This document shows, in pieces, positions 1 through 64,000 of a DNA stretch of 64,000 bases. Below the pieces are notes generated by a model that was given only the letters and a program-made list of their open reading frames with translations, did not search any database and was not told the origin of the DNA. Made by a program: the position numbers and the translations under genes. Every line of letters starts with the position of its first letter. The stretch's first letter is position 1. This DNA is from Psychroserpens algicola (GTDB taxonomy: Bacteria; Bacteroidota; Bacteroidia; Flavobacteriales; Flavobacteriaceae): positions 62,001 to 126,000 of the forward strand of contig NZ_JACNMJ010000009.1 of assembly GCF_014526325.1 (NCBI RefSeq), written 5' to 3'.

Positions 1-1993
1 TTATCGTACGCTTTTGAGATATGATGGTTCTAATTTTACTGTAGAACTTCAAAATACAAACGGAAATGGATATACTGATGTTAAAGTGACAAGTACAGGT
101 AGAGTTTTTGCGGCATTTCCAGGAAATGGATTGCTTAATGGTGTGTATACCTCAGATACTGGTAATGGAAGTTATGTAAATATTGCTCAAAACTCCTCTC
201 CAGCTGGATGGTTTTCTAATGGACGAATAGTATTGGGTATCGCACCTTCAAATCCGAATATTGTTTATGCGCTAATGAGCAATGGTAGTGGTGGTATTGA
301 AGCCGATTTATGGAGGTATGATTTAGGGTCTGATACATGGACTGATTTTTCTAGTAAGTTGCCTGACGAGCCAGGTGGAGATTTAGCGGGAAATGACCCT
401 TTTGCTATTCAGGGAGGTTATGATTTAGAAGTCTCCGTAAAACCTGATGATCAAAATTTTGTTGTTATCGGCGGAACCAATATCTATCGTATTAATAATA
501 TTATAACCGATACGACCTTTGATCGTATAGGTGGTTATGTAAGTAACTCTAGCTATGGTTTGTATAATTTAGGAGGTGGAGACACACATCACCCAGATAT
601 TCATGACCTTGTATTTAGTCCGTTTAATAGCAATTTGATGTATTCAGGTACAGATGGCGGCGTACATAGTGCAGATGTTACAGTACCTACAGTGGGTTGG
701 ACGAACTTAAATAATAATTACCAGACTTATCAATATTATCACGTTGCTATGGATCCTCAATCTGGATCTGACTTAGTTATTGGTGGTGCACAGGATAATG
801 GAACAACAGCTGGAGGCGCAGCAGGAATCACAGGTGTAAGTGGCAGTACAGATATGATATCCGTTTTTGGAGGTGATGGTGTTGCTGTTTCTGTTGGTCG
901 TACAGGAACAGGAGTTAACTTTAATGATGTACAATTATATCTTGGAACTCAAAATGGTCCGTTATTTTCTCTCGTTAATGGTGGTTTTTCAGACATTAGA
1001 CCCTCTGCTACTACAGGAAATGGTAATAAAAGTATATTTATTACCTATTTTTATTTAGATGTCGAAACGAATACATTATACTACGTTAATGGTAATGACT
1101 TATATAGAAATCTTGATGCACCAACTGCTGACCAATTTTTAACCTGGGAAGATATTGGTTCTTTAAGTACTAATGAAAATATCAGAAGCATGGCGTCTAC
1201 AAGAGGCACATATTCTTCAGCGAGTTATACACTTATTGGAGGTCAAAATGGTGGTGTATTTAGACTTGATGATCCTCGTAATACAACTCTTGCTTCAGCT
1301 GTAAATATTACACCATCAGGAGCAACGGTATTTAGTGGTTCTCTTGTAAGTGGTGTTGCAATACATCCAACAAATCCAGATATTGCTATGGTTGTATATT
1401 CTAACTATGGTATTGATAATATTTTTATTACTTCTAATGCTACAAGTGCATCTCCAACATGGGATTTAGTAGAACGCAACTTAGCGACTTATTCTATCAG
1501 GTCTGCAGCTATCGCTGAGGTTAATGGTCAAGTAGGTTATTTTGTAGGTACAGCTAGAGGTTTATATGCTAGTCAAGATCCAACAACAACCGATTGGCAA
1601 TTAGAGAGTCCGAATGAAATAGGTTTAGCTGTGGTGAGTAGTTTAGTATATAGACCATCTGATAATATTCTACTTGTGGGTACACATGGAAACGGGATGT
1701 ACCAATCAGATTTAACGACCTTAGGTGTTGATGAAAGCGCTATTACTGATAAGAATGTGGCTTTGTATCCAAATCCTAGTCATGGACCAGTTACAATTGA
1801 TTACAGTGGAACACAATCGCTTAAAAGTATAACTGTGTTGGATATGAGTGGAAAAATCATTTCCAGACAGGTCGTAGATGGCATTGATTCTAGTATCCAA
1901 CTAGATTTAAACGAACTTTCTTCTGGTGTTTATTTTGTAAATATAACGGTAGATACTGGTGATTCTATTATCAAGAGATTGATTAAACAATAG
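1..1993 (+). CDS. Secreted beta-propeller-like protein with T9SS sorting domain, 5' truncated
   Basis: The frame is open from base 2 to the window edge, so the N-terminus and signal peptide lie upstream; at least 663 residues are present. The body holds recurring units typical of BNR/sortilin-like propellers, such as phrases of the form 'P-x-N-P-D/N-I-xxV' and 'SGTDGGVHSA', with many Gly, Asn, Ser and Thr. The last 80 or so residues form a classic type A Por sorting domain: 'ALYPNPSHG', 'VLDMSGKII', 'LSSGVYFVNI' and a basic end 'IIKRLIKQ'. The protein is therefore expected to be exported by Sec, then by the type IX system, and displayed at or released from the surface. Substrate and function cannot be told from this fragment. 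A strong hairpin terminator follows directly. Confidence 0.85.
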   Translation, partial: YRTLLRYDGSNFTVELQNTNGNGYTDVKVTSTGRVFAAFPGNGLLNGVYTSDTGNGSYVNIAQNSSPAGWFSNGRIVLGIAPSNPNIVYALMSNGSGGIEADLWRYDLGSDTWTDFSSKLPDEPGGDLAGNDPFAIQGGYDLEVSVKPDDQNFVVIGGTNIYRINNIITDTTFDRIGGYVSNSSYGLYNLGGGDTHHPDIHDLVFSPFNSNLMYSGTDGGVHSADVTVPTVGWTNLNNNYQTYQYYHVAMDPQSGSDLVIGGAQDNGTTAGGAAGITGVSGSTDMISVFGGDGVAVSVGRTGTGVNFNDVQLYLGTQNGPLFSLVNGGFSDIRPSATTGNGNKSIFITYFYLDVETNTLYYVNGNDLYRNLDAPTADQFLTWEDIGSLSTNENIRSMASTRGTYSSASYTLIGGQNGGVFRLDDPRNTTLASAVNITPSGATVFSGSLVSGVAIHPTNPDIAMVVYSNYGIDNIFITSNATSASPTWDLVERNLATYSIRSAAIAEVNGQVGYFVGTARGLYASQDPTTTDWQLESPNEIGLAVVSSLVYRPSDNILLVGTHGNGMYQSDLTTLGVDESAITDKNVALYPNPSHGPVTIDYSGTQSLKSITVLDMSGKIISRQVVDGIDSSIQLDLNELSSGVYFVNITVDTGDSIIKRLIKQ

Positions 1994-2013
1994 ATATTTG
2001 ACCTATAACATAT

Positions 2014-2043
2014 AAAAAAAGCCACGAACATCGTGGCTTTTTT
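2014..2043 (+). terminator. Intrinsic terminator
   Basis: A perfect 7 bp stem GCCACGA/TCGTGGC with a 3-base loop is flanked by an A run on the left and a T run on the right. It ends the T9SS protein gene. An apparent open frame starting at 2033 inside this hairpin is not a real start. Confidence 0.9.
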
Positions 2044-2098
2044 GTGTTATAATCAGGTGTTTTTACCTAGTTGTATTTTGTTTAATTCCCATAATTTT

Positions 2099-2626
2099 AT
2101 GAATCAAATGGAGGATTCAAATACTGTACAGCAACTTTTAAAAACACTACAAGATTTTCAGGTTGTCAAATGTAATATGCATCATGAACGTGTGCTTACC
2201 GACTTGAGCAACAATCCGATGTATAGGAAACAAGATGATACTATAATTTTTGATCGTGTTAATTTATGTCCGATGAAAGATCGAAAACTGCGATTAGGCT
2301 GTGCACATTCACCTGTGAATATAAATTTTGAGCGACACTTAAAATGTTTAGCTGCTGAACTGCCTGAACTTCAAGATCAGATTTTAAATTTTACATCACA
2401 GTTTAAAACTGTCGTTAGTAAAATTTACATGCTGGATCATAATGTTGGTCATATAGAGCGTGATTTGGCAATGTGTAAGTTAAATTCAGATGACTCAAAA
2501 CAAGAAAAACTTAATAGGAATCTTGAAGATTTAAAAGTACAACATCGATTGTTTATGACTCGTCTTTCGGAAATTAAGTCTGATATAGAGGGACTTATAG
2601 TGGCTGATCTTAATTACAGTAATTAA
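2099..2626 (+). CDS. Hypothetical protein with C-terminal helical segment
   Basis: I do not recognise this 175-residue protein. The first methionine clear of the upstream terminator is ATG 2099 (MNQMEDSNTV); a second ATG at 2108 is possible. There is no signal peptide or membrane segment. The middle contains several Cys and His residues ('CNMHHE', 'NLCPM', 'GCAHSP', 'LKCLAAEL'), which could be coincidence or a metal site. From about residue 90 the sequence is rich in Leu, Glu, Lys and Asp with heptad-like spacing, suggesting a coiled coil. It stands alone, between a terminator and the App1-like gene 54 bp downstream. Confidence 0.55.
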   Translation: MNQMEDSNTVQQLLKTLQDFQVVKCNMHHERVLTDLSNNPMYRKQDDTIIFDRVNLCPMKDRKLRLGCAHSPVNINFERHLKCLAAELPELQDQILNFTSQFKTVVSKIYMLDHNVGHIERDLAMCKLNSDDSKQEKLNRNLEDLKVQHRLFMTRLSEIKSDIEGLIVADLNYSN

Positions 2627-2680
2627 TAAGTCTATAATTTTTATGATTTTAGTATCTTGAACCTCTAATACAATCTATTA

Positions 2681-3676
2681 GTGTTCAAAAAAGATTCTTT
2701 ACAAGTAATTACATTTCAAAGTTACGGAACAGATACGCACTTTTATATGCGAGGACGAGCTTTAGAAGATGAAACTATTAATCTGGAACAAAAGGGCTTA
2801 TTTGGTTTATTTATTAATTCGTGGAAACGATTTGAAACCGATGAAATTAAACATACCGAGCTCAAAATTTCTCTTCCTAATAAAACCATCTTAAAAACAT
2901 TTACAGATGATCATGGCTACTTTAAGATTGATGAGCAAATTAACGGATTAAGTGATCTGGCAAATGAAGAAGGCTGGCTTAATTTTGAAGTCGCTTATAA
3001 TGATGTAAACATTAAAAGGGAAATTAAAAATGCCAATCGTTTTCCAGGAGAATTATTAATTCCGAGTCCTCATTCCGATTTTGGTGTCATTAGTGACATT
3101 GACGATACCATTATTCATACAGGAGTGGTGTCTACGCTTAAATGGAAAGTATTACTCAATAGTATATTTAAAAGTGCCGAAAGCCGTATACCTTTAGAAG
3201 GTGCTGCCGAGTTTTATCATCAATTACATCGCGGTGTTTCGGGAAAAAATGCAAATCCGATTTTTTACGTAAGTCATAGCCCATGGAATTTATACCGATA
3301 TCTCGAATTTTTTTTAAAGCAGAATAAGTTTCCTAAAGGTCCTATTTTATTACGAAGTTTTAAGGATATTTTTAAAAAGAAAGCAGGTGATTTACCACAG
3401 AAGCACATAGAGATCATCAATATTTTAAAGACGTATCCTAAACTGAAATTTATTTTAATTGGTGATAGTGGCGAACATGATGCCGATATTTATATTCAGG
3501 TAGCTCATGAGTTTCCATCTCAGGTTGCTGCTATTTATTTGAGAAGTGTAAAGCACAAAAAGAAAATGCTTCGTGTGAAATCTCTTTTTGAAGACTATAA
3601 TCAAACACCCGTATTATTGGTTGAAAGTAGTGCGCAAGCTATAGATCATGCAAGGCAAAATGGATTTATAAAATAG
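2681..3676 (+). CDS. App1-family (DUF2183) phosphatase-like protein
   Basis: This 331-residue protein matches the DUF2183/App1 family, named after the yeast actin-patch phosphatidate phosphatase. The N-terminal part (about 1-120) reads as the beta domain typical of bacterial members, starting with 'ITFQSYGTDTHFYMRGRALE'. The catalytic haloacid-dehalogenase motif DxDxT is seen near residue 140 as 'SDIDDTIIHTG', followed by 'FYVSHSPWNLY' and, near residue 265, 'ILIGDSGEHDADIY', which supplies the acidic metal-binding residues. GTG 2681 is chosen because the conserved N-terminal strand begins 8 residues later and no ATG is nearby. The physiological substrate in bacteria is not established; lipid phosphatase activity is an inference. 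Confidence 0.8.
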   Translation: MFKKDSLQVITFQSYGTDTHFYMRGRALEDETINLEQKGLFGLFINSWKRFETDEIKHTELKISLPNKTILKTFTDDHGYFKIDEQINGLSDLANEEGWLNFEVAYNDVNIKREIKNANRFPGELLIPSPHSDFGVISDIDDTIIHTGVVSTLKWKVLLNSIFKSAESRIPLEGAAEFYHQLHRGVSGKNANPIFYVSHSPWNLYRYLEFFLKQNKFPKGPILLRSFKDIFKKKAGDLPQKHIEIINILKTYPKLKFILIGDSGEHDADIYIQVAHEFPSQVAAIYLRSVKHKKKMLRVKSLFEDYNQTPVLLVESSAQAIDHARQNGFIK

Positions 3677-3681
3677 CAAGT

Positions 3682-3788
3682 TTTGCGTTAAGGATGGAGG
3701 CTTTGTTGGAGCTCTCCTAACAGGTGTGTTAGGAAGCGACTGCCGAGAGCCTGACTAAGACGTGCCAGCAGCAGGTCTTGGTAACGCC
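3682..3788 (-). repeat. Structured dispersed repeat, copy 1 (subtype A)
   Basis: Read on the minus strand, the element runs from GGCGTTACC (ending at 3788) to ATCCTTAACGCAAAA (near 3682). It shares order and sequence with the element at 12815-12909: GGCGTT, a hairpin (CCAAGAC...GTCTTAG), CAGGCT-TC, a TCGCT box, a second hairpin (TCCTAACA/TGTTAGGA, perfect 8 bp, loop 4), GAGCTC-AACAAA and ATCCTTAACGC. The ends GCGTT and AACGC are complementary. It fills the gap between two convergent genes and has no coding potential. Confidence 0.7.
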
Positions 3789-3797
3789 ATCAATATT

Positions 3798-4412
3798 TTA
3801 GAATAAACCGTTAATTTGAGCATCAATTTTATTGATGATACCACCAAGGTCTTCGGGATTGGCTACAAAATCTAAATTATCTACATCAATAATTAATAAA
3901 TTACCTTTGTTGTATCCATGAATCCAGGCTTCATAGCGCTCGTTTAAGCGACTCAGATAGTCGATGCTTATAGAGTTTTCATAGTCGCGGCCTCTTTTGT
4001 GAATTTGAGAAACCAGATTAGGAATAGAACTGCGTAGGTAAATCAATAAATCGGGACCTTCAACAAAACTTTCCATGAGGTCAAAAAGGGACCTGTAATT
4101 TTCAAAATCGCGATTGGTCATTAAACCCATGGCATGAAGGTTAGGTGCAAAAATATGAGCATCTTCATAAATGGTTCGGTCTTGAATAATATCTTTCCCA
4201 CTTTGACGAATTTGTGATACTTGACGAAATCTGCTATTTAAAAAATAGACTTGCAAATTAAAACTCCAGCGTTCCATTTGGTTATAAAAATCATCTAGAT
4301 AAGGGTTGTCTACAACATCTTCAAGTTGAGGTTCCCATCTGAAGTGTTTAGCGAGTAACTTTGTGAGTGTGGTTTTTCCAGCACCAATATTTCCTGCGAC
4401 AGCAACGTGCAT
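3798..4412 (-). CDS. Deoxynucleoside kinase
   Basis: A 204-residue protein of the deoxyribonucleoside kinase (dNK) family, which phosphorylates deoxynucleosides for nucleotide salvage in the cytoplasm. The Walker A loop 'GNIGAGKTTL' sits at residues 7-16, right after the start. Other family marks are 'DNPYLDDFY' (substrate-site Glu/Asp region, about 36-44), the 'DRTIYEDAHIF' motif (DRS-like, about 78-88) and the arginine-rich lid 'HKRGRDYE' near residue 138. Length fits the family. It starts 2 bp after the stop of the gene upstream on the same strand, so the two are co-transcribed. Whether it prefers deoxyadenosine, deoxyguanosine or pyrimidines cannot be read from sequence alone. Confidence 0.88.
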   Translation of the reverse strand: MHVAVAGNIGAGKTTLTKLLAKHFRWEPQLEDVVDNPYLDDFYNQMERWSFNLQVYFLNSRFRQVSQIRQSGKDIIQDRTIYEDAHIFAPNLHAMGLMTNRDFENYRSLFDLMESFVEGPDLLIYLRSSIPNLVSQIHKRGRDYENSISIDYLSRLNERYEAWIHGYNKGNLLIIDVDNLDFVANPEDLGGIINKIDAQINGLF

Positions 4413-4414
4413 AT

Positions 4415-5197
4415 TTAATTGATTTTTAGTTGGTATTTATGAAGTTTTTTAGAATCGTAAATATACAAGGTTTCATTGGTTAGTAAAAACTGATTTATTA
4501 ACAATTTAGGCGTATTTAAAGGAAGGATATCTTGGCTTTTTTTCGATTTGAAGAACAGAGATGTGTCTGCTTTTAAAATGATATTTTCATTATGTGTTGC
4601 TAATGCTGTGTAGCCTTTGTTTTCAATTTTTGATATTAAACTTCCAAAGTATGTATACTGGTATACATATTTTTCGGTGAGCATCCAGCAATAATTGTAA
4701 TCACTTTTTAAATCCAGAACATTAGATTGTACAGGTACTGTTGTTGCTCTAATCTTATCGTTTTTATAATCATACAGCTCTAACTGCTGAAGGTCTTGAT
4801 TGAAAATCCAGATGGTATTGTCGTAACCCGTAGAAACATGCGATATGTTTTTATAAGGGTGTTTGGTGTTGAAATCGACTTTGAAAATTTCTGCAAGGCG
4901 ATTATCCAGGATGATGATGGTATTAAAGTCCTGATAAAACAAATTAATTTTTAAAGGATTGAAAGCATTAACCGATGTCGGTACACCCAACTGTACGTTG
5001 CTGTAATTTATAGTGGGTTGATCTTTTGGTTTTTTATACAATGCAGTATTGTAGGTATAGTAAACAGTTTCAAAATTATCTATAGCAATGATTTGATCGG
5101 CTTGGATTGCAGTAGAGTCAACAGCAGTGAGCTCAATTTGTGTTTGTGCAAAGCTGAGAGTTGTAACTAATAAAATGAAACTTCTAATAGATGTCAT
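4415..5197 (-). CDS. Hypothetical exported protein, propeller-like
   Basis: I do not recognise a named family. The 260-residue protein begins with a hydrophobic signal-like segment (MTSIRSFILLVTTLSFAQ), with a likely signal peptidase I site after 'SFAQ'. The remainder is rich in Tyr, Asn and Thr, with repeated short strands ('NTIIILDNR', 'NTIWIFNQ', 'ENIILKADTS', 'ETLYIYDSKK') spaced about 40-45 residues apart. This suggests a periplasmic beta-propeller or repeat fold. It is the first gene of a two-gene unit with the deoxynucleoside kinase (2 bp gap). I know of no functional link between them. Confidence 0.6.
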   Translation of the reverse strand: MTSIRSFILLVTTLSFAQTQIELTAVDSTAIQADQIIAIDNFETVYYTYNTALYKKPKDQPTINYSNVQLGVPTSVNAFNPLKINLFYQDFNTIIILDNRLAEIFKVDFNTKHPYKNISHVSTGYDNTIWIFNQDLQQLELYDYKNDKIRATTVPVQSNVLDLKSDYNYCWMLTEKYVYQYTYFGSLISKIENKGYTALATHNENIILKADTSLFFKSKKSQDILPLNTPKLLINQFLLTNETLYIYDSKKLHKYQLKIN

Positions 5198-5364
5198 ATA
5201 TGCAATAGAACGGATGATGAAATCGAAAAGTACAAAAATTGAACCAATCTATATAAAATAAAAACACCTTAGCGATATTTCGTTGAGGGTTATAATTTCA
5301 TTCACTTATATCATGATATGTAAAAAAGTACAGAGGCGCTCTAGTTTTAATCAATAAAATCTAA

Positions 5365-6042
5365 TTAACTTATGAGTTTGTAGCCATAACCGCGCACATT
5401 AATGATTTGCACCGAAGTATCTTTGTTTAGTTTTTTACGAAGTTTAGTGATAAAAACGTCCATGCTACGAGCTGAGAAAAAGTCGTCATTTCCCCAGAGT
5501 TTATTCAAAATAAGTGAACGATCTAAAACCTGATTTTTGTTTTTTACCAAATGAAATAATAAATGCGATTCTCTGTGTGTGAGTTGCTGAGTGTTGTCTT
5601 CAAAATGTAACAATTGCCTAGGGAAATCAAAAGTGTAAGCCCCAATTTGAATCACATCGGCTGTTTTCTGAACGCGACTGCGATTGAGTAAATTATTAAT
5701 CCTGACAATGAGTTCTTCCATGCTAAAAGGCTTCTTGAGGTAGTCGTTTCCGCCAACTGAAAATCCTTCAACAACATCTTTGGTTTGAGATTTTGCCGTC
5801 AAAAATATGATGGGAACTGTGTCGTCAATCGCTCTGATATCTTTGGCTAAAGTAAATCCGTCTTTTTTAGGCATCATGACATCAAGTACCAATAATTCAG
5901 GGGTTTCTTTTTGAAATGTTTGTAGCGCAGTATCACCATTATCGCAGAGTAGTATAGTAAAGTCTCGGGTCTCCAAACTTTCTTTAATAATTTGCCCTAA
6001 TGCAGGTTCGTCTTCAGCAAGTAAAATGGTAGTCTTAGACAT
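5365..6042 (-). CDS. OmpR-family response regulator
   Basis: This 225-residue DNA-binding response regulator has a receiver domain (about 3-120) and an OmpR/PhoB winged helix (about 128-225). The acidic pair is E10-D11, the phospho-acceptor Asp is D54 in 'LLVLDVMMPKKDG', the Thr is in 'IIFLTAKS' and the Lys in 'YLKKPF'. The winged helix ends in 'IQIINVRGYGYKL', the standard recognition-wing signature. The gene overlaps its sensor kinase gene by 8 bp. The pair resembles the RprX/RprY class of Bacteroidota, though that is an inference. Three GTTAAC repeats at 10 bp steps in the divergent promoter upstream of the kinase are its best candidate binding site. Confidence 0.93.
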   Translation of the reverse strand: MSKTTILLAEDEPALGQIIKESLETRDFTILLCDNGDTALQTFQKETPELLVLDVMMPKKDGFTLAKDIRAIDDTVPIIFLTAKSQTKDVVEGFSVGGNDYLKKPFSMEELIVRINNLLNRSRVQKTADVIQIGAYTFDFPRQLLHFEDNTQQLTHRESHLLFHLVKNKNQVLDRSLILNKLWGNDDFFSARSMDVFITKLRKKLNKDTSVQIINVRGYGYKLIS

Positions 6043-7600
6043 TTGGTAGCGAAATATTAAAAGTTGTTAGTTTGTTTTTTAGATCTAAACCGATAGAGCC
6101 ATTGTGTTTTTCAATAATAGTTTTAGCATAATATAAACCAATACCATAACCTTTCACATCATGCGTGTTTCCTTTTGGAACCCGATAAAACTTCTCAAAA
6201 ATTTGATCTTTATTGGCGTTTGATAAGGAGGTTCCGTTGTCAGTTATAGCGATATCAATTTGAGATTTACTAGACTTAAGCGACACTTGTATAGTATCAC
6301 CACCATACTTATACGCATTATCAATGATATTATTTATAGCGTTTTCAAAATGAAAGATGTCAACATTGGCAAAAACATCTGGCGCTATACGAGTCGTAAT
6401 GGTCTTGTTAGAATGCTGTAGTTTAAATTTTGTAGTCATGTTTGTTATTACATCTGAAATATTATAATTGTCAATATTGAGCTTCAGATTATCAGTATCT
6501 AATGTTGCGGTTTCTAAAAGCTTTTCTACCATAGTATTTAATTTAGATAATTGATCCTGAGACATATCTAAATAGGTTTTGGTTTTGGCTCTGTCTTCAA
6601 TTGCATTAAAATTTTGAATGCTTTCTAATGCCACGCCAATAGTTGCTATAGGTGTTTTAAACTCATGTGTGATATTACTGATGAGGTCGTTTTTTACTTC
6701 AGCGAGTTGTTTTTGGTGTTTAATAATACTTAATAAATAAAAAAGGCAGCTAATGACGGCAAGTACTAATAGTGAAGAAATTAGAATGCCCCAAATGATG
6801 CGTTTAAAAATGTCGCTAGAGACATTGCTAAACAAAAGACTGAGTTCACTGTGCTTAGGTAAAAAAGTTGACTTAGATGTTGTCACCAAATGGTTGGCGT
6901 AGGTTTTTGGATCTAATACTTCAATATTTTTTTCATGAGTATTGTAATAGTCAATATCGTTTGAAGGATCAAGATATTTAATGGTATAATCGATATTGAT
7001 GTCTTTTCGTCGGAATTCAGATTGCAAAAGTGTATCGAGACCATGTAATGACAATGAATCGGTCGTCATTGAAATAATGACTTTAGAGGTTAAGAATTTA
7101 AAATCTTTTTCAGATAAATCTATAACACCTTCTTTTTTTGAATAGGTCGAAAATGAATCTATTTCAATACTTTTAAGCTGCGGATGTTGCTCATTACTAA
7201 AATGTATCTGACTTTTCAGGTGCATCTCCTCTAAAATAGAATCAGCTTTTACGCCTTTAACTATTGAAATACCTTCCATAAGATTTGTAGGTATAGAGTC
7301 AATACTTCCAAAGCCATCCGTATCATTAGATTCAATAGATTTTAAGATGCTATCAAATCGTCCTGTGCTCAAAAAATCCTTTTGAGACATCTCTTTAATA
7401 CTAAATCCTATGGTGCTATTTTCTGCGAGATTGGCATAATAATCATCTACAGCTTTATCTAAACTTACCTGTACATCATTAATGACTTGTTGTTTGCTAG
7501 TGAGATAGTTTTTGTAATTCCAGTAAGCTTGAATACCTATAGTGGATATAATAACTATAATAATCACATATAGGATATAACTATATTTCGAATCGTTCAT
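6035..7600 (-). CDS. Membrane sensor histidine kinase
   Basis: A 521-residue sensor kinase. A transmembrane helix at about 8-26 and a second near 265-290 bracket a periplasmic domain of about 240 residues with no family I recognise. The cytoplasmic part has the H box 'SNITHEFKTPIATIG' near residue 310, the N box 'NNIIDNAYKYGG', and ATP-binding boxes 'ITDNGTSLS' and 'GYGIGLYYAKTI'. The G1 box lacks the usual second Gly (DNGTS rather than DNGxG). It is the first gene of a two-gene operon with the overlapping response regulator, divergent from a cluster of small secreted and outer-membrane proteins that it probably controls. Confidence 0.93.
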   Translation of the reverse strand: MNDSKYSYILYVIIIVIISTIGIQAYWNYKNYLTSKQQVINDVQVSLDKAVDDYYANLAENSTIGFSIKEMSQKDFLSTGRFDSILKSIESNDTDGFGSIDSIPTNLMEGISIVKGVKADSILEEMHLKSQIHFSNEQHPQLKSIEIDSFSTYSKKEGVIDLSEKDFKFLTSKVIISMTTDSLSLHGLDTLLQSEFRRKDINIDYTIKYLDPSNDIDYYNTHEKNIEVLDPKTYANHLVTTSKSTFLPKHSELSLLFSNVSSDIFKRIIWGILISSLLVLAVISCLFYLLSIIKHQKQLAEVKNDLISNITHEFKTPIATIGVALESIQNFNAIEDRAKTKTYLDMSQDQLSKLNTMVEKLLETATLDTDNLKLNIDNYNISDVITNMTTKFKLQHSNKTITTRIAPDVFANVDIFHFENAINNIIDNAYKYGGDTIQVSLKSSKSQIDIAITDNGTSLSNANKDQIFEKFYRVPKGNTHDVKGYGIGLYYAKTIIEKHNGSIGLDLKNKLTTFNISLPNV

Positions 7601-7639
7601 AAGTCAAAAGTAAATGTTAAAACCCTTAAAAACTAATCG

Positions 7640-7665
7640 GTTAACACACGTTAACACTGGTTAAC
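7640..7665. promoter_or_regulatory. Three GTTAAC direct repeats, candidate response regulator operator
   Basis: GTTAAC occurs at 7640-7645, 7650-7655 and 7660-7665, exactly one helical turn apart, in the gap between the sensor kinase gene (minus) and the secreted protein gene (plus). OmpR-family regulators bind tandem direct repeats with 10-11 bp periodicity, so this fits the regulator encoded at 5365-6042. The last repeat lies about where the -33 region of the plus-strand promoter (-7 box at 7688-7695) would be. GTTAAC is itself palindromic, so both strands read the same. Confidence 0.7.
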
Positions 7666-7687
7666 TAAAAAGCGAAACAGTGATTAT

Positions 7688-7695
7688 TAAATTTG
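7688..7695 (+). promoter_or_regulatory. Promoter -7 box TAAATTTG
   Basis: A perfect Bacteroidota TAnnTTTG box lies 28 bp before the ATG at 7724. No good -33 TTTG is present; its place, about 22 bp upstream, is taken by the last GTTAAC repeat, as expected for an activator-dependent promoter. Confidence 0.65.
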
Positions 7696-7723
7696 TGAAG
7701 TATTAATCATTATATCAAAAAAC

Positions 7724-8092
7724 ATGAAAACAGTTATTACAATTATCGGACTTCTAATTACAACACTTGGTTTTAGTCAAACGAATAACATTGAAGCTAA
7801 TTTTACAACACAAGACACTAAAATAAGAAATTTGAACGTCTCTGTATCTGTTGATTCTGCTGAAGATGTTGCCTCTACATTTAATATGAAAGACATCAAA
7901 ACCATTTTAAATGAAGTCGCAGATAACGAAGACGTGTCATTTGAAATTACGTGTAATGGCGATGTCATGTCAAACGGAGCAAAAAGTACAGTGTCATATC
8001 GCGTTAACGGAAACACTAAAGACATAAAAGGGTTTTTAAAAAGTGTAAAGAAAATTAGAAAGGCGGCAATCAAATATTACAACAATAAATAA
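7724..8092 (+). CDS. Small secreted hypothetical protein
   Basis: A 122-residue exported protein with a clear signal peptide (MKTVITIIGLLITTLGFSQ, likely cut after 'GFSQ'). The mature part alternates short strands and charged helical stretches and ends in a basic tail ('KKIRKAAIKYYNNK'). I do not recognise the family. It is the first gene after the divergent two-component promoter and sits 11 bp before a GLPGLI gene. It is therefore probably a target of the neighbouring regulator and may work in the envelope with the GLPGLI proteins and the TonB-type receptor. Confidence 0.65.
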   Translation: MKTVITIIGLLITTLGFSQTNNIEANFTTQDTKIRNLNVSVSVDSAEDVASTFNMKDIKTILNEVADNEDVSFEITCNGDVMSNGAKSTVSYRVNGNTKDIKGFLKSVKKIRKAAIKYYNNK

Positions 8093-8103
8093 ATTTAAAA
8101 CAG

Positions 8104-8952
8104 ATGAAACTACTAGTCAAATTAATAATCGTATCAACACTTTTATGTGTAACAAAAGTAAATGCGCAAGAATTTCAAGGTGTAGCCACATATAAATCTA
8201 AACGTAAAGTAGATATCAAATTAGATAGCACGCAAATGGCATCAGGAATGGCCGAACAAATGATGGAGATGCTTAAAAAGCAGTTTGAGAAAACTTATAT
8301 ACTAACGTTTAATAAAGAGGAATCTGTTTACAAGGAAGACGAAGCATTATCGGCACCACAACCTCAGGGAATGGAAGTAGTTATGGTGTCAAGCGGAGGA
8401 TCTGATGTGCTTTATAAAAACATTCAGGAAAAGCGATACACCAATCAAAATGAATCCTTTAGTAAGCTGTTTTTAATTAAAGATGATTTAAAAGCTATTG
8501 AATGGACTTTAGCTTCGGAAACCAAAAATATTGGAGATTATACCTGCTTTAAAGCTACAACAACACGAGAAGTTGAAGTTGTTGAAAGTGGTATTAGTAT
8601 CAATGGAGATAAGGATTTGAGTACTGCAGATAAAGAACCAGAAATGAAGGAAATAACAATCACTGCTTGGTATACACCTCAAATTCCTGTAAGTGCTGGG
8701 CCAGGAAATTATCATGGTTTGCCTGGGTTGATATTAGAAGTGAATGATGGTAGCGAAACGGTTATTTGTAGTAAAATTGTAATCAATCCTAAAAATGCAT
8801 CAAACATTGTTGAGCCTAGTAAGGGGAAGGAACTCACTCAGGACGCTTATGATAAAATCATGGAGAAAAAGCTAAAAGAAATGGAAGAGCGTTTCAAATC
8901 CAATGGTAGAGATAGAGATGGTGAAAATATTGAGATTAGAATTGGAGGCTAA
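8104..8952 (+). CDS. GLPGLI family protein (first copy)
   Basis: This 282-residue exported protein has a signal peptide (about 1-22, ending 'VNAQ') and the family-defining motif 'YHGLPGLILEV' near residue 204, preceded by 'AWYTPQIPVSAGP'. The function of GLPGLI proteins is not established; they are common in Bacteroidota, often beside TonB-dependent receptors. The second copy, at 9075-9989, shares 'FQGVATYKSK/FQGQAIYQTK', 'KTYILTFN/KTYILNFN' and 'IGDYTCFKATTT/IGQYTCFKATTT'. The two are tandem paralogues, separated by 122 bp. The C-terminus is rich in charged residues ('ERFKSNGRDRDGEN'). Confidence 0.88.
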   Translation: MKLLVKLIIVSTLLCVTKVNAQEFQGVATYKSKRKVDIKLDSTQMASGMAEQMMEMLKKQFEKTYILTFNKEESVYKEDEALSAPQPQGMEVVMVSSGGSDVLYKNIQEKRYTNQNESFSKLFLIKDDLKAIEWTLASETKNIGDYTCFKATTTREVEVVESGISINGDKDLSTADKEPEMKEITITAWYTPQIPVSAGPGNYHGLPGLILEVNDGSETVICSKIVINPKNASNIVEPSKGKELTQDAYDKIMEKKLKEMEERFKSNGRDRDGENIEIRIGG

Positions 8953-9074
8953 TATAAGTCGTACTTTAAGAAAATTTTAACCTTTTAAGATTTAACTATT
9001 TAATGGTTTTAAAGTCTATTATAGCATAGAAAGAGTTAATTTTAACTTTATAACGATTTAGACTTCAAAACCGA

Positions 9075-9989
9075 ATGAAACATGTAACCATCAAAATAAG
9101 TAGCATTCTATTCATGTTGCTTGTATCACTAAACCTTATTGCACAAGATTTTCAAGGTCAGGCTATTTACCAAACCAAAACCACTCTGGATATGAGTAAT
9201 TTTGGTGGAGGGCAAATGAGCGACCAGCAAAAAAAGCAAATTGCAGAGCGAATGAAGAGTATGTTAGAAAAAACATACATACTTAACTTTAATCGTAGCG
9301 AATCAACTTATAAAGAAGAAGAAAAACTCGATGCTCCTGGTGCTGGAGGTGGTCGTTGGAGAGGTATGATGAGTAGTTTTACAGGTGGACCACAATACAA
9401 AAACATCAAAGAAAATGTGATCTTACAAGAACAAGAGTTTTTCGGGAAATCATTTTTGGTAAGAGATTCACTTCCAAAACTGGAATGGAAACTAGAAAAT
9501 GAAACCAAGCAAATCGGACAATACACCTGCTTTAAGGCTACAACAACAAAGCCTGTTGATGAAATGGACTTTATGAGAATGCGTAGACGTGGCGGACGAG
9601 ATAATGACAATAAAAAAGATGACGAAAAAAAGGAGGGAGAAACTACTGCCGATTCAACAAAATCAACATCTACCAATATTTTTGACGACGTAGAAGTTCC
9701 TAAGTTTGTTATCGTAACGGCATGGTATACACCACAAATTCCTGTTAGTGCTGGACCTGCCGATTATCATGGATTACCAGGTTTAATTTTAGAAGTTCAA
9801 GCCGATAAAACAGTGATGTTATGCACTAAAATTATAATGAATCCGCAAGACAAAGAAACCATCGAAAAACCAGAAAAAGGAGAAGTGGTTACTCGTGATG
9901 AATACAATCAAATCATGAAAGACAAAATCGAAGAAATGCGAGAAATGTATGGCGGACGTGGTAGCGGCAGAGGTGGTCGCCGAAATTAA
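9075..9989 (+). CDS. GLPGLI family protein (second copy)
   Basis: A 304-residue exported paralogue of the gene just upstream. The signal peptide covers about residues 1-23, and 'YHGLPGLILEV' is near residue 233. It differs by a Gly/Arg-rich stretch near residue 95 ('APGAGGGRWRGMM'), a charged Asp/Lys/Glu insert around 170-195 ('GGRDNDNKKDDEKKEGE') and an Arg/Gly tail ('GGRGSGRGGRRN'). The 122 bp upstream hold TTAAC-like stretches but no clear -7 box, so it may be read through from the first copy. The TonB-type receptor gene follows after 69 bp, suggesting that the group works at the outer membrane. Confidence 0.88.
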   Translation: MKHVTIKISSILFMLLVSLNLIAQDFQGQAIYQTKTTLDMSNFGGGQMSDQQKKQIAERMKSMLEKTYILNFNRSESTYKEEEKLDAPGAGGGRWRGMMSSFTGGPQYKNIKENVILQEQEFFGKSFLVRDSLPKLEWKLENETKQIGQYTCFKATTTKPVDEMDFMRMRRRGGRDNDNKKDDEKKEGETTADSTKSTSTNIFDDVEVPKFVIVTAWYTPQIPVSAGPADYHGLPGLILEVQADKTVMLCTKIIMNPQDKETIEKPEKGEVVTRDEYNQIMKDKIEEMREMYGGRGSGRGGRRN

Positions 9990-10058
9990 AACATAATCAA
10001 CAATTAAAGTTTCAGTTTTTCAAAACGAAAAGCAATATTGAAACAAAACCCAATCCAA

Positions 10059-12809
10059 ATGAAAAATATTTATTTACTAGCGTTACTGCTTGTAACGAGC
10101 ATAGCTAGTGCTCAAATCACAGTTCAAGGTGTCGTTAAAGACAGTATTGGAGCGCCTTTAGAATTGGCAAATGTTATAGCCATTAATAAAGAAACTAAAG
10201 CGATGGCTTCCTATGCCATTACCAACGACCAAGGACGTTTTAAACTCGATTTAGAAAAAAATAAAACCTATACCGTTCAAGTGAGTTACATTGGTATGAA
10301 AACACTTTCTGAAGAGATTTCTACCAAAGAAGAAAATATTTCAAAGGATTATACACTTCAAAATGATAATGCATTAGCAGCAGTCGAATTAACCTACGAA
10401 ATGCCTGTGACCATTAAAGGCGATACGCTGGTTTACAATGCCGATTCTTTTAAAGATGGCTCCGAACGAAAACTCGAAGATGTCCTGAAAAAATTACCTG
10501 GCGTCGAAATTAATGATGACGGACAAATAGAAGTTGAAGGAAAAGTCGTCAATAAATTGATGGTCAACGGGAAAGATTTTTTTGATGGCGATTCTAAACT
10601 AGCAACAAAAAATATTCCGTCGAATGCCGTTGATAAAATTCAGGTGTTACGTAATTATTCTGAAGTCGGACAATTAAGTGGTGTTCAAAACAATCAGGAT
10701 AATGTAGCCATTAATATCAAATTAAAAGAAGGAAAGGAAAATTTCTGGTTTGGCGACATTACTGCTGGTGCAGGAACCGCTCCAGATAAAGAATTATATT
10801 TAGTACAACCTAAACTCTTTTACTACAGCCCTAAATACAGCGTGAATGTTATTGGTGATATGAATAATATTGGCGAAGTGGCTTTGACCAATCGTGATAT
10901 TAGAAACTTTGGTGGCGGATTTAGATTACCAAGTCAAAGTAGTGGAACCAGTATCAATTTAGGCGATAACGGCTTGGGAGGTTTAACTAATTTAGGAAAT
11001 GCCCAGGAGATCGAAACAAAACTTGGTGCTGCTAATTTTAGTTATTCTCCAAATAAAGCTTTAGACCTTAGCGGATTTTTAATTTACAACAGTAGTCGAC
11101 TAAGAACACGCGAAGAGAGCTTTGTTAGATATATTGATCCTAATCTGGGAATTCCTGATGAAGAAACCGTTCAAACTGGGCGAGAAGCTTCAAATCAGGG
11201 AATTGCAAAGCTAAGTGCATCGTATAAACCCAATGCTAATAATCAGTTAAATTATGATTTGCTGGGACGGCTTTCCAAAGATTCCGAACGACAAGATTTA
11301 GTGTCTTCAGTTGTTGGAAGCACCAATCAGTTAGACGAAGTTACGCCATTTAGTGTCAATCAAAATCTTAACTATTACTATACCTTAAATGATAAAAATA
11401 TTTTTGCTCTAGAAGCACAACATTTAATTAAAGATGAAGATCCATTTTACAATGCCTTATTAGCAAACGATCCAACAAATAATGAAGACGATCCTCAGGA
11501 TCAAGACGCTTTTGATAATACAGCTTCAGCTTTAGGGTTTGATAGAGACCAGTTTGGCTACAATCTCAATCAGGATAGACGAATCAAATCCAATCAATTA
11601 GATGCCAAATTAGATTATTACTACATCTTAAATAATAAGAGTAATATCAATCTCACCTTAGGAACAATTCTAAGTAATCAAAAATTTAACTCTAATATCT
11701 TTCAGTTTTTAGATGACGGTTCATTTTTTGATCCTGTGGCGACCTTAACCGATGACGATGGAAACCTACTTGCCAACGAAAATGATACAGAATACAATTT
11801 TAGTGATGTGTATTTAGGATTTCGTTATAGAGTTAAAACAGGAAAGTTTACTATCACTCCAGGATTTTCATTACACTCCTACGGAAACAAAAACACACAA
11901 TTTGGAACAGAATATAAAGACAACTTCTTTAGAGCCTTACCAGAATTTGAAACCCTCATTCAGTTTAAAAAGAGTGAAAGTTTAACCTTCCGTTACAACA
12001 TGACTAATGCCTTTACAGATGTGACGAGTCTTGCCGAAGGTTTAGTGCTAAACAGCTACAATAATATCAGTTATGGTAATCCAGAATTGCAAAATTCATT
12101 ATCTCACAATTTGAGTTTAAGATATTTCAGTTTTAACCTGTTTAACTATACTAACGTATTTGCATTTGCTAATTACAGTAAAAATATTGATCAAATCAGA
12201 AGTTTAACAAATTTTGATAATGTCATACGAACAAGCTCCTATTTCAACTCTAATTTTGCAGACGAATCTGCGAGTGTTTTCGGACGTGTTGAGCGTACAT
12301 TTAAAAAGATAAGAGCGCGATTAGGTGTTAATTTTTCATATGCTAAGCGTAATCAATTTGTACAAGGAATACGTACCGTAAGCGAGAGTTTTACACAGCG
12401 CTACTCACCAGAATTGCGTACTAATTTTAGAGAAGCACCAAACGTACGTTTACGATATACTTATTCGGTTTCTAACAACGATCAAGGGACGTCTTCAACA
12501 AAATTTGTGACCAATTCGCCTTCTATCGAATTTGATGCTTATTTATGGAAATCAGTCACCTTTAGAACCGATTACACCTATACCAATCAAGATGATGGTG
12601 TCATGCCGTCGCAGTCGTTCCAAACCTGGGATGCGAGTTTGGCCTATAGAAAAGATAAAGATGCCAAGTGGGAATACGAAGTCAAGGCGTCAAACTTATT
12701 AGATATCGATTCTAATGTGAGTAACAGTTCGAGTAATATTTCTGTCTTTAACTCCGAAACCTTTATACAACCTAGGTTTGTGACCTTCAGAGTGATTTAT
12801 ACCTTATAG
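10059..12809 (+). CDS. TonB-dependent receptor-like outer membrane beta-barrel protein
   Basis: ATG 10059 gives 916 residues with a signal peptide (MKNIYLLALLLVTSIASAQ), better than the TTG 21 bp upstream. After it comes a carboxypeptidase-regulatory-like beta sandwich (about 19-105, 'VQGVVKDSIGAPLELANVIA'), then a plug-like domain ('SERKLEDVLKKLPGVEIND', 'INIKLKEG'), then a long barrel of alternating aromatic strands ending in 'QPRFVTFRVIYTL' with the terminal aromatic/hydrophobic pattern of an outer-membrane barrel. It belongs to the barrel-3 type of TonB receptors, often found with GLPGLI proteins. The ligand is unknown. It is the last gene of the regulated cluster. Confidence 0.87.
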   Translation: MKNIYLLALLLVTSIASAQITVQGVVKDSIGAPLELANVIAINKETKAMASYAITNDQGRFKLDLEKNKTYTVQVSYIGMKTLSEEISTKEENISKDYTLQNDNALAAVELTYEMPVTIKGDTLVYNADSFKDGSERKLEDVLKKLPGVEINDDGQIEVEGKVVNKLMVNGKDFFDGDSKLATKNIPSNAVDKIQVLRNYSEVGQLSGVQNNQDNVAINIKLKEGKENFWFGDITAGAGTAPDKELYLVQPKLFYYSPKYSVNVIGDMNNIGEVALTNRDIRNFGGGFRLPSQSSGTSINLGDNGLGGLTNLGNAQEIETKLGAANFSYSPNKALDLSGFLIYNSSRLRTREESFVRYIDPNLGIPDEETVQTGREASNQGIAKLSASYKPNANNQLNYDLLGRLSKDSERQDLVSSVVGSTNQLDEVTPFSVNQNLNYYYTLNDKNIFALEAQHLIKDEDPFYNALLANDPTNNEDDPQDQDAFDNTASALGFDRDQFGYNLNQDRRIKSNQLDAKLDYYYILNNKSNINLTLGTILSNQKFNSNIFQFLDDGSFFDPVATLTDDDGNLLANENDTEYNFSDVYLGFRYRVKTGKFTITPGFSLHSYGNKNTQFGTEYKDNFFRALPEFETLIQFKKSESLTFRYNMTNAFTDVTSLAEGLVLNSYNNISYGNPELQNSLSHNLSLRYFSFNLFNYTNVFAFANYSKNIDQIRSLTNFDNVIRTSSYFNSNFADESASVFGRVERTFKKIRARLGVNFSYAKRNQFVQGIRTVSESFTQRYSPELRTNFREAPNVRLRYTYSVSNNDQGTSSTKFVTNSPSIEFDAYLWKSVTFRTDYTYTNQDDGVMPSQSFQTWDASLAYRKDKDAKWEYEVKASNLLDIDSNVSNSSSNISVFNSETFIQPRFVTFRVIYTL

Positions 12810-12814
12810 AAGTT

Positions 12815-12909
12815 GGGCGTTCCAACCATCGCTTTAGCAACGGTTGGCAGGCTTTCAAGGCTCGCTCTCTTTGAGGAGCTCAAACAAACCTTTCAATCCT
12901 TAACGCAAA
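12815..12909 (+). repeat. Structured dispersed repeat, copy 2 (subtype A)
   Basis: The element runs from GGGCGTTCC to ATCCTTAACGCAAA. Hairpin 1 is CCAACC (12822-12827)/GGTTGG (12842-12847). Then comes CAGGCTTTC, a CTCGCTC box, GAGGAGCTCAAACAAACC and the terminus. The ends GCGTT and AACGC pair. It is the same family as 3682-3788 (opposite orientation) and, more distantly, 52467-52554. It again lies between convergent genes, just before the metK-side terminator. Confidence 0.75.
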
Positions 12910-12910
12910 T

Positions 12911-12942
12911 AAAAAAGCCATCTTGTTAAAGATGGCTTTTTT
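12911..12942. terminator. Bidirectional intrinsic terminator
   Basis: Stem AAAAAAGCCATCT/AGATGGCTTTTTT with a 6-base loop, A-rich on the left and T-rich on the right. It can end both the receptor gene (plus) and metK (minus). Confidence 0.9.
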
Positions 12943-12959
12943 ATTTTATAATCTTAAAA

Positions 12960-14216
12960 CTATGCTATTTCAAAAGCAGCTTTTACTTTATCTACATAAT
13001 CTAATTTCTCCCAGGTAAATAACTCAACATCAAGAGTAACTGGATCGCCATTAGGTTGCTCAAAAGTTTTGGTAACGGTTTCACTATCGCGTCCCATATG
13101 TCCGTAAGCCGCAGTTTCGCTATACATAGGCTGACGTAATTTTAAACGTTCTTCAATGGCAGCTGGTCGCATATCAAATAGTTGTGCTATTTTTTCAGCA
13201 ATCTCACCATCGGTAATATTAAACGGACAAGTGCCATAAGTGTCTACAAAAATAGAGGTCGGTTTTACCACACCAATAGCATAACTTACCTGTACTAAAA
13301 TTTCATCACAAACACCTGCAGCAACCATATTTTTTGCAATATGACGCGTCGCATAGGCAGCACTTCTGTCTACTTTACTTGGATCTTTACCTGAAAACGC
13401 ACCACCACCATGTGCACCTTTTCCTCCGTAAGTATCGACTATAATTTTTCGTCCTGTTAAGCCAGTGTCACCATGAGGTCCGCCAATCACAAATTTACCA
13501 GTCGGATTGATATGATAAGTGATATCATCATTAAATAAAACTTGAATGTGCTCTGGTAATTTAGCTACAACTCTTGGAATTAAAATCTCAACAATATCTT
13601 TTCTAATCTTAGCCAGCATAGTGTCATCATCTCCAAACTCGTCATGCTGCGTCGACACCACAATAGCATCAATACGTTGCGGCACATTATCGTCACTGTA
13701 TTCAATGGTTACCTGACTTTTAGAATCGGGACGTAAATAAGTAATGTCTTTATTTTCACGTCTTAAGTCGGCAAGCTCTCTTAAAATACGGTGCGATAAA
13801 TCTAAAGCCAAAGGCATGTAGTTATCGGTTTCACGAGTGGCATAACCAAACATCATTCCTTGGTCACCAGCACCTTGTTCTTCTTTACTGGCTCTGTCAA
13901 CGCCACGATTGATGTCTTCAGATTGCTCATGAATGGCCGAAAATACACCACAAGAGTTGCCATCAAACATATAAGCACTTTTGGTGTAACCAATTTTATT
14001 AATGGTGTCTCTGGCGATTTTTTGAACATCTAAATAGGTGTTCGATTTTACTTCACCAGCCAATACAACTTGACCTGTTGTGACCAAAGTTTCACAAGCC
14101 ACTTTTGACTCGCGGTCAAAGGCTAAAAAATTATCTATTAATGCGTCACTAATTTGATCTGCTACTTTATCTGGATGTCCTTCAGAAACACTTTCCGAAG
14201 TAAATAAATATGCCAT
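12960..14216 (-). CDS. metK: S-adenosylmethionine synthetase
   Basis: This 418-residue cytoplasmic enzyme makes SAM from methionine and ATP. Family motifs are all present: '[21 protein letters not shown]' (methionine/ATP site), 'GEVKS', '[12 protein letters not shown]', '[20 protein letters not shown]' and '[20 protein letters not shown]' (the P-loop-like phosphate region). Length is normal for Bacteroidota, slightly longer than the 384 residues of E. coli. It is transcribed alone, away from the methionine biosynthetic operon. Its leader carries a SAM-II-like riboswitch core about 75 nt before the start, so SAM is expected to repress its own synthase. Confidence 0.97.
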
Positions 14217-14292
14217 AAATCCCTTTAAATTTTTATTAGTTATAGAAAAATTAATTGAGATTGCTCAGTCGCTAGAGAAGTTGAAAACTAAC

Positions 14293-14345
14293 TGCTTTAG
14301 CATTTTTTTATGAGGTTGCAATCAGAACAAATTTTTCCTCTTTAA
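14293..14345 (-). promoter_or_regulatory. SAM-II riboswitch core in the metK leader
   Basis: On the minus strand the leader reads AAAGAGG, an A/T-rich loop, GATTGCAA, CCTC, ATAAAAAA and ATGCTAAAGC. This follows the SAM-II (alpha-proteobacterial/Bacteroidota pseudoknot) pattern: a short P1 (GAGG/CCTC), the conserved ATTGCA before its 3' strand, and TAAA...GCTAAA after it. The 3' end is 77 nt from the metK start. Gene context (SAM synthetase) agrees. No terminator hairpin was seen between it and metK, so control may be translational. Confidence 0.75.
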
Positions 14346-14352
14346 TCGGCAA

Positions 14353-14360
14353 CAAAAGTA
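14353..14360 (-). promoter_or_regulatory. metK promoter -7 box TACTTTTG
   Basis: A perfect TAnnTTTG on the minus strand lies just upstream of the SAM-II core, so transcription would begin a few bases before the riboswitch. About 19 bp further upstream is a TTTT in place of the ideal TTTG. I see nothing else in 14361-14540, an A/T-rich spacer. Confidence 0.65.
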
Positions 14361-14546
14361 CAGATATTATTGAAACTAGAAAAGAATGTTTTACAAATAA
14401 GACTTTTGTCACTTACACCTGCTAAAAATGAGATTAATAACAAGTATCTAATTTTTAGAATAAAAAAGCCTTCAAAATCATAATTATAGAAAATATTTCT
14501 GTTTTATTGCGATTATGTTAATTATTTAGAAAAATTTTCGGTTTGA

Positions 14547-14579
14547 TTTGGATTATTGAAATTTATGTTGCAATATTTG
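14547..14579 (+). promoter_or_regulatory. Promoter of the metY operon
   Basis: TTTG at 14547-14550 and AATATTTG at 14572-14579 (one mismatch to TAnnTTTG), 21 bp apart, end about 30 bp before the first paired base of the SAM-I riboswitch. Confidence 0.55.
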
Positions 14580-14609
14580 TGCTCACAAAGTTCAATAACT
14601 TACTGAAAT

Positions 14610-14730
14610 GTTATCAAGAAAGGTGGAGAGATTAGACTCGCTGAAACCTTAGCAACCCTTAAATTTATTAAGAAGGTGCTAAATTCTACTTGAAAGCACG
14701 ATTCATTTATCGTGTAATCGGATAGATAAC
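14610..14730 (+). promoter_or_regulatory. SAM-I (S box) riboswitch before metY
   Basis: P1 forms between GTTATC (14610-14615) and GATAAC (14725-14730). The aptamer has the S-box signature: AAGAAAGGTGGAGAGATTAGACT, CTGAAACCTTAGCAACCCTT and AAGGTGCTAAATTCTAC, followed by a P4 hairpin (ACGATTCATTTATCGT region). It leads the metY-metX-hom-metZ operon. A terminator hairpin lies directly after P1, so repression by SAM is probably at transcription. Confidence 0.93.
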
Positions 14731-14735
14731 TCAAA

Positions 14736-14771
14736 CGTAATTACTCTTCTGTAATTTACGGTTTTCTTTTT
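14736..14771 (+). terminator. Riboswitch-linked terminator
   Basis: Stem CGTAATTAC/GTAATTTACG (one bulge) with loop TCTTCT, followed by GTTTTCTTTTT. It begins 6 nt after the 3' strand of the SAM-I P1 helix and is the likely expression platform. About 80 nt remain before the metY start. Confidence 0.7.
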
Positions 14772-14853
14772 AACATTTTTCTATTAAGTACGCTTCTCAT
14801 GAGGCTTATTTGGCTTTTGTTTTAATTAGTATTTAACTCAAAAACTTAGAAAA

Positions 14854-16146
14854 ATGAGTACACAAAAATTCGCAACAAAAGCGTTGCACGCAGGACACGA
14901 TGTTAATCAAACAGGAGGAACACGAGCGGTTCCAATTTATCAATCTACGGCTTACGTTTTTGATGATTCAGATGATGCCGCTGGGCGTTTTAATTTATCG
15001 GTTCCAGGATTTATTTATACGCGTTTAAATAATCCGACCAATGATATTCTAGAACAGCGTATTGCCGCTCTCGAAGGTGGAATTGCAGCCGTTGCTACAG
15101 CTTCAGGAACTGCAGCAATTTCAACCACATTATTAACGCTTTTAAAAGCTGGTGATCATATTGTAGCTTCTAATAGTTTGTATGGTGGAACCTATAATTT
15201 ATTAAGTGTAACCTTACCAAGACATGGGATTACAACAACTTTTGTAGACCCATCTAACCCTGAAAATTTCGAAAAAGCGACTCAGGAAAATACCAGAGCT
15301 TTTTTCGTAGAATCCCTTGGTAATCCAAAATTAGATGTATTAGATATCGAAGCTATTGCTAGTCAGGCCAAAGCTCATAAAGTGCCTTTTATTGTTGATA
15401 ATACTGTAGCAACACCATATTTGCTGAATCCAATTGATTATGGCGCTAACATTGTTATTCATTCGTTAACCAAATATATCAATGGTAACGGAACGTCTCT
15501 TGGCGGAATCATCGTTGACGCAGGTACGTTTGACTGGACCAACGGTAAATTTCCAGAGTTTACTGAGCCTTCAGCTGGCTATCATGGTTTAGTTTACAGT
15601 GAAGTTATTGGAGATGCCGCGTTTATTGCAAAAATTAGAATTGAAGGTCTTCGTGATTATGGCGGAGCTTTGAGTCCGTTTAATGCCTTTCAAATTATTC
15701 AAGGGCTTGAAACCTTAGAATTACGCATCAAAAAGCATAGTGAAAATGCCCTCGAATTAGCCCAATGGTTGCAAGAACAACCTGAAGTCAATTGGGTCAA
15801 TTATCCTGGATTAGAAACCAGTAAATACAAAGCTTTGGCTGAAAAATATTTACCAAACGGACAAAGTGGTATCGTGACCTTTGGTGTTGAAGGCGGCTAC
15901 GAATCGGCGAAAACTATTGCCGATACGACTAAGCTATTTTCACTTTTAGCTAATATTGGCGATACCAAATCATTAATTATTCATCCGGCAAGTACAACGC
16001 ATCAGCAGTTGAGTGATGAAGCTCAGGAAACTACAGGTGTGACTAAAGACTTAATTCGCTTGTCGGTTGGTATTGAAAATATCGAAGACTTAAAAGCCGA
16101 TTTAAAAGAAGCTTTCGAAGTCGTTAAAAAAACAGTATTAGCTTAA
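14854..16146 (+). CDS. metY: O-acetylhomoserine aminocarboxypropyltransferase (O-acetylhomoserine sulfhydrylase)
   Basis: A 430-residue PLP enzyme of the Cys/Met metabolism family that joins O-acetylhomoserine and sulfide to give homocysteine. The start 'FATKALHAGHD' and 'YTRLNNPTNDILEQRIAALEGG' are typical of MetY. The PLP lysine is K207 in 'IHSLTKYINGNG'. The MetY-specific insert after this lysine ('GGIIVDAGTFDW...FPEFTEPSAGYHG') separates it from cystathionine-type paralogues. It is the first gene of the SAM-I controlled operon, with metX, hom and a metZ-like gene behind it. It would use sulfide from the sulfite reductase encoded 6 kb downstream. Confidence 0.95.
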   Translation: MSTQKFATKALHAGHDVNQTGGTRAVPIYQSTAYVFDDSDDAAGRFNLSVPGFIYTRLNNPTNDILEQRIAALEGGIAAVATASGTAAISTTLLTLLKAGDHIVASNSLYGGTYNLLSVTLPRHGITTTFVDPSNPENFEKATQENTRAFFVESLGNPKLDVLDIEAIASQAKAHKVPFIVDNTVATPYLLNPIDYGANIVIHSLTKYINGNGTSLGGIIVDAGTFDWTNGKFPEFTEPSAGYHGLVYSEVIGDAAFIAKIRIEGLRDYGGALSPFNAFQIIQGLETLELRIKKHSENALELAQWLQEQPEVNWVNYPGLETSKYKALAEKYLPNGQSGIVTFGVEGGYESAKTIADTTKLFSLLANIGDTKSLIIHPASTTHQQLSDEAQETTGVTKDLIRLSVGIENIEDLKADLKEAFEVVKKTVLA

Positions 16147-16221
16147 AACATATTTGTTTGTGTTCAATTGATGCTACGTACGATTTTAGTGCGTGGCATC
16201 TATACCTTTTAAAATTTACGA

Positions 16222-17241
16222 ATGGCAGCATTACAATACATATCAATTTCAGAATTTGAACTCCCGTCTGGTGAGCATCAAACGATTGAATTGTCCTATC
16301 AAACTTTTGGGCAACCTTTACATGAGGCACCCATTGTGATGGTCAATCACGCGTTGACGGGAAATTCTAATGTCTGCGGAAAAGAGGGTTGGTGGAATGA
16401 TTTAATCGGTAGTAACAAATGTATCGATACTAATGTTTATACCGTTTTAGCGTTTAATATTCCTGGAAATGGATTTGATAATATTGAAGCCCATCTCATC
16501 GACAATTATAAAGATTTTACAGCACGTACTATTGCCGAAATTTTTGCAATCGGATTAGAAACCTTAAATGTTACATCACTTTTTGCTGTGATTGGCGGAT
16601 CGGTTGGTGGTGGAATTGCCTGGGAACTGGCAGCTTTAAAACCTAATTTGATTACGCATTTAATTCCGATTGCTAGCGATTGGAAATCTACCGACTGGCT
16701 TATTGCTAATTGTCATATTCAGGATGCGATTTTAAATCATTCGGAAGCGCCCTTAGCCGATGCTCGTATGCATGCCATGACCTTATACAGAACACCAGAA
16801 TCTTTAACTCAAAAGTTTCAACGTACCGAAGTTTCTAAAGCACGTTTTAATGTCGAAAGCTGGTTGGATTATCACGGGAAAGCACTTAACAAACGCTTTA
16901 ATTTATCGGCTTACAAACTGATGAACCAGATTTTAAGAACCATTGATATTACTAAAAACAGAGGCGCTCTAGATGACGTTGTTAAAACCATAAGTTCGCA
17001 TATTCATATCATAACAATTCCAAGTGATTTATTTTTTAAATCTGAAGAAAACTGGGAAACTTATGTAGATATCAAGCTTATAAAAGATAATGTCAGCATT
17101 TCTGAAATTAAATCTATTCATGGTCACGATGCGTTTTTAATCGAATACGAACAGCTTATCAAGTTTTTAAAACCCATTTTCGAATCTAATACTTATATCA
17201 AAAATGAAAAAAATTCACATCGTCATATTCGGAATAGGTAA
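16222..17241 (+). CDS. metX: Homoserine O-acetyltransferase-like alpha/beta hydrolase
   Basis: A 339-residue alpha/beta hydrolase-fold acyltransferase that would activate homoserine with acetyl-CoA. The nucleophile elbow is 'GGSVGGG' with Ser127, the oxyanion region is 'VNHALTGNSNVCG', and the catalytic His is H302 in 'HGHDAFLIE', the hallmark end of MetX. It is a little shorter than many MetX proteins (350-380). Its position directly after metY, which needs O-acetylhomoserine, supports the acetyl rather than succinyl form. The 3' end overlaps the homoserine dehydrogenase gene by 38 bp, an unusually long overlap that implies translational coupling. Confidence 0.88.
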   Translation: MAALQYISISEFELPSGEHQTIELSYQTFGQPLHEAPIVMVNHALTGNSNVCGKEGWWNDLIGSNKCIDTNVYTVLAFNIPGNGFDNIEAHLIDNYKDFTARTIAEIFAIGLETLNVTSLFAVIGGSVGGGIAWELAALKPNLITHLIPIASDWKSTDWLIANCHIQDAILNHSEAPLADARMHAMTLYRTPESLTQKFQRTEVSKARFNVESWLDYHGKALNKRFNLSAYKLMNQILRTIDITKNRGALDDVVKTISSHIHIITIPSDLFFKSEENWETYVDIKLIKDNVSISEIKSIHGHDAFLIEYEQLIKFLKPIFESNTYIKNEKNSHRHIRNR

Positions 17242-18277
17242 TGTTGGAAGCACATTAATTGATCAGATTAATAAAGCAAAATCTCGACTTAGAAGCGAGC
17301 AATCTATAGATGTATATATTCCTATTGTAGCCAATTCAAGGTTGGTGTTTTTTGAGGATAACTCCATGACAAATACATGGGAAAGTGATTTTAGCAGATT
17401 TTCAAATCCGTATCAATTGGATGAGATTATTCAGTATATAAATGAAAATAAATATGATCATGTCATTGCTGTAGATGCTACAGCTAGCTCTGATTTTGTT
17501 CAGCATTATAATGCTTTAATCCAAAATGGGTTTCACATCGTTTCAGCTAACAAGATTGCCAATACTTTAGCCTTAGATTTTTATGATGCTTTACGTCAAA
17601 ACTTAAAAGACAATAATAAAAAGTTTTTATATGAAACTAATGTTGGTGCTGGATTACCAATCATAGAAACCGTCAGAAATGTTTATAATTCTGGAGATAC
17701 AATTTCAAAGATTAGAGGTGTGTTTTCTGGTTCATTGAGTTACATGTTTAATACGTTTTCTTCGGAAGATGTGCCATTTTCAGAAGTGCTTTCCAAAGCA
17801 GAAGCCTTAGGCTTAACCGAACCTGATGCGCGTGAAGATCTTTCAGGAAATGATGTTGCCAGAAAATTGCTCATTCTTGCTAGAGAACTCAACTTAAAGG
17901 TAGAGTTTCAGCAGATTCATATAGAATCCTTAGTGCCAAAACAACTCAACGGAAAGACGAGTTTGAATCAGTTTAAATCACGAATTAAGGAGTTAGACCA
18001 ACCGTTTGGAGAACGAAAATTAAGTTTGCAAAAAGATCAGGTGTTGCGTTATATAGGCGAATTAAATGTTGCTGATGAAACCTTAGAAGTGAAGCTTGTT
18101 TCTGAAGAAAAGGAATCGGCACTCGGACAATTAAAAGGTTCTGATTCACTGTTTGAAATTTTTACTGAAGCCTATGGCGATCAACCTTTAGTGATTCAAG
18201 GTGCTGGTGCCGGAAAAGAAGTCACCGCAAGAGGATTACTATCTGATATTATTAAGCTTTCTAACCAATTACATTAA
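17204..18277 (+). CDS. hom: Homoserine dehydrogenase
   Basis: This 357-residue enzyme reduces aspartate semialdehyde to homoserine. The nucleotide-binding loop is 'IFGIGNVGSTLID' at 7-19, and the catalytic region is 'ETNVGAGLPIIETVRN' followed by 'GVFSGSLSYMFNTF' and 'LGLTEPDAREDLSGNDVARKL', a textbook homoserine dehydrogenase core. There is no fused aspartokinase and no ACT domain, unlike ThrA. ATG 17204 lies inside metX (38 bp overlap) and is needed because the Rossmann strand starts at residue 2. It supplies the substrate for metX in the same operon; the threonine branch genes are not here. Confidence 0.93.
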   Translation: MKKIHIVIFGIGNVGSTLIDQINKAKSRLRSEQSIDVYIPIVANSRLVFFEDNSMTNTWESDFSRFSNPYQLDEIIQYINENKYDHVIAVDATASSDFVQHYNALIQNGFHIVSANKIANTLALDFYDALRQNLKDNNKKFLYETNVGAGLPIIETVRNVYNSGDTISKIRGVFSGSLSYMFNTFSSEDVPFSEVLSKAEALGLTEPDAREDLSGNDVARKLLILARELNLKVEFQQIHIESLVPKQLNGKTSLNQFKSRIKELDQPFGERKLSLQKDQVLRYIGELNVADETLEVKLVSEEKESALGQLKGSDSLFEIFTEAYGDQPLVIQGAGAGKEVTARGLLSDIIKLSNQLH

Positions 18278-18280
18278 GTT

Positions 18281-19450
18281 ATGAGTACTGAAAATTTTGA
18301 GACTATTGCTATACGAACACAATCGGAACGTTCTCAGTTTTTAGAACATTCTACACCGCTATATTTGACGTCAAGTTTTGTTTTTGAAGATGCCGAAGAT
18401 ATGAGAGCATCGTTTTCCGAAGAAAAGCAACGAAACATTTATAGCCGATTTACAAACCCAAATACTTCTGAGTTTGTTGAAAAGATTTGTAAAATGGAAG
18501 GTGCCGAAGCAGGTTATGCCTTTGCGACAGGAATGTCTGCCGTGTTTTCAACCTTTGCGGCTTTATTAAATGCTGGAGATCATATTGTGTCGGCAAGAAG
18601 TATTTTTGGTTCGACTCACGGACTCTTTACTAAGTTTTTACCCAAATGGAATATTGAAACAAGTTATTTTGATGTCAATAATTTAGATAGTATTGAAGCG
18701 CTAATTCAACCTCAAACCAAAATACTTTATGCTGAGAGTCCAACCAATCCAGCTGTCGATATTCTCGATTTGGATCGTTTGGGTCAGATAGCCAAAAAGC
18801 ACAATATTTTACTAGTCATTGATAATTGTTTTGCAACACCATATTTGCAAAATCCGATAAAATTTGGAGCCGATTTGGTCATTCATTCTGCAACCAAATT
18901 AATTGATGGTCAAGGTCGCGTTTTAGGAGGTGTTACCGTTGGAAAAGCAGATTTGATTCGGGAAATTTATCTGTTTTCAAGAAATACTGGACCAGCTCTG
19001 TCACCATTTAATGCTTGGGTGTTATCTAAAAGTTTAGAAACTTTAGCCGTACGATTAGAAAAACATTGTGAGAATGCTTTAAAAGTAGCCGAGTTTTTAG
19101 AAAAGCATCCTAATATTAATCTGGTAAAATACCCATTTTTAAAATCACATCCACAATATGACATCGCGAAAAAGCAAATGAAATTAGGAGGTAATGTGGT
19201 CGCTTTTGAAGTTAAAGGTGGCTTAGAAGCAGGGCGTGAGTTTTTAAATAGAATTGTATTGTGCTCATTGTCGGCCAATTTGGGTGATACACGAACCATT
19301 GTAACACATCCAGCATCAACGACACACTCTAAACTTACCGAAGCTGATCGCTTAGAAGTTGGCATTACAGATGGTTTGGTGCGTATATCGGTTGGTTTGG
19401 AAAATGTTACAGATGTTATTGCCGATTTAAATCAGGCTTTAGAATACTAA
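18281..19450 (+). CDS. metZ: PLP-dependent sulfhydrylase / trans-sulfuration enzyme, MetZ-like
   Basis: A 389-residue enzyme of the same PLP family as metY but of the shorter cystathionine gamma-synthase/O-succinylhomoserine sulfhydrylase type. PLP lysine K206 is in 'IHSATKLIDGQGRVLGG', a wording characteristic of MetZ. Other marks are 'YSRFTNPNTSEFVEKICKMEGA' and 'VTHPASTTHSKL'. It follows hom by 3 bp. Having both a MetY and a MetZ-like enzyme in one operon is noteworthy: one may make homocysteine directly, while the other may act as cystathionine synthase or a second sulfhydrylase. Acyl preference cannot be decided from sequence. Confidence 0.85.
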   Translation: MSTENFETIAIRTQSERSQFLEHSTPLYLTSSFVFEDAEDMRASFSEEKQRNIYSRFTNPNTSEFVEKICKMEGAEAGYAFATGMSAVFSTFAALLNAGDHIVSARSIFGSTHGLFTKFLPKWNIETSYFDVNNLDSIEALIQPQTKILYAESPTNPAVDILDLDRLGQIAKKHNILLVIDNCFATPYLQNPIKFGADLVIHSATKLIDGQGRVLGGVTVGKADLIREIYLFSRNTGPALSPFNAWVLSKSLETLAVRLEKHCENALKVAEFLEKHPNINLVKYPFLKSHPQYDIAKKQMKLGGNVVAFEVKGGLEAGREFLNRIVLCSLSANLGDTRTIVTHPASTTHSKLTEADRLEVGITDGLVRISVGLENVTDVIADLNQALEY

Positions 19451-19460
19451 TTTAAAAAAG

Positions 19461-19468
19461 TATCTTTG
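19461..19468 (+). promoter_or_regulatory. Rrf2 gene promoter -7 box TATCTTTG, near-leaderless
   Basis: A perfect TAnnTTTG ends only 5 bp before ATG 19474. Transcription from it would start at or next to the start codon, giving a leaderless mRNA. Confidence 0.65.
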
Positions 19469-19473
19469 GACAT

Positions 19474-19884
19474 ATGCTTTCAAAGAAAACAAAATACGGT
19501 ATCAAAGCACTAACTTTTTTGGCTAGACAAAATAGTCGGAAGCCTGTTCAGATTGCTACGATTTCAAAAAGTGAAAATATTTCGGTGAAATTTTTAGAAA
19601 GTATATTATTAACGCTTAAAAAAAATGGCATCTTAGGATCAAAAAAAGGCTCAGGAGGCGGTTATTATTTACTTAAAGACCCAAAAGATGTGCCTATGAC
19701 TTTAGTAATGCGTGTTTTAGAAGGACCTATTGCGATGGTGCCATGCGTGAGTTTAAACTATTATGAAAAATGTGATGATTGTCCAGATGAAGGTACATGT
19801 GCTGTACATCGACTAATGATTCAGATACGGGATAACTCACTTAAAGTGTTCAGAAATACCACATTAGCAGATCTTGCGAATTAG
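19474..19884 (+). CDS. Rrf2-family transcriptional regulator
   Basis: A 136-residue winged-helix regulator of the Rrf2 family (IscR, CymR, NsrR relatives). The start 'MLSKKTKYGIKALTFLAR' and the recognition part 'KSENISVKFLESILLTLKKNGIL...GSGGGYYL' are typical. The three-cysteine region is 'CVSLNYYEKCDDCPDEGTCAVH', which has four Cys in 17 residues and may hold an Fe-S cluster or sense sulfur status. It sits between the methionine operon and the sulfite reduction operon, so it probably controls sulfur assimilation. An inverted repeat just before the next gene is a plausible operator. Confidence 0.92.
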   Translation: MLSKKTKYGIKALTFLARQNSRKPVQIATISKSENISVKFLESILLTLKKNGILGSKKGSGGGYYLLKDPKDVPMTLVMRVLEGPIAMVPCVSLNYYEKCDDCPDEGTCAVHRLMIQIRDNSLKVFRNTTLADLAN

Positions 19885-19948
19885 CATATTCGCAATAAAA
19901 ACCAAGAATTTTTAACAGATTAACACTAGTTTTTTAAATAATATGCTA

Positions 19949-19985
19949 TAGGTTTGTATTAGTATCCTACTAAATCGATAGGATA
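19949..19985 (+). promoter_or_regulatory. Promoter plus TATCCTA/TAGGATA palindrome before the sulfite reduction operon
   Basis: TAGGTTTG (19949-19956) is a perfect -7 box. Seven bases later comes a perfect 7 bp inverted repeat, TATCCTA (19963-19969)/TAGGATA (19979-19985), with a 9-base A/T-rich centre. It spans the predicted transcription start and lies 25 bp before the DUF2061 start, the ideal place for a repressor site. The Rrf2 gene upstream is the obvious candidate regulator. Confidence 0.6.
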
Positions 19986-20010
19986 ATTATAATAACAGAT
20001 AAAATTACTT

Positions 20011-20271
20011 ATGAATACAGTTATACAAAACACTGAAATTGTAAATAAGAACCAGGTTAAAGACACTGGTTCTGGAGAAAAAATAAAACGAACTTTAGCT
20101 AAAACTATAAGCTGGAGAGCTTTAGGAACACTTTCAACAGTCGTGATTTCCTATATCATTACAGGCACCTTGGCGTTGGCATTTTCAATTGGCTTTATAG
20201 AGTTGGTTTCAAAATTAGTGTTGTACTATGTTCATGAACGTACATGGAATAAAATAACATGGGGAAAATGA
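20011..20271 (+). CDS. DUF2061 small membrane protein
   Basis: An 86-residue protein with the DUF2061 signature: 'RTLAKTISWRALGTLSTVVISYIITGT' followed by a second hydrophobic segment and 'KLVLYYVHERTWNKITWG'. Two membrane helices cover about residues 36-52 and 54-70. Its role is not established; the family often sits with sulfate or sulfite assimilation genes in Bacteroidota. It is the first gene after the candidate Rrf2 operator and overlaps cysH by 13 bp, so the two are translated together. Confidence 0.88.
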   Translation: MNTVIQNTEIVNKNQVKDTGSGEKIKRTLAKTISWRALGTLSTVVISYIITGTLALAFSIGFIELVSKLVLYYVHERTWNKITWGK

Positions 20272-20888
20272 AACACTTAGATCTAGAAATTTTAAATAAG
20301 TCGCTAAGAGATAAAACGCCCGACGAAATTATTAAATGGGCTTTAACGCTTTCAGAAAACAGAATCGTAACCACAAGTTTTGGGGTGTATTCTGCTATTT
20401 TGCTCAGTACTATGAGCAAGCATGATAAGGCGATAAAAGTGGTTTGGTGTGATACTTTGTATAATTCACCAGACACCTACAAACATGCTGCTCACTTGAT
20501 TAATCAATATGATTTGAATATACATCAGTATCAATCTTTAATGAGTAAAGAAGATATTGATGCCACTATTGGTTTACCTAGTTTAGAAGACGATAATCAT
20601 GCGCAGTTTTCCGAAGTTGTAAAACTAGAACCTTTCAGGCGCGCTTTACAGGAACATCAACCAGATTTATGGTTTACAAATATTAGAGTACGCCAAACCG
20701 AGTTGAGAAATAAAAAAGATATTTTAAGTTATAGCAAAGACGGAATTTTAAAAATCAGTCCGTTTTACTACTGGACCGACTATGATTTAGACAATTATTT
20801 AGAAGCACATAATTTACCTAAAAATCATAGCTACTTTGATCCGATAAAAGCCTTGAAAAATAGAGAGTGTGGGATTCATCTCCAATAA
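20259..20888 (+). CDS. cysH: Phosphoadenylyl-sulfate (PAPS/APS) reductase
   Basis: A 209-residue reductase of the CysH family that gives sulfite from activated sulfate. Visible marks are 'VTTSFGVYSAILLSTM' (phosphate-binding loop), 'VVWCDTLYNSPDTY', 'RVRQTELR' and the C-terminal catalytic 'RECGIHL' with Cys204. The CC...CxxC ligands of [4Fe-4S] APS reductases are absent, pointing to the PAPS, thioredoxin-type enzyme. The protein is shorter than the E. coli form (244). No cysD, cysN or cysC follows, although those usually make the substrate. Confidence 0.88.
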   Translation: MGKMKHLDLEILNKSLRDKTPDEIIKWALTLSENRIVTTSFGVYSAILLSTMSKHDKAIKVVWCDTLYNSPDTYKHAAHLINQYDLNIHQYQSLMSKEDIDATIGLPSLEDDNHAQFSEVVKLEPFRRALQEHQPDLWFTNIRVRQTELRNKKDILSYSKDGILKISPFYYWTDYDLDNYLEAHNLPKNHSYFDPIKALKNRECGIHLQ

Positions 20889-20897
20889 ATTAATGGT

Positions 20898-22988
20898 ATG
20901 CAAAGTTTTAGAACCGAAATAGAAAACCCTGTTGTAGAGAAAGATATTATCGAACTGGCTCACAAAATTGAGCTGTTTCATAATGGTAAAATCGATGAAG
21001 AGAAGTTTAGAAGTCTTCGATTGGCAAGAGGTGTGTATGGGCAACGACAGCAAGGTGTGCAAATGATTCGCATCAAGTTGCCTTATGGTAAGGTTCTAAG
21101 CAATCAATTGCGAAGAATTGCAGATGTTTCTGATGAGTACTCTCGCGGACGCTTACATATTACCACTCGACAGGATATTCAAATTCATTATGTCGATTTA
21201 GATCGTACACCACAACTTTGGGCCGAATTAGAACGTGATCAGGTAACTTTAAGAGAAGCCTGTGGCAATACGGTTCGTAATGTAACCGCAAGTGAAACTG
21301 CAGGCATAGATGTTAACGAGCCTTTTGATGTGTCACCATATGCCGATGCCTTATTTCGTTTCTTTTTGCGTAATCCGATTTGTCAGGAAATGGGCCGAAA
21401 GTTTAAAGTGTCTTTCTCTGCTTCAGATGAAGATACCGGACTTTCTTATATGCATGATTTGGGCTTTATTGCCAAAATCAAAAATGAAGAAAGAGGCTTT
21501 AAAGTCATGTTAGGAGGTGGTTTAGGATCACAGCCCAGACATGCTGATGTATTATATGAATTTTTACCTAGTGATAAAATTATTCCTGTGATGGAAGGTG
21601 TTTTGAGAATTTTTGATCGGCATGGTGAACGAAAAAGTAGGGCGAAAGCTAGATTAAAATTCTTAATTAAATCCATAGGTTTAGAGGCTTTTAAAACTTT
21701 AGTCGAAGCGGAACAAAACGCCATTGAATTTAAGTCGGTAGCCATTGATGCTGAGGCTTATCAGACTTCAACGCCAGTGTCGGTTAGTGCTCCAAACATA
21801 GAAATAGATGATTCATCTGATTTCGAATTATGGAAAGCAACGAATACCATTCCGCAAAAACAAAACGGATACGTAGCCATAGGAATCAAAGTGTTACTTG
21901 GCGATTTCTATACAGACAAGGCCAGATTATTATCAGATCTGGTAGATCAATACGCTGCTGGTGAAATTAGATTGACCTTACGTCAGAATATTTTGATCCC
22001 GTTTGTAAAAATAGATTTACTACCTCTGTTTTATACCGAATTAAAAAAACTTGGCTTTACAGAATTGGGCTATAATAAAGCCGTTGATATTACAGCTTGT
22101 CCAGGAACCGATACGTGTAACCTGGGAATCGCAAGTAGTACAGGAATTGCCGAAGAGTTAGAGCGTATCATAAAAACGGAATATCCTCACTATTTAAACA
22201 ACGACGATTTAGTCATTAAAATTAGTGGTTGTATGAATGCTTGTGGACAGCATAATATGGCAAATATTGGCTTTCAAGGGATGTCTATTCGTACTAAAGA
22301 TAAATTAGTTTTGCCAGCACTTCAGGTCTTATTGGGTGGTGGTAATAAAGGAAACGGACATGGTGTTTTTGCCGATAAAGTTGTTAAAGTGCCGAGTAAA
22401 AGAGGTCCGGAAGCCTTACGCAGAATTCTCAATGATTATGAGCAATTCGCCAGCAATAAAAAGTTCGAAGATTACTATGCTGAGAAAGGCGAAAAATACT
22501 TCTACGAGCTCCTGACTGATTTGTCCAGTATAGAAAACCTAACACAAGATGACTTTATAGATTGGGGTAGCGAAACAGCTTATGTCAAAGCTATCGGAAT
22601 TGGTGAATGTGCTGGTGTTGTCATAGATCTTATTGCGACGTTGTTTTTAGAAAGCGAAGAGAAAATCGATGCTGCAAAACAAGCATTTTCTAATAAAGTT
22701 TACTCAAGTGCCATTTATTATGCTTACAGTTCTATGGTGAATTCTGCTAAGGCGGTTTTACTATCTGAAGGTATTACAACCAATTCTCAGGCAGCAATAA
22801 TCAAACAATTTGACGACGGTTTTGTTGCTACTAAAAAAGTGAATTTAGGTCTGCCATTTTCAGATGTGATTTATCAAATTAAAGTACATGCACCTACCGA
22901 AAAGTTTGCACAGGCATACACTCAAAATGCGAAAGAATTTTTAGAGGTCGTACGAGCGTTTAGAGTTCAAGACCTTAGTGAAAAATGA
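20898..22988 (+). CDS. Siroheme sulfite (nitrite) reductase fused to a C-terminal HEPN domain
   Basis: 696 residues. Positions 1 to about 545 form a ferredoxin-type sulfite/nitrite reductase with two symmetric halves ('RGRLHITTRQDIQIHYVDL' and 'GEIRLTLRQNILIPFVKI'). The [4Fe-4S]-siroheme cysteines are C401, C407 (CX5C in 'TACPGTDTC') and C445, C449 (CX3C in 'SGCMNACG'). Residues about 569-690 are an all-helical HEPN domain ('KVYSSAIYYAYSSMVNSAKAVLL'), lacking the RX4-6H ribonuclease motif. It reduces sulfite to sulfide for metY and metZ. Siroheme genes and an FNR-like electron donor follow in the same operon, and its stop overlaps the next start (ATGA). Confidence 0.9.
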   Translation: MQSFRTEIENPVVEKDIIELAHKIELFHNGKIDEEKFRSLRLARGVYGQRQQGVQMIRIKLPYGKVLSNQLRRIADVSDEYSRGRLHITTRQDIQIHYVDLDRTPQLWAELERDQVTLREACGNTVRNVTASETAGIDVNEPFDVSPYADALFRFFLRNPICQEMGRKFKVSFSASDEDTGLSYMHDLGFIAKIKNEERGFKVMLGGGLGSQPRHADVLYEFLPSDKIIPVMEGVLRIFDRHGERKSRAKARLKFLIKSIGLEAFKTLVEAEQNAIEFKSVAIDAEAYQTSTPVSVSAPNIEIDDSSDFELWKATNTIPQKQNGYVAIGIKVLLGDFYTDKARLLSDLVDQYAAGEIRLTLRQNILIPFVKIDLLPLFYTELKKLGFTELGYNKAVDITACPGTDTCNLGIASSTGIAEELERIIKTEYPHYLNNDDLVIKISGCMNACGQHNMANIGFQGMSIRTKDKLVLPALQVLLGGGNKGNGHGVFADKVVKVPSKRGPEALRRILNDYEQFASNKKFEDYYAEKGEKYFYELLTDLSSIENLTQDDFIDWGSETAYVKAIGIGECAGVVIDLIATLFLESEEKIDAAKQAFSNKVYSSAIYYAYSSMVNSAKAVLLSEGITTNSQAAIIKQFDDGFVATKKVNLGLPFSDVIYQIKVHAPTEKFAQAYTQNAKEFLEVVRAFRVQDLSEK

Positions 22989-23764
22989 GACATCTTATGA
23001 GTACTACAGCAAAATTAACCATAGTTGGTGCAGGTCCAGGTGATGCAGAACTCATCACAATCAAAGGTGTTAAGGCTATTCAATCTGCTGATGTGATTTT
23101 ATATGATGCACTCATAAATAACGATTTATTAGACCATGCTTCGCCTAGTGCTGAGCTCATTTTTGTAGGTAAACGAAAGGGATGTTATGCCTATCAACAA
23201 GATCAAATTAATGAGCTTATTGTAAGCAGAGCCAAAAGTCATGGTCATGTTGTAAGACTAAAAGGAGGCGATCCGTTTGTTTTCGGACGTGGTGCCGAAG
23301 AGATCGATTACGCCAGACAATTTGATATCGAAACCCATGTTGTTCCCGGTATTTCATCGTCGATAGCTGTTCCGGCTTATCAGGGAATTCCTCTAACAAA
23401 ACGTGGTGCATCAGAAAGTTTTTGGGTCATCACCGGAACGACCAAATCACATCAAATATCGAAAGATATTGCATTAGCAGCACAGTCATCTGCAACAGTA
23501 GTGATTTTGATGGGCATGGGAAAATTGACTGAAATTGTTCAGATTTTTTCTTCGGAAAATAAAAGCGATACGGCTGTGGCTGTGATTCAAAATGGAACGA
23601 CCGAACGTGAAAATGTCGGAATTGGAACCATAGGAACCATTGAATCAATAGTTGCTCAAAAACAATTGTCATCACCTGCAATTATTGTTATTGGAGCCGT
23701 CGTGAATGAACGTGTAGCACTCAGTTCGATTTGTAAACAATTTGAAACACAAGTAACTAAATAA
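22985..23764 (+). CDS. cobA: Uroporphyrinogen-III C-methyltransferase
   Basis: A 259-residue SAM-dependent methyltransferase that makes precorrin-2 on the way to siroheme. Family motifs are 'LTIVGAGPGDAELITIKG' (residues 11-28), 'VRLKGGDPFVFGRGAEE', 'VVPGISSSIAVPAYQGIPLTKR' and 'VVILMGMGKL'. ATG 22985 overlaps the stop of the sulfite reductase gene; ATG 22997 (residue 5) is an equally good start. Together with the following gene it provides the siroheme required by the reductase upstream, which explains the clustering. Confidence 0.93.
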   Translation: MRHLMSTTAKLTIVGAGPGDAELITIKGVKAIQSADVILYDALINNDLLDHASPSAELIFVGKRKGCYAYQQDQINELIVSRAKSHGHVVRLKGGDPFVFGRGAEEIDYARQFDIETHVVPGISSSIAVPAYQGIPLTKRGASESFWVITGTTKSHQISKDIALAAQSSATVVILMGMGKLTEIVQIFSSENKSDTAVAVIQNGTTERENVGIGTIGTIESIVAQKQLSSPAIIVIGAVVNERVALSSICKQFETQVTK

Positions 23765-23770
23765 AATTCC

Positions 23771-24346
23771 ATGGAGCGTAACAACTTATATCCCATATTT
23801 TTAAAAATGCACGCCTTAGAAGTACTTATTGTTGGAGGAGGACACGTGGCTTTGGAGAAGTTAACATTTTTGCTAAAATCAAGCCCTACAGCTAACATCA
23901 CAATGGTTGCACCATCTTTTAAAGATGAAGTTCTAACCATTGCTAAAGCCTATCATATTAAATTATTCCATCTCGCTTATGAAGAATCCTTTTTATGCGA
24001 TAAGGATTTAGCGATTGTTGCCACTGATAGACCTGAGGTGAATCATCAAATTTATAAAGATGCAAAACGTAGAAATTTGCTAGTTAATGTGGCAGATACG
24101 CCAGAGTTATGCGATTTTTATCTCGGAGGAATTGTAACAAAAGGCCATGTGAAAATTGCTATTTCTACCAACGGAAAATCGCCAACTACAGCCAAACGCT
24201 TAAGGCAGTTTTTTGAAGCAGTTATTCCGGAAGATATTAATCATATGGTTCAAAATTTAAATGCATATCGAAAAACAATCAAAGGGAATTTTGAGGCTAA
24301 AGTTTCGGCTTTAAATAAAATTACTGAAAACCTAATAAAAAAGTAA
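23771..24346 (+). CDS. Precorrin-2 dehydrogenase / sirohydrochlorin ferrochelatase
   Basis: This 191-residue protein corresponds to the N-terminal CysG-type (Met8p-like) domain. It has an NAD-binding loop 'VLIVGGGHVALEKL' near residue 18, 'DLAIVATDRPEVN' and 'NVADTPELCDFYLGGIVTKGHVKIAISTNGKSPTTAKRLRQFFE'-type sequence, where the Asp of 'VADTPELCDF' is the usual catalytic residue. It oxidises precorrin-2 and inserts iron to give siroheme. It begins 6 bp after cobA, so the two halves of CysG are encoded separately here. The C-terminal helical part is short but normal for single-domain forms. Confidence 0.9.
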   Translation: MERNNLYPIFLKMHALEVLIVGGGHVALEKLTFLLKSSPTANITMVAPSFKDEVLTIAKAYHIKLFHLAYEESFLCDKDLAIVATDRPEVNHQIYKDAKRRNLLVNVADTPELCDFYLGGIVTKGHVKIAISTNGKSPTTAKRLRQFFEAVIPEDINHMVQNLNAYRKTIKGNFEAKVSALNKITENLIKK

Positions 24347-24347
24347 A

Positions 24348-25397
24348 ATGATACATACAGATATATTAATTATTGGTGCCGGACCAACAGGCTTATTTAC
24401 AGTTTTTGAAGCTGGCTTATTAAAGTTAAAATGTCATCTTATAGACGCTTTACCGCAACCCGGAGGTCAATGTTCAGAGTTATATCCCAAAAAGCCTATA
24501 TATGATATTCCTGGATTGCCAGAAATTTTAGCAGGTGATTTAACCAAAAATCTCTTAGAACAAGGAAAGCAATTTCAGCCAGGTTTTACCTTGGGAGAAC
24601 GTGCTGAAACCATTGAAAAGCAAGCCGATGGGAGTTTTGTGGTTACGACCAATAAAGGAACGCGACATCAAGCACCAGTAGTTGCTATTGCTGGCGGTTT
24701 AGGTAGTTTCGAGCCTCGAAAACCACTAATTGATAGTATCGAAAATTTTGAGGATAAAGGCGTGGCTTATTTCATTAAAAACCCTGAGCGCTACCGAAAT
24801 AAACGTGTAGTGATTTCTGGAGGTGGTGATTCTGCATTAGACTGGAGTATTTTTTTAGCTGATATCGCTTCAGAAGTCACATTGATTCACAGACGAAACG
24901 AGTTTAGAGGTGCATTAGATTCCGTAGAACGTGTTCAAGAATTAAAATTACTGGGTAAAATTAATGTGATTACTCCTGCTGAAGTTACCGCAATTCATGG
25001 TGATAATCATGTGGAAGCAGTCACTGTTACTAAAGATACTCAGCAAACTTTACTTGAAACCGATTATTTCATTCCACTATTCGGACTCTCACCAAAATTG
25101 GGACCTATAGGAAATTGGGGATTGGATATCGAGAAGAATGCCATAAAAGTTAATACTTTAGATTATCAAACCAATATCCCTGGGATATATGCCATAGGCG
25201 ATGTTAATACTTATGAAGGGAAGTTAAAACTCATTCTTTGTGGTTTCCATGAAGCGACCCTAATGTGTCAGTCAGCGTATAAACGACTTCATCCCAATAA
25301 GAAATTTGTCTTAAAATATACAACCGTAAGTGGTATTAACGGATTTGATGGTTCTAAAAAAGAAGCACCTAAAGCCGTAGTAAAAGCCATAGTCTAA
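24348..25397 (+). CDS. FAD/NAD(P)-binding oxidoreductase, ferredoxin-NADP reductase type
   Basis: A 349-residue flavoprotein of the thioredoxin reductase-like FNR group (YumC type). The FAD loop is 'ILIIGAGPTGLFTVFEAGLL' at residues 5-24, the NADP loop is 'VVISGGGDSALDWSIFL', and the FAD C-terminal motif is 'GIYAIGDVNTYEGKLKLILCGFHEA'. The CxxC redox pair of thioredoxin reductases is absent, which supports the FNR assignment. It starts 1 bp after the siroheme gene. The likely role is to supply electrons through ferredoxin to the sulfite reductase in this operon. Confidence 0.88.
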   Translation: MIHTDILIIGAGPTGLFTVFEAGLLKLKCHLIDALPQPGGQCSELYPKKPIYDIPGLPEILAGDLTKNLLEQGKQFQPGFTLGERAETIEKQADGSFVVTTNKGTRHQAPVVAIAGGLGSFEPRKPLIDSIENFEDKGVAYFIKNPERYRNKRVVISGGGDSALDWSIFLADIASEVTLIHRRNEFRGALDSVERVQELKLLGKINVITPAEVTAIHGDNHVEAVTVTKDTQQTLLETDYFIPLFGLSPKLGPIGNWGLDIEKNAIKVNTLDYQTNIPGIYAIGDVNTYEGKLKLILCGFHEATLMCQSAYKRLHPNKKFVLKYTTVSGINGFDGSKKEAPKAVVKAIV

Positions 25398-25421
25398 TTT
25401 CATAAAGCAGATCGTAAAATC

Positions 25422-25715
25422 ATGAACATACCAAATCAAGAATTTGAACATATTCAAGAATACTTAGATAAAGGTGCTATTGTCTTAGATGTAAGAACAG
25501 AAGCCGAATATAATGAAGGTCACGTAGATGGCGCCTTACACATTGTTTTAGATGAATTGGAAGATGAAATAGAGCAATTAACAGCGCTACAAAAACCAAT
25601 TATTACCTGTTGTAGAAGTGGCGCACGAAGCGAACACGCAAAGGATCTCCTGCTGGATTATGAAATCGATGCAATTAATGGAGGACCTTGGCAAAATGTG
25701 AAAAGTTATCTCTAA
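25422..25715 (+). CDS. Rhodanese-like domain protein
   Basis: A single rhodanese domain of 97 residues. 'VLDVRTEAEYNEGHVDGALHI' is the CH2A-type region, and the active loop is 'CCRSGARS', with Cys64 in the catalytic place and Cys63 beside it. Such proteins carry persulfide sulfur. It ends the sulfite reduction operon (24 bp after the FNR-like gene), where it may transfer or buffer sulfur made by the reductase. A second SAM-I riboswitch begins about 80 bp downstream. Confidence 0.9.
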   Translation: MNIPNQEFEHIQEYLDKGAIVLDVRTEAEYNEGHVDGALHIVLDELEDEIEQLTALQKPIITCCRSGARSEHAKDLLLDYEIDAINGGPWQNVKSYL

Positions 25716-25793
25716 ATTTATTTAGACTTTTAAATTTTTATATTTAAAATTTAATGCGTTAATTTACACCTCAGTTCATATAATTATTGATTT

Positions 25794-25909
25794 GTTATCA
25801 TGAAAGGCAGAGGGAATAGACCCAGTGAAGCCTTAGCAACCCTTTATTTTAAAGAAGGTGCTAAATTCTACCTAAATCTGATTGGATTCAGAAATTTAGG
25901 ACAGATAAA
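25794..25909 (+). promoter_or_regulatory. SAM-I (S box) riboswitch before metH
   Basis: P1 pairs TTATC (25795-25799) with GATAA (25904-25908). Signature elements are ATGAAAGGCAGAGGGAATAGACC, GTGAAGCCTTAGCAACCC and AAGAAGGTGCTAAATTCTACC, with a P4 hairpin CTAAAT...ATTTAG. It matches the metY riboswitch in the core GCAACCC and GGTGCTAAATTCTAC. It lies 54 nt before the metH N-terminal gene. Confidence 0.93.
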
Positions 25910-25941
25910 CAACACAGAAGTAATTCTCTTACTTTCCTGAT

Positions 25942-25967
25942 GACATTTTATAGCATATTAAAATGTC
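25942..25967 (+). promoter_or_regulatory. Start-codon sequestering hairpin of metH
   Basis: A perfect 9 bp stem, GACATTTTA (25942-25950)/TAAAATGTC (25959-25967), with an 8-base loop contains the ATG (25963-25965) of the metH N-terminal gene. No T run follows. It therefore looks like a translational expression platform for the SAM-I riboswitch just upstream. Confidence 0.65.
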
Positions 25968-26964
25968 AGATTTATTACAAAGTTTACAACAACGTATTTT
26001 AGTCCTAGATGGCGCCATGGGCACCATGTTGCAACGCTATAAATTTTCTGAAGAAGATTTTAGAGGCGAACGCTTTAAGGATTATCCAACCTCTCTTAAA
26101 GGGAATAACGATTTATTGTCTCTAACCCAACCTCAAGCTATTGCTGATGTGCATCGGCTTTATTTTGAAGCTGGAGCCGATATTGTAGAGACCAATACCT
26201 TTTCTGGAACTACAATCGCTATGGCAGATTATAATATGGAAGATTTGGTCTATGAGTTAAATTATGAATCTGCAAAAATTGCCAAACAAGTAGCTGAAGA
26301 ATTTACTAAAGCAACACCAAATCAACCTCGATTTGTCGCAGGTAGTATTGGTCCAACTAACAAAACGGCAAGCATGTCTCCCGATGTCAATAAACCCGAG
26401 TATAGAGCCATTACGTTTGAAGAATTACGCATCGCTTACAAACAACAAGTTGAAGCTCTAATCGATGGCGGCGTTGATGTGCTTTTAGTAGAAACCATAT
26501 TTGATACGCTCAATGCTAAAGCCGCTTTGTTTGCGATCGAAGAAGTTAAAGAAGAACGTCAAATAGATATTCCAATTATGGTGTCAGGAACGATTACGGA
26601 TGCTTCGGGAAGAACATTGTCTGGCCAAACCGTAGAAGCTTTTCTAACATCTATTTCACATGTACCTTTATTGAGTGTTGGGTTTAACTGTGCACTTGGT
26701 GCTGAACAACTCAAACCTTATTTACAGCGTTTGTCTAATCAAACCGATTTTTACACTTCAGCACATCCAAATGCTGGTTTGCCTAATGCTTTTGGGGAGT
26801 ATGACCAAAGTCCGAAACATATGCAACAATTAATTGAAGATTACCTTAAAGACGGATTGATTAATATTATTGGAGGTTGCTGCGGAACCAATCCTGAGCA
26901 CATCAAAGCGATTGCAGAAGTCGCTCAGAATTATCAACCACGATCAACTAAAGTTTACGCATAA
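25963..26964 (+). CDS. metH: Methionine synthase, homocysteine-binding module (split MetH, N-terminal part)
   Basis: This 333-residue protein corresponds to module 1 of cobalamin-dependent MetH. The start '[16 protein letters not shown]' is typical. The zinc ligands that activate homocysteine are C243 ('GFNCALGAE') and C306-C307 ('[10 protein letters not shown]'). The gene ends with TAATG, the stop sharing one base with the start of the next gene, which encodes the remaining modules, so the two parts are certainly co-translated. The start codon is buried in a hairpin downstream of the SAM-I riboswitch. Confidence 0.95.
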
Positions 26965-29648
26965 TGGCAGAATCTGACTGTAAAAAATATTTAACCTTAT
27001 CTGGATTAGAACCTTTAGTGGTAACGCCAGAAAGTAATTTTATCAATGTAGGTGAGCGCACAAATGTGACAGGTTCACGAAAATTTTTAAGATTAATTAA
27101 AGACGAAAAATACGACGAAGCCTTAAGTGTTGCCAGAGATCAGGTTGAAGGTGGTGCACAAATTCTTGATGTCAATATGGACGAAGGCATGCTCGATGGC
27201 AAATACGCCATGGTTAAATTCTTAAATCTGATTGCTTCCGAGCCTGATATTGCTCGTATTCCATTAATGATTGATAGCTCTAAATGGGAGATTATTGAAG
27301 CCGGACTTCAGGTTGCTCAAGGTAAATGTGTTGTTAATTCAATTAGTTTAAAAGAAGGCGAAGCCGAATTTATACGTCAAGCAAAACTTGTTAAACGCTA
27401 TGGCGCCGCAGTAATTGTTATGGCTTTTGATGAGGTTGGTCAAGCTGATACCTATGAACGCAGAATTGAAATTTGTGAGCGTTCGTACAAGCTGTTGATT
27501 GATCGTGTTGGTTTTCCACCTCAGGATATTATTTTTGATCCCAATATTTTTCCTGTGGCTACAGGGATGGATGAACATCGCTTAAATGCCTTAGACTTTT
27601 TTAAGGCTACGAAATGGATTCGCGAGCATTTGCCTTATGCTAATGTTTCTGGCGGTGTAAGTAATGTGTCTTTTTCATTTCGAGGAAACACCACAGTTCG
27701 AGAAGCGATTAACTCTGCATTTTTGTATCATGCTATTCAACACGGCATGAATCTCGGTATTGTGAATCCGACGATGCTGGAAGTCTACGATGAAATTCCG
27801 AAGGATTTATTAGAACACGTCGAAGATGTCTTGTTCGATAGACGGGACGATGCTACCGAACGCCTTTTAGACTTTGCCGAAACCGTAAAAGGGAATAAAA
27901 AAGAGGATAACGCTAAGGTTTTAGAATGGAGAAACGAAACTTTACAAGACCGAATTACACACAGTCTTGTTAAAGGTATTGATACTTTTATTATTGAAGA
28001 TGTTGAAGAGGCTCGTAAAACATCTGAAAAGCCAATTGAAGTCATAGAAGGTCATCTTATGATTGGAATGAATGTAGTTGGTGATCTCTTCGGAAGCGGA
28101 AAAATGTTCTTGCCTCAAGTAGTCAAATCGGCACGTGTGATGAAAAAAGCAGTGGCTTATTTACAACCTTTTATTGAAGCTGAAAAAGACGGAAAACAAG
28201 AGTTTGCAGGTAAAATTTTAATGGCAACGGTAAAAGGCGATGTACATGATATTGGAAAAAACATCGTTAGTGTTGTTTTAGGATGTAATAACTATGAAAT
28301 CATCGATTTAGGAGTGATGGTTCCGCCAGAAAAAATTATAGAAGCAGCCGTCAAAGAACAGGTTGATGTGATTGGTTTAAGTGGCTTGATAACACCATCA
28401 CTTGATGAGATGGTATACCTTTCAAAAGCGATGAAAAAGGAAAATTTAACCATTCCGTTAATCATTGGAGGTGCCACCACATCTAAAGCGCATACCTCTG
28501 TGAAAATCGCACCAAATTACGATCATACTGTAGTGCATATCAATGATGCTTCCAGAGCTGTAACTGTAGTTGGGAATTTGCTTCAAAACGATAATAGTGT
28601 TTACAAAGCACAAATTAGAACAGAGTATGATAAGTTTCGTGAGCAATTTTTAACACGAGGAAAACGTAAAGAATACAGGTCTATCGAAGCAGCCAGAACG
28701 AATAAATTTCAAATAGACTGGGCGACTTCTGAAATAGTAAAACCTGAGCAACTAGGAATTCAGGTGATTGATAAATTTGATATTCGAGAATTAGAAGCCT
28801 TTATTGATTGGAGTCCGTTTTTTAGAAGCTGGGATCTCCACGGAAAATATCCAGACATTTTAAAAGACGATATTGTTGGTGTTCAAGCACAAGAGTTATT
28901 CAATGATGCTCAGTTATTATTAAAACGCATTTTTGATGAAAAACTGTTAAAAGCCAAAGCGGTGTTTGGATTGTTTCCAGCGAATACAGTTAATGATGAT
29001 GATATTGAAGTTTACGATGACAAACAAGATGTTCAGGCAACCTTTCTTACGCTTCGTCAGCAATTAAAGAAAAGAGACGGTATTCCAAACTATGCCTTAA
29101 GTGATTTTATTGCACCAAAAGATTCCGGAATCCAAGATTACATCGGAGCATTTTGTGTAACTACTGGTTTTGGTACTCAAGAGTTAGCAGAACGGTTTGA
29201 AGCCGATAATGACGATTATAATGCGATTATGATTAAAGCATTAGCCGATCGTTTAGCGGAAGCGTTTGCCGAATATTTACACAAACAAGTACGAACTAAA
29301 CATTGGGCTTATGCTAAAAATGAAGACTTAACTAATGACGATTTAATTAACGAAAGCTATAAGGGTATTCGACCAGCTCCTGGTTATCCTGCTTGTCCAG
29401 ATCATTTAGAAAAATGCACGTTGTGGCAGCTGTTAAATGTCGAAAAACATATAGGTGTGCAATTAACTGAAAGTCTGGCGATGTGGCCTGCAGCATCGGT
29501 AAGTGGTTACTATTTTGGAAACCCGGAGGCTAAATATTTCGGCTTAGGAAAAATTACTGAAGACCAATTAAAAGACTATGCAAAACGAAGAGCTATAGAT
29601 GAAGATACAGCCCGAAAATGGCTAAATCCAAATTTAGCAGAAACTTAA
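26964..29648 (+). CDS. metH: Methionine synthase, folate, cobalamin and reactivation modules (split MetH, C-terminal part)
   Basis: 894 residues. A pterin-binding barrel ('[14 protein letters not shown]', '[16 protein letters not shown]', '[16 protein letters not shown]') is followed by the B12 cap, the B12-binding domain with '[25 protein letters not shown]' (His428 is the cobalt ligand in DxHxxG), and the SAM-dependent reactivation domain ('[17 protein letters not shown]'). It methylates homocysteine using methyl-tetrahydrofolate. All modules except the homocysteine one are present, so the split falls exactly at the module 1-2 linker. metF, which makes the methyl donor, follows. Confidence 0.95.
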
Positions 29649-29724
29649 CAATTTCTTAGAATATAAAGCGTGATAAAAATCAGATGAAGTCGTATTCTTG
29701 CAAAAAAAATCAAGACCCTAAATT

Positions 29725-29820
29725 ATGAAAAAGTATAAAGTAGAAATTAGATTTGTTTTGCAATTATTAGCCCTTACAATGGTGTCTTTATTGATAGCGC
29801 ATTTTATGGCAAAACAATGA
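29725..29820 (+). CDS. 31-residue single-pass membrane peptide
   Basis: ATG 29725 to TGA 29818-29820 encodes 31 residues: a basic start (MKKYKVEIRF), then a hydrophobic stretch 'VLQLLALTMVSLLIAHFM' ending 'AKQ'. The stop is 1 bp before the metF start, which suggests translational coupling and a real gene. A TATTCTTG box (one mismatch to the -7 consensus) lies 24 bp upstream at 29693-29700. I do not recognise the family; it resembles small membrane subunits or leader-like peptides. Confidence 0.55.
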   Translation: MKKYKVEIRFVLQLLALTMVSLLIAHFMAKQ

Positions 29821-29821
29821 T

Positions 29822-30778
29822 ATGAAAGTAACAGAACACATAAAACAAGCTAATGGAAATACGCAGTTTTCATTTGAAATTTTACCACCTTTAAAAGGGC
29901 AGCATATTCAATCCATATTTGATAATATAGATCCCTTGATGGAATTTAAGCCACCTTTTATTGACGTGACATATCATCGAGAAGAATATACTTTTAAAGA
30001 CGTTGGCAATGGCTTGTTAAAAAAGCAAATAGTAAAAAAACGTCCAGGTACGGTTGGAATTTGTGCGGCCATTCAAAATAAATATGGTGTGGATGCTATT
30101 CCTCATATATTATGTGGCGGATTTACAAAAGAAGATACCGAAAACTTCTTAATTGATCTCGATTTTTTAGGAATAGAAAATGTGATGGCATTACGCGGAG
30201 ACGCTGTCAAAACGGAAACTTATTTTAAACCTGAGAAGGAAGGGCATGCTTATGCCAGTGAATTGGTAAGTCAAATTTCCGAATTAAATAATGGAAATTA
30301 TCTCGATGAAGAATTAAAGAATACATCTGAAATGGACTTTTGTATTGGTGTTGGTGCTTATCCAGAAAAACATATGGAAGCTCCAAGTCTGGATAGCGAC
30401 ATTCATTTCTTAAAAAAGAAGATAAAAAACGGAGCGTCTTATATCGTGACGCAAATGTTTTTTGACAATGAAAAGTATTTTAAGTTTGTCGAAAAATGCC
30501 GAGGTGAAGGCATAACAGTGCCAATTATTCCTGGGTTAAAGCCTATAGCGACGAAAAAGCAATTGAATTTAATTCCGCATCGCTTTCATGTCGATTTGCC
30601 TGAAGACTTAATCATCGAAATCGTAAAATGCAAAGATAACAGTCAGGTAAGACAAGTAGGCATCGAATGGTGTATTACACAATCTAAAGCGCTTCAAAAA
30701 GCAGGAATTCCCGTCTTACATTATTATTCAATGGGGAAAAGCGATAATATAAAAGCAGTGGCGTCTGCATTGTTTTAA
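29822..30778 (+). CDS. metF: Methylenetetrahydrofolate reductase
   Basis: A 318-residue TIM-barrel flavoenzyme that reduces methylene-tetrahydrofolate to methyl-tetrahydrofolate, the donor used by MetH. Motifs are 'FSFEILPPLKG' (catalytic Glu), 'FIDVTYH', 'LGIENVMALRGD', 'FCIGVGAYPEKH' and 'YIVTQMFFDNEKYFKF'. Length and order are normal. It lies 173 bp after metH, with a tiny membrane peptide gene between. No separate SAM riboswitch was seen for it, so it is either read through from the metH transcript or uses the weak promoter near 29693. Confidence 0.96.
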   Translation: MKVTEHIKQANGNTQFSFEILPPLKGQHIQSIFDNIDPLMEFKPPFIDVTYHREEYTFKDVGNGLLKKQIVKKRPGTVGICAAIQNKYGVDAIPHILCGGFTKEDTENFLIDLDFLGIENVMALRGDAVKTETYFKPEKEGHAYASELVSQISELNNGNYLDEELKNTSEMDFCIGVGAYPEKHMEAPSLDSDIHFLKKKIKNGASYIVTQMFFDNEKYFKFVEKCRGEGITVPIIPGLKPIATKKQLNLIPHRFHVDLPEDLIIEIVKCKDNSQVRQVGIEWCITQSKALQKAGIPVLHYYSMGKSDNIKAVASALF

Positions 30779-30856
30779 AAACTCAGGCTTTTATTTTTAC
30801 GTATAGATTTTAAAGCGTTAAAATTAATTACATACTTTTACGCTCTATCTAGATTT

Positions 30857-31954
30857 ATGATTCGTTTTTTTGCCTGCTTATTTTGTTTGTTTAGTATATC
30901 TTCATTTGCGCAAGATGAAGACCCTAATTTATTTAGTTTAGATGCCAATGTTTTCTACGGAACCATCCTGGAACACAATCCAGATATACAGCATTTAATT
31001 GTAGATCATCCAACCGGATTAATTTTAAGTTACAATAAAAAAACCTTCGGATTTAAAGAATGGGAACGTCAGTATAATTATCCAGATTGGGGATTTTCGT
31101 TCATTTATCAGGATATGAAAAATGAAACCCTAGGAGAAAATTATGGGCTTTACGCACACTACAATTTTTATTTTTTTAAGCGTCACCTCAATTTTAGAAT
31201 CGCTCAGGGTATTGCCTACACCACAAATCCTTATGATAAGGTCGATAATTTCAGGAACAATGCCTATGGGTCAGACTTGTTGAGTTCTACTTATATTATG
31301 CTTAACTATAAAAAGGAGAATATTATTAAAGGTTTTGGACTGCAAGCAGGTATTTCAGTTATACATTATTCGAATGCCAATTTTAGAGCGCCAAATACGT
31401 CTACGAATACCTTTGCATTTAATGTAGGAACCAGCTATCTGTTTGATTATGAAAGTAAGCCCGAATATATCACAACTTCAGATGAGAAAGATTATAAAGA
31501 ACGTATCAAATACAACTTAGTATTCAGGTCTGGAGTTAATGAAAGTGATATCATTGATACAGGACAATATCCTTTTTATATTGTTTCAGCTTATGCCGAT
31601 AAACGATTAAATCGGAAAAGCGCTATTCAGCTGGGAGCCGATGTCTTCTTTGCGAAATTTTTAAAAGAATTGATTTATTTTTATTCTGTGGCATTTCCTG
31701 AGCGCAATATTTCTGCTGATGAAGACTGGAAACGTGTTGGTGTTTTTGTGGGACATGAATTATTTATAAATAAAATGTCGTTCATTACACAATTAGGCTA
31801 TTATGTGTATTATCCTTATGATTTTGAAGGACAGATGTATAACAGAATTGGATTAAAACGTTATTTTGGAGAGCATTTATTTGGAGCAGTTACCCTAAAA
31901 TCACATGGCGCCAAAGCAGAAGCAGTAGAATTTGGAATAGGTATTAGACTATGA
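30857..31954 (+). CDS. Acyloxyacyl hydrolase / PagL-like lipid A deacylase
   Basis: This 365-residue outer membrane protein has a signal peptide (about 1-19, 'SSFAQ') and beta strands rich in Tyr and Phe. The PagL catalytic motif HxSNA is seen as 'HYSNA' with His170 and Ser172. A late Glu ('VEFGIGIRL', or an earlier one) would complete the triad. PagL removes an acyl chain from lipid A; the protein is longer than proteobacterial PagL (about 170) but similar to Bacteroidota forms. A near-consensus -7 box TACTTTTA lies at 30833-30840. It overlaps the next gene by 4 bp (ATGA). Confidence 0.8.
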   Translation: MIRFFACLFCLFSISSFAQDEDPNLFSLDANVFYGTILEHNPDIQHLIVDHPTGLILSYNKKTFGFKEWERQYNYPDWGFSFIYQDMKNETLGENYGLYAHYNFYFFKRHLNFRIAQGIAYTTNPYDKVDNFRNNAYGSDLLSSTYIMLNYKKENIIKGFGLQAGISVIHYSNANFRAPNTSTNTFAFNVGTSYLFDYESKPEYITTSDEKDYKERIKYNLVFRSGVNESDIIDTGQYPFYIVSAYADKRLNRKSAIQLGADVFFAKFLKELIYFYSVAFPERNISADEDWKRVGVFVGHELFINKMSFITQLGYYVYYPYDFEGQMYNRIGLKRYFGEHLFGAVTLKSHGAKAEAVEFGIGIRL

Positions 31955-32700
31955 GACATCTATTAATTACTATAGTAGCAATTGTATTCGTTTCCTGTAA
32001 TGGAGAGAACGTTCCTGATTGTTTTCAAAATGCTGGAAGTGTTATTGAGAAAGAGTTTGTAGTAGATGATTTTACTAAAATTGCAACATTTCCTCGAATA
32101 GAATTAATTATTACCGATGCACCAACTCAAAAGGTAACGGTTCAAACCGGTGAATACCTGATGAGTGATATTGATGTAAGGGTTGATGATGGTGTGTTGA
32201 AATTATTTAACAATAACGCTTGCAATATTTCAAGAGATTATGGGATTACTAAAGTATTCGTAAGTGCTCCAAATCTTACTGAAATTAGAAATGGGTCAGG
32301 GCTTTCTGTAAGAAGCCAAGGGGTGTTGAGTTATGAAAGTTTAAAATTGATTTCAGAAGATTTTAATTCTGAAGATGAAGTAAACACTGACGGGAATTTT
32401 TACTTAGATGTTGATTGCAATGCTATTGATATTGTTGTAAATAACTTGTCGACCATATTCATAAATGGACAAGTAGACAGTTTATATATTGGGTATTTCT
32501 CAGGAGATGCACGCTTTGAGGGTCGAGATTTAATCGCTCAAAATGTCAATATTTTTCAACGAAGCAGTAATGATATGATTATTAATGCTCAGCAATCTCT
32601 TACTGGTGAAATTAGAAGTACAGGCGATGTTATTGTAGTTAATACTCCAGTTGTGGTTGCGGTAGAAGAGTTTTACACAGGAACGCTAATTTTCGAATAG
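31951..32700 (+). CDS. DUF2807 (head GIN domain) lipoprotein
   Basis: A 249-residue lipoprotein with lipobox 'AIVFVSC' (Cys16). The mature part is a right-handed beta-helix-like DUF2807 domain: 'FTKIATFPRIELIITDAPTQ', 'NLTEIRNGSGLSVRSQG', 'LDVDCNAIDIVVNNLSTIFINGQVD'. The GIN/GSG turn that names the family is at 'RNGSGLS'. Function is not established; it is envelope-located. It is translationally coupled to the PagL-like gene. The gene ends 4 bp from the convergent gldA gene. Confidence 0.85.
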   Translation: MRHLLITIVAIVFVSCNGENVPDCFQNAGSVIEKEFVVDDFTKIATFPRIELIITDAPTQKVTVQTGEYLMSDIDVRVDDGVLKLFNNNACNISRDYGITKVFVSAPNLTEIRNGSGLSVRSQGVLSYESLKLISEDFNSEDEVNTDGNFYLDVDCNAIDIVVNNLSTIFINGQVDSLYIGYFSGDARFEGRDLIAQNVNIFQRSSNDMIINAQQSLTGEIRSTGDVIVVNTPVVVAVEEFYTGTLIFE

Positions 32701-32704
32701 AGAT

Positions 32705-33598
32705 TTATGACGTCAATTCCCTAAACAAACTTTCTAAACTTGCATTTTTTTGATTGAGCTGTAAGATTTTTAATTGATTGTCATGAGCAAAATCAAACAC
32801 ATGAGAACGCATATCTTCAGTTGTTGAAAAAGTAATCTCATAAATAAAATCATGAGTGTTTTTGACGGTTTTGGCTTTAGGTAATTTCAGTAAAAAGGCA
32901 TCTTCAACACGATAATCAAATTCGACAATAACCGTTTGTTCTTTTTCGTCTCTTAAGTCTTTTAGTTTTTTATCGGCAACAATTTGACCTTTATTTATAA
33001 TGATCACGCGATCACAAATAGCTTCTACTTCTTGCATAATATGCGTCGATAAAAACACGGTTTTGTCTTTACCAATTGTTTTAATCAAATGTCTGATATC
33101 AACCAGTTGATTTGGGTCTAATCCCGTTGTAGGTTCATCTAAAATTAAAACGGAAGGATTATGCAGCAACGCATTGGCGAGACCAACACGTTGTCTGTAA
33201 CCTTTAGATAATTGACCAATGGTTTTATGAGCTTCAGGTGTAAGGCCTGTTAATTCTATAACCTCATTAATTCTAGATTTAGGAGTCTTGTAAACATTAG
33301 CATTAAATGTCAAATACTCTTTAACATACATATCTAGGTACAGAGGGTTATGTTCAGGTAAATAACCAACATTATTTTGAACATCCTGTTTGCTTGTTAT
33401 GACATCAAAGCCACTTACTTTAGCTATCCCTTCAGTAGCATTGATGTAAGTGGTTAAGATTTTCATTAGTGTAGATTTTCCAGCGCCATTCGGACCTAGA
33501 AATCCAACAATCTCACCTTTGTTTACAGCAAAAGATATCTGGTCTAACGCTTTTTGTTTACCATATACTTTAGAAATGTTTTCAACCTCAATAGACAT
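32705..33598 (-). CDS. gldA: Gliding-type ABC transporter ATP-binding protein GldA
   Basis: A 297-residue ABC ATPase closely resembling GldA of gliding flavobacteria. Walker A 'GFLGPNGAGKSTLMKILTTY', Q loop 'VGYLPEHNPLYLDMYVKEYL', ABC signature 'LSKGYRQRVGLANALL', Walker B 'VLILDEPTTGLDPNQLVDIR' and H loop 'VFLSTHIMQEVEAICDRV' are all present. The C-terminal 80 residues are a regulatory domain found in this subgroup. The partner GldF and GldG genes are not nearby, so the gene stands alone, as in other flavobacteria. A TATTTTTG box on the minus strand (33616-33623) lies 18 bp before the start. Confidence 0.9.
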   Translation of the reverse strand: MSIEVENISKVYGKQKALDQISFAVNKGEIVGFLGPNGAGKSTLMKILTTYINATEGIAKVSGFDVITSKQDVQNNVGYLPEHNPLYLDMYVKEYLTFNANVYKTPKSRINEVIELTGLTPEAHKTIGQLSKGYRQRVGLANALLHNPSVLILDEPTTGLDPNQLVDIRHLIKTIGKDKTVFLSTHIMQEVEAICDRVIIINKGQIVADKKLKDLRDEKEQTVIVEFDYRVEDAFLLKLPKAKTVKNTHDFIYEITFSTTEDMRSHVFDFAHDNQLKILQLNQKNASLESLFRELTS

Positions 33599-33615
33599 AT
33601 ATCAATTTATTTATT

Positions 33616-33623
33616 CAAAAATA
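33616..33623 (-). promoter_or_regulatory. gldA promoter -7 box TATTTTTG
   Basis: Perfect TAnnTTTG on the minus strand, 17 bp upstream of the gldA ATG. The -33 element is not obvious. Confidence 0.55.
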
Positions 33624-33703
33624 GCAATTATTACCTATGACCTTATTTAAATTATGAATTCTTTAAAACTGAAACGAAAAATTCAAAAATATCTTATAAC
33701 AAT

Positions 33704-33733
33704 TTTGATTTCTTAAAATAATAATTACATTAG
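33704..33733 (+). promoter_or_regulatory. Promoter of the aromatic amino acid operon
   Basis: TTTG (33704-33707), an 18 bp spacer, then TACATTAG (33726-33733, one mismatch to TAnnTTTG). Transcription would start about 10 nt before the leader peptide ATG at 33750. Confidence 0.55.
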
Positions 33734-33749
33734 CACCTCATTTACAACT

Positions 33750-33827
33750 ATGAATACATTAAATCATACATATTACAACTGGTTTTATTTCTTTTTTAGC
33801 GAAAAGAAAGAGACGTTATATGTATAA
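33750..33827 (+). CDS. Aromatic-rich attenuator leader peptide
   Basis: ATG 33750 to TAA 33825-33827 encodes 25 residues containing the run YYNWFYFFF (residues 8-16, codons 33771-33797). Eight of these nine residues are aromatic, directly upstream of an aromatic biosynthesis operon. Stalling of the ribosome on these codons when charged Tyr, Trp or Phe tRNA is scarce would control the terminator downstream. The Phe codons lie in the 5' arm of a hairpin (33788-33795/33802-33809), as in classical 1:2 pause structures. Confidence 0.8.
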   Translation: MNTLNHTYYNWFYFFFSEKKETLYV

Positions 33828-33880
33828 TTTATTCAAAATAAATTTAATATGAGTCTCGATGTAAATCGGGACTTTTTTTT
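33788..33880 (+). terminator. Attenuator: pause hairpin, antiterminator and terminator
   Basis: Three mutually exclusive pairings are visible. Hairpin 1:2 is TTTCTTTT (33788-33795)/AAAAGAAA (33802-33809). Antiterminator 2:3 is GAGAC (33810-33814)/GTCTC (33853-33857), extended by A/T pairs. Terminator 3:4 is AGTCTCGAT (33852-33860)/ATCGGGACT (33865-33873) with one G-U pair and loop GTAA, then eight T. The leader stop codon at 33825 places a finishing ribosome over segment 2, favouring termination. Confidence 0.8.
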
Positions 33881-33967
33881 GTAAAACTTTATTTTGAAAT
33901 GTCTATAGTAAGTATAAAATAATTGTTTAGAAAATCCCGAATGCCATTCGGAATATAAATTAAAAGT

Positions 33968-34795
33968 TTGATAAAATCGGTAGCCATACAAGGAGTTAAA
34001 GGGTCGTTTCATCACATTGTGTCACAGCAATTTTTTGAAGATACGGTAGATGTTAACGAATGCCTCACATTTGACGGCGTAGTCGATAGTATTTTAAATG
34101 CACAAAGTGATGCAGCTATTATGGCTATAGAGAATTCTATTGCAGGATCTATTATTCCGAATTACGCCTTAATCGATTCTCATAATTTGCATATTGTTGG
34201 TGAGCATTATTTAGCTATTCAACATCATTTAATGGCATTGCCCAATCAATCAATTGGTGATATTAAAGAAGTGTATTCACATCCTATGGCTCTATTACAA
34301 TGTAAAGCGTTCTTTAAACAATATCCGCATATTAAACTTATTGAAGATAAAGATACAGCCGAGGTCGCTCAGCGCATTCAAAAACATCAGCTAAAGCATG
34401 TTGCGGCTATAGCCTCTCGATTAGCAGCAAATCTATTTGAACTCCATATCATTTCTGAAAGTATTCAAACCATAAAGCATAACGAAACTAGATTTGTTAT
34501 AGTGAAAACGAAGAATTCTGAAATTTCCGAAGCACAAATCAATAAGGCTTCAGTAAAATTTGAATTAGACCATAAAAGAGGAAGTTTAGCGACTATTTTA
34601 AACGTTTTAAGTGATTGTAAGTTAAATTTGACTAAGATTCAATCACTCCCAAAAATTGAAACCCCTTGGAAATATGCTTTTTTTGTGGATTTAACTTTTG
34701 AAACCTACAAAGATTTCGAAAAGGCTAAATCAATTATGGCAATTATGGCTCAAGATTTTAAAATACTGGGAGAATATAAAAACGCAAGACTATGA
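33968..34795 (+). CDS. pheA: Prephenate dehydratase
   Basis: A 275-residue monofunctional enzyme turning prephenate into phenylpyruvate. The start 'VAIQGVKGSFHHIVSQQFF' matches the usual 'iaiqGvkGSFH' opening of Bacteroidota forms, which fixes the TTG start at 33968; there is no better ATG. The catalytic domain runs to about residue 180 ('AIMAIENSIAGSIIPNYALI', 'YSHPMALLQC', 'HNETRFVIV'), then an ACT domain (about 195-275, 'FELDHKRGSLATILNVLSDCKLNLTKIQSLP') that should bind phenylalanine for feedback. It is the first structural gene behind the attenuator and overlaps the aminotransferase gene by 4 bp. Confidence 0.94.
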   Translation: MIKSVAIQGVKGSFHHIVSQQFFEDTVDVNECLTFDGVVDSILNAQSDAAIMAIENSIAGSIIPNYALIDSHNLHIVGEHYLAIQHHLMALPNQSIGDIKEVYSHPMALLQCKAFFKQYPHIKLIEDKDTAEVAQRIQKHQLKHVAAIASRLAANLFELHIISESIQTIKHNETRFVIVKTKNSEISEAQINKASVKFELDHKRGSLATILNVLSDCKLNLTKIQSLPKIETPWKYAFFVDLTFETYKDFEKAKSIMAIMAQDFKILGEYKNARL

Positions 34796-35937
34796 TTCAG
34801 ATTGCTAACCGATTACAAAACGTTGAAGAATATTACTTCTCAAAAAAATTGAGAGAAGTAGGCTTGTTAAAGGCACAAGGCAAACCTATTATTAATTTAG
34901 GTATTGGGAGCCCAGATTTGAATCCGCCAGAACGTGTTCTCAATGCATTGGTAGAAACCTTCAATGAAGAGGGCGCTCATAAATATCAAAGCTATCAAGG
35001 TATTTTAGAGTTGAGAGAAGCGATTGCAGATTTTTACAGACGACATTTTAATGTGCCTTTAAGTCCGTTAACTGAAGTGTTACCGCTTATGGGAAGCAAG
35101 GAAGGGATTTTGCATATTTCAATGGCATTTTTAAACGAAGGCGATGAGGTTTTGATTCCAAATCCTGGATATCCTACCTATCAATCGGTTACAAAACTCG
35201 TAGGAGCTACACCTGTATTTTACGATTTAACGGAAGATAACAATTGGTTTCCAAATTTGATTGAACTCGAAAAAAGAGGTCTTGAAAAGGTAAAAATAAT
35301 GTGGGTAAATTATCCGCATATGCCAACTGGAGCACAGGCAACCAATAAATTATTTGAAGATTTAATCACATTCGCAAAACGCAACAATATATTAATCATT
35401 AATGATAACCCATACAGTTTTATTTTAAATAAATACCCTCGAAGTATTTTAAAATATAATGGTGCTGCAGACGTGTGTTTAGAATTAAATTCCTTGAGTA
35501 AAACTTTCAATATGGCAGGTTGGCGAGTTGGGATGTTATTGGGTAAAGAAGCGTATGTTAAGGCTGTTTTGCGTGTAAAAAGTAATATGGACTCTGGTAT
35601 GTTTTTAGGTATTCAAAAAGGTGCTATTGAAGCTTTAAATTGTTCAGATATGTGGTTTCTTAGCTTAAATAGCGTATACGAACAACGTCGTGAGATTGTA
35701 TGGCAAATTGCCGAAGCACTTAACTGTACATATGATAAAATGGCTACAGGATTGTTTGTTTGGGCAAAATTACCCGACTACCTGAACGCTGAAGAATACA
35801 TAGATTTAATATTAAAAGAAAAATCGATTTTTATTACTCCAGGAACCATTTTTGGATCTAATGGAAATCGATACATAAGAATATCACTTTGTGCACCACA
35901 AGATGATTTGGAAGAAGCATTAGCTAGATTGAAATAA
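34792..35937 (+). CDS. Class I/II PLP aminotransferase of the aromatic operon
   Basis: A 381-residue PLP aminotransferase. Conserved features are 'INLGIGSPDLNPPERVLNALVE' near the start, 'PNPGYPTYQSV', 'NYPHMPTGAQA' (usual NPxNPTG), 'INDNPYSFIL' and PLP lysine K237 in 'LNSLSKTFNMAGWRVGML'. Its place between pheA and tyrA suggests that it converts phenylpyruvate and hydroxyphenylpyruvate, or prephenate itself, to the amino acid; which one cannot be told from sequence. Its start overlaps the pheA stop (ATGA), and tyrA follows after 3 bp. Confidence 0.9.
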   Translation: MIQIANRLQNVEEYYFSKKLREVGLLKAQGKPIINLGIGSPDLNPPERVLNALVETFNEEGAHKYQSYQGILELREAIADFYRRHFNVPLSPLTEVLPLMGSKEGILHISMAFLNEGDEVLIPNPGYPTYQSVTKLVGATPVFYDLTEDNNWFPNLIELEKRGLEKVKIMWVNYPHMPTGAQATNKLFEDLITFAKRNNILIINDNPYSFILNKYPRSILKYNGAADVCLELNSLSKTFNMAGWRVGMLLGKEAYVKAVLRVKSNMDSGMFLGIQKGAIEALNCSDMWFLSLNSVYEQRREIVWQIAEALNCTYDKMATGLFVWAKLPDYLNAEEYIDLILKEKSIFITPGTIFGSNGNRYIRISLCAPQDDLEEALARLK

Positions 35938-35940
35938 AAC

Positions 35941-36792
35941 ATGAATAATATATATATCATAGGCGTAGGATTAATTGGCGGAAGTTTGGCGTTAGACATG
36001 AAGTCTAATAATGCACAAGCAACACTTTACGGCATTGATTCTAACACGACACATTTAGATGAAGCTATTGAACTCAAAATTATTGATGAGAAAGCGACTT
36101 ATGATGATTTGAAAGATGCCGATTTAGTGGTGCTTGCAATCCCAGTAGATAAAGCTATAGCAGAACTTCCTAAGGTGTTAGATGCGATTTCAGATACGAC
36201 CTTAGTTATAGATGTTGGTTCAACAAAACTGCCTATCTGTAACGCTGTAGAGCATCATGAAAAACGTCGCAATTTTTTAGCAACGCATCCTATCGCTGGT
36301 ACCGAATTTTCAGGACCTTCAGCAGCTATTCGTGATTTATTTCAAAAGAAAACAAACATCATTTGTGAGGTGGAAAAAACAACGTTCAAATTACAAGAGA
36401 AAGCTTTACAGTTGTTTTCAGACTTAGGAATGCGCATTCGTTATATGAATCCTGAAGCTCATGATAAACATATTGCCTATGTGTCGCACTTATCACATAT
36501 CAGTTCATTTATGCTAGGTAAAACAGTTATAGAAAAAGAAAAAAATGAACGGGATATTTTTGATATGGCTGGAAGTGGTTTTGAAAGTACTGTGCGGTTG
36601 GCAAAAAGTTCACCAGCAATGTGGACACCTATTTTTAAACAAAATAAAACCAATGTTGTAGAGACGCTCGATGAATACATCAATAATTTAAAACAGTTTA
36701 AAGCATTGATGGAGGCTGATGATTTTGAAGAAATATACAATGAGATGGAAAATACTAATCATATAAAGGATATACTAAAAGGAATTGTTTAA
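35941..36792 (+). CDS. tyrA: Prephenate dehydrogenase
   Basis: A 283-residue NAD(P)-dependent enzyme turning prephenate into hydroxyphenylpyruvate. The Rossmann loop is 'IYIIGVGLIGGSLALDMK' at residues 4-21. Also typical are 'VVLAIPVDKAI', 'VIDVGSTK', 'FLATHPIAGTEFSGPSAAI' with the catalytic His, and 'HDKHIAYVSHLSHISSF'. No ACT domain is present, so tyrosine control may rest on the attenuator and on the DAHP synthase. It sits between the aminotransferase gene (3 bp) and the DAHP synthase gene (9 bp). Confidence 0.94.
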   Translation: MNNIYIIGVGLIGGSLALDMKSNNAQATLYGIDSNTTHLDEAIELKIIDEKATYDDLKDADLVVLAIPVDKAIAELPKVLDAISDTTLVIDVGSTKLPICNAVEHHEKRRNFLATHPIAGTEFSGPSAAIRDLFQKKTNIICEVEKTTFKLQEKALQLFSDLGMRIRYMNPEAHDKHIAYVSHLSHISSFMLGKTVIEKEKNERDIFDMAGSGFESTVRLAKSSPAMWTPIFKQNKTNVVETLDEYINNLKQFKALMEADDFEEIYNEMENTNHIKDILKGIV

Positions 36793-36801
36793 TAGAATAT
36801 T

Positions 36802-37884
36802 ATGGAGAATAAGAAAGAAATGAGAACATGGTTAGATGATTTAAAATTAAATCATCCACTGGTCATTGCAGGACCATGCAGTGCAGAAACTGAAGAACAG
36901 GTGTTAAAAATTGCTCACGAGCTAAAAGATACCGATGTTAATTATTATCGAGCGGGTATCTGGAAGCCGAGAACACGACCTGGAAATTTTGAGGGTGTAG
37001 GTGCATTAGGTCTCAAATGGTTACAGAAAGTAAAAGCTGAAACAGGCTTAAAAACGGCAACTGAGGTTGCCAACAGAAACCATGTAGAATTGGCATTGGA
37101 ACATGATATCGATTTATTATGGATTGGAGCGCGCTCAACAGTTAGCCCTTTTATCATGCAGGAACTAGCTGATGCACTGAAGGGAACCGATAAAACGGTA
37201 TTGGTAAAAAATCCTGTCAATCCAGATTTAGCATTATGGCTTGGTGGTATCGAACGATTATATACAGCAGGAATCAAGAATTTGGGAGCCATACATAGAG
37301 GGTTTTCAACCTATGAAAAATCGAAGTATAGAAATATTCCTGAATGGCAATTAGCTATTGAATTTCAGAATAGATTTCCTGATTTACCGCTTATTAATGA
37401 TCCTTCTCATATCACAGGAAAAAGAGATATGATTTTTGACGTGTCTCAAACCGCATTAGATTTAAATTTTGACGGATTGATGATTGAAACTCATACAAAT
37501 CCTGATAAAGCATGGAGTGATGCTGCTCAACAAGTCACACCAGATACTCTAGTGCAAATCATGAAAGATTTGAGAATTAGAAAAGAAACAGATCCTGAAG
37601 CCGAGTACAATACAGAGCTTAATAATTTAAGAGCTCAAATTGATGTGGTTGACAATCAAATTATCGAATTACTAGGCAAACGAATGAAAGTTGCTGATGG
37701 GATTGGTGCTTTGAAAAAACAAAAAAATGTTGCTGTATTACAAAGTAAACGCTGGAACGAAATTTTAGGAAAAATGGTGCTTGAAGGCGAGGAAAAAGGA
37801 TTAAGTGAAGAGTTTATCTTACGTATGTTTAAAGCGATTCATCAGGAATCGATTAATCATCAGGAAAAGATTATTAACGGATAA
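36802..37884 (+). CDS. Bifunctional DAHP synthase / chorismate mutase
   Basis: 360 residues. The N-terminal part (to about 260) is a KDPG-type DAHP synthase ('HPLVIAGPCSAETEEQVLKIA', 'YYRAGIWKPRTRPGNFEG', 'IGARSTVSPFIMQELA', 'LPLINDPSHITGKRD', 'MIETHTNPDKAWSDA'). After a short linker, residues about 270-360 form an AroQ chorismate mutase ('LNNLRAQIDVVDNQIIELLGKRMKVADGIGALKK', 'ILGKMVLEGEEKGL'). The enzyme therefore makes both the first intermediate of the shikimate pathway and prephenate, the substrate of pheA and tyrA. In this order the mutase domain often gives feedback control. It ends the operon before a strong terminator. Confidence 0.94.
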   Translation: MENKKEMRTWLDDLKLNHPLVIAGPCSAETEEQVLKIAHELKDTDVNYYRAGIWKPRTRPGNFEGVGALGLKWLQKVKAETGLKTATEVANRNHVELALEHDIDLLWIGARSTVSPFIMQELADALKGTDKTVLVKNPVNPDLALWLGGIERLYTAGIKNLGAIHRGFSTYEKSKYRNIPEWQLAIEFQNRFPDLPLINDPSHITGKRDMIFDVSQTALDLNFDGLMIETHTNPDKAWSDAAQQVTPDTLVQIMKDLRIRKETDPEAEYNTELNNLRAQIDVVDNQIIELLGKRMKVADGIGALKKQKNVAVLQSKRWNEILGKMVLEGEEKGLSEEFILRMFKAIHQESINHQEKIING

Positions 37885-37891
37885 TTATTAG

Positions 37892-37919
37892 AGCCTCACA
37901 GATTTGTGAGGCTTTTTTT
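37892..37919 (+). terminator. Intrinsic terminator of the aromatic operon
   Basis: Perfect 9 bp stem AGCCTCACA/TGTGAGGCT with a 4-base loop, followed by seven T. Confidence 0.92.
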
Positions 37920-37983
37920 ATCACTTTACTAAGTGAAATATACCGTTCACTCATTGCTGATTTCAATGTTAGACGATTTCAAT

Positions 37984-37991
37984 TAGGTTTG
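37984..37991 (+). promoter_or_regulatory. Promoter -7 box TAGGTTTG
   Basis: Perfect TAnnTTTG, 24 bp before ATG 38016. It overlaps an upstream TTG start (37989), which is therefore unlikely to be used. Confidence 0.6.
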
Positions 37992-38015
37992 ATTTCAAAC
38001 GAAACACATCCAATT

Positions 38016-38666
38016 ATGAAATCACTATTACTATTTTTTACAACTTTGATGTCCTTGATATCTTTTGGACAACAACTGATACACGGTTCAATTTCAGATA
38101 ATAAAGAAGCTTTACCATTTGCTACAATTTGTATAAAAAATTCTACAAAAGGTGTTATGTCTGATGATTACGGAAATTTTACTATCGAAGCAAAACCAAC
38201 AGATACCTTACAAGTGTCTTATTTAGGTTATAAATCAAAATCTGTTGTTGTAGGCAAGAAAACTCAAATCGAGGTAATTTTAAATGACTACGAACAATTA
38301 GACACGGTGTTGTTATATGGCTACAAACACAAAAGTATAAGTTGTGGTGTGATTTGCACAATGACCGAATGTTATCTCGATGATGAAGATATGCTGAAAG
38401 AAAAAATCATTGAAACCTCTGAAAGTATCAAGCTATTTCCAAACCCATCAAAATCAGGTGTTTTCAATTTGAAATTAATGGAAGATGTTTCTGAATTGCA
38501 TATCGTTGTTGCTGATATTTCGGGACGAATTATTGTAAACACAACCCAAACAAAACTTAATTCAAATGCTGTTGTAGATTTGTCTAACCAGCCTTCAGGA
38601 TTATATATAATCAACTTAATGTCTAATGGGACAAAAATTGCGTCTAAAAAAGCAATTAAAATCTAG
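38016..38666 (+). CDS. Secreted protein with carboxypeptidase-regulatory-like domain and T9SS sorting domain
   Basis: ATG 38016 gives 216 residues with a signal peptide (MKSLLLFFTTLMSLISFGQQ). Residues about 22-95 are a carboxypeptidase-regulatory-like beta sandwich ('IHGSISDNKEALPFATICI', 'DDYGNFTIEAKPTDTLQVSYLGYKS'). The C-terminal 75 residues are a type A sorting domain ('IKLFPNPSKSG', 'VVADISGRII', 'PSGLYIINLM', 'KKAIKI'). The middle has a small Cys-containing stretch ('SISCGVICTMTECYLDD'), perhaps disulfide-linked. It is exported by the type IX system; the biological role is unknown. It is a single gene with its own promoter. Confidence 0.87.
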   Translation: MKSLLLFFTTLMSLISFGQQLIHGSISDNKEALPFATICIKNSTKGVMSDDYGNFTIEAKPTDTLQVSYLGYKSKSVVVGKKTQIEVILNDYEQLDTVLLYGYKHKSISCGVICTMTECYLDDEDMLKEKIIETSESIKLFPNPSKSGVFNLKLMEDVSELHIVVADISGRIIVNTTQTKLNSNAVVDLSNQPSGLYIINLMSNGTKIASKKAIKI

Positions 38667-38681
38667 ATATGAAGATTAAAC

Positions 38682-38711
38682 TTTGATAGATAAATAAAAA
38701 GGTTATTTTTG
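38682..38711 (+). promoter_or_regulatory. Promoter TTTG-N18-TATTTTTG
   Basis: Both Bacteroidota promoter elements are perfect: TTTG at 38682-38685 and TATTTTTG at 38704-38711, 21 bp before the ATG of the M48 peptidase gene. Confidence 0.75.
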
Positions 38712-38732
38712 ATATTGAACTAAGTCCTATTT

Positions 38733-40091
38733 ATGATTAAAAATTACCTGTTGTGTATTGTTTGTGTTTTGATTTCCGCTAAAATCTTTGCACAACAAGA
38801 AAGCACTTCTAACGCTTATCTTCCTGAAGATATTGAAGCTGTAGAGGACTATTTGGAACAAATCAATTCAGACTATATCAAAAGAATTAAAGGGGATTAC
38901 GCTTCAAAAGTCAAAAAGATATTTAAGGATCGCGATGAAAAAGTTGTAAAATCTATTAAGGATAGTGCTTATATTTTTAGCTCCGAAATTGATGGCCCTT
39001 TTTATAAAATTCTAGAAAATGTCTATGCTGCGAACCCTGAAATAGATAAAACAAACTACCGGTTTTTTATAAATAATTCGTTTATCCCTAATGCAGCTTG
39101 CTATGGTGACGGAATGTTTGAGGTTAACCTAGGTTTGTTCAATACTTTTACCAGTGACGATGAAGTCGCATTTGTGATTTGTCATGAAATTGCTCATAAG
39201 TTATTAGACCATTCTCTGCATCACGTAACCAATGCTATTTCTAAAATTAATTCTAAAGAAACTAAAGAAAAAGTAAGGCACATTAAACGCCAAAAGTATG
39301 GGCAAACAAGAGCCGCTCTATCAGTTATTGATGAGTTAAATATTGATATTCTCGATCATTCCAAAGAAAAAGAAGCCGAAGCAGATTCACTTGGTTTTAT
39401 ATTGTATTCTAAAACCATCTACCATAAATCAAAAGCTATTAGTGCTCTGGAAAAATTAAAAGTTGAAGACGATATGCTGCTCAATCACCATGTGAAAGTC
39501 GATAGTGTTTTTGATTTTGAAAGCTATCCCTTTAAATCCTACTGGCTAAAAGAAACCATATCAATATTTGATACCGAAGAGAAAATAAACGAATTTGAAT
39601 TAAGTTCAGATACACTTAAAACACATCCGGAAATAGAATTTAGAGTCAACAAGTTGAAGGATGATTTTGGAGTCGTTAATCTTGATGTTGCTGGAACAAA
39701 AGATCAAATGAAGTTTATAAAAGATGTCTCTCATCAAAAAGCTATACAGAGTACTATTGACCGTAAATTATTAGATTTTGCGATTTACCAATTGGTTGAG
39801 AAATTTCAAAATAATCGCATTACAGCTACCTACTATTACCATACAATGGCTGAGGTCATCAAACAAATATATGAAGCTAAAAGAAAGCATGAACTGGGGA
39901 AATATGTACCTCCAAAAAATAATTTTTCTGATGAAAAACACCTCAATGTCATACGTTTGTTTTTACATAACCTAGAACTTAAAGAAACAAAAAAAATGGG
40001 CTTGGCATTTTGTGAAACGCACAAGGAAAGTCTTAAAACCAGTGACAGTGGGATAGCAATACACGAATTTTTTAAATCTATTAATCAATAA
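38733..40091 (+). CDS. M48-family zinc metallopeptidase, exported
   Basis: A 452-residue protein with a signal peptide (about 1-21, 'AKIFAQQ') and the zinc motif HEIAH at residues 151-155 ('FVICHEIAHKLLDH'). The third ligand Glu lies in 'KEKEAEADSLGFILY', as in M48 peptidases of the BepA/HtpX/Ste24 type. Bacterial exported M48 enzymes usually do quality control of outer membrane assembly in the periplasm, which is an inference here. The long C-terminal half is helical and has no recognised motif. It is followed after 19 bp by an unknown exported protein, probably co-transcribed. Confidence 0.87.
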   Translation: MIKNYLLCIVCVLISAKIFAQQESTSNAYLPEDIEAVEDYLEQINSDYIKRIKGDYASKVKKIFKDRDEKVVKSIKDSAYIFSSEIDGPFYKILENVYAANPEIDKTNYRFFINNSFIPNAACYGDGMFEVNLGLFNTFTSDDEVAFVICHEIAHKLLDHSLHHVTNAISKINSKETKEKVRHIKRQKYGQTRAALSVIDELNIDILDHSKEKEAEADSLGFILYSKTIYHKSKAISALEKLKVEDDMLLNHHVKVDSVFDFESYPFKSYWLKETISIFDTEEKINEFELSSDTLKTHPEIEFRVNKLKDDFGVVNLDVAGTKDQMKFIKDVSHQKAIQSTIDRKLLDFAIYQLVEKFQNNRITATYYYHTMAEVIKQIYEAKRKHELGKYVPPKNNFSDEKHLNVIRLFLHNLELKETKKMGLAFCETHKESLKTSDSGIAIHEFFKSINQ

Positions 40092-40110
40092 TCCTCAACA
40101 ACAAATTAAA

Positions 40111-41625
40111 ATGAAAAAACTACTAACAACAGCACTACTTTGTGCTATGTGTATTGGTGTCTATGCACAACAAAAATCACTTGATGAAATCACCTCTTTT
40201 AAAATAAAAAACTCAGGAACTTTTATAGATAAAAATAAAGACGTTGATGGTTATTATTTTTATTATGAAGTCGATAAGCTTAAAAAAGGAAAACGTGAAT
40301 ATGCGATTAAAATGTTAGATAATAATCTTAATGATATTGCTACCAAATCTTATATTGACGACAAAAATACCATCTTAGCCCAAAGTAAATTTAACAATCA
40401 GGCATTAATGTTTGCAATGGTAAATTTAAAAGAGCGTATGTATAAACTTGTAACTTTTGATAAGTCAGGAAATCAAGGAGAAGATATCAAAATTGAAGTC
40501 TCCAAAAAAGAACTACGCTGGTTAAGTATGATGATGAAAAGTGGTGACTTTAACTTATTGTTTCCTGTTGATGATAACGGGTTTTTATTCAACTACGTAA
40601 AAAATAATAAAAAGCTTGGGTATGGACTAAAATACGTGTCTACAAACGGTGGAGCGTCTTGGGATTTTAATTCTCCAGAAGATGCGAAGGAGTTGTTGTT
40701 CCTCAATCCATTAGAAGCTAACGATAAGGTCGTTGTAGCAATGGAAGGCTCAAAAAAATCAATGCTAAGTCAGACCATAGATATGAAGGTTGTGGTTATC
40801 GATATTAAAACGGGAAAGCGTCTGTTCGAAAAAGATTTTAGTAGAGAAGATAATCCAAGATTAATAACAAATGCATTTTTAACTAAAGATGATAATGTGG
40901 TCTTACTTGGTGAATATTTTGATAAGGGAGACAATATCGCTAAAGATGATAGTAAAGGTTTGTTTGCTCAAGTGGTCGATTTAACAGGAAGTGAGATATC
41001 AGATAATAAAGTAAGTTGGGAGCATAAAATCGATAAAATGATGCCAGCAGATTCTGATGGAAAGAAAAGAAAAAGTACTTACGTATATTTTCATGATATC
41101 ATCAGAACTCAGACAGGTTCTTACTATTGTATTGGTGAAAAATATAGAAAAACGATTAGTGCTGGAGGAATGTTATTAGGAGGTAATGCAACACAGCTTA
41201 CTATAACTGATGCTGTAATTTTTGAATTTAATAATAATTTTGAATTGCAAAATATCAAACAAATTGAAAAAGGAAAGTCTCGTGCTCCTAGTATTACTGA
41301 TTTTGGAAGCCCACAACTCAATGCTCATGCTTTAGCGGCATATGGAGCTTTCGATTATGAGTTTACACAAATTGATCAGGATCGCGATCGTTTTTATTCT
41401 ACGTTCATCGATTATGAACGATTAAAAGGTGAAAAAAACAAACTTGCTTTCAAAGCTGTAATGTATAGCGATGGTGAGCTTACCGAAGATAAAATATATC
41501 TTCAAGAGTCTAAAGGTAAAGTGAGTTTTAGAGTGTTGCCAGCTAAACTGGGTCACGTCATGATTTTAGAATACAACAGAAAAGAGAAAACATTAGATAT
41601 TCATCTAGAAAAGCTAAACCTCTAA
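40111..41625 (+). CDS. Exported protein of unknown function
   Basis: A 504-residue protein with a signal peptide (about 1-20, 'IGVYAQQ'). The body has repeated strand pairs ('YAIKMLDNNLNDIATKSY', 'LVTFDKSGNQ', 'VVVIDIKTGKRLFEKDF'), suggesting a beta-propeller in the periplasm. It may match the uncharacterised DUF6770 group, but I cannot confirm that. It follows the M48 peptidase gene by 19 bp and ends at a terminator, so the two form an operon and may share a task in envelope maintenance. Confidence 0.6.
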   Translation: MKKLLTTALLCAMCIGVYAQQKSLDEITSFKIKNSGTFIDKNKDVDGYYFYYEVDKLKKGKREYAIKMLDNNLNDIATKSYIDDKNTILAQSKFNNQALMFAMVNLKERMYKLVTFDKSGNQGEDIKIEVSKKELRWLSMMMKSGDFNLLFPVDDNGFLFNYVKNNKKLGYGLKYVSTNGGASWDFNSPEDAKELLFLNPLEANDKVVVAMEGSKKSMLSQTIDMKVVVIDIKTGKRLFEKDFSREDNPRLITNAFLTKDDNVVLLGEYFDKGDNIAKDDSKGLFAQVVDLTGSEISDNKVSWEHKIDKMMPADSDGKKRKSTYVYFHDIIRTQTGSYYCIGEKYRKTISAGGMLLGGNATQLTITDAVIFEFNNNFELQNIKQIEKGKSRAPSITDFGSPQLNAHALAAYGAFDYEFTQIDQDRDRFYSTFIDYERLKGEKNKLAFKAVMYSDGELTEDKIYLQESKGKVSFRVLPAKLGHVMILEYNRKEKTLDIHLEKLNL

Positions 41626-41647
41626 AATTATAGCAGTAAATTTTAAA

Positions 41648-41671
41648 GGCCGTCAACAGACGGTCTTTTTT
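41648..41671 (+). terminator. Intrinsic terminator
   Basis: Stem GGCCGTC/GACGGTC (one G-U pair), loop AACA, then a T run. It ends the peptidase operon just before rsgA. Confidence 0.85.
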
Positions 41672-41708
41672 ATTGGTAAATGCTATAATAATTAGCATCT
41701 TTGCTATA

Positions 41709-42659
41709 ATGACAGGACTCGTTTATAAATCTACAGGAAGTTGGTACACCGTAAAAACTAATCTAGGTGCAGCCTATCAATGCCGAATCAAAGGGAAATT
41801 CAGATTAAAAGGGATTAAAAGTACTAACCCAATCGCAGTAGGTGATGTTGTAGATTTTGAACTCGAAACCAACAACGACAATGTCACAGGAGTTATTCAT
41901 ACCATTCATGATCGTAAAAACTATATCGTTCGTAAATCGGTAAACCTGTCTAAGCAAACTCATATCATTGCCTCTAATATCGATCAGGTGTTTTTATTAA
42001 TAACCATCGATAATCCACCTACATTTACAAGTTTTATTGATCGGTTTCTTGTAACTGCACAAGCCTATGCTGTAAAAACTATTTTATTGTTCAATAAGAT
42101 AGATACCTACAGCGATGACACTCTAGCAGAAGTGAAATATTTAGCTCATATCTATCGAAAAATAGGTTATGAATGCATTGGTATATCTGCTGAAACTGGA
42201 AAAAACGTAGATAAGGTTAAGGCTTTAATGGTAGACAAAGTAAGTATGTTTGCAGGGCATTCAGGTGTTGGTAAATCTACATTAGTCAATGCCATTGAAC
42301 CCAACTTAGATCTAAAAACAAAAGCCATTTCAACGCAACATAGTCAAGGTCAGCATACCACTACTTTTGCCGAAATGTTTGATTTGAGCTTTAATGCCAA
42401 AATTATTGATACTCCTGGGATAAAAGGCTTTGGAATTGTCGATATGGACAAGGAAGAAGTAGGAGATTATTTTCCTGAGTTTTTTGAACTGAAACAAGAC
42501 TGTAAATTTAATAACTGTCTACATGTTGAAGAGCCAAAGTGTGCTGTAAAAGAGGCTTTAGATAAAGATGAAATTTCGTATTCGAGATATCGTAGCTATT
42601 TGCAAATATTAGATGGTGAAGAAGAACACTATCGAACTGATAATTGGGAAGAACAATAA
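41709..42659 (+). CDS. rsgA: Ribosome small subunit-dependent GTPase A
   Basis: ATG 41709 gives 316 residues starting 'MTGLVYKSTGSWYTVKT', the usual RsgA opening; an upstream TTG (41673) lies in the terminator and is rejected. An OB fold (about 1-70) is followed by a circularly permuted GTPase with G4 'LLFNKIDTY', G1 'FAGHSGVGKSTLVNAI' and G3 'IDTPGIKGFG'. The C-terminal zinc knuckle is 'DCKFNNCLHVEEPKCAVKEAL' (Cys-His-Cys pattern). It helps late maturation of the 30S subunit. A CATCTTTG sequence (one mismatch) just before the ATG suggests a short or absent leader. dtd follows after 1 bp. Confidence 0.95.
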   Translation: MTGLVYKSTGSWYTVKTNLGAAYQCRIKGKFRLKGIKSTNPIAVGDVVDFELETNNDNVTGVIHTIHDRKNYIVRKSVNLSKQTHIIASNIDQVFLLITIDNPPTFTSFIDRFLVTAQAYAVKTILLFNKIDTYSDDTLAEVKYLAHIYRKIGYECIGISAETGKNVDKVKALMVDKVSMFAGHSGVGKSTLVNAIEPNLDLKTKAISTQHSQGQHTTTFAEMFDLSFNAKIIDTPGIKGFGIVDMDKEEVGDYFPEFFELKQDCKFNNCLHVEEPKCAVKEALDKDEISYSRYRSYLQILDGEEEHYRTDNWEEQ

Positions 42660-42660
42660 A

Positions 42661-43110
42661 ATGAAAGCAGTTATTCAACGTGTATCAAAAGCTTCAGTAA
42701 CAATTGATAAACAGGAAGTGGCTCGTATTAATTCGGGTTTACTTATTCTTCTAGGAATTGTTAATGACGATTCTGAAGATGACATCAAATGGTTATCTAA
42801 CAAAATAGTAAACCTTCGTATTTTTTCTGATGCTACTGGAGTCATGAATGAATCTTTACTTCAAATTCAGGGAGATGTTATTGTCGTAAGTCAGTTTACA
42901 CTTCATGCCAATACAAAAAAAGGAAATCGTCCAAGCTACATTCAGGCAGCAAAACCAGATGTTGCTATTCCCTTATATGAAATGTTTGTAAATCAGATTC
43001 AAGCAGATTTAGGTAAAACCATTCAAACAGGTCAATTTGGAGCAGATATGAAAGTCGAATTGATTAATGATGGTCCTGTAACTATTATTATAGATACTAA
43101 AAACAAATAG
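42661..43110 (+). CDS. dtd: D-aminoacyl-tRNA deacylase
   Basis: The true start is ATG 42661, giving 149 residues beginning '[16 protein letters not shown]', the standard Dtd opening; the longer frame from 42613 runs inside rsgA. The catalytic/specificity motifs are '[17 protein letters not shown]' (SQFTL) and '[21 protein letters not shown]' (with the cross-subunit NxGPVT motif seen as NDGPVT). It frees tRNA from D-amino acids and glycine mischarged on tRNA-Ala. It is translated with rsgA (1 bp gap) and followed after 2 bp by a frameshifted membrane hydrolase gene. Confidence 0.95.
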
Positions 43111-43112
43111 CC

Positions 43113-43635
43113 ATGGCATCGATTTTCGGACATGGTTTAGTGGCTTATACCACAGCTAAAGTTATCGATTCGAATACCAGTAAATTAGTGGTGTTTTTAG
43201 CAATAGGCTCAGCAATTTTGCCAGACATAGACGTGCTTGGGTTTAGATTTGGTATTGATTATATGCATCCATTTGGACATAGAGGCTTTACACATTCAAT
43301 TGTATTTGCACTCGTTTGGAGTGGTTTATTGTCAATGATTTTCGGAAAAAAAAAGAAAATTAGTAGTTATGACAATCTTGTTTCTGTCTACATTGTCTCA
43401 CGGACTTTTAGATGCCATAACTACAGGAGGGAAAGGCGTGGGATTCTTTATTCCCTTTGATAATTCCAGATTCTTCTTCCCATTAAGAGTTATAAAAGTA
43501 TCACCCATTGGAATCGAAAAATTCTTTTCAGAATGGGGAGTTAATGTCATTGTTAGTGAGCTTAAATATATCGCTGTTCCTTGTGGTATTATACTAACTG
43601 TGTTACTGTTGTTGAAAAAGAGTAAAACTGACTAA
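43113..43635 (+). pseudogene. Membrane-bound metal-dependent hydrolase (YdjM/DUF457-like), frameshifted at an A9 run
   Basis: Two overlapping frames encode one protein. Frame 1 from 43113 ends '[25 protein letters not shown]', then runs into unrelated sequence. The other frame resumes with '[22 protein letters not shown]', the expected second half with the HGLLD metal motif. The switch falls at nine A in a row (43346-43354). With eight A, a continuous 173-residue protein results. HRGxTHS and SHxxxD are the metal-site motifs of this family, in a small multi-helix membrane protein. The shift could be a sequencing error, a true disruption, or slippage. It is third in the rsgA-dtd unit. Confidence 0.8.
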
Positions 43636-43672
43636 CAATAAGGACTGCTGCTTTTTACGATTTTTTACACCG

Positions 43673-43700
43673 TTGATTCTTAGAAAAAAATTTATATTTG
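43673..43700 (+). promoter_or_regulatory. Promoter TTG-N17-TATATTTG
   Basis: TTG (43673-43675) and a perfect -7 box TATATTTG (43693-43700), 26 bp before ATG 43727. This shows that a longer frame starting at TTG 43673 is not the real start. Confidence 0.7.
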
Positions 43701-43726
43701 ACTCATACCTAACAAAAACTGCTGAA

Positions 43727-45631
43727 ATGCCCTTACGATTATTACTGACATTAGTTTTGATGTCATTTTCTACAATTGCAATAGCTCAAGATGATGCGCT
43801 TCTCGATGCTTCAACGATACCTTTAGATTTAAAAATTAAAGCAAATGCAGTCATTCGATATGATCAGGTTACGATTGAAGTTAAGTCTTATGATAAATTC
43901 ATTTATAAACAAACACAAATAGTTACGGTTTTAAATGCTCAAGGGGATTCGAAACCTGGTACTTATGTGCATTATAATAAAAATATTGATGTCAATTCTT
44001 TAGAAGCAAGAGTGTATGATTCAAGAGGTGAAGAAATAAAGAAAATACGGAAAAATGATTTTCTAGATGTCAGTGCAGTAAGTGGTGGGACACTTTATTC
44101 AGACAGTCGTGTAAAATATTTAGATTATACACCAATTAATTATCCGTATACCATACGTTTTGAAACTGAAGTTGTGTATCATTCTACAGCATTTTTACCT
44201 AGCTGGATGCCTATCGACGGATTTTACTGTAGCACAGAGTTTTCCGAGTATAAAATCATTAATGAGTCTGATGTTGCTATTAAAGTGAAATCATCAAATG
44301 TTGATAATTTTGATATCGAACAGCATAGCGATTATCATTTTTCAGCAAAGAATTTAAAATCACTTAAGCCAGAAGCATATAGTCCGTCGTTTCAAACCTT
44401 TGCTCCCAAAGTCAAAGTTGCATTAACTAAATTTCGTATGGAAGGTGTCGATGGGGCCAACAACACATGGGAAGACTTTGGAAAATGGGTTCATGATGAA
44501 CTACTTGCCAAAACCGAAGTATTGCCAATTGAAGTGATTACTGAAGTTAAAGAACTAACTAAAGATGCTACTACTGATTATGATAAAGCAAAACTCGTTT
44601 ACGAATACATGCAAAACAAAACCCGTTATATCAGTGTTCAGGTTGGTATTGGTGGCTGGAAACCCATGTTGGCAGGAGAAGTAGACCGTTTGGGATATGC
44701 AGATTGTAAAGGCTTATCTAATTATACAAAAGCACTACTTAAAGAAATAGGTGTAGAGTCTAATTACGCTATTATTTATGGAGACAGAGGTATTAGAAAT
44801 ATCGACAAAGAGTTTTCATCGGTTGAAGGAAATCATGCTGTATTATGTATTCCTAATGATGAAAAAGATATTTGGTTAGAATGTACAAGTCAAACCAATC
44901 CCTTTGGATTTACAGCAGGATTTACAGACGACAGAGACGCCTTACTTATTACTCCAGAAGGTGGAAAGATAGTACATACAACAGTGTATCCTACAGAAAC
45001 TAATTTGCAAGACACTAAAGCGACCATTAACCTTACTAATGATGGTTCGATTTCTGCAGATGTGGTTATAAAAACCTATGGATATCAATATGCTCTTCAT
45101 GAAGGTGTTCAAAACAAGCCATTACGTGATCAAAAACTTAATTTAAAAGAATACTGGGATTATATTAATGGATTATCTGTAGATGCGATTGTCTATGATA
45201 ACGATAAAGATAATGTTGTGTTTACCGAAACAGCAAAAGTAACTTCAAGTAGTTATGCTACAAAAAGTGGGAAACGGTTTTTAGTTCAGCCCAATGCGTT
45301 TAATAGAGTTACTGGCATTCCTACACGATATAAAAATAGAACACTGGATTTTGAGATTGATCGCGGATTTACAGATACCGATGAGTTTATAATTAAAATT
45401 GATCCTACGCTTAAAATTGAAGCGATGCCAGATGATGTATCCATATCTAATGCTTATGGAAGCTATCAGTTTTCTCTTGAAAAAATTTCTGAAAACGAAT
45501 TACTTTACAAACGAAAATATGTTCTTAATAAAGGCTATTACCCTAAAGAAGACTATAAAGCCTTTAGAGCGTTTATATCTCAAATAGTCAAACACGACAA
45601 AACTAAAATAGTACTGATTTCTAAAACCTAA
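43727..45631 (+). CDS. DUF3857 transglutaminase-like protein, catalytic Cys present
   Basis: ATG 43727 gives 634 residues with a signal peptide (MPLRLLLTLVLMSFSTIAIAQ). An N-terminal DUF3857 beta domain is followed by a transglutaminase-like domain ('YEYMQNKTRYISVQVGIGGWKP') with Cys327 in 'GYADCKGLSNYTKALLKEIG' and a following His in 'EGNHAVLCIP', as in active papain-like transglutaminases. A C-terminal beta domain (about 470-634) completes the family layout. The function of these periplasmic proteins is not known. It is the first of three consecutive DUF3857 genes, the next starting 2 bp after its stop. Confidence 0.88.
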   Translation: MPLRLLLTLVLMSFSTIAIAQDDALLDASTIPLDLKIKANAVIRYDQVTIEVKSYDKFIYKQTQIVTVLNAQGDSKPGTYVHYNKNIDVNSLEARVYDSRGEEIKKIRKNDFLDVSAVSGGTLYSDSRVKYLDYTPINYPYTIRFETEVVYHSTAFLPSWMPIDGFYCSTEFSEYKIINESDVAIKVKSSNVDNFDIEQHSDYHFSAKNLKSLKPEAYSPSFQTFAPKVKVALTKFRMEGVDGANNTWEDFGKWVHDELLAKTEVLPIEVITEVKELTKDATTDYDKAKLVYEYMQNKTRYISVQVGIGGWKPMLAGEVDRLGYADCKGLSNYTKALLKEIGVESNYAIIYGDRGIRNIDKEFSSVEGNHAVLCIPNDEKDIWLECTSQTNPFGFTAGFTDDRDALLITPEGGKIVHTTVYPTETNLQDTKATINLTNDGSISADVVIKTYGYQYALHEGVQNKPLRDQKLNLKEYWDYINGLSVDAIVYDNDKDNVVFTETAKVTSSSYATKSGKRFLVQPNAFNRVTGIPTRYKNRTLDFEIDRGFTDTDEFIIKIDPTLKIEAMPDDVSISNAYGSYQFSLEKISENELLYKRKYVLNKGYYPKEDYKAFRAFISQIVKHDKTKIVLISKT

Positions 45632-45633
45632 CC

Positions 45634-47583
45634 ATGAAAACACAATTTACCGTATTACTGCTTTTAATTTCATTTTCCATACAAAGCCAGAATTATAAAT
45701 TTGGAAAAGTATCCGAAGAGGAATTAGCTCAAACATTTGATTCTAATGACTCTACAATTGGAGCCATAATGTTGTATAGAAAACACCGTGTAGATTTTGA
45801 ATATCGTGAAAACAATGGTGGTTTTATGCAAAAAGTAGAAGTGCATCAGCGTATTAAAATTTTAAATAAAGAGGGATTAAAATGGGCTACAAATAAGGTA
45901 AGACTCTATAATAGATCTAATGCCAGTAGTGAGCGATTTCAGAGTTTAAAAGGATACACGTTTAACTTGGTAGATGGTGATGTTACAAAAGATAAACTTA
46001 AAAATGATGGTGTTTTTGATGAAGAAGCTAATAAATACTGGAGGTATAAATCCTTCACAATGCCAAATGTAAAAGTGGGAAGCATTGTCGAATTTACCTA
46101 TGAAATTTTATCACCATTTATACAAATTGATGAGATAGATATACAAACCTCAATTCCTACTAAAGTATTTGAACTAAAAGTGAGCACACCAGAATATTTT
46201 GTATATAATAAACTGCTTAACCCTAGAGCATCCTATATTCCAAAGCTAGATGTATCGTCGTCTAATGTGACCATACCATTTTCGTATTCTTTAGATGTAA
46301 TATCAGCCGATCTTAAAGATGTTCCAGCACTTAAAGATGAACCTTTTGTAAATAATATTGATAATTATAAGTCCAAGCTTATAATGGAATTGAGTATGAC
46401 TAGAATGCCAAGGTCTAATCTGGAATACTATTCGACGTCTTGGGATAAAGTAACAGAACGTATTTACCAAAATCCAGACTTCGGAGATCAATTAGATAAA
46501 TCATCCTATTATAAAGATGATGTAGATGCTATTTTGGCTGGAGTAACTGACCCTATCGAGAAATCATTTTTGATATTTAATTATGTGAAATCGAAAATTA
46601 ACTGGAATGATTTTTACGGCTATACCAGCGAAAATGGAGCACGTAAAGCTTATAAGGATGGCGTAGGAAATGTAGCAGATATCAACTTGATGCTCATTTC
46701 AATGTTACGTTATGCTGGCTTAAGAGCAAACCCTGTATTGGTTAGTACTAAAAATAATGGGATTCCACTATTTCCAACACGACAAGGATTTGATTATGTG
46801 ATTTGTATGATTGAAAACGAAGGGTTTAATGTCCTTTTAGATGCTACCGAAGATTATAGTACATACAACGTGTTGCCAACTCGTGTGCTAAATTGGCAAG
46901 GGCGAGTGATTCGTGAAAATGGAAGTTCGGCATGGATCAATCTATCGCCTTCATCGTTATCTACAGATGTAACATCGCTAAACGTAAAAATTAATCCAGA
47001 CTTAACTATCGAAGGTAAAGTGCGTCAGCAAAAAACAGATTATGTAGCGATGAACTACAGAAACAGATATGCCAATTTGAGTACCGATGAGCATATCAAA
47101 AGTATAGAGCGTAACAATGGTGAGCTTGAAATAATGGATATTGAAATTGAAAACAATAAAGATTATACAAAACCTTTAAAATTGACCTATGACTATAATT
47201 TAGCTGATGGTATTGAGGAAATAGGAGAGAATTTATACTTCTCACCAATGTTGTTTTTTGCTTCTGAAGAAAATCCGTTTAAACAGGAAACAAGAAACTT
47301 CCCTATAGATTTAACCTATCCGTTTTCAGATAAATACATGATAAATATTATGATTCCAGAAGGATATGCTATAGAATCATTACCGCAAAGTGAAAAGATT
47401 CAATTTAATGATGCTGGTGATTTTACCTATTTGGCAAAACAAAATGGAAGCTTTTTACAGTTAACCGTATCGCTCAATATGAAAACATCAATTATCCTAG
47501 CGCAAGACTACGAAACATTTAAAGGGTTTTATTCCAAAGTGATTGAAAAGCAATCTGAAAAAATAGTCTTAAAAAAGATATGA
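45634..47583 (+). CDS. DUF3857 protein, catalytic residues lost (first paralogue)
   Basis: A 649-residue exported protein (signal peptide about 1-19). It has the same layout as the gene upstream but belongs to another subgroup: the transglutaminase core reads 'GVGNVADINLMLISMLRYAG' where the active form has the catalytic Cys, and 'GFDYVICMIE' where it has His. Neither residue is present, so it is probably not an enzyme; the Asp of 'VLLDATEDYS' remains. It shares most of its length with the gene at 47698-49623, including a nearly identical last 120 bp. Confidence 0.88.
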   Translation: MKTQFTVLLLLISFSIQSQNYKFGKVSEEELAQTFDSNDSTIGAIMLYRKHRVDFEYRENNGGFMQKVEVHQRIKILNKEGLKWATNKVRLYNRSNASSERFQSLKGYTFNLVDGDVTKDKLKNDGVFDEEANKYWRYKSFTMPNVKVGSIVEFTYEILSPFIQIDEIDIQTSIPTKVFELKVSTPEYFVYNKLLNPRASYIPKLDVSSSNVTIPFSYSLDVISADLKDVPALKDEPFVNNIDNYKSKLIMELSMTRMPRSNLEYYSTSWDKVTERIYQNPDFGDQLDKSSYYKDDVDAILAGVTDPIEKSFLIFNYVKSKINWNDFYGYTSENGARKAYKDGVGNVADINLMLISMLRYAGLRANPVLVSTKNNGIPLFPTRQGFDYVICMIENEGFNVLLDATEDYSTYNVLPTRVLNWQGRVIRENGSSAWINLSPSSLSTDVTSLNVKINPDLTIEGKVRQQKTDYVAMNYRNRYANLSTDEHIKSIERNNGELEIMDIEIENNKDYTKPLKLTYDYNLADGIEEIGENLYFSPMLFFASEENPFKQETRNFPIDLTYPFSDKYMINIMIPEGYAIESLPQSEKIQFNDAGDFTYLAKQNGSFLQLTVSLNMKTSIILAQDYETFKGFYSKVIEKQSEKIVLKKI

Positions 47584-47697
47584 TAATAACTAAATTAGGT
47601 GTAAAATTTAACAGTAAAAGGTTGTATACTTATTTTGGTTTAAGAACTTTAAAAAGGCTACAGTCCTTAATGCTATTTCTATTTTAAAATTCAAGAA

Positions 47698-49623
47698 GTG
47701 AAAACCTGCCTTACATTATTGTTGATCTTTTTGTCATGCTCTATTTATAGTCAAGACTATAAATTTGGAAAAGTATCGAAAGAAGAGTTACTGCAATCAG
47801 CAGATTCTAATGACTCTGCTTTAGGTGCTGTTATGTTGTACAGAAAACATCATATTTCTAGTGAGATACGATCAGGTAAAGGTCGTTGTTTGATTATCGA
47901 AGTACAGCAACGTATTAAAATTCTTAGCAAAGATGGTTTAGATTGGGCCACACAACAAATTAGATTATATAAAAGATTTTCAGGGAGTAAAGAGAAGGTT
48001 CAATTTTTAAAGGGCTATACCTATAATATTGAAAACAATGAGTTGGTCAAAGACAAGCTTAAAAGTGATGGTGTTTTTGATGAAGTCGCTAATGAATACT
48101 GGAGGCTTAAATCCTTTACCATGCCTAATGTAAAAGTAGGTAGTATCATAGAATTTAATTATGAAATTATTTCGCCTTATATGCAAATTGATGATATTTA
48201 TTTGCAATACCCAATTCCGATTAAAGTATTCGAATTAAAAATTATCACACCAGCATATTATCTTTACAATAAACTGCTGAATCCTAGAGCAGTTTATCAG
48301 CCTCAAATTGAATTTTCGGGGGCAAATGGTATTGACATAGTTTCGGCAAACCTAAAAGATGTACCAGCGCTTATAGATGAGCCTTTTGTATCTAATCTCA
48401 ATAATTTTGCAGCTAAATTAATTATGGAATTAAGCATGACTAAGTTCCCTAATAGTAAACTGCAATACTTTTCTACTGGCTGGGATAAAGTTACACAAGG
48501 TATATATAAACACCCATATTTTGGAGAGCAGCTTAATAAATCTTCATATTTTAAAGAAGATGTTGATGCTATAATTTCAGGTGTAACAGATCCGAAACAA
48601 AAAGCTTCTTTGATTTTTGACTACGTTAAATCTAAAATAAAGTGGAATGATTATTATGGATATACCAGTGGGACTGGAGTTCGTAAGGCTTATAAGGATG
48701 GCGTAGGAAATGTTGGAGATATAAATCTGATGCTTGTTTCCATGCTTCGTTATGCTGGTTTAAGAGCGAATCCTGTTTTGGTAAGTACTAAAAATAATGG
48801 GATACCACTATTTCCGACACGACAAGGTTTTAATTATGTGATTTGTATGATTGAAAGTGAGGATTTTAATGTCCTTTTAGATGCTACTGAAGATTATAGT
48901 ACATTCAACGTATTGCCAACGCGTGTGCTAAATTGGCAAGGGCGAGTGGTACGCGATAACGGAAGCTCCGCTTGGATTGATTTAACACCAAAAATGCAGT
49001 CAAAAGATATTACATCCTTGAATGTAAAAATTAATTCAGATCTCACCTTAGAAGGTAAAGTGCGTCAACAAAAAACAGATTATGTCGCAATGAGTTATAG
49101 AAATAGATATGCAAACCTAAACCGAGATGAATTAATCAAAAGTATAGAAAGTGACCATGGAGAATTAGAAGTTATTGGTGTTGAAATCGAAAACAATAAA
49201 GATTGTACAAAGCCATTCAAGTTAACTTATGATTATACATTAGAGGATGGTATTGAAGAAATTGGTGATTATTTATATTTTTCACCATTACTGTTCTTTG
49301 CTTCCGAAGATAATCCGTTTAAATTGGAAAAAAGAAAATTCCCTATAGATTTAACGTATCCATTTTTAGATAAGTATATGATTAATGTTAAGTTACCCGA
49401 AGGTTATAGTATTGAGACAATACCAGAAAATAAAATGATACAATTCAATGATGCTGGTGACTTTACGTATTTGATACAACAAAACGGGAGCTTTTTACAG
49501 TTAACGGTATCGCTTAATATGAAAACATCAATTATCTTAGCGCAAGACTATGAAACATTTAAAGAGTTTTATTCCAAAGTGATTGAAAAGCAATCTGAAA
49601 AAATAGTCTTAAAAAAGATATGA
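47698..49623 (+). CDS. DUF3857 protein, catalytic residues lost (second paralogue)
   Basis: A 641-residue tandem paralogue of the gene just upstream, starting with GTG ('MKTCLTLLLIFLSCSIYSQ', a signal peptide). Corresponding stretches such as 'DYKFGKVSKEELLQSADSNDS', 'ANPVLVSTKNNGIPLFPTRQGF' and the C-terminus match residue for residue or nearly so. The transglutaminase core 'GNVGDINLMLVSMLR' and 'GFNYVICMIE' again lack Cys and His. It lacks about 9 residues ('SNVTIPFSY' region) found in the other copy. The 114 bp gap before it has no perfect -7 box. A MazG-like gene follows 1 bp after the stop. Confidence 0.88.
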   Translation: MKTCLTLLLIFLSCSIYSQDYKFGKVSKEELLQSADSNDSALGAVMLYRKHHISSEIRSGKGRCLIIEVQQRIKILSKDGLDWATQQIRLYKRFSGSKEKVQFLKGYTYNIENNELVKDKLKSDGVFDEVANEYWRLKSFTMPNVKVGSIIEFNYEIISPYMQIDDIYLQYPIPIKVFELKIITPAYYLYNKLLNPRAVYQPQIEFSGANGIDIVSANLKDVPALIDEPFVSNLNNFAAKLIMELSMTKFPNSKLQYFSTGWDKVTQGIYKHPYFGEQLNKSSYFKEDVDAIISGVTDPKQKASLIFDYVKSKIKWNDYYGYTSGTGVRKAYKDGVGNVGDINLMLVSMLRYAGLRANPVLVSTKNNGIPLFPTRQGFNYVICMIESEDFNVLLDATEDYSTFNVLPTRVLNWQGRVVRDNGSSAWIDLTPKMQSKDITSLNVKINSDLTLEGKVRQQKTDYVAMSYRNRYANLNRDELIKSIESDHGELEVIGVEIENNKDCTKPFKLTYDYTLEDGIEEIGDYLYFSPLLFFASEDNPFKLEKRKFPIDLTYPFLDKYMINVKLPEGYSIETIPENKMIQFNDAGDFTYLIQQNGSFLQLTVSLNMKTSIILAQDYETFKEFYSKVIEKQSEKIVLKKI

Positions 49624-49624
49624 T

Positions 49625-49951
49625 ATGGATATTAAAAATGCACAACTAGAGGTCGATTCATGGATTAAAACTCATGGAGTGAGATATTTTAATGAGCTTA
49701 CCAATATGGCCCAACTTACAGAAGAGGTAGGTGAAGTCGCTCGTATAATTGCAAGGCGCTATGGCGAACAAAGCGAAAAAGAAAGCGATAAAAATAAAGA
49801 CCTGGGAGAAGAACTGGCTGATGTCGTTTTTGTAGTTTTGTGTTTGGCAAATCAAACAGGTATAGATTTACAAAGTGCTTTCGATAAAAAACTGGATAAA
49901 AAAACTAAACGGGACCACGATAGGCATCATAATAATGATAAATTAAAATAA
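49625..49951 (+). CDS. MazG-like nucleotide pyrophosphohydrolase
   Basis: A 108-residue all-alpha NTP pyrophosphatase of the MazG/dUTPase-like superfamily. The metal-binding motif EExxE...ExxD is seen as 'QLTEEVGEVARIIAR' and 'LGEELADVVFVVLCLAN', and the basic C-terminus 'KLDKKTKRDHDRHHNN' is typical of short forms. It hydrolyses nucleotide triphosphates, perhaps non-canonical ones; the exact substrate is unknown. It starts 1 bp after the DUF3857 gene and precedes aroA by 27 bp, so it is transcribed in a mixed operon. Confidence 0.9.
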   Translation: MDIKNAQLEVDSWIKTHGVRYFNELTNMAQLTEEVGEVARIIARRYGEQSEKESDKNKDLGEELADVVFVVLCLANQTGIDLQSAFDKKLDKKTKRDHDRHHNNDKLK

Positions 49952-49978
49952 TCTAATCCCGCTTTATCAGGAATTTTT

Positions 49979-51205
49979 ATGACATTACAACTTCACAAAT
50001 CCTCAATACAAAAGCACTCAAAAATTACGATTACTGGTTCTAAGAGTGAATCAAATCGATTACTACTCTTGCAGGCCTTGTATCCCGAATTAGCGATTGA
50101 TAATGTATCTAACTCAGATGATAGTATGGTCATGTCTAAGGCATTATCTTCGTCGTCAGTTGAAATCGATATTCATCACGCCGGAACTGCCATGCGATTT
50201 CTTACGGCCTATTTTGCCAGTCGAGATGGTCGCGATGTGTTACTTACAGGTTCAGACCGAATGAAAGAACGCCCTATTGAGATTTTAGTTGATGCTTTAA
50301 ATCAATTAGGAGCACACATTACTTACGAGGAAACCCATGGTTGTCCACCTTTACGAATTAAAGGAAAAACACTGTCAAAGCATAAAGTGACCTTAAAAGC
50401 CAATGTAAGTAGTCAGTATATTTCAGCATTACTTCTTATCGCACCACGTTTAGAAAATGGTCTAGAATTAACCTTAGATGGAAAAATAACTTCCATTCCT
50501 TACATTAATATGACCCTCGATTTGTTAAATCAAATTGGTGTTGAAACGTCATTTAAAAATCAGGTCATTAGAGTCAATCCTAAAATAAACGGACTTAAAA
50601 CTAAGCATTTAACGGTAGAATCCGATTGGTCTTCTGCATCTTACTTTTTTAGTATCGTAGCCTTAAGTCCGATTGGTACACAAATAGAACTATCGTCTTA
50701 TAAACAAAATTCGTTGCAAGGCGATTCGGTATTGGTCGAAATATATAAAGCCTTTGGTGTGCAAACTAAGTTTGATACAAACTCTATTGTTCTCAAAAAA
50801 ATAGAAGATGTTACCAGCGAGTCACTTGAATTTCAGCTTAATAATTCGCCAGATATTGCTCAAACTATTGCAGTTACTTGTTTGGGATTAGGTGTTAAGT
50901 GTCATCTAACAGGATTACATACCCTGAAAATAAAAGAAACCGATCGCCTGGTAGCTCTCCAAAACGAACTTCAAAAACTGGGAGCTAAAGTTGATATAAC
51001 AAATGATACGTTAACATTATATGCAACATCTATCATAAACGATGATATTTCTATTTGCACATATAATGATCATAGAATGGCAATGGCCTTTGCGCCAATC
51101 GCTTTAAGAACGAGTCTAAATATTGAAGATCACATGGTGGTTTCTAAATCGTATCCTACCTTTTGGGATGATTTAAAAGCACTTGGTTTTAAATTTTCTA
51201 AATAA
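49979..51205 (+). CDS. aroA: 3-phosphoshikimate 1-carboxyvinyltransferase (EPSP synthase)
   Basis: This 408-residue enzyme joins phosphoenolpyruvate to shikimate 3-phosphate. Family motifs are 'GSKSESNRLLLLQAL' (phosphate-binding Lys and Ser), 'AGTAMRFLTAYFA' (in place of the common NAGTAxR, here 'HHAGTAMRF'), 'SDRMKERPI', 'SSQYISALLL', 'DWSSASYFF', 'IKETDRL' and 'TYNDHRMAMAFAP'. It is slightly shorter than the 427-residue E. coli form, as usual in Bacteroidota. It lies apart from the aromatic operon at 34-38 kb, so the shikimate steps are not under that attenuator. Confidence 0.95.
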   Translation: MTLQLHKSSIQKHSKITITGSKSESNRLLLLQALYPELAIDNVSNSDDSMVMSKALSSSSVEIDIHHAGTAMRFLTAYFASRDGRDVLLTGSDRMKERPIEILVDALNQLGAHITYEETHGCPPLRIKGKTLSKHKVTLKANVSSQYISALLLIAPRLENGLELTLDGKITSIPYINMTLDLLNQIGVETSFKNQVIRVNPKINGLKTKHLTVESDWSSASYFFSIVALSPIGTQIELSSYKQNSLQGDSVLVEIYKAFGVQTKFDTNSIVLKKIEDVTSESLEFQLNNSPDIAQTIAVTCLGLGVKCHLTGLHTLKIKETDRLVALQNELQKLGAKVDITNDTLTLYATSIINDDISICTYNDHRMAMAFAPIALRTSLNIEDHMVVSKSYPTFWDDLKALGFKFSK

Positions 51206-51219
51206 ATACTGCGTTTTAC

Positions 51220-51251
51220 TTGACAACGCCTATCTTGAGATTGTATATTTG
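51220..51251 (+). promoter_or_regulatory. queA promoter TTG-N21-TATATTTG
   Basis: TTG (51220-51222) and a perfect TATATTTG (51244-51251), giving a leader of about 105 nt before the queA ATG. Confidence 0.6.
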
Positions 51252-51285
51252 CCACTTCAAAACTCATACAAGAAAATGAGCGATA

Positions 51286-51332
51286 GCAATTTGTAGGTAT
51301 TAACCCAATTGCTTAAGCGGCAAATGTTGCCA
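51286..51332 (+). promoter_or_regulatory. Two hairpins in the queA leader
   Basis: AGCAATT and AATTGCT form a perfect 7 bp stem around a 14-base loop (TGTAGGTATTAACCC region), followed directly by GGCAA/TTGCC with a 3-base loop. The first ATG-proximal 30 nt are unstructured A/T. The conserved preQ1 aptamer sequence was not recognised, so the role is unknown. Confidence 0.4.
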
Positions 51333-51360
51333 CATAAATTAAAATTCAAAAAAATAACAA

Positions 51361-52410
51361 ATGAAATTATCACACTTCAATTTTGACCTTCCAGAAGAAT
51401 TATTAGCCGAACATCCAGCAGACATCAGAGATGAATCAAGACTAATGGTTTTGGATAGAGCAAATCAAACTATCGAACACAAATTATTTAAAGACGTTAT
51501 CGATTATTTTGAAGAAGATGATGTAATGATTTTAAATAATACCAAAGTATTTCCAGCACGTCTTTACGGAAATAAAGAAAAAACAGGTGCTAGAATAGAA
51601 GTGTTTTTATTAAGAGAACTTAATGAAGAACAACGCCTTTGGGATGTATTAGTTGATCCTGCTCGTAAAATTAGAATTGGAAACAAACTTTACTTTGGAG
51701 ACGATGAAACCTTAGTGGCTGAAGTAATTGACAATACAACATCAAGAGGACGAACATTACGTTTCTTATACGATGGTTCTTATGGAGAGTTCCGTAGAAA
51801 ATTAACCGAACTCGGTGAAACGCCACTTCCTAAATACATCAAAAGAGATGTAGAGCCTGAAGATGAAGAGCGTTACCAGACAATTTTTGCAAAAAATGAA
51901 GGTGCTGTAGCAGCGCCAACAGCAGGTTTACACTTTTCAAGACACTTACTTAAGCGTTTAGAAATTAAAGGAGTTCAATTGCCAGAAGTGACCTTACATG
52001 TTGGCTTAGGAACTTTCAACCCTGTCGAAGTTGAAGATTTATCAAAGCATAAAATGGATAGCGAAGAAATCTTTATTAATGAGCCTGCCGTGAATATTAT
52101 CAATAAAGGTATCGCTAATAAAAAACGTGTGTGCGCAGTTGGTACAACTGCTATGCGTGCTATCGAAAGTTCGGTGTCCTCAAGTGGTACATTAAACGAA
52201 TTTTCGGGATGGACTAATAAATTTATTTTTCCACCTTACGAGTTCAGTATTGCTAATAGTATGATCACAAATTTCCATACGCCAAAATCAACATTGTTGA
52301 TGATGGTCTCTGCTTTTGCTGGTCACGATTTCATGAAAAAAGCTTACGAAGAAGCCGTTAAAGAAAAATACCGCTTCTACACGTATGGTGATGCGATGTT
52401 AATTATCTAA
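51361..52410 (+). CDS. queA: S-adenosylmethionine:tRNA ribosyltransferase-isomerase
   Basis: A 349-residue enzyme of queuosine biosynthesis that adds the ribosyl part of SAM to preQ1 in tRNA. The start '[20 protein letters not shown]' and the motifs '[13 protein letters not shown]', 'EVFLLREL', '[11 protein letters not shown]', '[13 protein letters not shown]', '[11 protein letters not shown]'-type ('[15 protein letters not shown]') and '[19 protein letters not shown]' are all diagnostic. Length is normal. It is a single gene with its own promoter, a structured leader and a terminator. It is another SAM consumer in the window but lies outside the methionine region. Confidence 0.97.
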
Positions 52411-52430
52411 TGCGATACAAGAAAAATACG

Positions 52431-52463
52431 AAAGCCTTATTGTTTAAATAGGGCTTTTTTTAT
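52431..52463 (+). terminator. queA terminator
   Basis: Stem AAAGCCTTATT/AATAGGGCTTT with one U-G pair and a 5-base loop, followed by a T run. Confidence 0.85.
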
Positions 52464-52466
52464 TTT

Positions 52467-52554
52467 GGGCATTACCCTAAAGGGTCGTGCTTTCCACTAT
52501 ATCTTTTGCACATTAAAAATGCACAAAAGGATGCCGTTGCAATCACTAATGCAA
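52467..52554 (+). repeat. Structured dispersed repeat, copy 3 (subtype B)
   Basis: From GGGCATTACCC to AATCACTAATGCAA. Hairpin 1 is ACCC/GGGT with loop TAAA (52474-52485). Then comes GTGCTTTCC, and hairpin 2 is CTTTTG...CAAAAG enclosing a 2x2 internal loop and CATT/AATG, then GGATGCCG. The ends GCATT and AATGC pair, whereas copies 1 and 2 have GCGTT and AACGC: a compensatory change. It lies between the queA terminator and the rlmN promoter. Confidence 0.7.
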
Positions 52555-52608
52555 CAAGGTCTGTTGTAAAATAATATAGCGAATATGATATTTCGCTAAT
52601 CCTTTCAT

Positions 52609-52616
52609 TACTTTTG
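52609..52616 (+). promoter_or_regulatory. rlmN promoter -7 box TACTTTTG
   Basis: Perfect TAnnTTTG, 21 bp before ATG 52638; an in-frame TTG at 52614 falls inside the box and is not the start. No clear -33 TTTG. Confidence 0.6.
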
Positions 52617-52637
52617 CAAAAGGAATGTAATACACCA

Positions 52638-53678
52638 ATGGAAATTAAAAAGAAGGACATACGAGCACTCAGCAAGGAACAGTTAAGAGACTTTTTTGTG
52701 AATGAAGGCGATAAAGCATTCCGAGGTAATCAGGTCTACGAATGGTTATGGAGTAAAGGTGCGCATGATTTTGAGGATATGACCAATATTTCAAAAGAGA
52801 CGCGACAAAAACTTCAAGATCATTTTGTAATCAATCATATCAAAGTCGATCAAATGCAAAAGAGTGCCGATGGCACGATTAAAAATGCAGTGCGTTTACA
52901 TGACGGACTCATAGTAGAGTCGGTTTTAATTCCTGCAAAAAATAGAACCACAGCGTGTGTGTCAAGTCAGGTTGGTTGCAGTTTAGATTGCCGATTTTGT
53001 GCCACTGCACGATTAAAGCGCATGCGAAATCTCAATCCAGACGAAATTTATGATCAGGTCGTCGCTATTGATAAAGAAAGTAGATTGTATCATGACCGAC
53101 CGCTTAGCAATATTGTATTTATGGGTATGGGTGAACCACTTATGAATTATAATAATGTGCTTAAAGCCATCGATAAAATTACAGCGCCTGATGGTTTGGC
53201 CATGTCACCAAAACGTATCGTTGTATCAACGTCAGGTGTACCAAAGATGATCAAGAAAATGGCAGATGATGAGGTGAAATTTAAACTTGCAGTATCTCTG
53301 CATTCTGCAATAGATGAGATTCGAACGTCGATTATGCCTTTTAATGCCACTTTTCCGTTAAAAGATTTAAGAGAAGCTTTAGAATATTGGTACGCTAAAA
53401 CAAAAAATAGAATCACTTATGAGTACGTCGTTTGGGATGGTATTAACGATACCAAAAAGGATGTGGAAGCGCTTATTCAGTTTTGCAAATTTGCGCCTAG
53501 TAAGGTGAATTTAATTGAATATAACCCTATCGATGACGGCGAATTTCAACAGGCAAATTCAAAAGCAATTGATATGTATGTTAAAATGCTGGAAGCAGAA
53601 AATATTACAGTTACTGTACGCCGATCTAGAGGAAAAGATATAGATGCTGCTTGTGGGCAGCTCGCCAATAAGACATAA
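52638..53678 (+). CDS. rlmN: Dual-specificity 23S rRNA / tRNA adenine C2-methyltransferase
   Basis: 346 residues from ATG 52638. The radical-SAM cysteines are in 'GCSLDCRFCATARLKRMRNL' (CxxxCxxC). Other conserved parts are 'RAFRGNQVYEWLW'-like 'KAFRGNQVYEWLWSKG', 'TACVSSQVGC' (first catalytic region), 'IVFMGMGEPLMNYNNV', 'VSTSGVPKMI', 'LAVSLHSAIDEIRTSIMP', 'VNLIEYNPI' and the C-terminal 'VRRSRGKDIDAACGQLA', which carries the methyl-carrier Cys. It methylates A2503 of 23S rRNA and A37 of some tRNAs. It is a single gene closed by a bidirectional terminator. Confidence 0.97.
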   Translation: MEIKKKDIRALSKEQLRDFFVNEGDKAFRGNQVYEWLWSKGAHDFEDMTNISKETRQKLQDHFVINHIKVDQMQKSADGTIKNAVRLHDGLIVESVLIPAKNRTTACVSSQVGCSLDCRFCATARLKRMRNLNPDEIYDQVVAIDKESRLYHDRPLSNIVFMGMGEPLMNYNNVLKAIDKITAPDGLAMSPKRIVVSTSGVPKMIKKMADDEVKFKLAVSLHSAIDEIRTSIMPFNATFPLKDLREALEYWYAKTKNRITYEYVVWDGINDTKKDVEALIQFCKFAPSKVNLIEYNPIDDGEFQQANSKAIDMYVKMLEAENITVTVRRSRGKDIDAACGQLANKT

Positions 53679-53706
53679 AAAAAGCGACCATTTGGTCGCT
53701 TTTTTT
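53679..53706. terminator. Bidirectional intrinsic terminator
   Basis: Stem AGCGACC/GGTCGCT with a 4-base loop between an A run and a T run, directly after the rlmN stop and before the end of the convergent T9SS gene. Confidence 0.92.
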
Positions 53707-53724
53707 GTTAATGTATGTTGTGAT

Positions 53725-55389
53725 TTACTGTTTTAAAACCTTGACGGTTTTGCTGTTACCGTTTATAGTAATCTTAGCAAGGTAAACACCATCGGTTAAG
53801 CTTGACATATTAACCGTTTCATTCGTTTGCGATAACTCACGTGTAATCACATTTTGACCAAGAATACTGTATAATTCTATACTGTCAAAAGGTAAATTAG
53901 ACGATTCAAGTGTTAATTGCTCAGTAGTTTTGTTGTAAGCATATTTAAAGTTATCACTATCAAATTCGTCTACACTTAATGCAGCAGTAACTTCAATACT
54001 TAAAATAAAGAATACATCACTGTTTAATGCTGTAGTATTTGCATGTATACCAACATGGAAATCGCCATCTGCTATAGGTGTATAAGTTTCAGTACTTGTA
54101 TACGCTTGTGTGATTAAATCATTACCCATAGTGTCTCCAAACACACCTGACTGTGTAATTCCTGAGTAAGAACCAATAACAGTTTGGTTAGTAGCTGTAG
54201 ATGATGCTGCATCTGTGATCACTAAATCAAATGATTCATTTGCTACATTATTAAAATCAACACTATTATAAACTACAGTTATAGTATATTCAGTATTATT
54301 AACACCGCTAAACGCTGGTGTAAATAACCAGTCATCTTTAGCAACGTTAGCTGCTTGTGGGAATATATTAACAATTGTATCTTCAGTACCATCGCCATCT
54401 AAATCATTAACGGTATTAAATGTCCAAGCGAGCATGTCTGCATTAGAATCTTCATTTGTATAACAAGAGAAGTATAAGTTTTGATTAGACCAGTCTTCAG
54501 CATAAGGTATTCCAAGTGTAGAGCAGTCAAACGCTGTAGTAAACGCAATAGGTCCAACCCATTCGCTATCTCCAAAGCCACCATCACAGTTTGTTCTGAT
54601 GTAGAAATCATATGTTGTGTCAGGAGAAAGTCCAGGGAATGTATATGCAGGAGTAGTTAAACCAGTAACCGATGTTCCTCCACCTTGAGTAAAGCCAGTT
54701 GCTCCCCATTCAATTTCCCAGTTAGGTGTTCCTGTATTTGTGTCTGTCCAAGTCACTTCAAAACTAGTTGTAGTAACTGCTCCAGCAGTAAAATCTGTTG
54801 GTACCAAACAAGAAGGACCTTCATCAACAACAACATTATCTACGGCCCATCCCCATGAGTAATCTCCTACCCATCTAAATCTAACTTGAGCATTAGTAGC
54901 AGCTGCTAGTTCTGTTGTAACATCGATTTCAACAAGCCCAAATGAAGAATCTGTTTGAGAGGCTCCTGTATACGAAGCAACTTCAATCCAACTCGTACCA
55001 TCATAAACTTCTACATAACCAAAACCACCATATCCAGCAGTAAAAAAGTGGTTAAAAGATAATTGAACTGGTCCAGAAATAGTTGTAGCATCAAATACAG
55101 GGCTTTCTAAAGCTGTATTTTCTGCAGAGGTTCCACCACCATAACCATCACTGTCAAATACAGCATAATTATTAGTTAGTAATCCATCGTCATAATAGAT
55201 TGAGTTTGGATCGTTGTAGCCAATAGCCTCTCCGGTATTTTCTATAATCCACACTTCTCCACTAAGGGATAATTCGTTGTTAGTCCATCCTGCAGGAATG
55301 GTTAGACCCGCGTCAAAGTCTTCACTCAGCACTTGGCCAAAAGAAAACGAAGCAGTTAATATTAAAAGTAATAAAGTAATTTTTTTCAT
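53725..55389 (-). CDS. Secreted adhesin-like protein with jelly-roll, fibronectin III and T9SS sorting domains
   Basis: 554 residues. Signal peptide (MKKITLLLLILTASFSFGQ), then a choice-of-anchor/MAM-like jelly roll (about 20-190; 'SEDFDAGLTIPAGWTNNE', 'NYAVFDSDGYGGG', 'VRFRWVGDYSWGWAVDNVVV'), a fibronectin type III domain (about 195-285; 'CLVPTDFTAGAVTTTSFEVTW', 'LSPDTTYDFYIRTNCDGG') and a second jelly roll (about 287-470). The last 75 residues are a type A sorting domain ('IELYSILGQNVI', 'LTDGVYLAKITI', 'KTVKVLKQ'). It is exported by the type IX system and is likely surface-bound. A TATATTTA box at 55419-55426 (minus) is a possible promoter. Confidence 0.88.
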   Translation of the reverse strand: MKKITLLLLILTASFSFGQVLSEDFDAGLTIPAGWTNNELSLSGEVWIIENTGEAIGYNDPNSIYYDDGLLTNNYAVFDSDGYGGGTSAENTALESPVFDATTISGPVQLSFNHFFTAGYGGFGYVEVYDGTSWIEVASYTGASQTDSSFGLVEIDVTTELAAATNAQVRFRWVGDYSWGWAVDNVVVDEGPSCLVPTDFTAGAVTTTSFEVTWTDTNTGTPNWEIEWGATGFTQGGGTSVTGLTTPAYTFPGLSPDTTYDFYIRTNCDGGFGDSEWVGPIAFTTAFDCSTLGIPYAEDWSNQNLYFSCYTNEDSNADMLAWTFNTVNDLDGDGTEDTIVNIFPQAANVAKDDWLFTPAFSGVNNTEYTITVVYNSVDFNNVANESFDLVITDAASSTATNQTVIGSYSGITQSGVFGDTMGNDLITQAYTSTETYTPIADGDFHVGIHANTTALNSDVFFILSIEVTAALSVDEFDSDNFKYAYNKTTEQLTLESSNLPFDSIELYSILGQNVITRELSQTNETVNMSSLTDGVYLAKITINGNSKTVKVLKQ

Positions 55390-55510
55390 AAAGTTCGGAT
55401 TTTAAATTAATTGAAGATTAAATATACAAAAAAAACGTAAGGCAAAAAGTTAAAGCTTCCAGATTTAAGGATTTATTAATAGCAACCTAAAGTGTTAGAG
55501 ACTTAATTAG

Positions 55511-55518
55511 TAATTTTG
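55511..55518 (+). promoter_or_regulatory. Promoter -7 box TAATTTTG
   Basis: Perfect TAnnTTTG, 28 bp before the TTG start of the polyprenyl synthase gene. Confidence 0.55.
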
Positions 55519-55546
55519 TAAAATATATGAGAAAAACTAAGTATCC

Positions 55547-56524
55547 TTGAAAGTTACCGAACAGATAAAACAACCTATTGCCTATGAGATGGAACTTTTT
55601 GAACAAAAGTTCAGACTCTCTATGTCTAGTAAGGTGGCTTTGTTAAATCGTATAACACATTATATTGTTAATCGTAAAGGAAAACAAATGCGACCAATGT
55701 TTGTGTTTCTGGTAGCCAAAATGATCGATAATGGTCAGGTGAGTGAACGCACTTACAGAGGAGCTTCTGTTATAGAATTAATTCATACCGCAACTTTAGT
55801 ACACGATGATGTGGTTGATGATAGTAACCGAAGACGCGGTTTCTTTTCTATTAATGCCCTTTGGAAAAATAAAATTGCTGTACTAATTGGAGATTTTCTT
55901 TTGTCTAAAGGCTTGCTGCTTTCTATTGATAATAATGATTTTGATTTGCTTAAAATTATATCTGTTGCAGTTCGTGAAATGAGCGAAGGAGAATTACTCC
56001 AAATAGAAAAAGCAAGACAGCTGGATATTACCGAAGATATATATTATGATATCATAAGGCAAAAAACAGCAACCCTTATTGCGGCATGCTGTAGTTTAGG
56101 TGCCGCTTCAGTAAAGCCTAATTCAGATCACGTTGAAGTCATGCGTAAATTTGGTGAGCTTATAGGTATGGCATTTCAAATTAAAGATGATCTCTTCGAT
56201 TATGGAGAGGAAGCCATTGGAAAGCCTACCGGAATTGATATTAAAGAACAAAAAATGACATTGCCTTTAATTCATGTGCTTAATTCGTGTTCTAAAAAAG
56301 AAAAGTCGTGGTTAATCAATTCAATTAAAAACCATAATAAAGATAAAAAAAGAGTCAAAGAGGTTATTAATTTCGTAAAAACCAATAACGGCTTGGATTA
56401 CGCAATCGGAAAAATGAAAGCATATCAAAAAGAAGCCTTAGACTTATTAAATACGTACCCTGATTCTACATATAGGAGGTCATTAGAATTAATGGTAAAT
56501 TACGTTATTGATAGAAAAAAATAA
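55547..56524 (+). CDS. Polyprenyl diphosphate synthase
   Basis: A 325-residue trans-prenyltransferase. First Asp-rich motif 'LVHDDVVDDSNRRRG' (DDxxD), preceded by 'GKQMRPMFVFLVAK'; second Asp-rich motif 'FQIKDDLFDYG' (DDxxD). It elongates isoprenoid diphosphates, probably to the octaprenyl or heptaprenyl tail of menaquinone; chain length cannot be read reliably. The TTG start at 55547 is chosen because the family opening 'VTEQIKQPIAYEMELFEQKF' begins at residue 3 and the promoter lies just upstream. The ECF sigma gene follows after 73 bp. Confidence 0.93.
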   Translation: MKVTEQIKQPIAYEMELFEQKFRLSMSSKVALLNRITHYIVNRKGKQMRPMFVFLVAKMIDNGQVSERTYRGASVIELIHTATLVHDDVVDDSNRRRGFFSINALWKNKIAVLIGDFLLSKGLLLSIDNNDFDLLKIISVAVREMSEGELLQIEKARQLDITEDIYYDIIRQKTATLIAACCSLGAASVKPNSDHVEVMRKFGELIGMAFQIKDDLFDYGEEAIGKPTGIDIKEQKMTLPLIHVLNSCSKKEKSWLINSIKNHNKDKKRVKEVINFVKTNNGLDYAIGKMKAYQKEALDLLNTYPDSTYRRSLELMVNYVIDRKK

Positions 56525-56597
56525 TTTTTTTTATCTCCAGGCAACCATTAGTATATATATGGCGTCTTTATAAATAGAAGACCAAACGAAAGCTATT

Positions 56598-57164
56598 TTG
56601 AAAGTTATTCAACTACATCATAAGAATAATACGACGCTTATAAAAAAAGCAGCAAAAGGCAAGCGCGATGCTCAACATACATTGTTTGAGATTCATGCAC
56701 CAAAAATGCTAAGTGTATGTCGTTATTATATCAAAGACATGCAAAATGCAGAGTCTGTGATGTTGAAAGGATTTTTTAAAGCATTTACACACCTTAAAAA
56801 TTTTAAAAATGAAGGCTCTTTTGAAGGCTGGTTAAGGCGTATAATGGTAAGAGAATCAATATCATTTTTAAGACAAGTAAAAACAATAGAATTTTCGGTT
56901 GAAGATGAACTCATTCATCAAGAGCAGTATAATAATATCGATTCTCAAATGGAAGTTGCTCAAATTCAACAACTCATAGATGAGCTTCCTGAGGGATATA
57001 AACTGGTATTTGTCATGTACGCGATTGAAGGCTATAAACATCAGGAAATAGCAGAAGCTTTGAATATATCTTTAGGAACTTCAAAATCGCAATTATTTAA
57101 AGCACGACAAATGCTTCAGAAAAAAATTACGGACATAAATACCACAAGTTATGGCACCAGTTAA
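56598..57164 (+). CDS. ECF-type RNA polymerase sigma factor
   Basis: A 188-residue sigma-70 family protein with region 2 (about 25-95, 'HAPKMLSVCRYYIKDMQNAESVMLKGF', 'FEGWLRRIMVRESISFLR') and region 4 (about 125-180, 'IDELPEGYKLVFVMYAIEGYKHQEIAEALNISLGTSKSQLFKARQML'). The usual DDLxQE of region 2 is replaced by 'NAESVMLKGF', as in a known flavobacterial subgroup. The TTG start is used as no ATG fits. It overlaps the next gene, an anti-sigma-like membrane protein, by 14 bp, the normal arrangement for an ECF sigma and its inhibitor. Confidence 0.92.
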   Translation: MKVIQLHHKNNTTLIKKAAKGKRDAQHTLFEIHAPKMLSVCRYYIKDMQNAESVMLKGFFKAFTHLKNFKNEGSFEGWLRRIMVRESISFLRQVKTIEFSVEDELIHQEQYNNIDSQMEVAQIQQLIDELPEGYKLVFVMYAIEGYKHQEIAEALNISLGTSKSQLFKARQMLQKKITDINTTSYGTS

Positions 57165-57945
57165 ATTTGAAAATAAGATAAAAGATAAATTAGAAACACG
57201 TACAATACAGCCTTCTGATGCTGCTTGGGATACACTTTCTTCACAACTCAATACTGAAAGCAAAAAACAAAAGCGCAGCATGTACTTTTATTTTGGAATT
57301 GCAGCAAGTATCGTAGGAGTATTAGTAGTGACGACTTTATTTTTTAAATCATCGGAAGACCAAACAATAATACCTCAAGTTGTTGAAACACCAGTTAAAG
57401 TAAAACAACAAGAGCCAATGACTCATACTTCAGAAAACGATGTTGTGATAACGGCAGATTCAAAACAAATCGATATGGAGGTGAACCAAAGATATATGAT
57501 ACCTCAAAAAGAATCGTCAGCTCAGAATAAGCATGTGGCTAATGTTTCCGAAGATAAACACACAAATCAATCGATTACTACTATAAAAACACATAATACA
57601 GGAATTGTTGCCAATGTTCCCGTTGAAACTGTAAAAGAACCAGTATCTATAAATGAACTAACTTTTGAAGAAGCGAAAGCGATCGAAGTTGTTGAGCGTA
57701 TTAAAAGCATTGAAGTAGAAAATGGAACAGTGACCGATGCCGAAATTGAAAATCTTCTAAAGCAAGCTGAAAAAGAAATTTTAAGACAACGTATATATAA
57801 TGAGACAACCCGAACGGTTGATGCCGATGCCTTACTTCAAGACGTTGAAGATGACCTCGAACAATCGTTCAGAACTCGTGTATTTGAAACTTTAAAATCT
57901 AGTTACAAAACGGTTAAAACTGCAGTAGCCGAGCGTAATAATTAA
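57151..57945 (+). CDS. Putative anti-sigma-like single-pass membrane protein
   Basis: 264 residues. A short cytoplasmic part (about 1-42, 'FENKIKDKLETRTIQPSDAAWDTLSSQLN') precedes one transmembrane helix ('YFYFGIAASIVGVLVVTTLFF', about 46-66), then a charged periplasmic part. The layout and the 14 bp overlap with the ECF sigma gene suggest an anti-sigma factor. The usual zinc motif (HxxxCxxC) is absent. The motif 'DAAWDTLSSQL' is common at the N-terminus of such Bacteroidota proteins. The identity is inferred from position and topology. Confidence 0.7.
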   Translation: MAPVKFENKIKDKLETRTIQPSDAAWDTLSSQLNTESKKQKRSMYFYFGIAASIVGVLVVTTLFFKSSEDQTIIPQVVETPVKVKQQEPMTHTSENDVVITADSKQIDMEVNQRYMIPQKESSAQNKHVANVSEDKHTNQSITTIKTHNTGIVANVPVETVKEPVSINELTFEEAKAIEVVERIKSIEVENGTVTDAEIENLLKQAEKEILRQRIYNETTRTVDADALLQDVEDDLEQSFRTRVFETLKSSYKTVKTAVAERNN

Positions 57946-57972
57946 ATAATCATCAATTAAAAAACAAACATT

Positions 57973-59049
57973 ATGAACACTATTACTAAGTATGTAGTGC
58001 TACTCACCTTATGCTTAATTGGTACTAATGTGAATGCACAAGACAATCAAATTAAGGATTCAATTCCTAGCGAACACAGTCATTATAAAATTGAGGCTCT
58101 GAAAAATTTAAAACAGACCATTCAAGATGAAGAGCGTGAATTTTTAAAGCAGGAAGTTGAGTTTATCAATCAACGTCTGGATAAGGGAGAAATTACCGAG
58201 TCTGAAGCAGATAAACTTAAAAAAGAAGCCGCTAAAAAACGCGCTTTAAATATTGAAAATCGAATAGCGATAATCGATAATAAAATTGAATTATTAAAAC
58301 GTAATGAAGCCGAATATAATGATGGTCTGGAAGAATCGGTGAATTTTGGAATTAGCTTTGGAAAATTTACTGGAATAAGCATTAGTCCTAGAAACAAGCC
58401 TAAAAAATACGATAAACGTACAACAAGTGATCTCGTTTTTGCAATAGGATTTAATAATGCCATCGGAGACGATCAAAAAATAGGAGATAACTACACGTTT
58501 TTAACGTCTGGTTTTGTAGAATTAGGATGGGCATGGAAAACCAGAGTATTTAAGGAGTCTAATACAGTACGTTTAAAATATGGTTTTTCATTTCAATGGA
58601 ATAAATTAACACCAAAAAATGACAAGTATTTTGTTCAAAACGGAAATACAACAACTTTAGAGGTATTTCCTAGCGAATTAAAAGAGTCGGAGTTTAGAAT
58701 TACAAATCTCGTTGTGCCTATTCACTTTGAATTTGGGCCATCAAAAAAAATTGAGCGAAAAGATTATTTTAGATACAGTACTTCAGATCATTTTAAAGTG
58801 GGTATTGGAGGATATGCCGGTTTTAATATTGGAACACAGCAAAAACTCAGATTTGAAGAAGGTGGAGATCGTGTGAAACAAAAAATCAGACGCAACTACA
58901 ATGCTTCTCCTTTTGTGTATGGCTTAAGTGGCTATGTAGGTTATGGCGGACTTGGATTATATGTTAAGTATGATTTAAGCCCGATGTTTAAAGATCAATC
59001 ATTTGATCAACATAATTTATCTATGGGATTCAGGTTTGATTTAGATTAA
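57973..59049 (+). CDS. Outer membrane beta-barrel protein with N-terminal coiled coil
   Basis: 358 residues. A signal peptide (about 1-22, 'GTNVNAQ') is followed by a long charged helix (about 30-115; 'NLKQTIQDEEREFLKQEVEFINQRLDKGEI', 'AKKRALNIENRIAIIDNKIELL'), which should be a periplasmic coiled coil. A barrel part follows with strands such as 'RVFKESNTVRLKYGFSFQW', 'FRITNLVVPIHFEFG', 'KVGIGGYAGFNIG' and a C-terminal 'SMGFRFDLD'. No specific family recognised. It is third in the sigma/anti-sigma operon, so it is either a target or an envelope sensor partner. A terminator follows. Confidence 0.75.
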   Translation: MNTITKYVVLLTLCLIGTNVNAQDNQIKDSIPSEHSHYKIEALKNLKQTIQDEEREFLKQEVEFINQRLDKGEITESEADKLKKEAAKKRALNIENRIAIIDNKIELLKRNEAEYNDGLEESVNFGISFGKFTGISISPRNKPKKYDKRTTSDLVFAIGFNNAIGDDQKIGDNYTFLTSGFVELGWAWKTRVFKESNTVRLKYGFSFQWNKLTPKNDKYFVQNGNTTTLEVFPSELKESEFRITNLVVPIHFEFGPSKKIERKDYFRYSTSDHFKVGIGGYAGFNIGTQQKLRFEEGGDRVKQKIRRNYNASPFVYGLSGYVGYGGLGLYVKYDLSPMFKDQSFDQHNLSMGFRFDLD

Positions 59050-59064
59050 TTAAAATATATCAAT

Positions 59065-59102
59065 AAAAAATCCGATGTCTCCACTAAGGCATCGGATTTT
59101 TT
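59065..59102. terminator. Bidirectional intrinsic terminator
   Basis: Stem AAAAAATCCGATG/CATCGGATTTTTT with a 12-base loop. It serves both the barrel gene and the convergent arylsulfotransferase-like gene. Confidence 0.9.
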
Positions 59103-59122
59103 ATTGTTTTAAATGAGACTAT

Positions 59123-60418
59123 TTATTCTAAATTCAAATCTATGATTTCTTGGTCGTCGATGTCATAGGCATAACTACGCCAGAAATTTGTTCCATTGCC
59201 ATTGTATTTCCATGCAATTTCTCCATCTGTTGTAACTTCCCAGAACCCATAATCGCCTTCGGTAATCAAGGTGTTTCCGTTTTTTAATCTAACTGCACCA
59301 GAAATTCTACCGTGAAATAAATCTGCATCTGTATAACTCCAAACAATACCAGGCTCATTATTTGTGTTTGGTGTAAGATTATAGTTTTCAGGCATACTGA
59401 GTTCGTAAACTACCGACTGGCCTGAATCTGCCCCGTTCATATACACTAGAACATTGCCTTCACCAGGCTCACCATCTTCAAGTAAATTAGGGAAGTGATT
59501 ATTAAAAAATAAGCGAGTGCCTTCTGTATTTTTATATGCTGAAGGATTTCCAAACCTATAAAGTAAATTGCCACCTTTGTTATAATTACCACCTGAGTTA
59601 GTTGCTGCTTCTGCCGTTGTAGTACTATGGTCTATTACCCAGATTTCACTGTAATAATTGACACTTAAATAAATGATGTCTTTTTCGGCATCATAATCGA
59701 TTCCATTGGCATGCATAATATCACCATTATCAATAACATCGTAGTTAATATCGATTAATTGCGGATTAGCACTCACATTTCCAAAGTGTAATGCGGTGTC
59801 ATCCTGATCTTGTATGATATGATCAAAACTGTGCCATTCCCATACAATTTCATCTGTTAAGGGGTTAACTTCTACTAAGGCTTCAGGGTAAATTGGTCCC
59901 ACAGTATTAACGCCATTGGCTTGTGCTTCATCAGCGTCTATTTTTTCCCAGACAATAAACAAAACATTTCCATTTGGTAAAAGTTCGACATCATGATGCG
60001 AAATATGGTTCTCGTCAGCATATTCAAATTCCCAGTCCACAGAACCATCACTGTTTATAATTCTAACAATACCACCATAACCACCAAACGAAAACGCAGG
60101 ACTACTGGATTTAAAAATCCCTAATAACTTTCCGTCAGGTAATAATTCTAAATCATTTCCAAGACTGGTATCAAAGGACCATTCTTTAATCTTGTTACCA
60201 GCTTTATCGATTAGATAGGAGGCTGTTCCACCATTTTCAATGGCAAATGTATAACTGTCATCAATTAAATTGGCAACATATATTTCAATATTATCTGTAA
60301 GGATAACTTCTTCTTCCTCTTCTTCAAGTGTAGAAATATCATCATCATTGTTACAAGCAAAACAAATTAAACTAAGCACAAAGCATAGTCTTAGTAGCAT
60401 TGGGTTTTTCATTTTCAT
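59123..60418 (-). CDS. Arylsulfotransferase-like lipoprotein
   Basis: A 431-residue lipoprotein (lipobox 'LICFAC', Cys22) followed by an acidic tether ('NNDDDISTLEEEEEEV'), a common surface-export signal context in Bacteroidota. The body is a six-bladed propeller of the ASST family: 'SYLIDKAGNKIKEWSFD', 'HHDVELLPNGNVLFIVWEK', 'TDEIVWEWHSFDHIIQD' and 'DIMHANGIDYDAEKDIIYLS', with conserved His residues in each blade ('ISHHDV', 'WHSFDH', 'MHANGI') where the catalytic His lies in true arylsulfotransferases. ATG 60412 (residue 3) is an alternative start. Whether it transfers sulfate is unknown. Confidence 0.8.
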   Translation of the reverse strand: MKMKNPMLLRLCFVLSLICFACNNDDDISTLEEEEEEVILTDNIEIYVANLIDDSYTFAIENGGTASYLIDKAGNKIKEWSFDTSLGNDLELLPDGKLLGIFKSSSPAFSFGGYGGIVRIINSDGSVDWEFEYADENHISHHDVELLPNGNVLFIVWEKIDADEAQANGVNTVGPIYPEALVEVNPLTDEIVWEWHSFDHIIQDQDDTALHFGNVSANPQLIDINYDVIDNGDIMHANGIDYDAEKDIIYLSVNYYSEIWVIDHSTTTAEAATNSGGNYNKGGNLLYRFGNPSAYKNTEGTRLFFNNHFPNLLEDGEPGEGNVLVYMNGADSGQSVVYELSMPENYNLTPNTNNEPGIVWSYTDADLFHGRISGAVRLKNGNTLITEGDYGFWEVTTDGEIAWKYNGNGTNFWRSYAYDIDDQEIIDLNLE

Positions 60419-60536
60419 TTTTTTTGAATCATAAATGTAAACAAAATAAGTTGACTTTGAAATTCTGTTTAATTATATCATTTACTATCTTTTATATGTT
60501 TATTAATTTAAAATAATACGATAAGTTTAATATCCT

Positions 60537-60544
60537 TAAATTTG
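60537..60544 (+). promoter_or_regulatory. dnaG promoter -7 box TAAATTTG
   Basis: Perfect TAnnTTTG, 39 bp before the TTG start of dnaG. No good -33 TTTG was found. Confidence 0.5.
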
Positions 60545-60583
60545 TAGCGCTTTTAGCATCTTCAAATTAATTTATTAATCGTT

Positions 60584-62551
60584 TTGATATCAAAATCTAC
60601 TATAGAACAAGTATTTGAAACCGCTCGTGTTGAGGAGGTTATTGGTGATTTTGTGCAATTAAAAAAAGCAGGAAGTAATTTTAAAGGATTAAGTCCGTTT
60701 AGTGATGAACGCTCTCCGAGTTTTATGGTGTCGCCTGTAAAACAGATATGGAAAGATTTTTCTAGTGGGAAAGGTGGTAATGCTGTGACATTTTTAATGG
60801 AACATGAGCATTTTACTTATCCTGAAGCTATAAAATATCTGGCAAAAAAGTACAATATTGAGATTGAAGAAACCGAACAAACTAATGAGCAAAAAGCTGA
60901 AGCTAATGAACGCGAAAGTTTGTATCTAGTCAATGAGTTTGCTAAAGATTACTTCGAGCGTATCATGTTTAAAACGGATCAAGGGCAGGCAATAGGTCTA
61001 AGTTATTTTAAAGAGCGTGGATTCACCAATGAGACGATAAAACAATTTAATTTAGGATATTCCTTAGATGAGTGGCAGGCGTTTACAGATGAAGCATTAA
61101 AACAGGGCTACCAGTTAGAATTTCTTGAAAAAACAGGGCTGACCATTGTTAAACCAGAAAAAAAGTTCGATCGATTTAAAGGTCGTGTCATGTTTCCGAT
61201 TCATAGTATGAGCGGACGAATTTTAGGATTTGGAGGACGAATTTTAACCTCAGATAAAAAAGCAGCCAAATACTTAAACTCTCCCGAAAGTGAGGTCTAT
61301 CATAAAAGCAAAATTCTCTACGGAATTTATCATGCGAAACAGTCTATTGCTAAGGAAGATAACTGCTATCTGGTTGAAGGATATACCGACGTAATTCAGT
61401 TTTTTCAAACCGGAATTAAAAATGTTGTCGCTTCCTCAGGTACAGCTTTAACTCCAGAGCAAATCCGACTTGTAAATAGGTTAACAAATAATATTACTGT
61501 GCTTTTTGATGGTGATGCAGCTGGTGTAAGAGCATCACTTCGAGGCATTGATTTGATTCTGGAGCAAGGCATGAATGTTAAGGTTTGTGGTTTCCCTGAA
61601 GGCGAAGATCCCGATAGTTTTGCTAAACAAAATACTCTTGAAGAATTAACGACTTATCTCAACGAAAACTCTAAAGATTTTATACAGTTTAAAGCCTCGT
61701 TATTAATTAAAGAGGCTAATAATGATCCTATAAAAAAAGCAGAAACGATTAGAGAAATAGTTAATAGTATTTCTAAAATTCCTGATCAAATTAAAAAGGA
61801 AGTGTATATTCAGGAGTGTTCTCGCATCATGGACATAAGCGAAGAGGTTCTGTTTTCAACACTTGCCCAGATTAATAAGAAAGATATAAAAGAAGCTTCT
61901 AAAACCTATAAAACACAACAAAAAGCCTTTGATGTTGTAAAGCCTGAGCCTAAAGCACCTAAAGTAGATTTGCAATACGAATTAGAGCGAAAAATTATAG
62001 AAATCTTATTGCTTTATGGGACAGAAACTGAAGACTTTGAAGACTTGGTTTTAAAAGAAACTGAAGATGGCGAATTACAATTAGAACCTGTGATACACAA
62101 CGCTAAAGTATTTGAAAAAATATACCTCGATTTGCAAGAGGATGAAATGCAGTTTTCTAATCCAAATTTCAAAGCATTGTACTATACCATAATAGATACT
62201 TTACATCAGGAACCAGAATTTTCAACAAAAAATTTGGTTAATAAATTAGATCAGGATTTGGCTAATAATGTCACAACAATTTTAATGAATGATGAACGTT
62301 ATAATTTGCATGATTGGGAACGAAATCATATCATTCCGAAAGAAAAGAAACATACAATCTCACAGTTAGTCACACAAACAATCTTAACTTTAAGATGCTA
62401 TTTAATTGATAAAAAAGTAGCTGAATACCAGAGTGAAACACTTAAAGAAGAGGTAAACTCCAGAAGTATCCTTGAAGATGTGAAAGATTATTTAGGTTTA
62501 AAAATGCTCTTGTCACGAAAACTGGGAAAAGTTATCGGTGGAAAAGTTTAA
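60584..62551 (+). CDS. dnaG: DNA primase without zinc-finger ligands
   Basis: This 655-residue primase makes RNA primers for replication. N-terminal 'TARVEEVIGDFVQLKKAGSNFKG' leads into what should be the CHC2 zinc domain, but the ligands are missing: 'SPFSDERSPSF' replaces CPFHxExTPSF and 'WKDFSSGKGGN' replaces HCFGCGxGGD. The catalytic TOPRIM core is intact: 'YLVEGYTDVIQFF' (Glu), 'VLFDGDAAGVRA' (DxD), with 'FGRVMFPIHS'-type sequence before it. The last 200 residues form the helicase-binding domain. The TTG start is set by the family opening 'MISKSTIEQVFETARVEEV'. It overlaps the convergent LuxR-type gene by 4 bp. Confidence 0.95.
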   Translation: MISKSTIEQVFETARVEEVIGDFVQLKKAGSNFKGLSPFSDERSPSFMVSPVKQIWKDFSSGKGGNAVTFLMEHEHFTYPEAIKYLAKKYNIEIEETEQTNEQKAEANERESLYLVNEFAKDYFERIMFKTDQGQAIGLSYFKERGFTNETIKQFNLGYSLDEWQAFTDEALKQGYQLEFLEKTGLTIVKPEKKFDRFKGRVMFPIHSMSGRILGFGGRILTSDKKAAKYLNSPESEVYHKSKILYGIYHAKQSIAKEDNCYLVEGYTDVIQFFQTGIKNVVASSGTALTPEQIRLVNRLTNNITVLFDGDAAGVRASLRGIDLILEQGMNVKVCGFPEGEDPDSFAKQNTLEELTTYLNENSKDFIQFKASLLIKEANNDPIKKAETIREIVNSISKIPDQIKKEVYIQECSRIMDISEEVLFSTLAQINKKDIKEASKTYKTQQKAFDVVKPEPKAPKVDLQYELERKIIEILLLYGTETEDFEDLVLKETEDGELQLEPVIHNAKVFEKIYLDLQEDEMQFSNPNFKALYYTIIDTLHQEPEFSTKNLVNKLDQDLANNVTTILMNDERYNLHDWERNHIIPKEKKHTISQLVTQTILTLRCYLIDKKVAEYQSETLKEEVNSRSILEDVKDYLGLKMLLSRKLGKVIGGKV

Positions 62552-63177
62552 GTTAAATCTAATTGTTTTCCTTGATTGACAAGGTCGATAAGATTGTTGA
62601 CATTCAACTTTTTGAATAGTCTCGCTTTATATGTGCTAACCGTTTTTTCGTTTATATTAAGTTCGATTGCTATTTCTTTATTCTTTTTCCCAGAAGATAA
62701 CAATTTTAAAACCTCGACTTCACGAGTGGACAAACGTTTATAAATTCTGCTTTTAGAATTTTTAGTGTCATTGTAGTTAAGATGCTTAGACATCTTATTG
62801 CTTAAATAAATATCACCATTGTGTGCCGCATTAATTGCTTTAATGATTACATCTATAGGTTCCGATTTCGAAACATAACCCGAAGCTCCTGCTTTGATCG
62901 TGCTAATCGCATAAATTTCTTCAGGATGATAGCTAAACATGATGATGTTAATGTGGCTATGCTCCTTTTTGATAGCTCTTAGTGCAGTGATTCCATTAAG
63001 TTCCGGAAGTTCAATTTCAGAAATAATAATATCTACGTCATGCCGTCTTACAAACTCGAAAATTTCCACTCCGCTGCCAACAGTTCCCACGACATTAATA
63101 GATTCGTGGTTTTCAAACAATAGTTGAAAGCCAGTAGTTACGATAGGATGATTGTCAACGACTAATACCTTAATCAT
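62548..63177 (-). CDS. NarL/FixJ-type response regulator with Glu at the phospho-acceptor site
   Basis: 209 residues. The receiver domain (about 1-120) has 'VLVVDNHPIVTTG' and 'SGYVSKSEP' (conserved Lys), but the phospho-acceptor Asp is replaced: 'DIIISEIELPELNG' has Glu54 where the family has Asp. The output domain is a LuxR-type helix-turn-helix (about 142-205, 'RLSTREVEVLKLLSSGKKNKEIAIELNINEKTVSTYKARLFKKLNV'). Glu often mimics phospho-Asp, so the protein may be active without a kinase; none is adjacent. A 7 bp inverted repeat and a TAATTTTG promoter box lie upstream. Confidence 0.92.
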   Translation of the reverse strand: MIKVLVVDNHPIVTTGFQLLFENHESINVVGTVGSGVEIFEFVRRHDVDIIISEIELPELNGITALRAIKKEHSHINIIMFSYHPEEIYAISTIKAGASGYVSKSEPIDVIIKAINAAHNGDIYLSNKMSKHLNYNDTKNSKSRIYKRLSTREVEVLKLLSSGKKNKEIAIELNINEKTVSTYKARLFKKLNVNNLIDLVNQGKQLDLT

Positions 63178-63216
63178 AATACATTTTTAATTGGTTAGTT
63201 AGTATATAGAGTGCCA

Positions 63217-63235
63217 GAACTTACTTAATAAGTTC
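63217..63235. promoter_or_regulatory. Inverted repeat GAACTTA/TAAGTTC
   Basis: A perfect 7 bp inverted repeat with a 5-base centre, 40 bp upstream of the LuxR-type regulator start and downstream of its predicted -7 box. It could be an autoregulatory operator or an mRNA hairpin. Confidence 0.45.
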
Positions 63236-63257
63236 AAGAATGTGGAGATTTGCAATG

Positions 63258-63265
63258 CAAAATTA
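63258..63265 (-). promoter_or_regulatory. Promoter -7 box TAATTTTG of the LuxR-type regulator
   Basis: Perfect TAnnTTTG on the minus strand, giving a leader of about 75 nt that includes the GAACTTA/TAAGTTC repeat. Confidence 0.5.
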
Positions 63266-63312
63266 GTAAAAAAATCAACATAATCGATTTTTTATAGTGA
63301 TAAACTCAACAA

Positions 63313-64000
63313 TTATTTTAAATCTTTAGGAATTTCGCAAACTGGAATCGGAATCATTTTGTGTGTATTTGAGCGATTATACCTCATAAATATTTGAAAC
63401 ACTTCCTTTTGGCGTCCATCAAAATCAGCATCTGTTTTACCCTCATCTTTCATTTGCATAGCCCATTCTAATTCTGGGTAAGAAGCACCAATTTGATCTT
63501 CATCGCTACGAGCATCACCAAAAAGTCCGTCACTTGGTGCGGCTTTCATAATAGATTCTGGAACATTTAAATAATCACCTATAGCATAAACTTCTGATTT
63601 CATCAAATCAGCAATCGGACTCAAATCTACACCACCATCACCATACTTGGTATAAAATCCAACCCCAAAATCTTCAACTTTATTTCCGGTTCCAGCAACT
63701 AAAAGACCAAGTAATCCAGCATGATAATATAAAGTGGTCATACGTAACCGAGCTCTGGTGTTTGCTAAAGCCATATCTACAGTGGCTTGTTTGCCTTCTA
63801 GTGAAACTTCTGTTTTGAATTCTTCAAAAACTGGAGTCAGATCAACACGCGTGTCTTTAACATTAGAAAATCGTTGTTTTAATTGAGTAATATGTTCCTG
63901 AGCTCTACTTACATGGCTGGCAGCCTGATGAATTGGCATCTCTATACAAAGCAAGTCTAAACCTGTTTTTGCACATAATGTTGAGGTTACTGCAGAATCA
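63313..64000 (-). CDS. nadE: NAD+ synthase, 5' truncated by the window end
   Basis: The frame is open to the window edge on the minus strand, so the N-terminal 30 or so residues are missing; about 228 are present. At the edge the sequence reads 'DSAVTSTLCAKTGLDLLCIE', the end of the ATP-pyrophosphatase loop SGGxDS. Further motifs are 'NTRARLRMTTLYYHAG', 'LVAGTGNKVEDFGVGFYTKYGDGGVDLSPIADLMKSEVY' and 'PSDGLFGDARSDEDQIG', all specific to ammonia-dependent NAD+ synthase. It amidates nicotinate adenine dinucleotide. The start found inside the window (TTG 63954) is internal and should not be taken as the gene start. Confidence 0.94.
   Translation of the reverse strand, partial: DSAVTSTLCAKTGLDLLCIEMPIHQAASHVSRAQEHITQLKQRFSNVKDTRVDLTPVFEEFKTEVSLEGKQATVDMALANTRARLRMTTLYYHAGLLGLLVAGTGNKVEDFGVGFYTKYGDGGVDLSPIADLMKSEVYAIGDYLNVPESIMKAAPSDGLFGDARSDEDQIGASYPELEWAMQMKDEGKTDADFDGRQKEVFQIFMRYNRSNTHKMIPIPVCEIPKDLK

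Follow-up and report, generated by a model that had tools for sequence, protein, structure and literature searches.

Does the DNA ahead of pheA in Psychroserpens algicola specify a ribosome-mediated transcription attenuator and, if so, which amino acids does it sense? We analyzed this locus within the window, by which we mean the whole stretch of 64,000 nucleotides under study, and compared it with the corresponding loci of relatives. A sequence-only reading had proposed a complete attenuator whose single leader senses Phe, Tyr, and Trp together.

The operon and its leader

The pheA gene (prephenate dehydratase; 33968-34795; Pfam PDT, 1.9e-54) is the first gene of the presumed operon. It is followed by genes assigned by Pfam to a class I/II aminotransferase (34792-35937), tyrA, a prephenate dehydrogenase (35941-36792), and a DAHP synthase/chorismate mutase (DAHPS/CM; 36802-37884). 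This order is the one given by the sequence-only reading, and all of these genes lie on the forward strand, as do the leader features described below. The last gene encodes the sole DAHP synthase found in the genome. A second PF00793 match, on contig 13, was rejected as an additional DAHP synthase because it is KdsA, and the genome search returned no match to a type II DAHP synthase. The same neighborhood recurs in relatives. When up to 3 kb on each side of pheA was examined in 80 named loci, the aminotransferase was found in 80, tyrA in 78, and DAHPS in 76; the nearest named pheA relatives are 93 to 80% identical and are mostly Psychroserpens.

Upstream of this biosynthetic operon lies a short ORF of 25 codons (33750-33827), supported by sequence and by comparison with relatives, that encodes MNTLNHTYYNWFYFFFSEKKETLYV and carries a run of codons for the products of the pathway. 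Aromatic codons make up eight of the nine across 33771-33797 (YYNWFYFFF, the control codons as placed by comparison of leader cores), and the FYFFF portion is the nearest to region 2 of the RNA. Of 1,000 dinucleotide-shuffled versions of the 420 nt that precede pheA, 1 reached at least eight aromatics in 10 residues, 8 reached seven, and 36 reached six.

RNA helices of the proposed switch in the window

Recomputation in the window placed three helices and showed that the ORF, the pause hairpin, the GAGAC/GTCTC pairing, and the terminator had been located essentially correctly. The 1:2 hairpin (33788-33809; pause/protector; -5.1 kcal/mol) includes control codons, pairing the Phe codons with the downstream AAAAGAAA. 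The 2:3 hairpin, the antiterminator (-13.1 kcal/mol), has as its core GAGAC at 33810-33814 paired with GTCTC at 33853-33857. It is longer than previously described, forming one hairpin from 33810 to 33857 with AAUUUAUU-CAA-AAUAAAUU at its top. This hairpin uses the 5' arm of the terminator, so that the two structures are mutually exclusive. The intrinsic terminator (3:4; 33851-33880; -13.0 kcal/mol) stands ahead of the first structural gene, with a stem at 33851-33874 and a run of eight U's to 33880; the terminator scan found one, compared with a shuffled mean of 0.1. Whether folding began at 33798 or at 33810, the minimum-energy structure contained the terminator rather than the antiterminator. 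Since the two hairpins are also of about the same energy, the switch would need co-transcriptional kinetics.

Promoter and initiation

The promoter-like boxes noted earlier hold up in one form and fail in another. A putative Bacteroidota-type promoter is present (33704-33733), consisting of TTTG at 33704-33707 and a -7 box, TACATTAG, at 33726-33733, whereas a sigma-70 promoter was rejected because the sigma-70 scan was no better than shuffles (3 found; shuffled mean, 3.5). A -7 box with TTG 17 to 21 nt ahead of it occurs upstream of 115 of the 152 leaders collected in this study, against 0.6% of mononucleotide shuffles, and in only about 14 to 15 of 27 divergent leader representatives. The consensus TAnnTTTG is given in an excerpted report on F. 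psychrophilum (PMC9723704). The -7 box ends 16 nt 5' of the leader ATG, which predicts a short 5' untranslated region without a Shine-Dalgarno sequence. Indeed, a Shine-Dalgarno-like 4-mer precedes only 3 of the 152 leaders, the other 149 lacking even a 4-mer, and A is preferred at -3 (108/152). This preference for A at -3 without a Shine-Dalgarno sequence agrees with the excerpted F. johnsoniae report (PMC6847099).

Covariation and geometry of the helices

The sequence-only reading had suggested checking the 2:3 and 3:4 pairings for covariation. Both were found to covary, with two antiterminator measures at the level of shuffles. In swap tests on 27 divergent leader representatives (<70% identity), the cognate 2:3 pairing averaged -13.8 kcal/mol, compared with -9.3 kcal/mol (standard deviation, 0.47) for permuted partners, and 0 of 20,000 permutations were as good. 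All 27 double-centered cognate values were negative, although the true partner ranked only 13th to 15th of 27 (0-based) in three representatives. The 1:2 pairing of the same 27 representatives averaged -6.8 kcal/mol when cognate and -5.3 kcal/mol (standard deviation, 0.33) when swapped, again with 0 of 20,000 as good.

Column-level covariation was scored in a MAFFT alignment of 42 leaders hand-chosen from the 152. For the terminator, 96.3% of cells pair, and there are 54 double-changed cells against a shuffled mean of 13.9 (0/500 shuffles reached this). For the antiterminator, 71.9% of cells pair, with 23 double-changed cells against a shuffled mean of 9.4 (0/500). After a slide of one column, the terminator retained at most a third of its covariation score, and the antiterminator retained about half. 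Two of five antiterminator measures did not rise above shuffles in this alignment (double-change pairs, 169/500; further pair types, 147/500). In some clades of the alignment, the antiterminator columns do not line up, which should lower its score. Region 2 and the terminator arm change together between lineages: they read GAGAC/GTCTC in the clade of the window, GGATTGT/ACAATCC in Flavobacterium, GGGACT/AGTCCC in Neptunitalea and Croceitalea, and AGCGGG/CCCGCT in a more distant family.

In every one of the 152 leaders, region 2 starts 4 to 15 nt (median, 10) past the final aromatic codon; because noncognate duplexes start at the same median, this spacing is weak evidence. The two differ only in the spread of the start, which is narrower for cognate than for noncognate duplexes (standard deviations, 2.7 and 6.1).

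Distribution among relatives

A leader was counted as present when at least five aromatics in 10 residues were followed by a hairpin and a U run. The named relatives are the best 80 of 133 pheA loci from the contig scan, and all 80 carry an ORF in which seven or more of 10 residues are aromatic, then a hairpin and a U run, so that no relative lacking the aromatic run, the case sought to refute the attenuator, appeared among them. Shuffles of all loci reached at least seven aromatics in 14 of 1,780. One counted hairpin, that of locus L038, is weak (-5.1 kcal/mol), and six counted leaders have only five aromatics in 10, a level reached by 223 of the 1,780 shuffles. Locus L120 was removed by hand before all counts; it has seven aromatics, but its hairpin is only -6.2 kcal/mol and more than 100 nt away.

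Within the Flavobacteriales, 87 of the 146 genomes searched have a pheA match. Besides the window, 49 of the other 86 loci were fetched, namely, the best-scoring 29 and 20 picked from the rest; the 37 left out are mainly from families f4 and f15. Leader and terminator were present in 36 of these 49 loci, that is, in all 29 close ones (two with five aromatics only) and in 7 of the 20 more distant ones. The 13 distant loci without a leader comprise nine of f4, G134 (also f4), two 0.6-Mb genomes (f15), and one of f11. In other orders of the class, leader and terminator were found in 35 of 49 loci, including four that reach just five aromatics; the 14 without a leader include all seven fetched from family f26. 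Two matches at E values of about 1e-4 (G277 and G300) were left out of the class-level loci. Locus L174, scored as lacking the leader, keeps a promoter-like box and a terminator in the last 100 nt before pheA with no leader ORF seen, as if the leader had been lost.

For other classes, 18 of 95 matches were fetched, and an aromatic ORF with a visible terminator was seen in 3 of the 18 and not in the other 15. Two further loci of the same class as the window, fetched alongside this set, both have the aromatic ORF and terminator. The three carriers from other classes have the most similar PheA proteins (E ≤1.0e-67, the other 15 being at 4e-47 or weaker); thus, the leader seems to accompany this type of pheA. 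The fetched loci were partly hand-picked, so the leader fractions are not unbiased. On the basis of these comparisons, the attenuator appears to be conserved over much of Bacteroidota.

One locus of the same class, L155 (genome G273), has tandem attenuators before pheA, at about 650-920. A second leader ORF, MGYTYYYFFSLMDHRRLWVV, a duplex of seven pairs resembling an antiterminator (-10.7 kcal/mol), and, at -12.1 kcal/mol, a terminator hairpin come after the first attenuator.

Proposed mechanism and alternatives

The ORF recurs across the class, as do the covarying helices and their spacing. This comparative evidence, with leader, terminator, and covarying helices all in place, strongly supports the complete attenuator that had been proposed, and the element is very probably a classical ribosome-mediated transcription attenuator. 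From its anatomy we infer the transcription start, the stalling, the footprint, the termination, and the amino acids sensed. RNA polymerase would start just past 33733, and a ribosome would enter the leader ORF. When tRNA-Phe or tRNA-Tyr (perhaps also tRNA-Trp) is uncharged, the ribosome would stall in codons 8 to 16. If the ribosome has the footprint usual in bacteria, one with the last Phe codon in its A site would just free region 2, and one at the stop codon would cover it. The front edge of the stalled ribosome would lie at about 33809 and leave region 2 (GAGAC...) free to pair with region 3 (33853-33857); no terminator would form, and pheA-aminotransferase-tyrA-DAHPS/CM would be transcribed. 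When the tRNAs are charged, the ribosome would reach the stop codon at 33825 and cover region 2, so that 3:4 forms and transcription terminates near 33880. If the leader is not translated, the 1:2 hairpin would occupy the neighborhood of region 2, and termination would be expected as well.

Three other explanations have to be set against this mechanism. Phe/Tyr runs and hairpins could arise by chance from AT-rich intergenic DNA. The region is AT-rich, and six aromatics were reached by 53 of the 1,780 shuffles of all loci; however, at least seven aromatics, present in all 80 named relatives, were reached by only 14, the swap tests and covariation of the helices argue against chance, and the leader persists in apparently GC-rich loci (e.g., L155, L170, and L172), which leaves chance a negligible probability. 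Alternatively, a specific peptide in the exit tunnel, with or without a small molecule, might stall the ribosome, as in the nascent-peptide arrest of TnaC and SecM. The leader peptide is short and conserved, with a core motif near FYFFF. Yet F, Y, and W replace one another, giving 83 distinct cores in 152 leaders, and the fixed sequence of an arrest peptide was not found. The tail beyond the aromatic run is highly variable and is shortened by early stops in several relatives (L002, L008, L014, L039, L040, L064, and L066), in which the region 2 RNA is kept. This interchange and these shortened tails fit codon or tRNA sensing rather than a fixed arrest sequence, and we consider peptide arrest very improbable.

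Control might also be dual or mainly translational, with the terminator hairpin masking the pheA start region. In 14 of the 152 leaders (L001-L003, L005-L007, L009, L014, L016, L017, L072, L079, L080, and L083), the U run adjoins the residue aligned to the pheA start of the window, so that pheA translation in those loci might be influenced by the hairpin as well. Against this, the gap is 87 nt in the window and 20 to 130 nt in many others, and the U run and hairpin are retained whatever the spacing. Dual or mainly translational control is accordingly an unlikely explanation.

Amino acids probably sensed by the leader

Codons for Phe and Tyr are present in all 152 leader cores, which fits part of the claim that the leader senses all three aromatic amino acids; joint sensing that includes Trp was not borne out. 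Of the 152 cores, 61 contain a Trp codon, as do 34 of the 83 distinct cores and 7 of the 27 divergent representatives; these counts are biased because the core was picked with W included, and they are not independent events because the leaders are related. All 15 loci made up of the window and its nearest relatives, L001-L014, have Trp; among the 35 named Flavobacterium loci, a single one has it. When enrichment was recalculated with a core defined by F and Y only, W accounted for 47 of 1,226 residues inside the core and 14 of 1,397 in the rest of the peptide. This enrichment makes Trp sensing plausible, and Trp codons appear to be favored in places, yet dispensable. The best reading of the sequences is that the attenuator senses the charging of tRNAs for Phe and Tyr, and sensing of Trp by the pheA leader is possible.

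Whether Trp is read at all divides two more specific readings. We judge it somewhat probable that the attenuator reads Phe and Tyr only and that the lone Trp codon is incidental. Trp is missing from 91 of 152 cores, 20 of 27 divergent representatives, and 34 of 35 named Flavobacterium leaders; the window has one Trp codon against seven for Phe and Tyr; and the trp operon of this genome has its own WWW leader. What this reading does not readily accommodate is the enrichment of W in the aromatic span, given that no Phe or Tyr codon can become TGG with fewer than two base changes and that several one-step neighbors are rare there (I, 8; C, 8; L, 6; H, 3; V, 3; D, 2). The contrast with W is not clean, since two other one-step neighbors, N (93) and S (78), occur often in the span. 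In addition, W stands at several positions in different lineages, and the window and L001-L014 all have it. A broader reading, which we hold only tentatively and on the doubtful side, is that one leader reads all three aromatic tRNAs and gates the entry of carbon into the shikimate pathway through the sole DAHP synthase, with a Phe/Tyr(/Trp) attenuator that would be ancestral to the class, would have moved with this type of pheA operon, and would have gained Trp codons repeatedly. Because no DAHP synthase was found outside this operon, the supply of Trp should depend on the operon, and Trp sensing would be sensible.

Relation to known attenuators

The E. coli pheL-pheA attenuator has a Phe-rich leader and competing helices ahead of pheA, with no mix of Tyr or Trp codons and with pheA alone. 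In contrast, the leader of the window mixes Phe and Tyr codons and precedes pheA, tyrA, and DAHPS, and 149 of 152 leaders of its kind lack a Shine-Dalgarno 4-mer. In the enterobacterial ilv and thr leaders, too, a single leader responds to several of the amino acids made by a branched pathway; the likeness is limited to multi-amino-acid sensing, as the amino acids differ and no homology is implied. Lopatovskaya (2010) and Lyubetsky (2007) reportedly treated attenuation across bacteria and may already include cases from Bacteroidetes.

The sequence-only reading implied that such attenuation would be new for the phylum, and this did not survive comparison with Rfam and the literature. The Rfam family Bacteroid-trp (RF01692, "Bacteroidete tryptophan peptide leader RNA"), which the portion of Weinberg 2010 seen lists for Bacteroidetes, matches the trpE leader of this genome (locus L133), where the leader MNINLNHTWWWNSRNNNFVN (WWW) has a terminator composed of a hairpin and a T run. 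Bacteroid-trp shares with the pheA element its phylum and its kind, a peptide leader, but precedes trpE with Trp codons, whereas the pheA element precedes pheA with a mix of Phe and Tyr codons. RF01692 was not found at the pheA leader, either at the gathering score or at E values up to 10. Neither the pheA element of the window nor any of five pheA loci examined matched an Rfam family at the gathering score, and subthreshold matches at 33600-34000 (E up to 10) were rejected as chance-level miRNA or sRNA only.

In the excerpted 2021 report on F. psychrophilum (PMC9723704), strong clues are described for leader-peptide attenuation before amino acid operons, and structured transcribed 5' elements are described before pheA and hisG, the pheA one being conserved in other Flavobacteriaceae genera without an Rfam hit. 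That pheA element is probably the same as the one in the window. The excerpts of PMC9723704 give no leader sequence, antiterminator, covariation, or spread beyond the family for it. Leader-like small ORFs are mentioned in the corresponding part of a B. thetaiotaomicron map. No description of a mixed Phe/Tyr leader was found in the open-access PMC literature searched. With Bacteroid-trp in Rfam and the PMC9723704 report, the mechanism is known and this instance is partly reported; what is new here is the anatomy, the breadth, and the covariation of the pheA attenuator.

Other elements in the window and genome

Several other regulatory elements were observed. A SAM-II riboswitch (14287-14346, reverse strand) precedes a metK-like gene (12960-14216), and a SAM-I riboswitch (14608-14732, forward strand) precedes an O-acetylhomoserine sulfhydrylase-like gene (14854-16146), both genes being named from their translations; the two riboswitch classes thus lie back to back at 14287-14732. 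Another SAM-I riboswitch is at 25792-25911, and a Flavo-1 RNA match (RF01705) is at 52479-52554 on the reverse strand. No leader before ilvD was seen by eye. On contig 9 of the same genome, locus L135 has before hisG a His leader, MYFIQSHHHHFHTGTQAS (HHHHFH), with a hairpin and T run and no Rfam match. On contig 12, locus L208 (146-232) has an ORF that ends in GTIIFTITLRGI and contains Thr and Ile codons. This ORF lies about 70 nt upstream of an aspartokinase/homoserine dehydrogenase (thrA)-like gene (PF00742 match; named from its translation); it was left as a weak candidate for a Thr/Ile leader because it has no clear terminator.

Significance

These results describe, base by base and with tests of covariation, an attenuator that precedes a central operon in much of a class in which most genes have no Shine-Dalgarno sequence. 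Rfam 15 has no model matching the pheA element, and an Rfam-style family and the annotation of leader small ORFs could follow directly. The pheA attenuator would be a natural reporter of how tightly ribosome and polymerase are coupled. The presence of pheA, trp, and his leaders in one genome suggests that ribosome-coupled attenuation is a common form of amino acid control in these bacteria.
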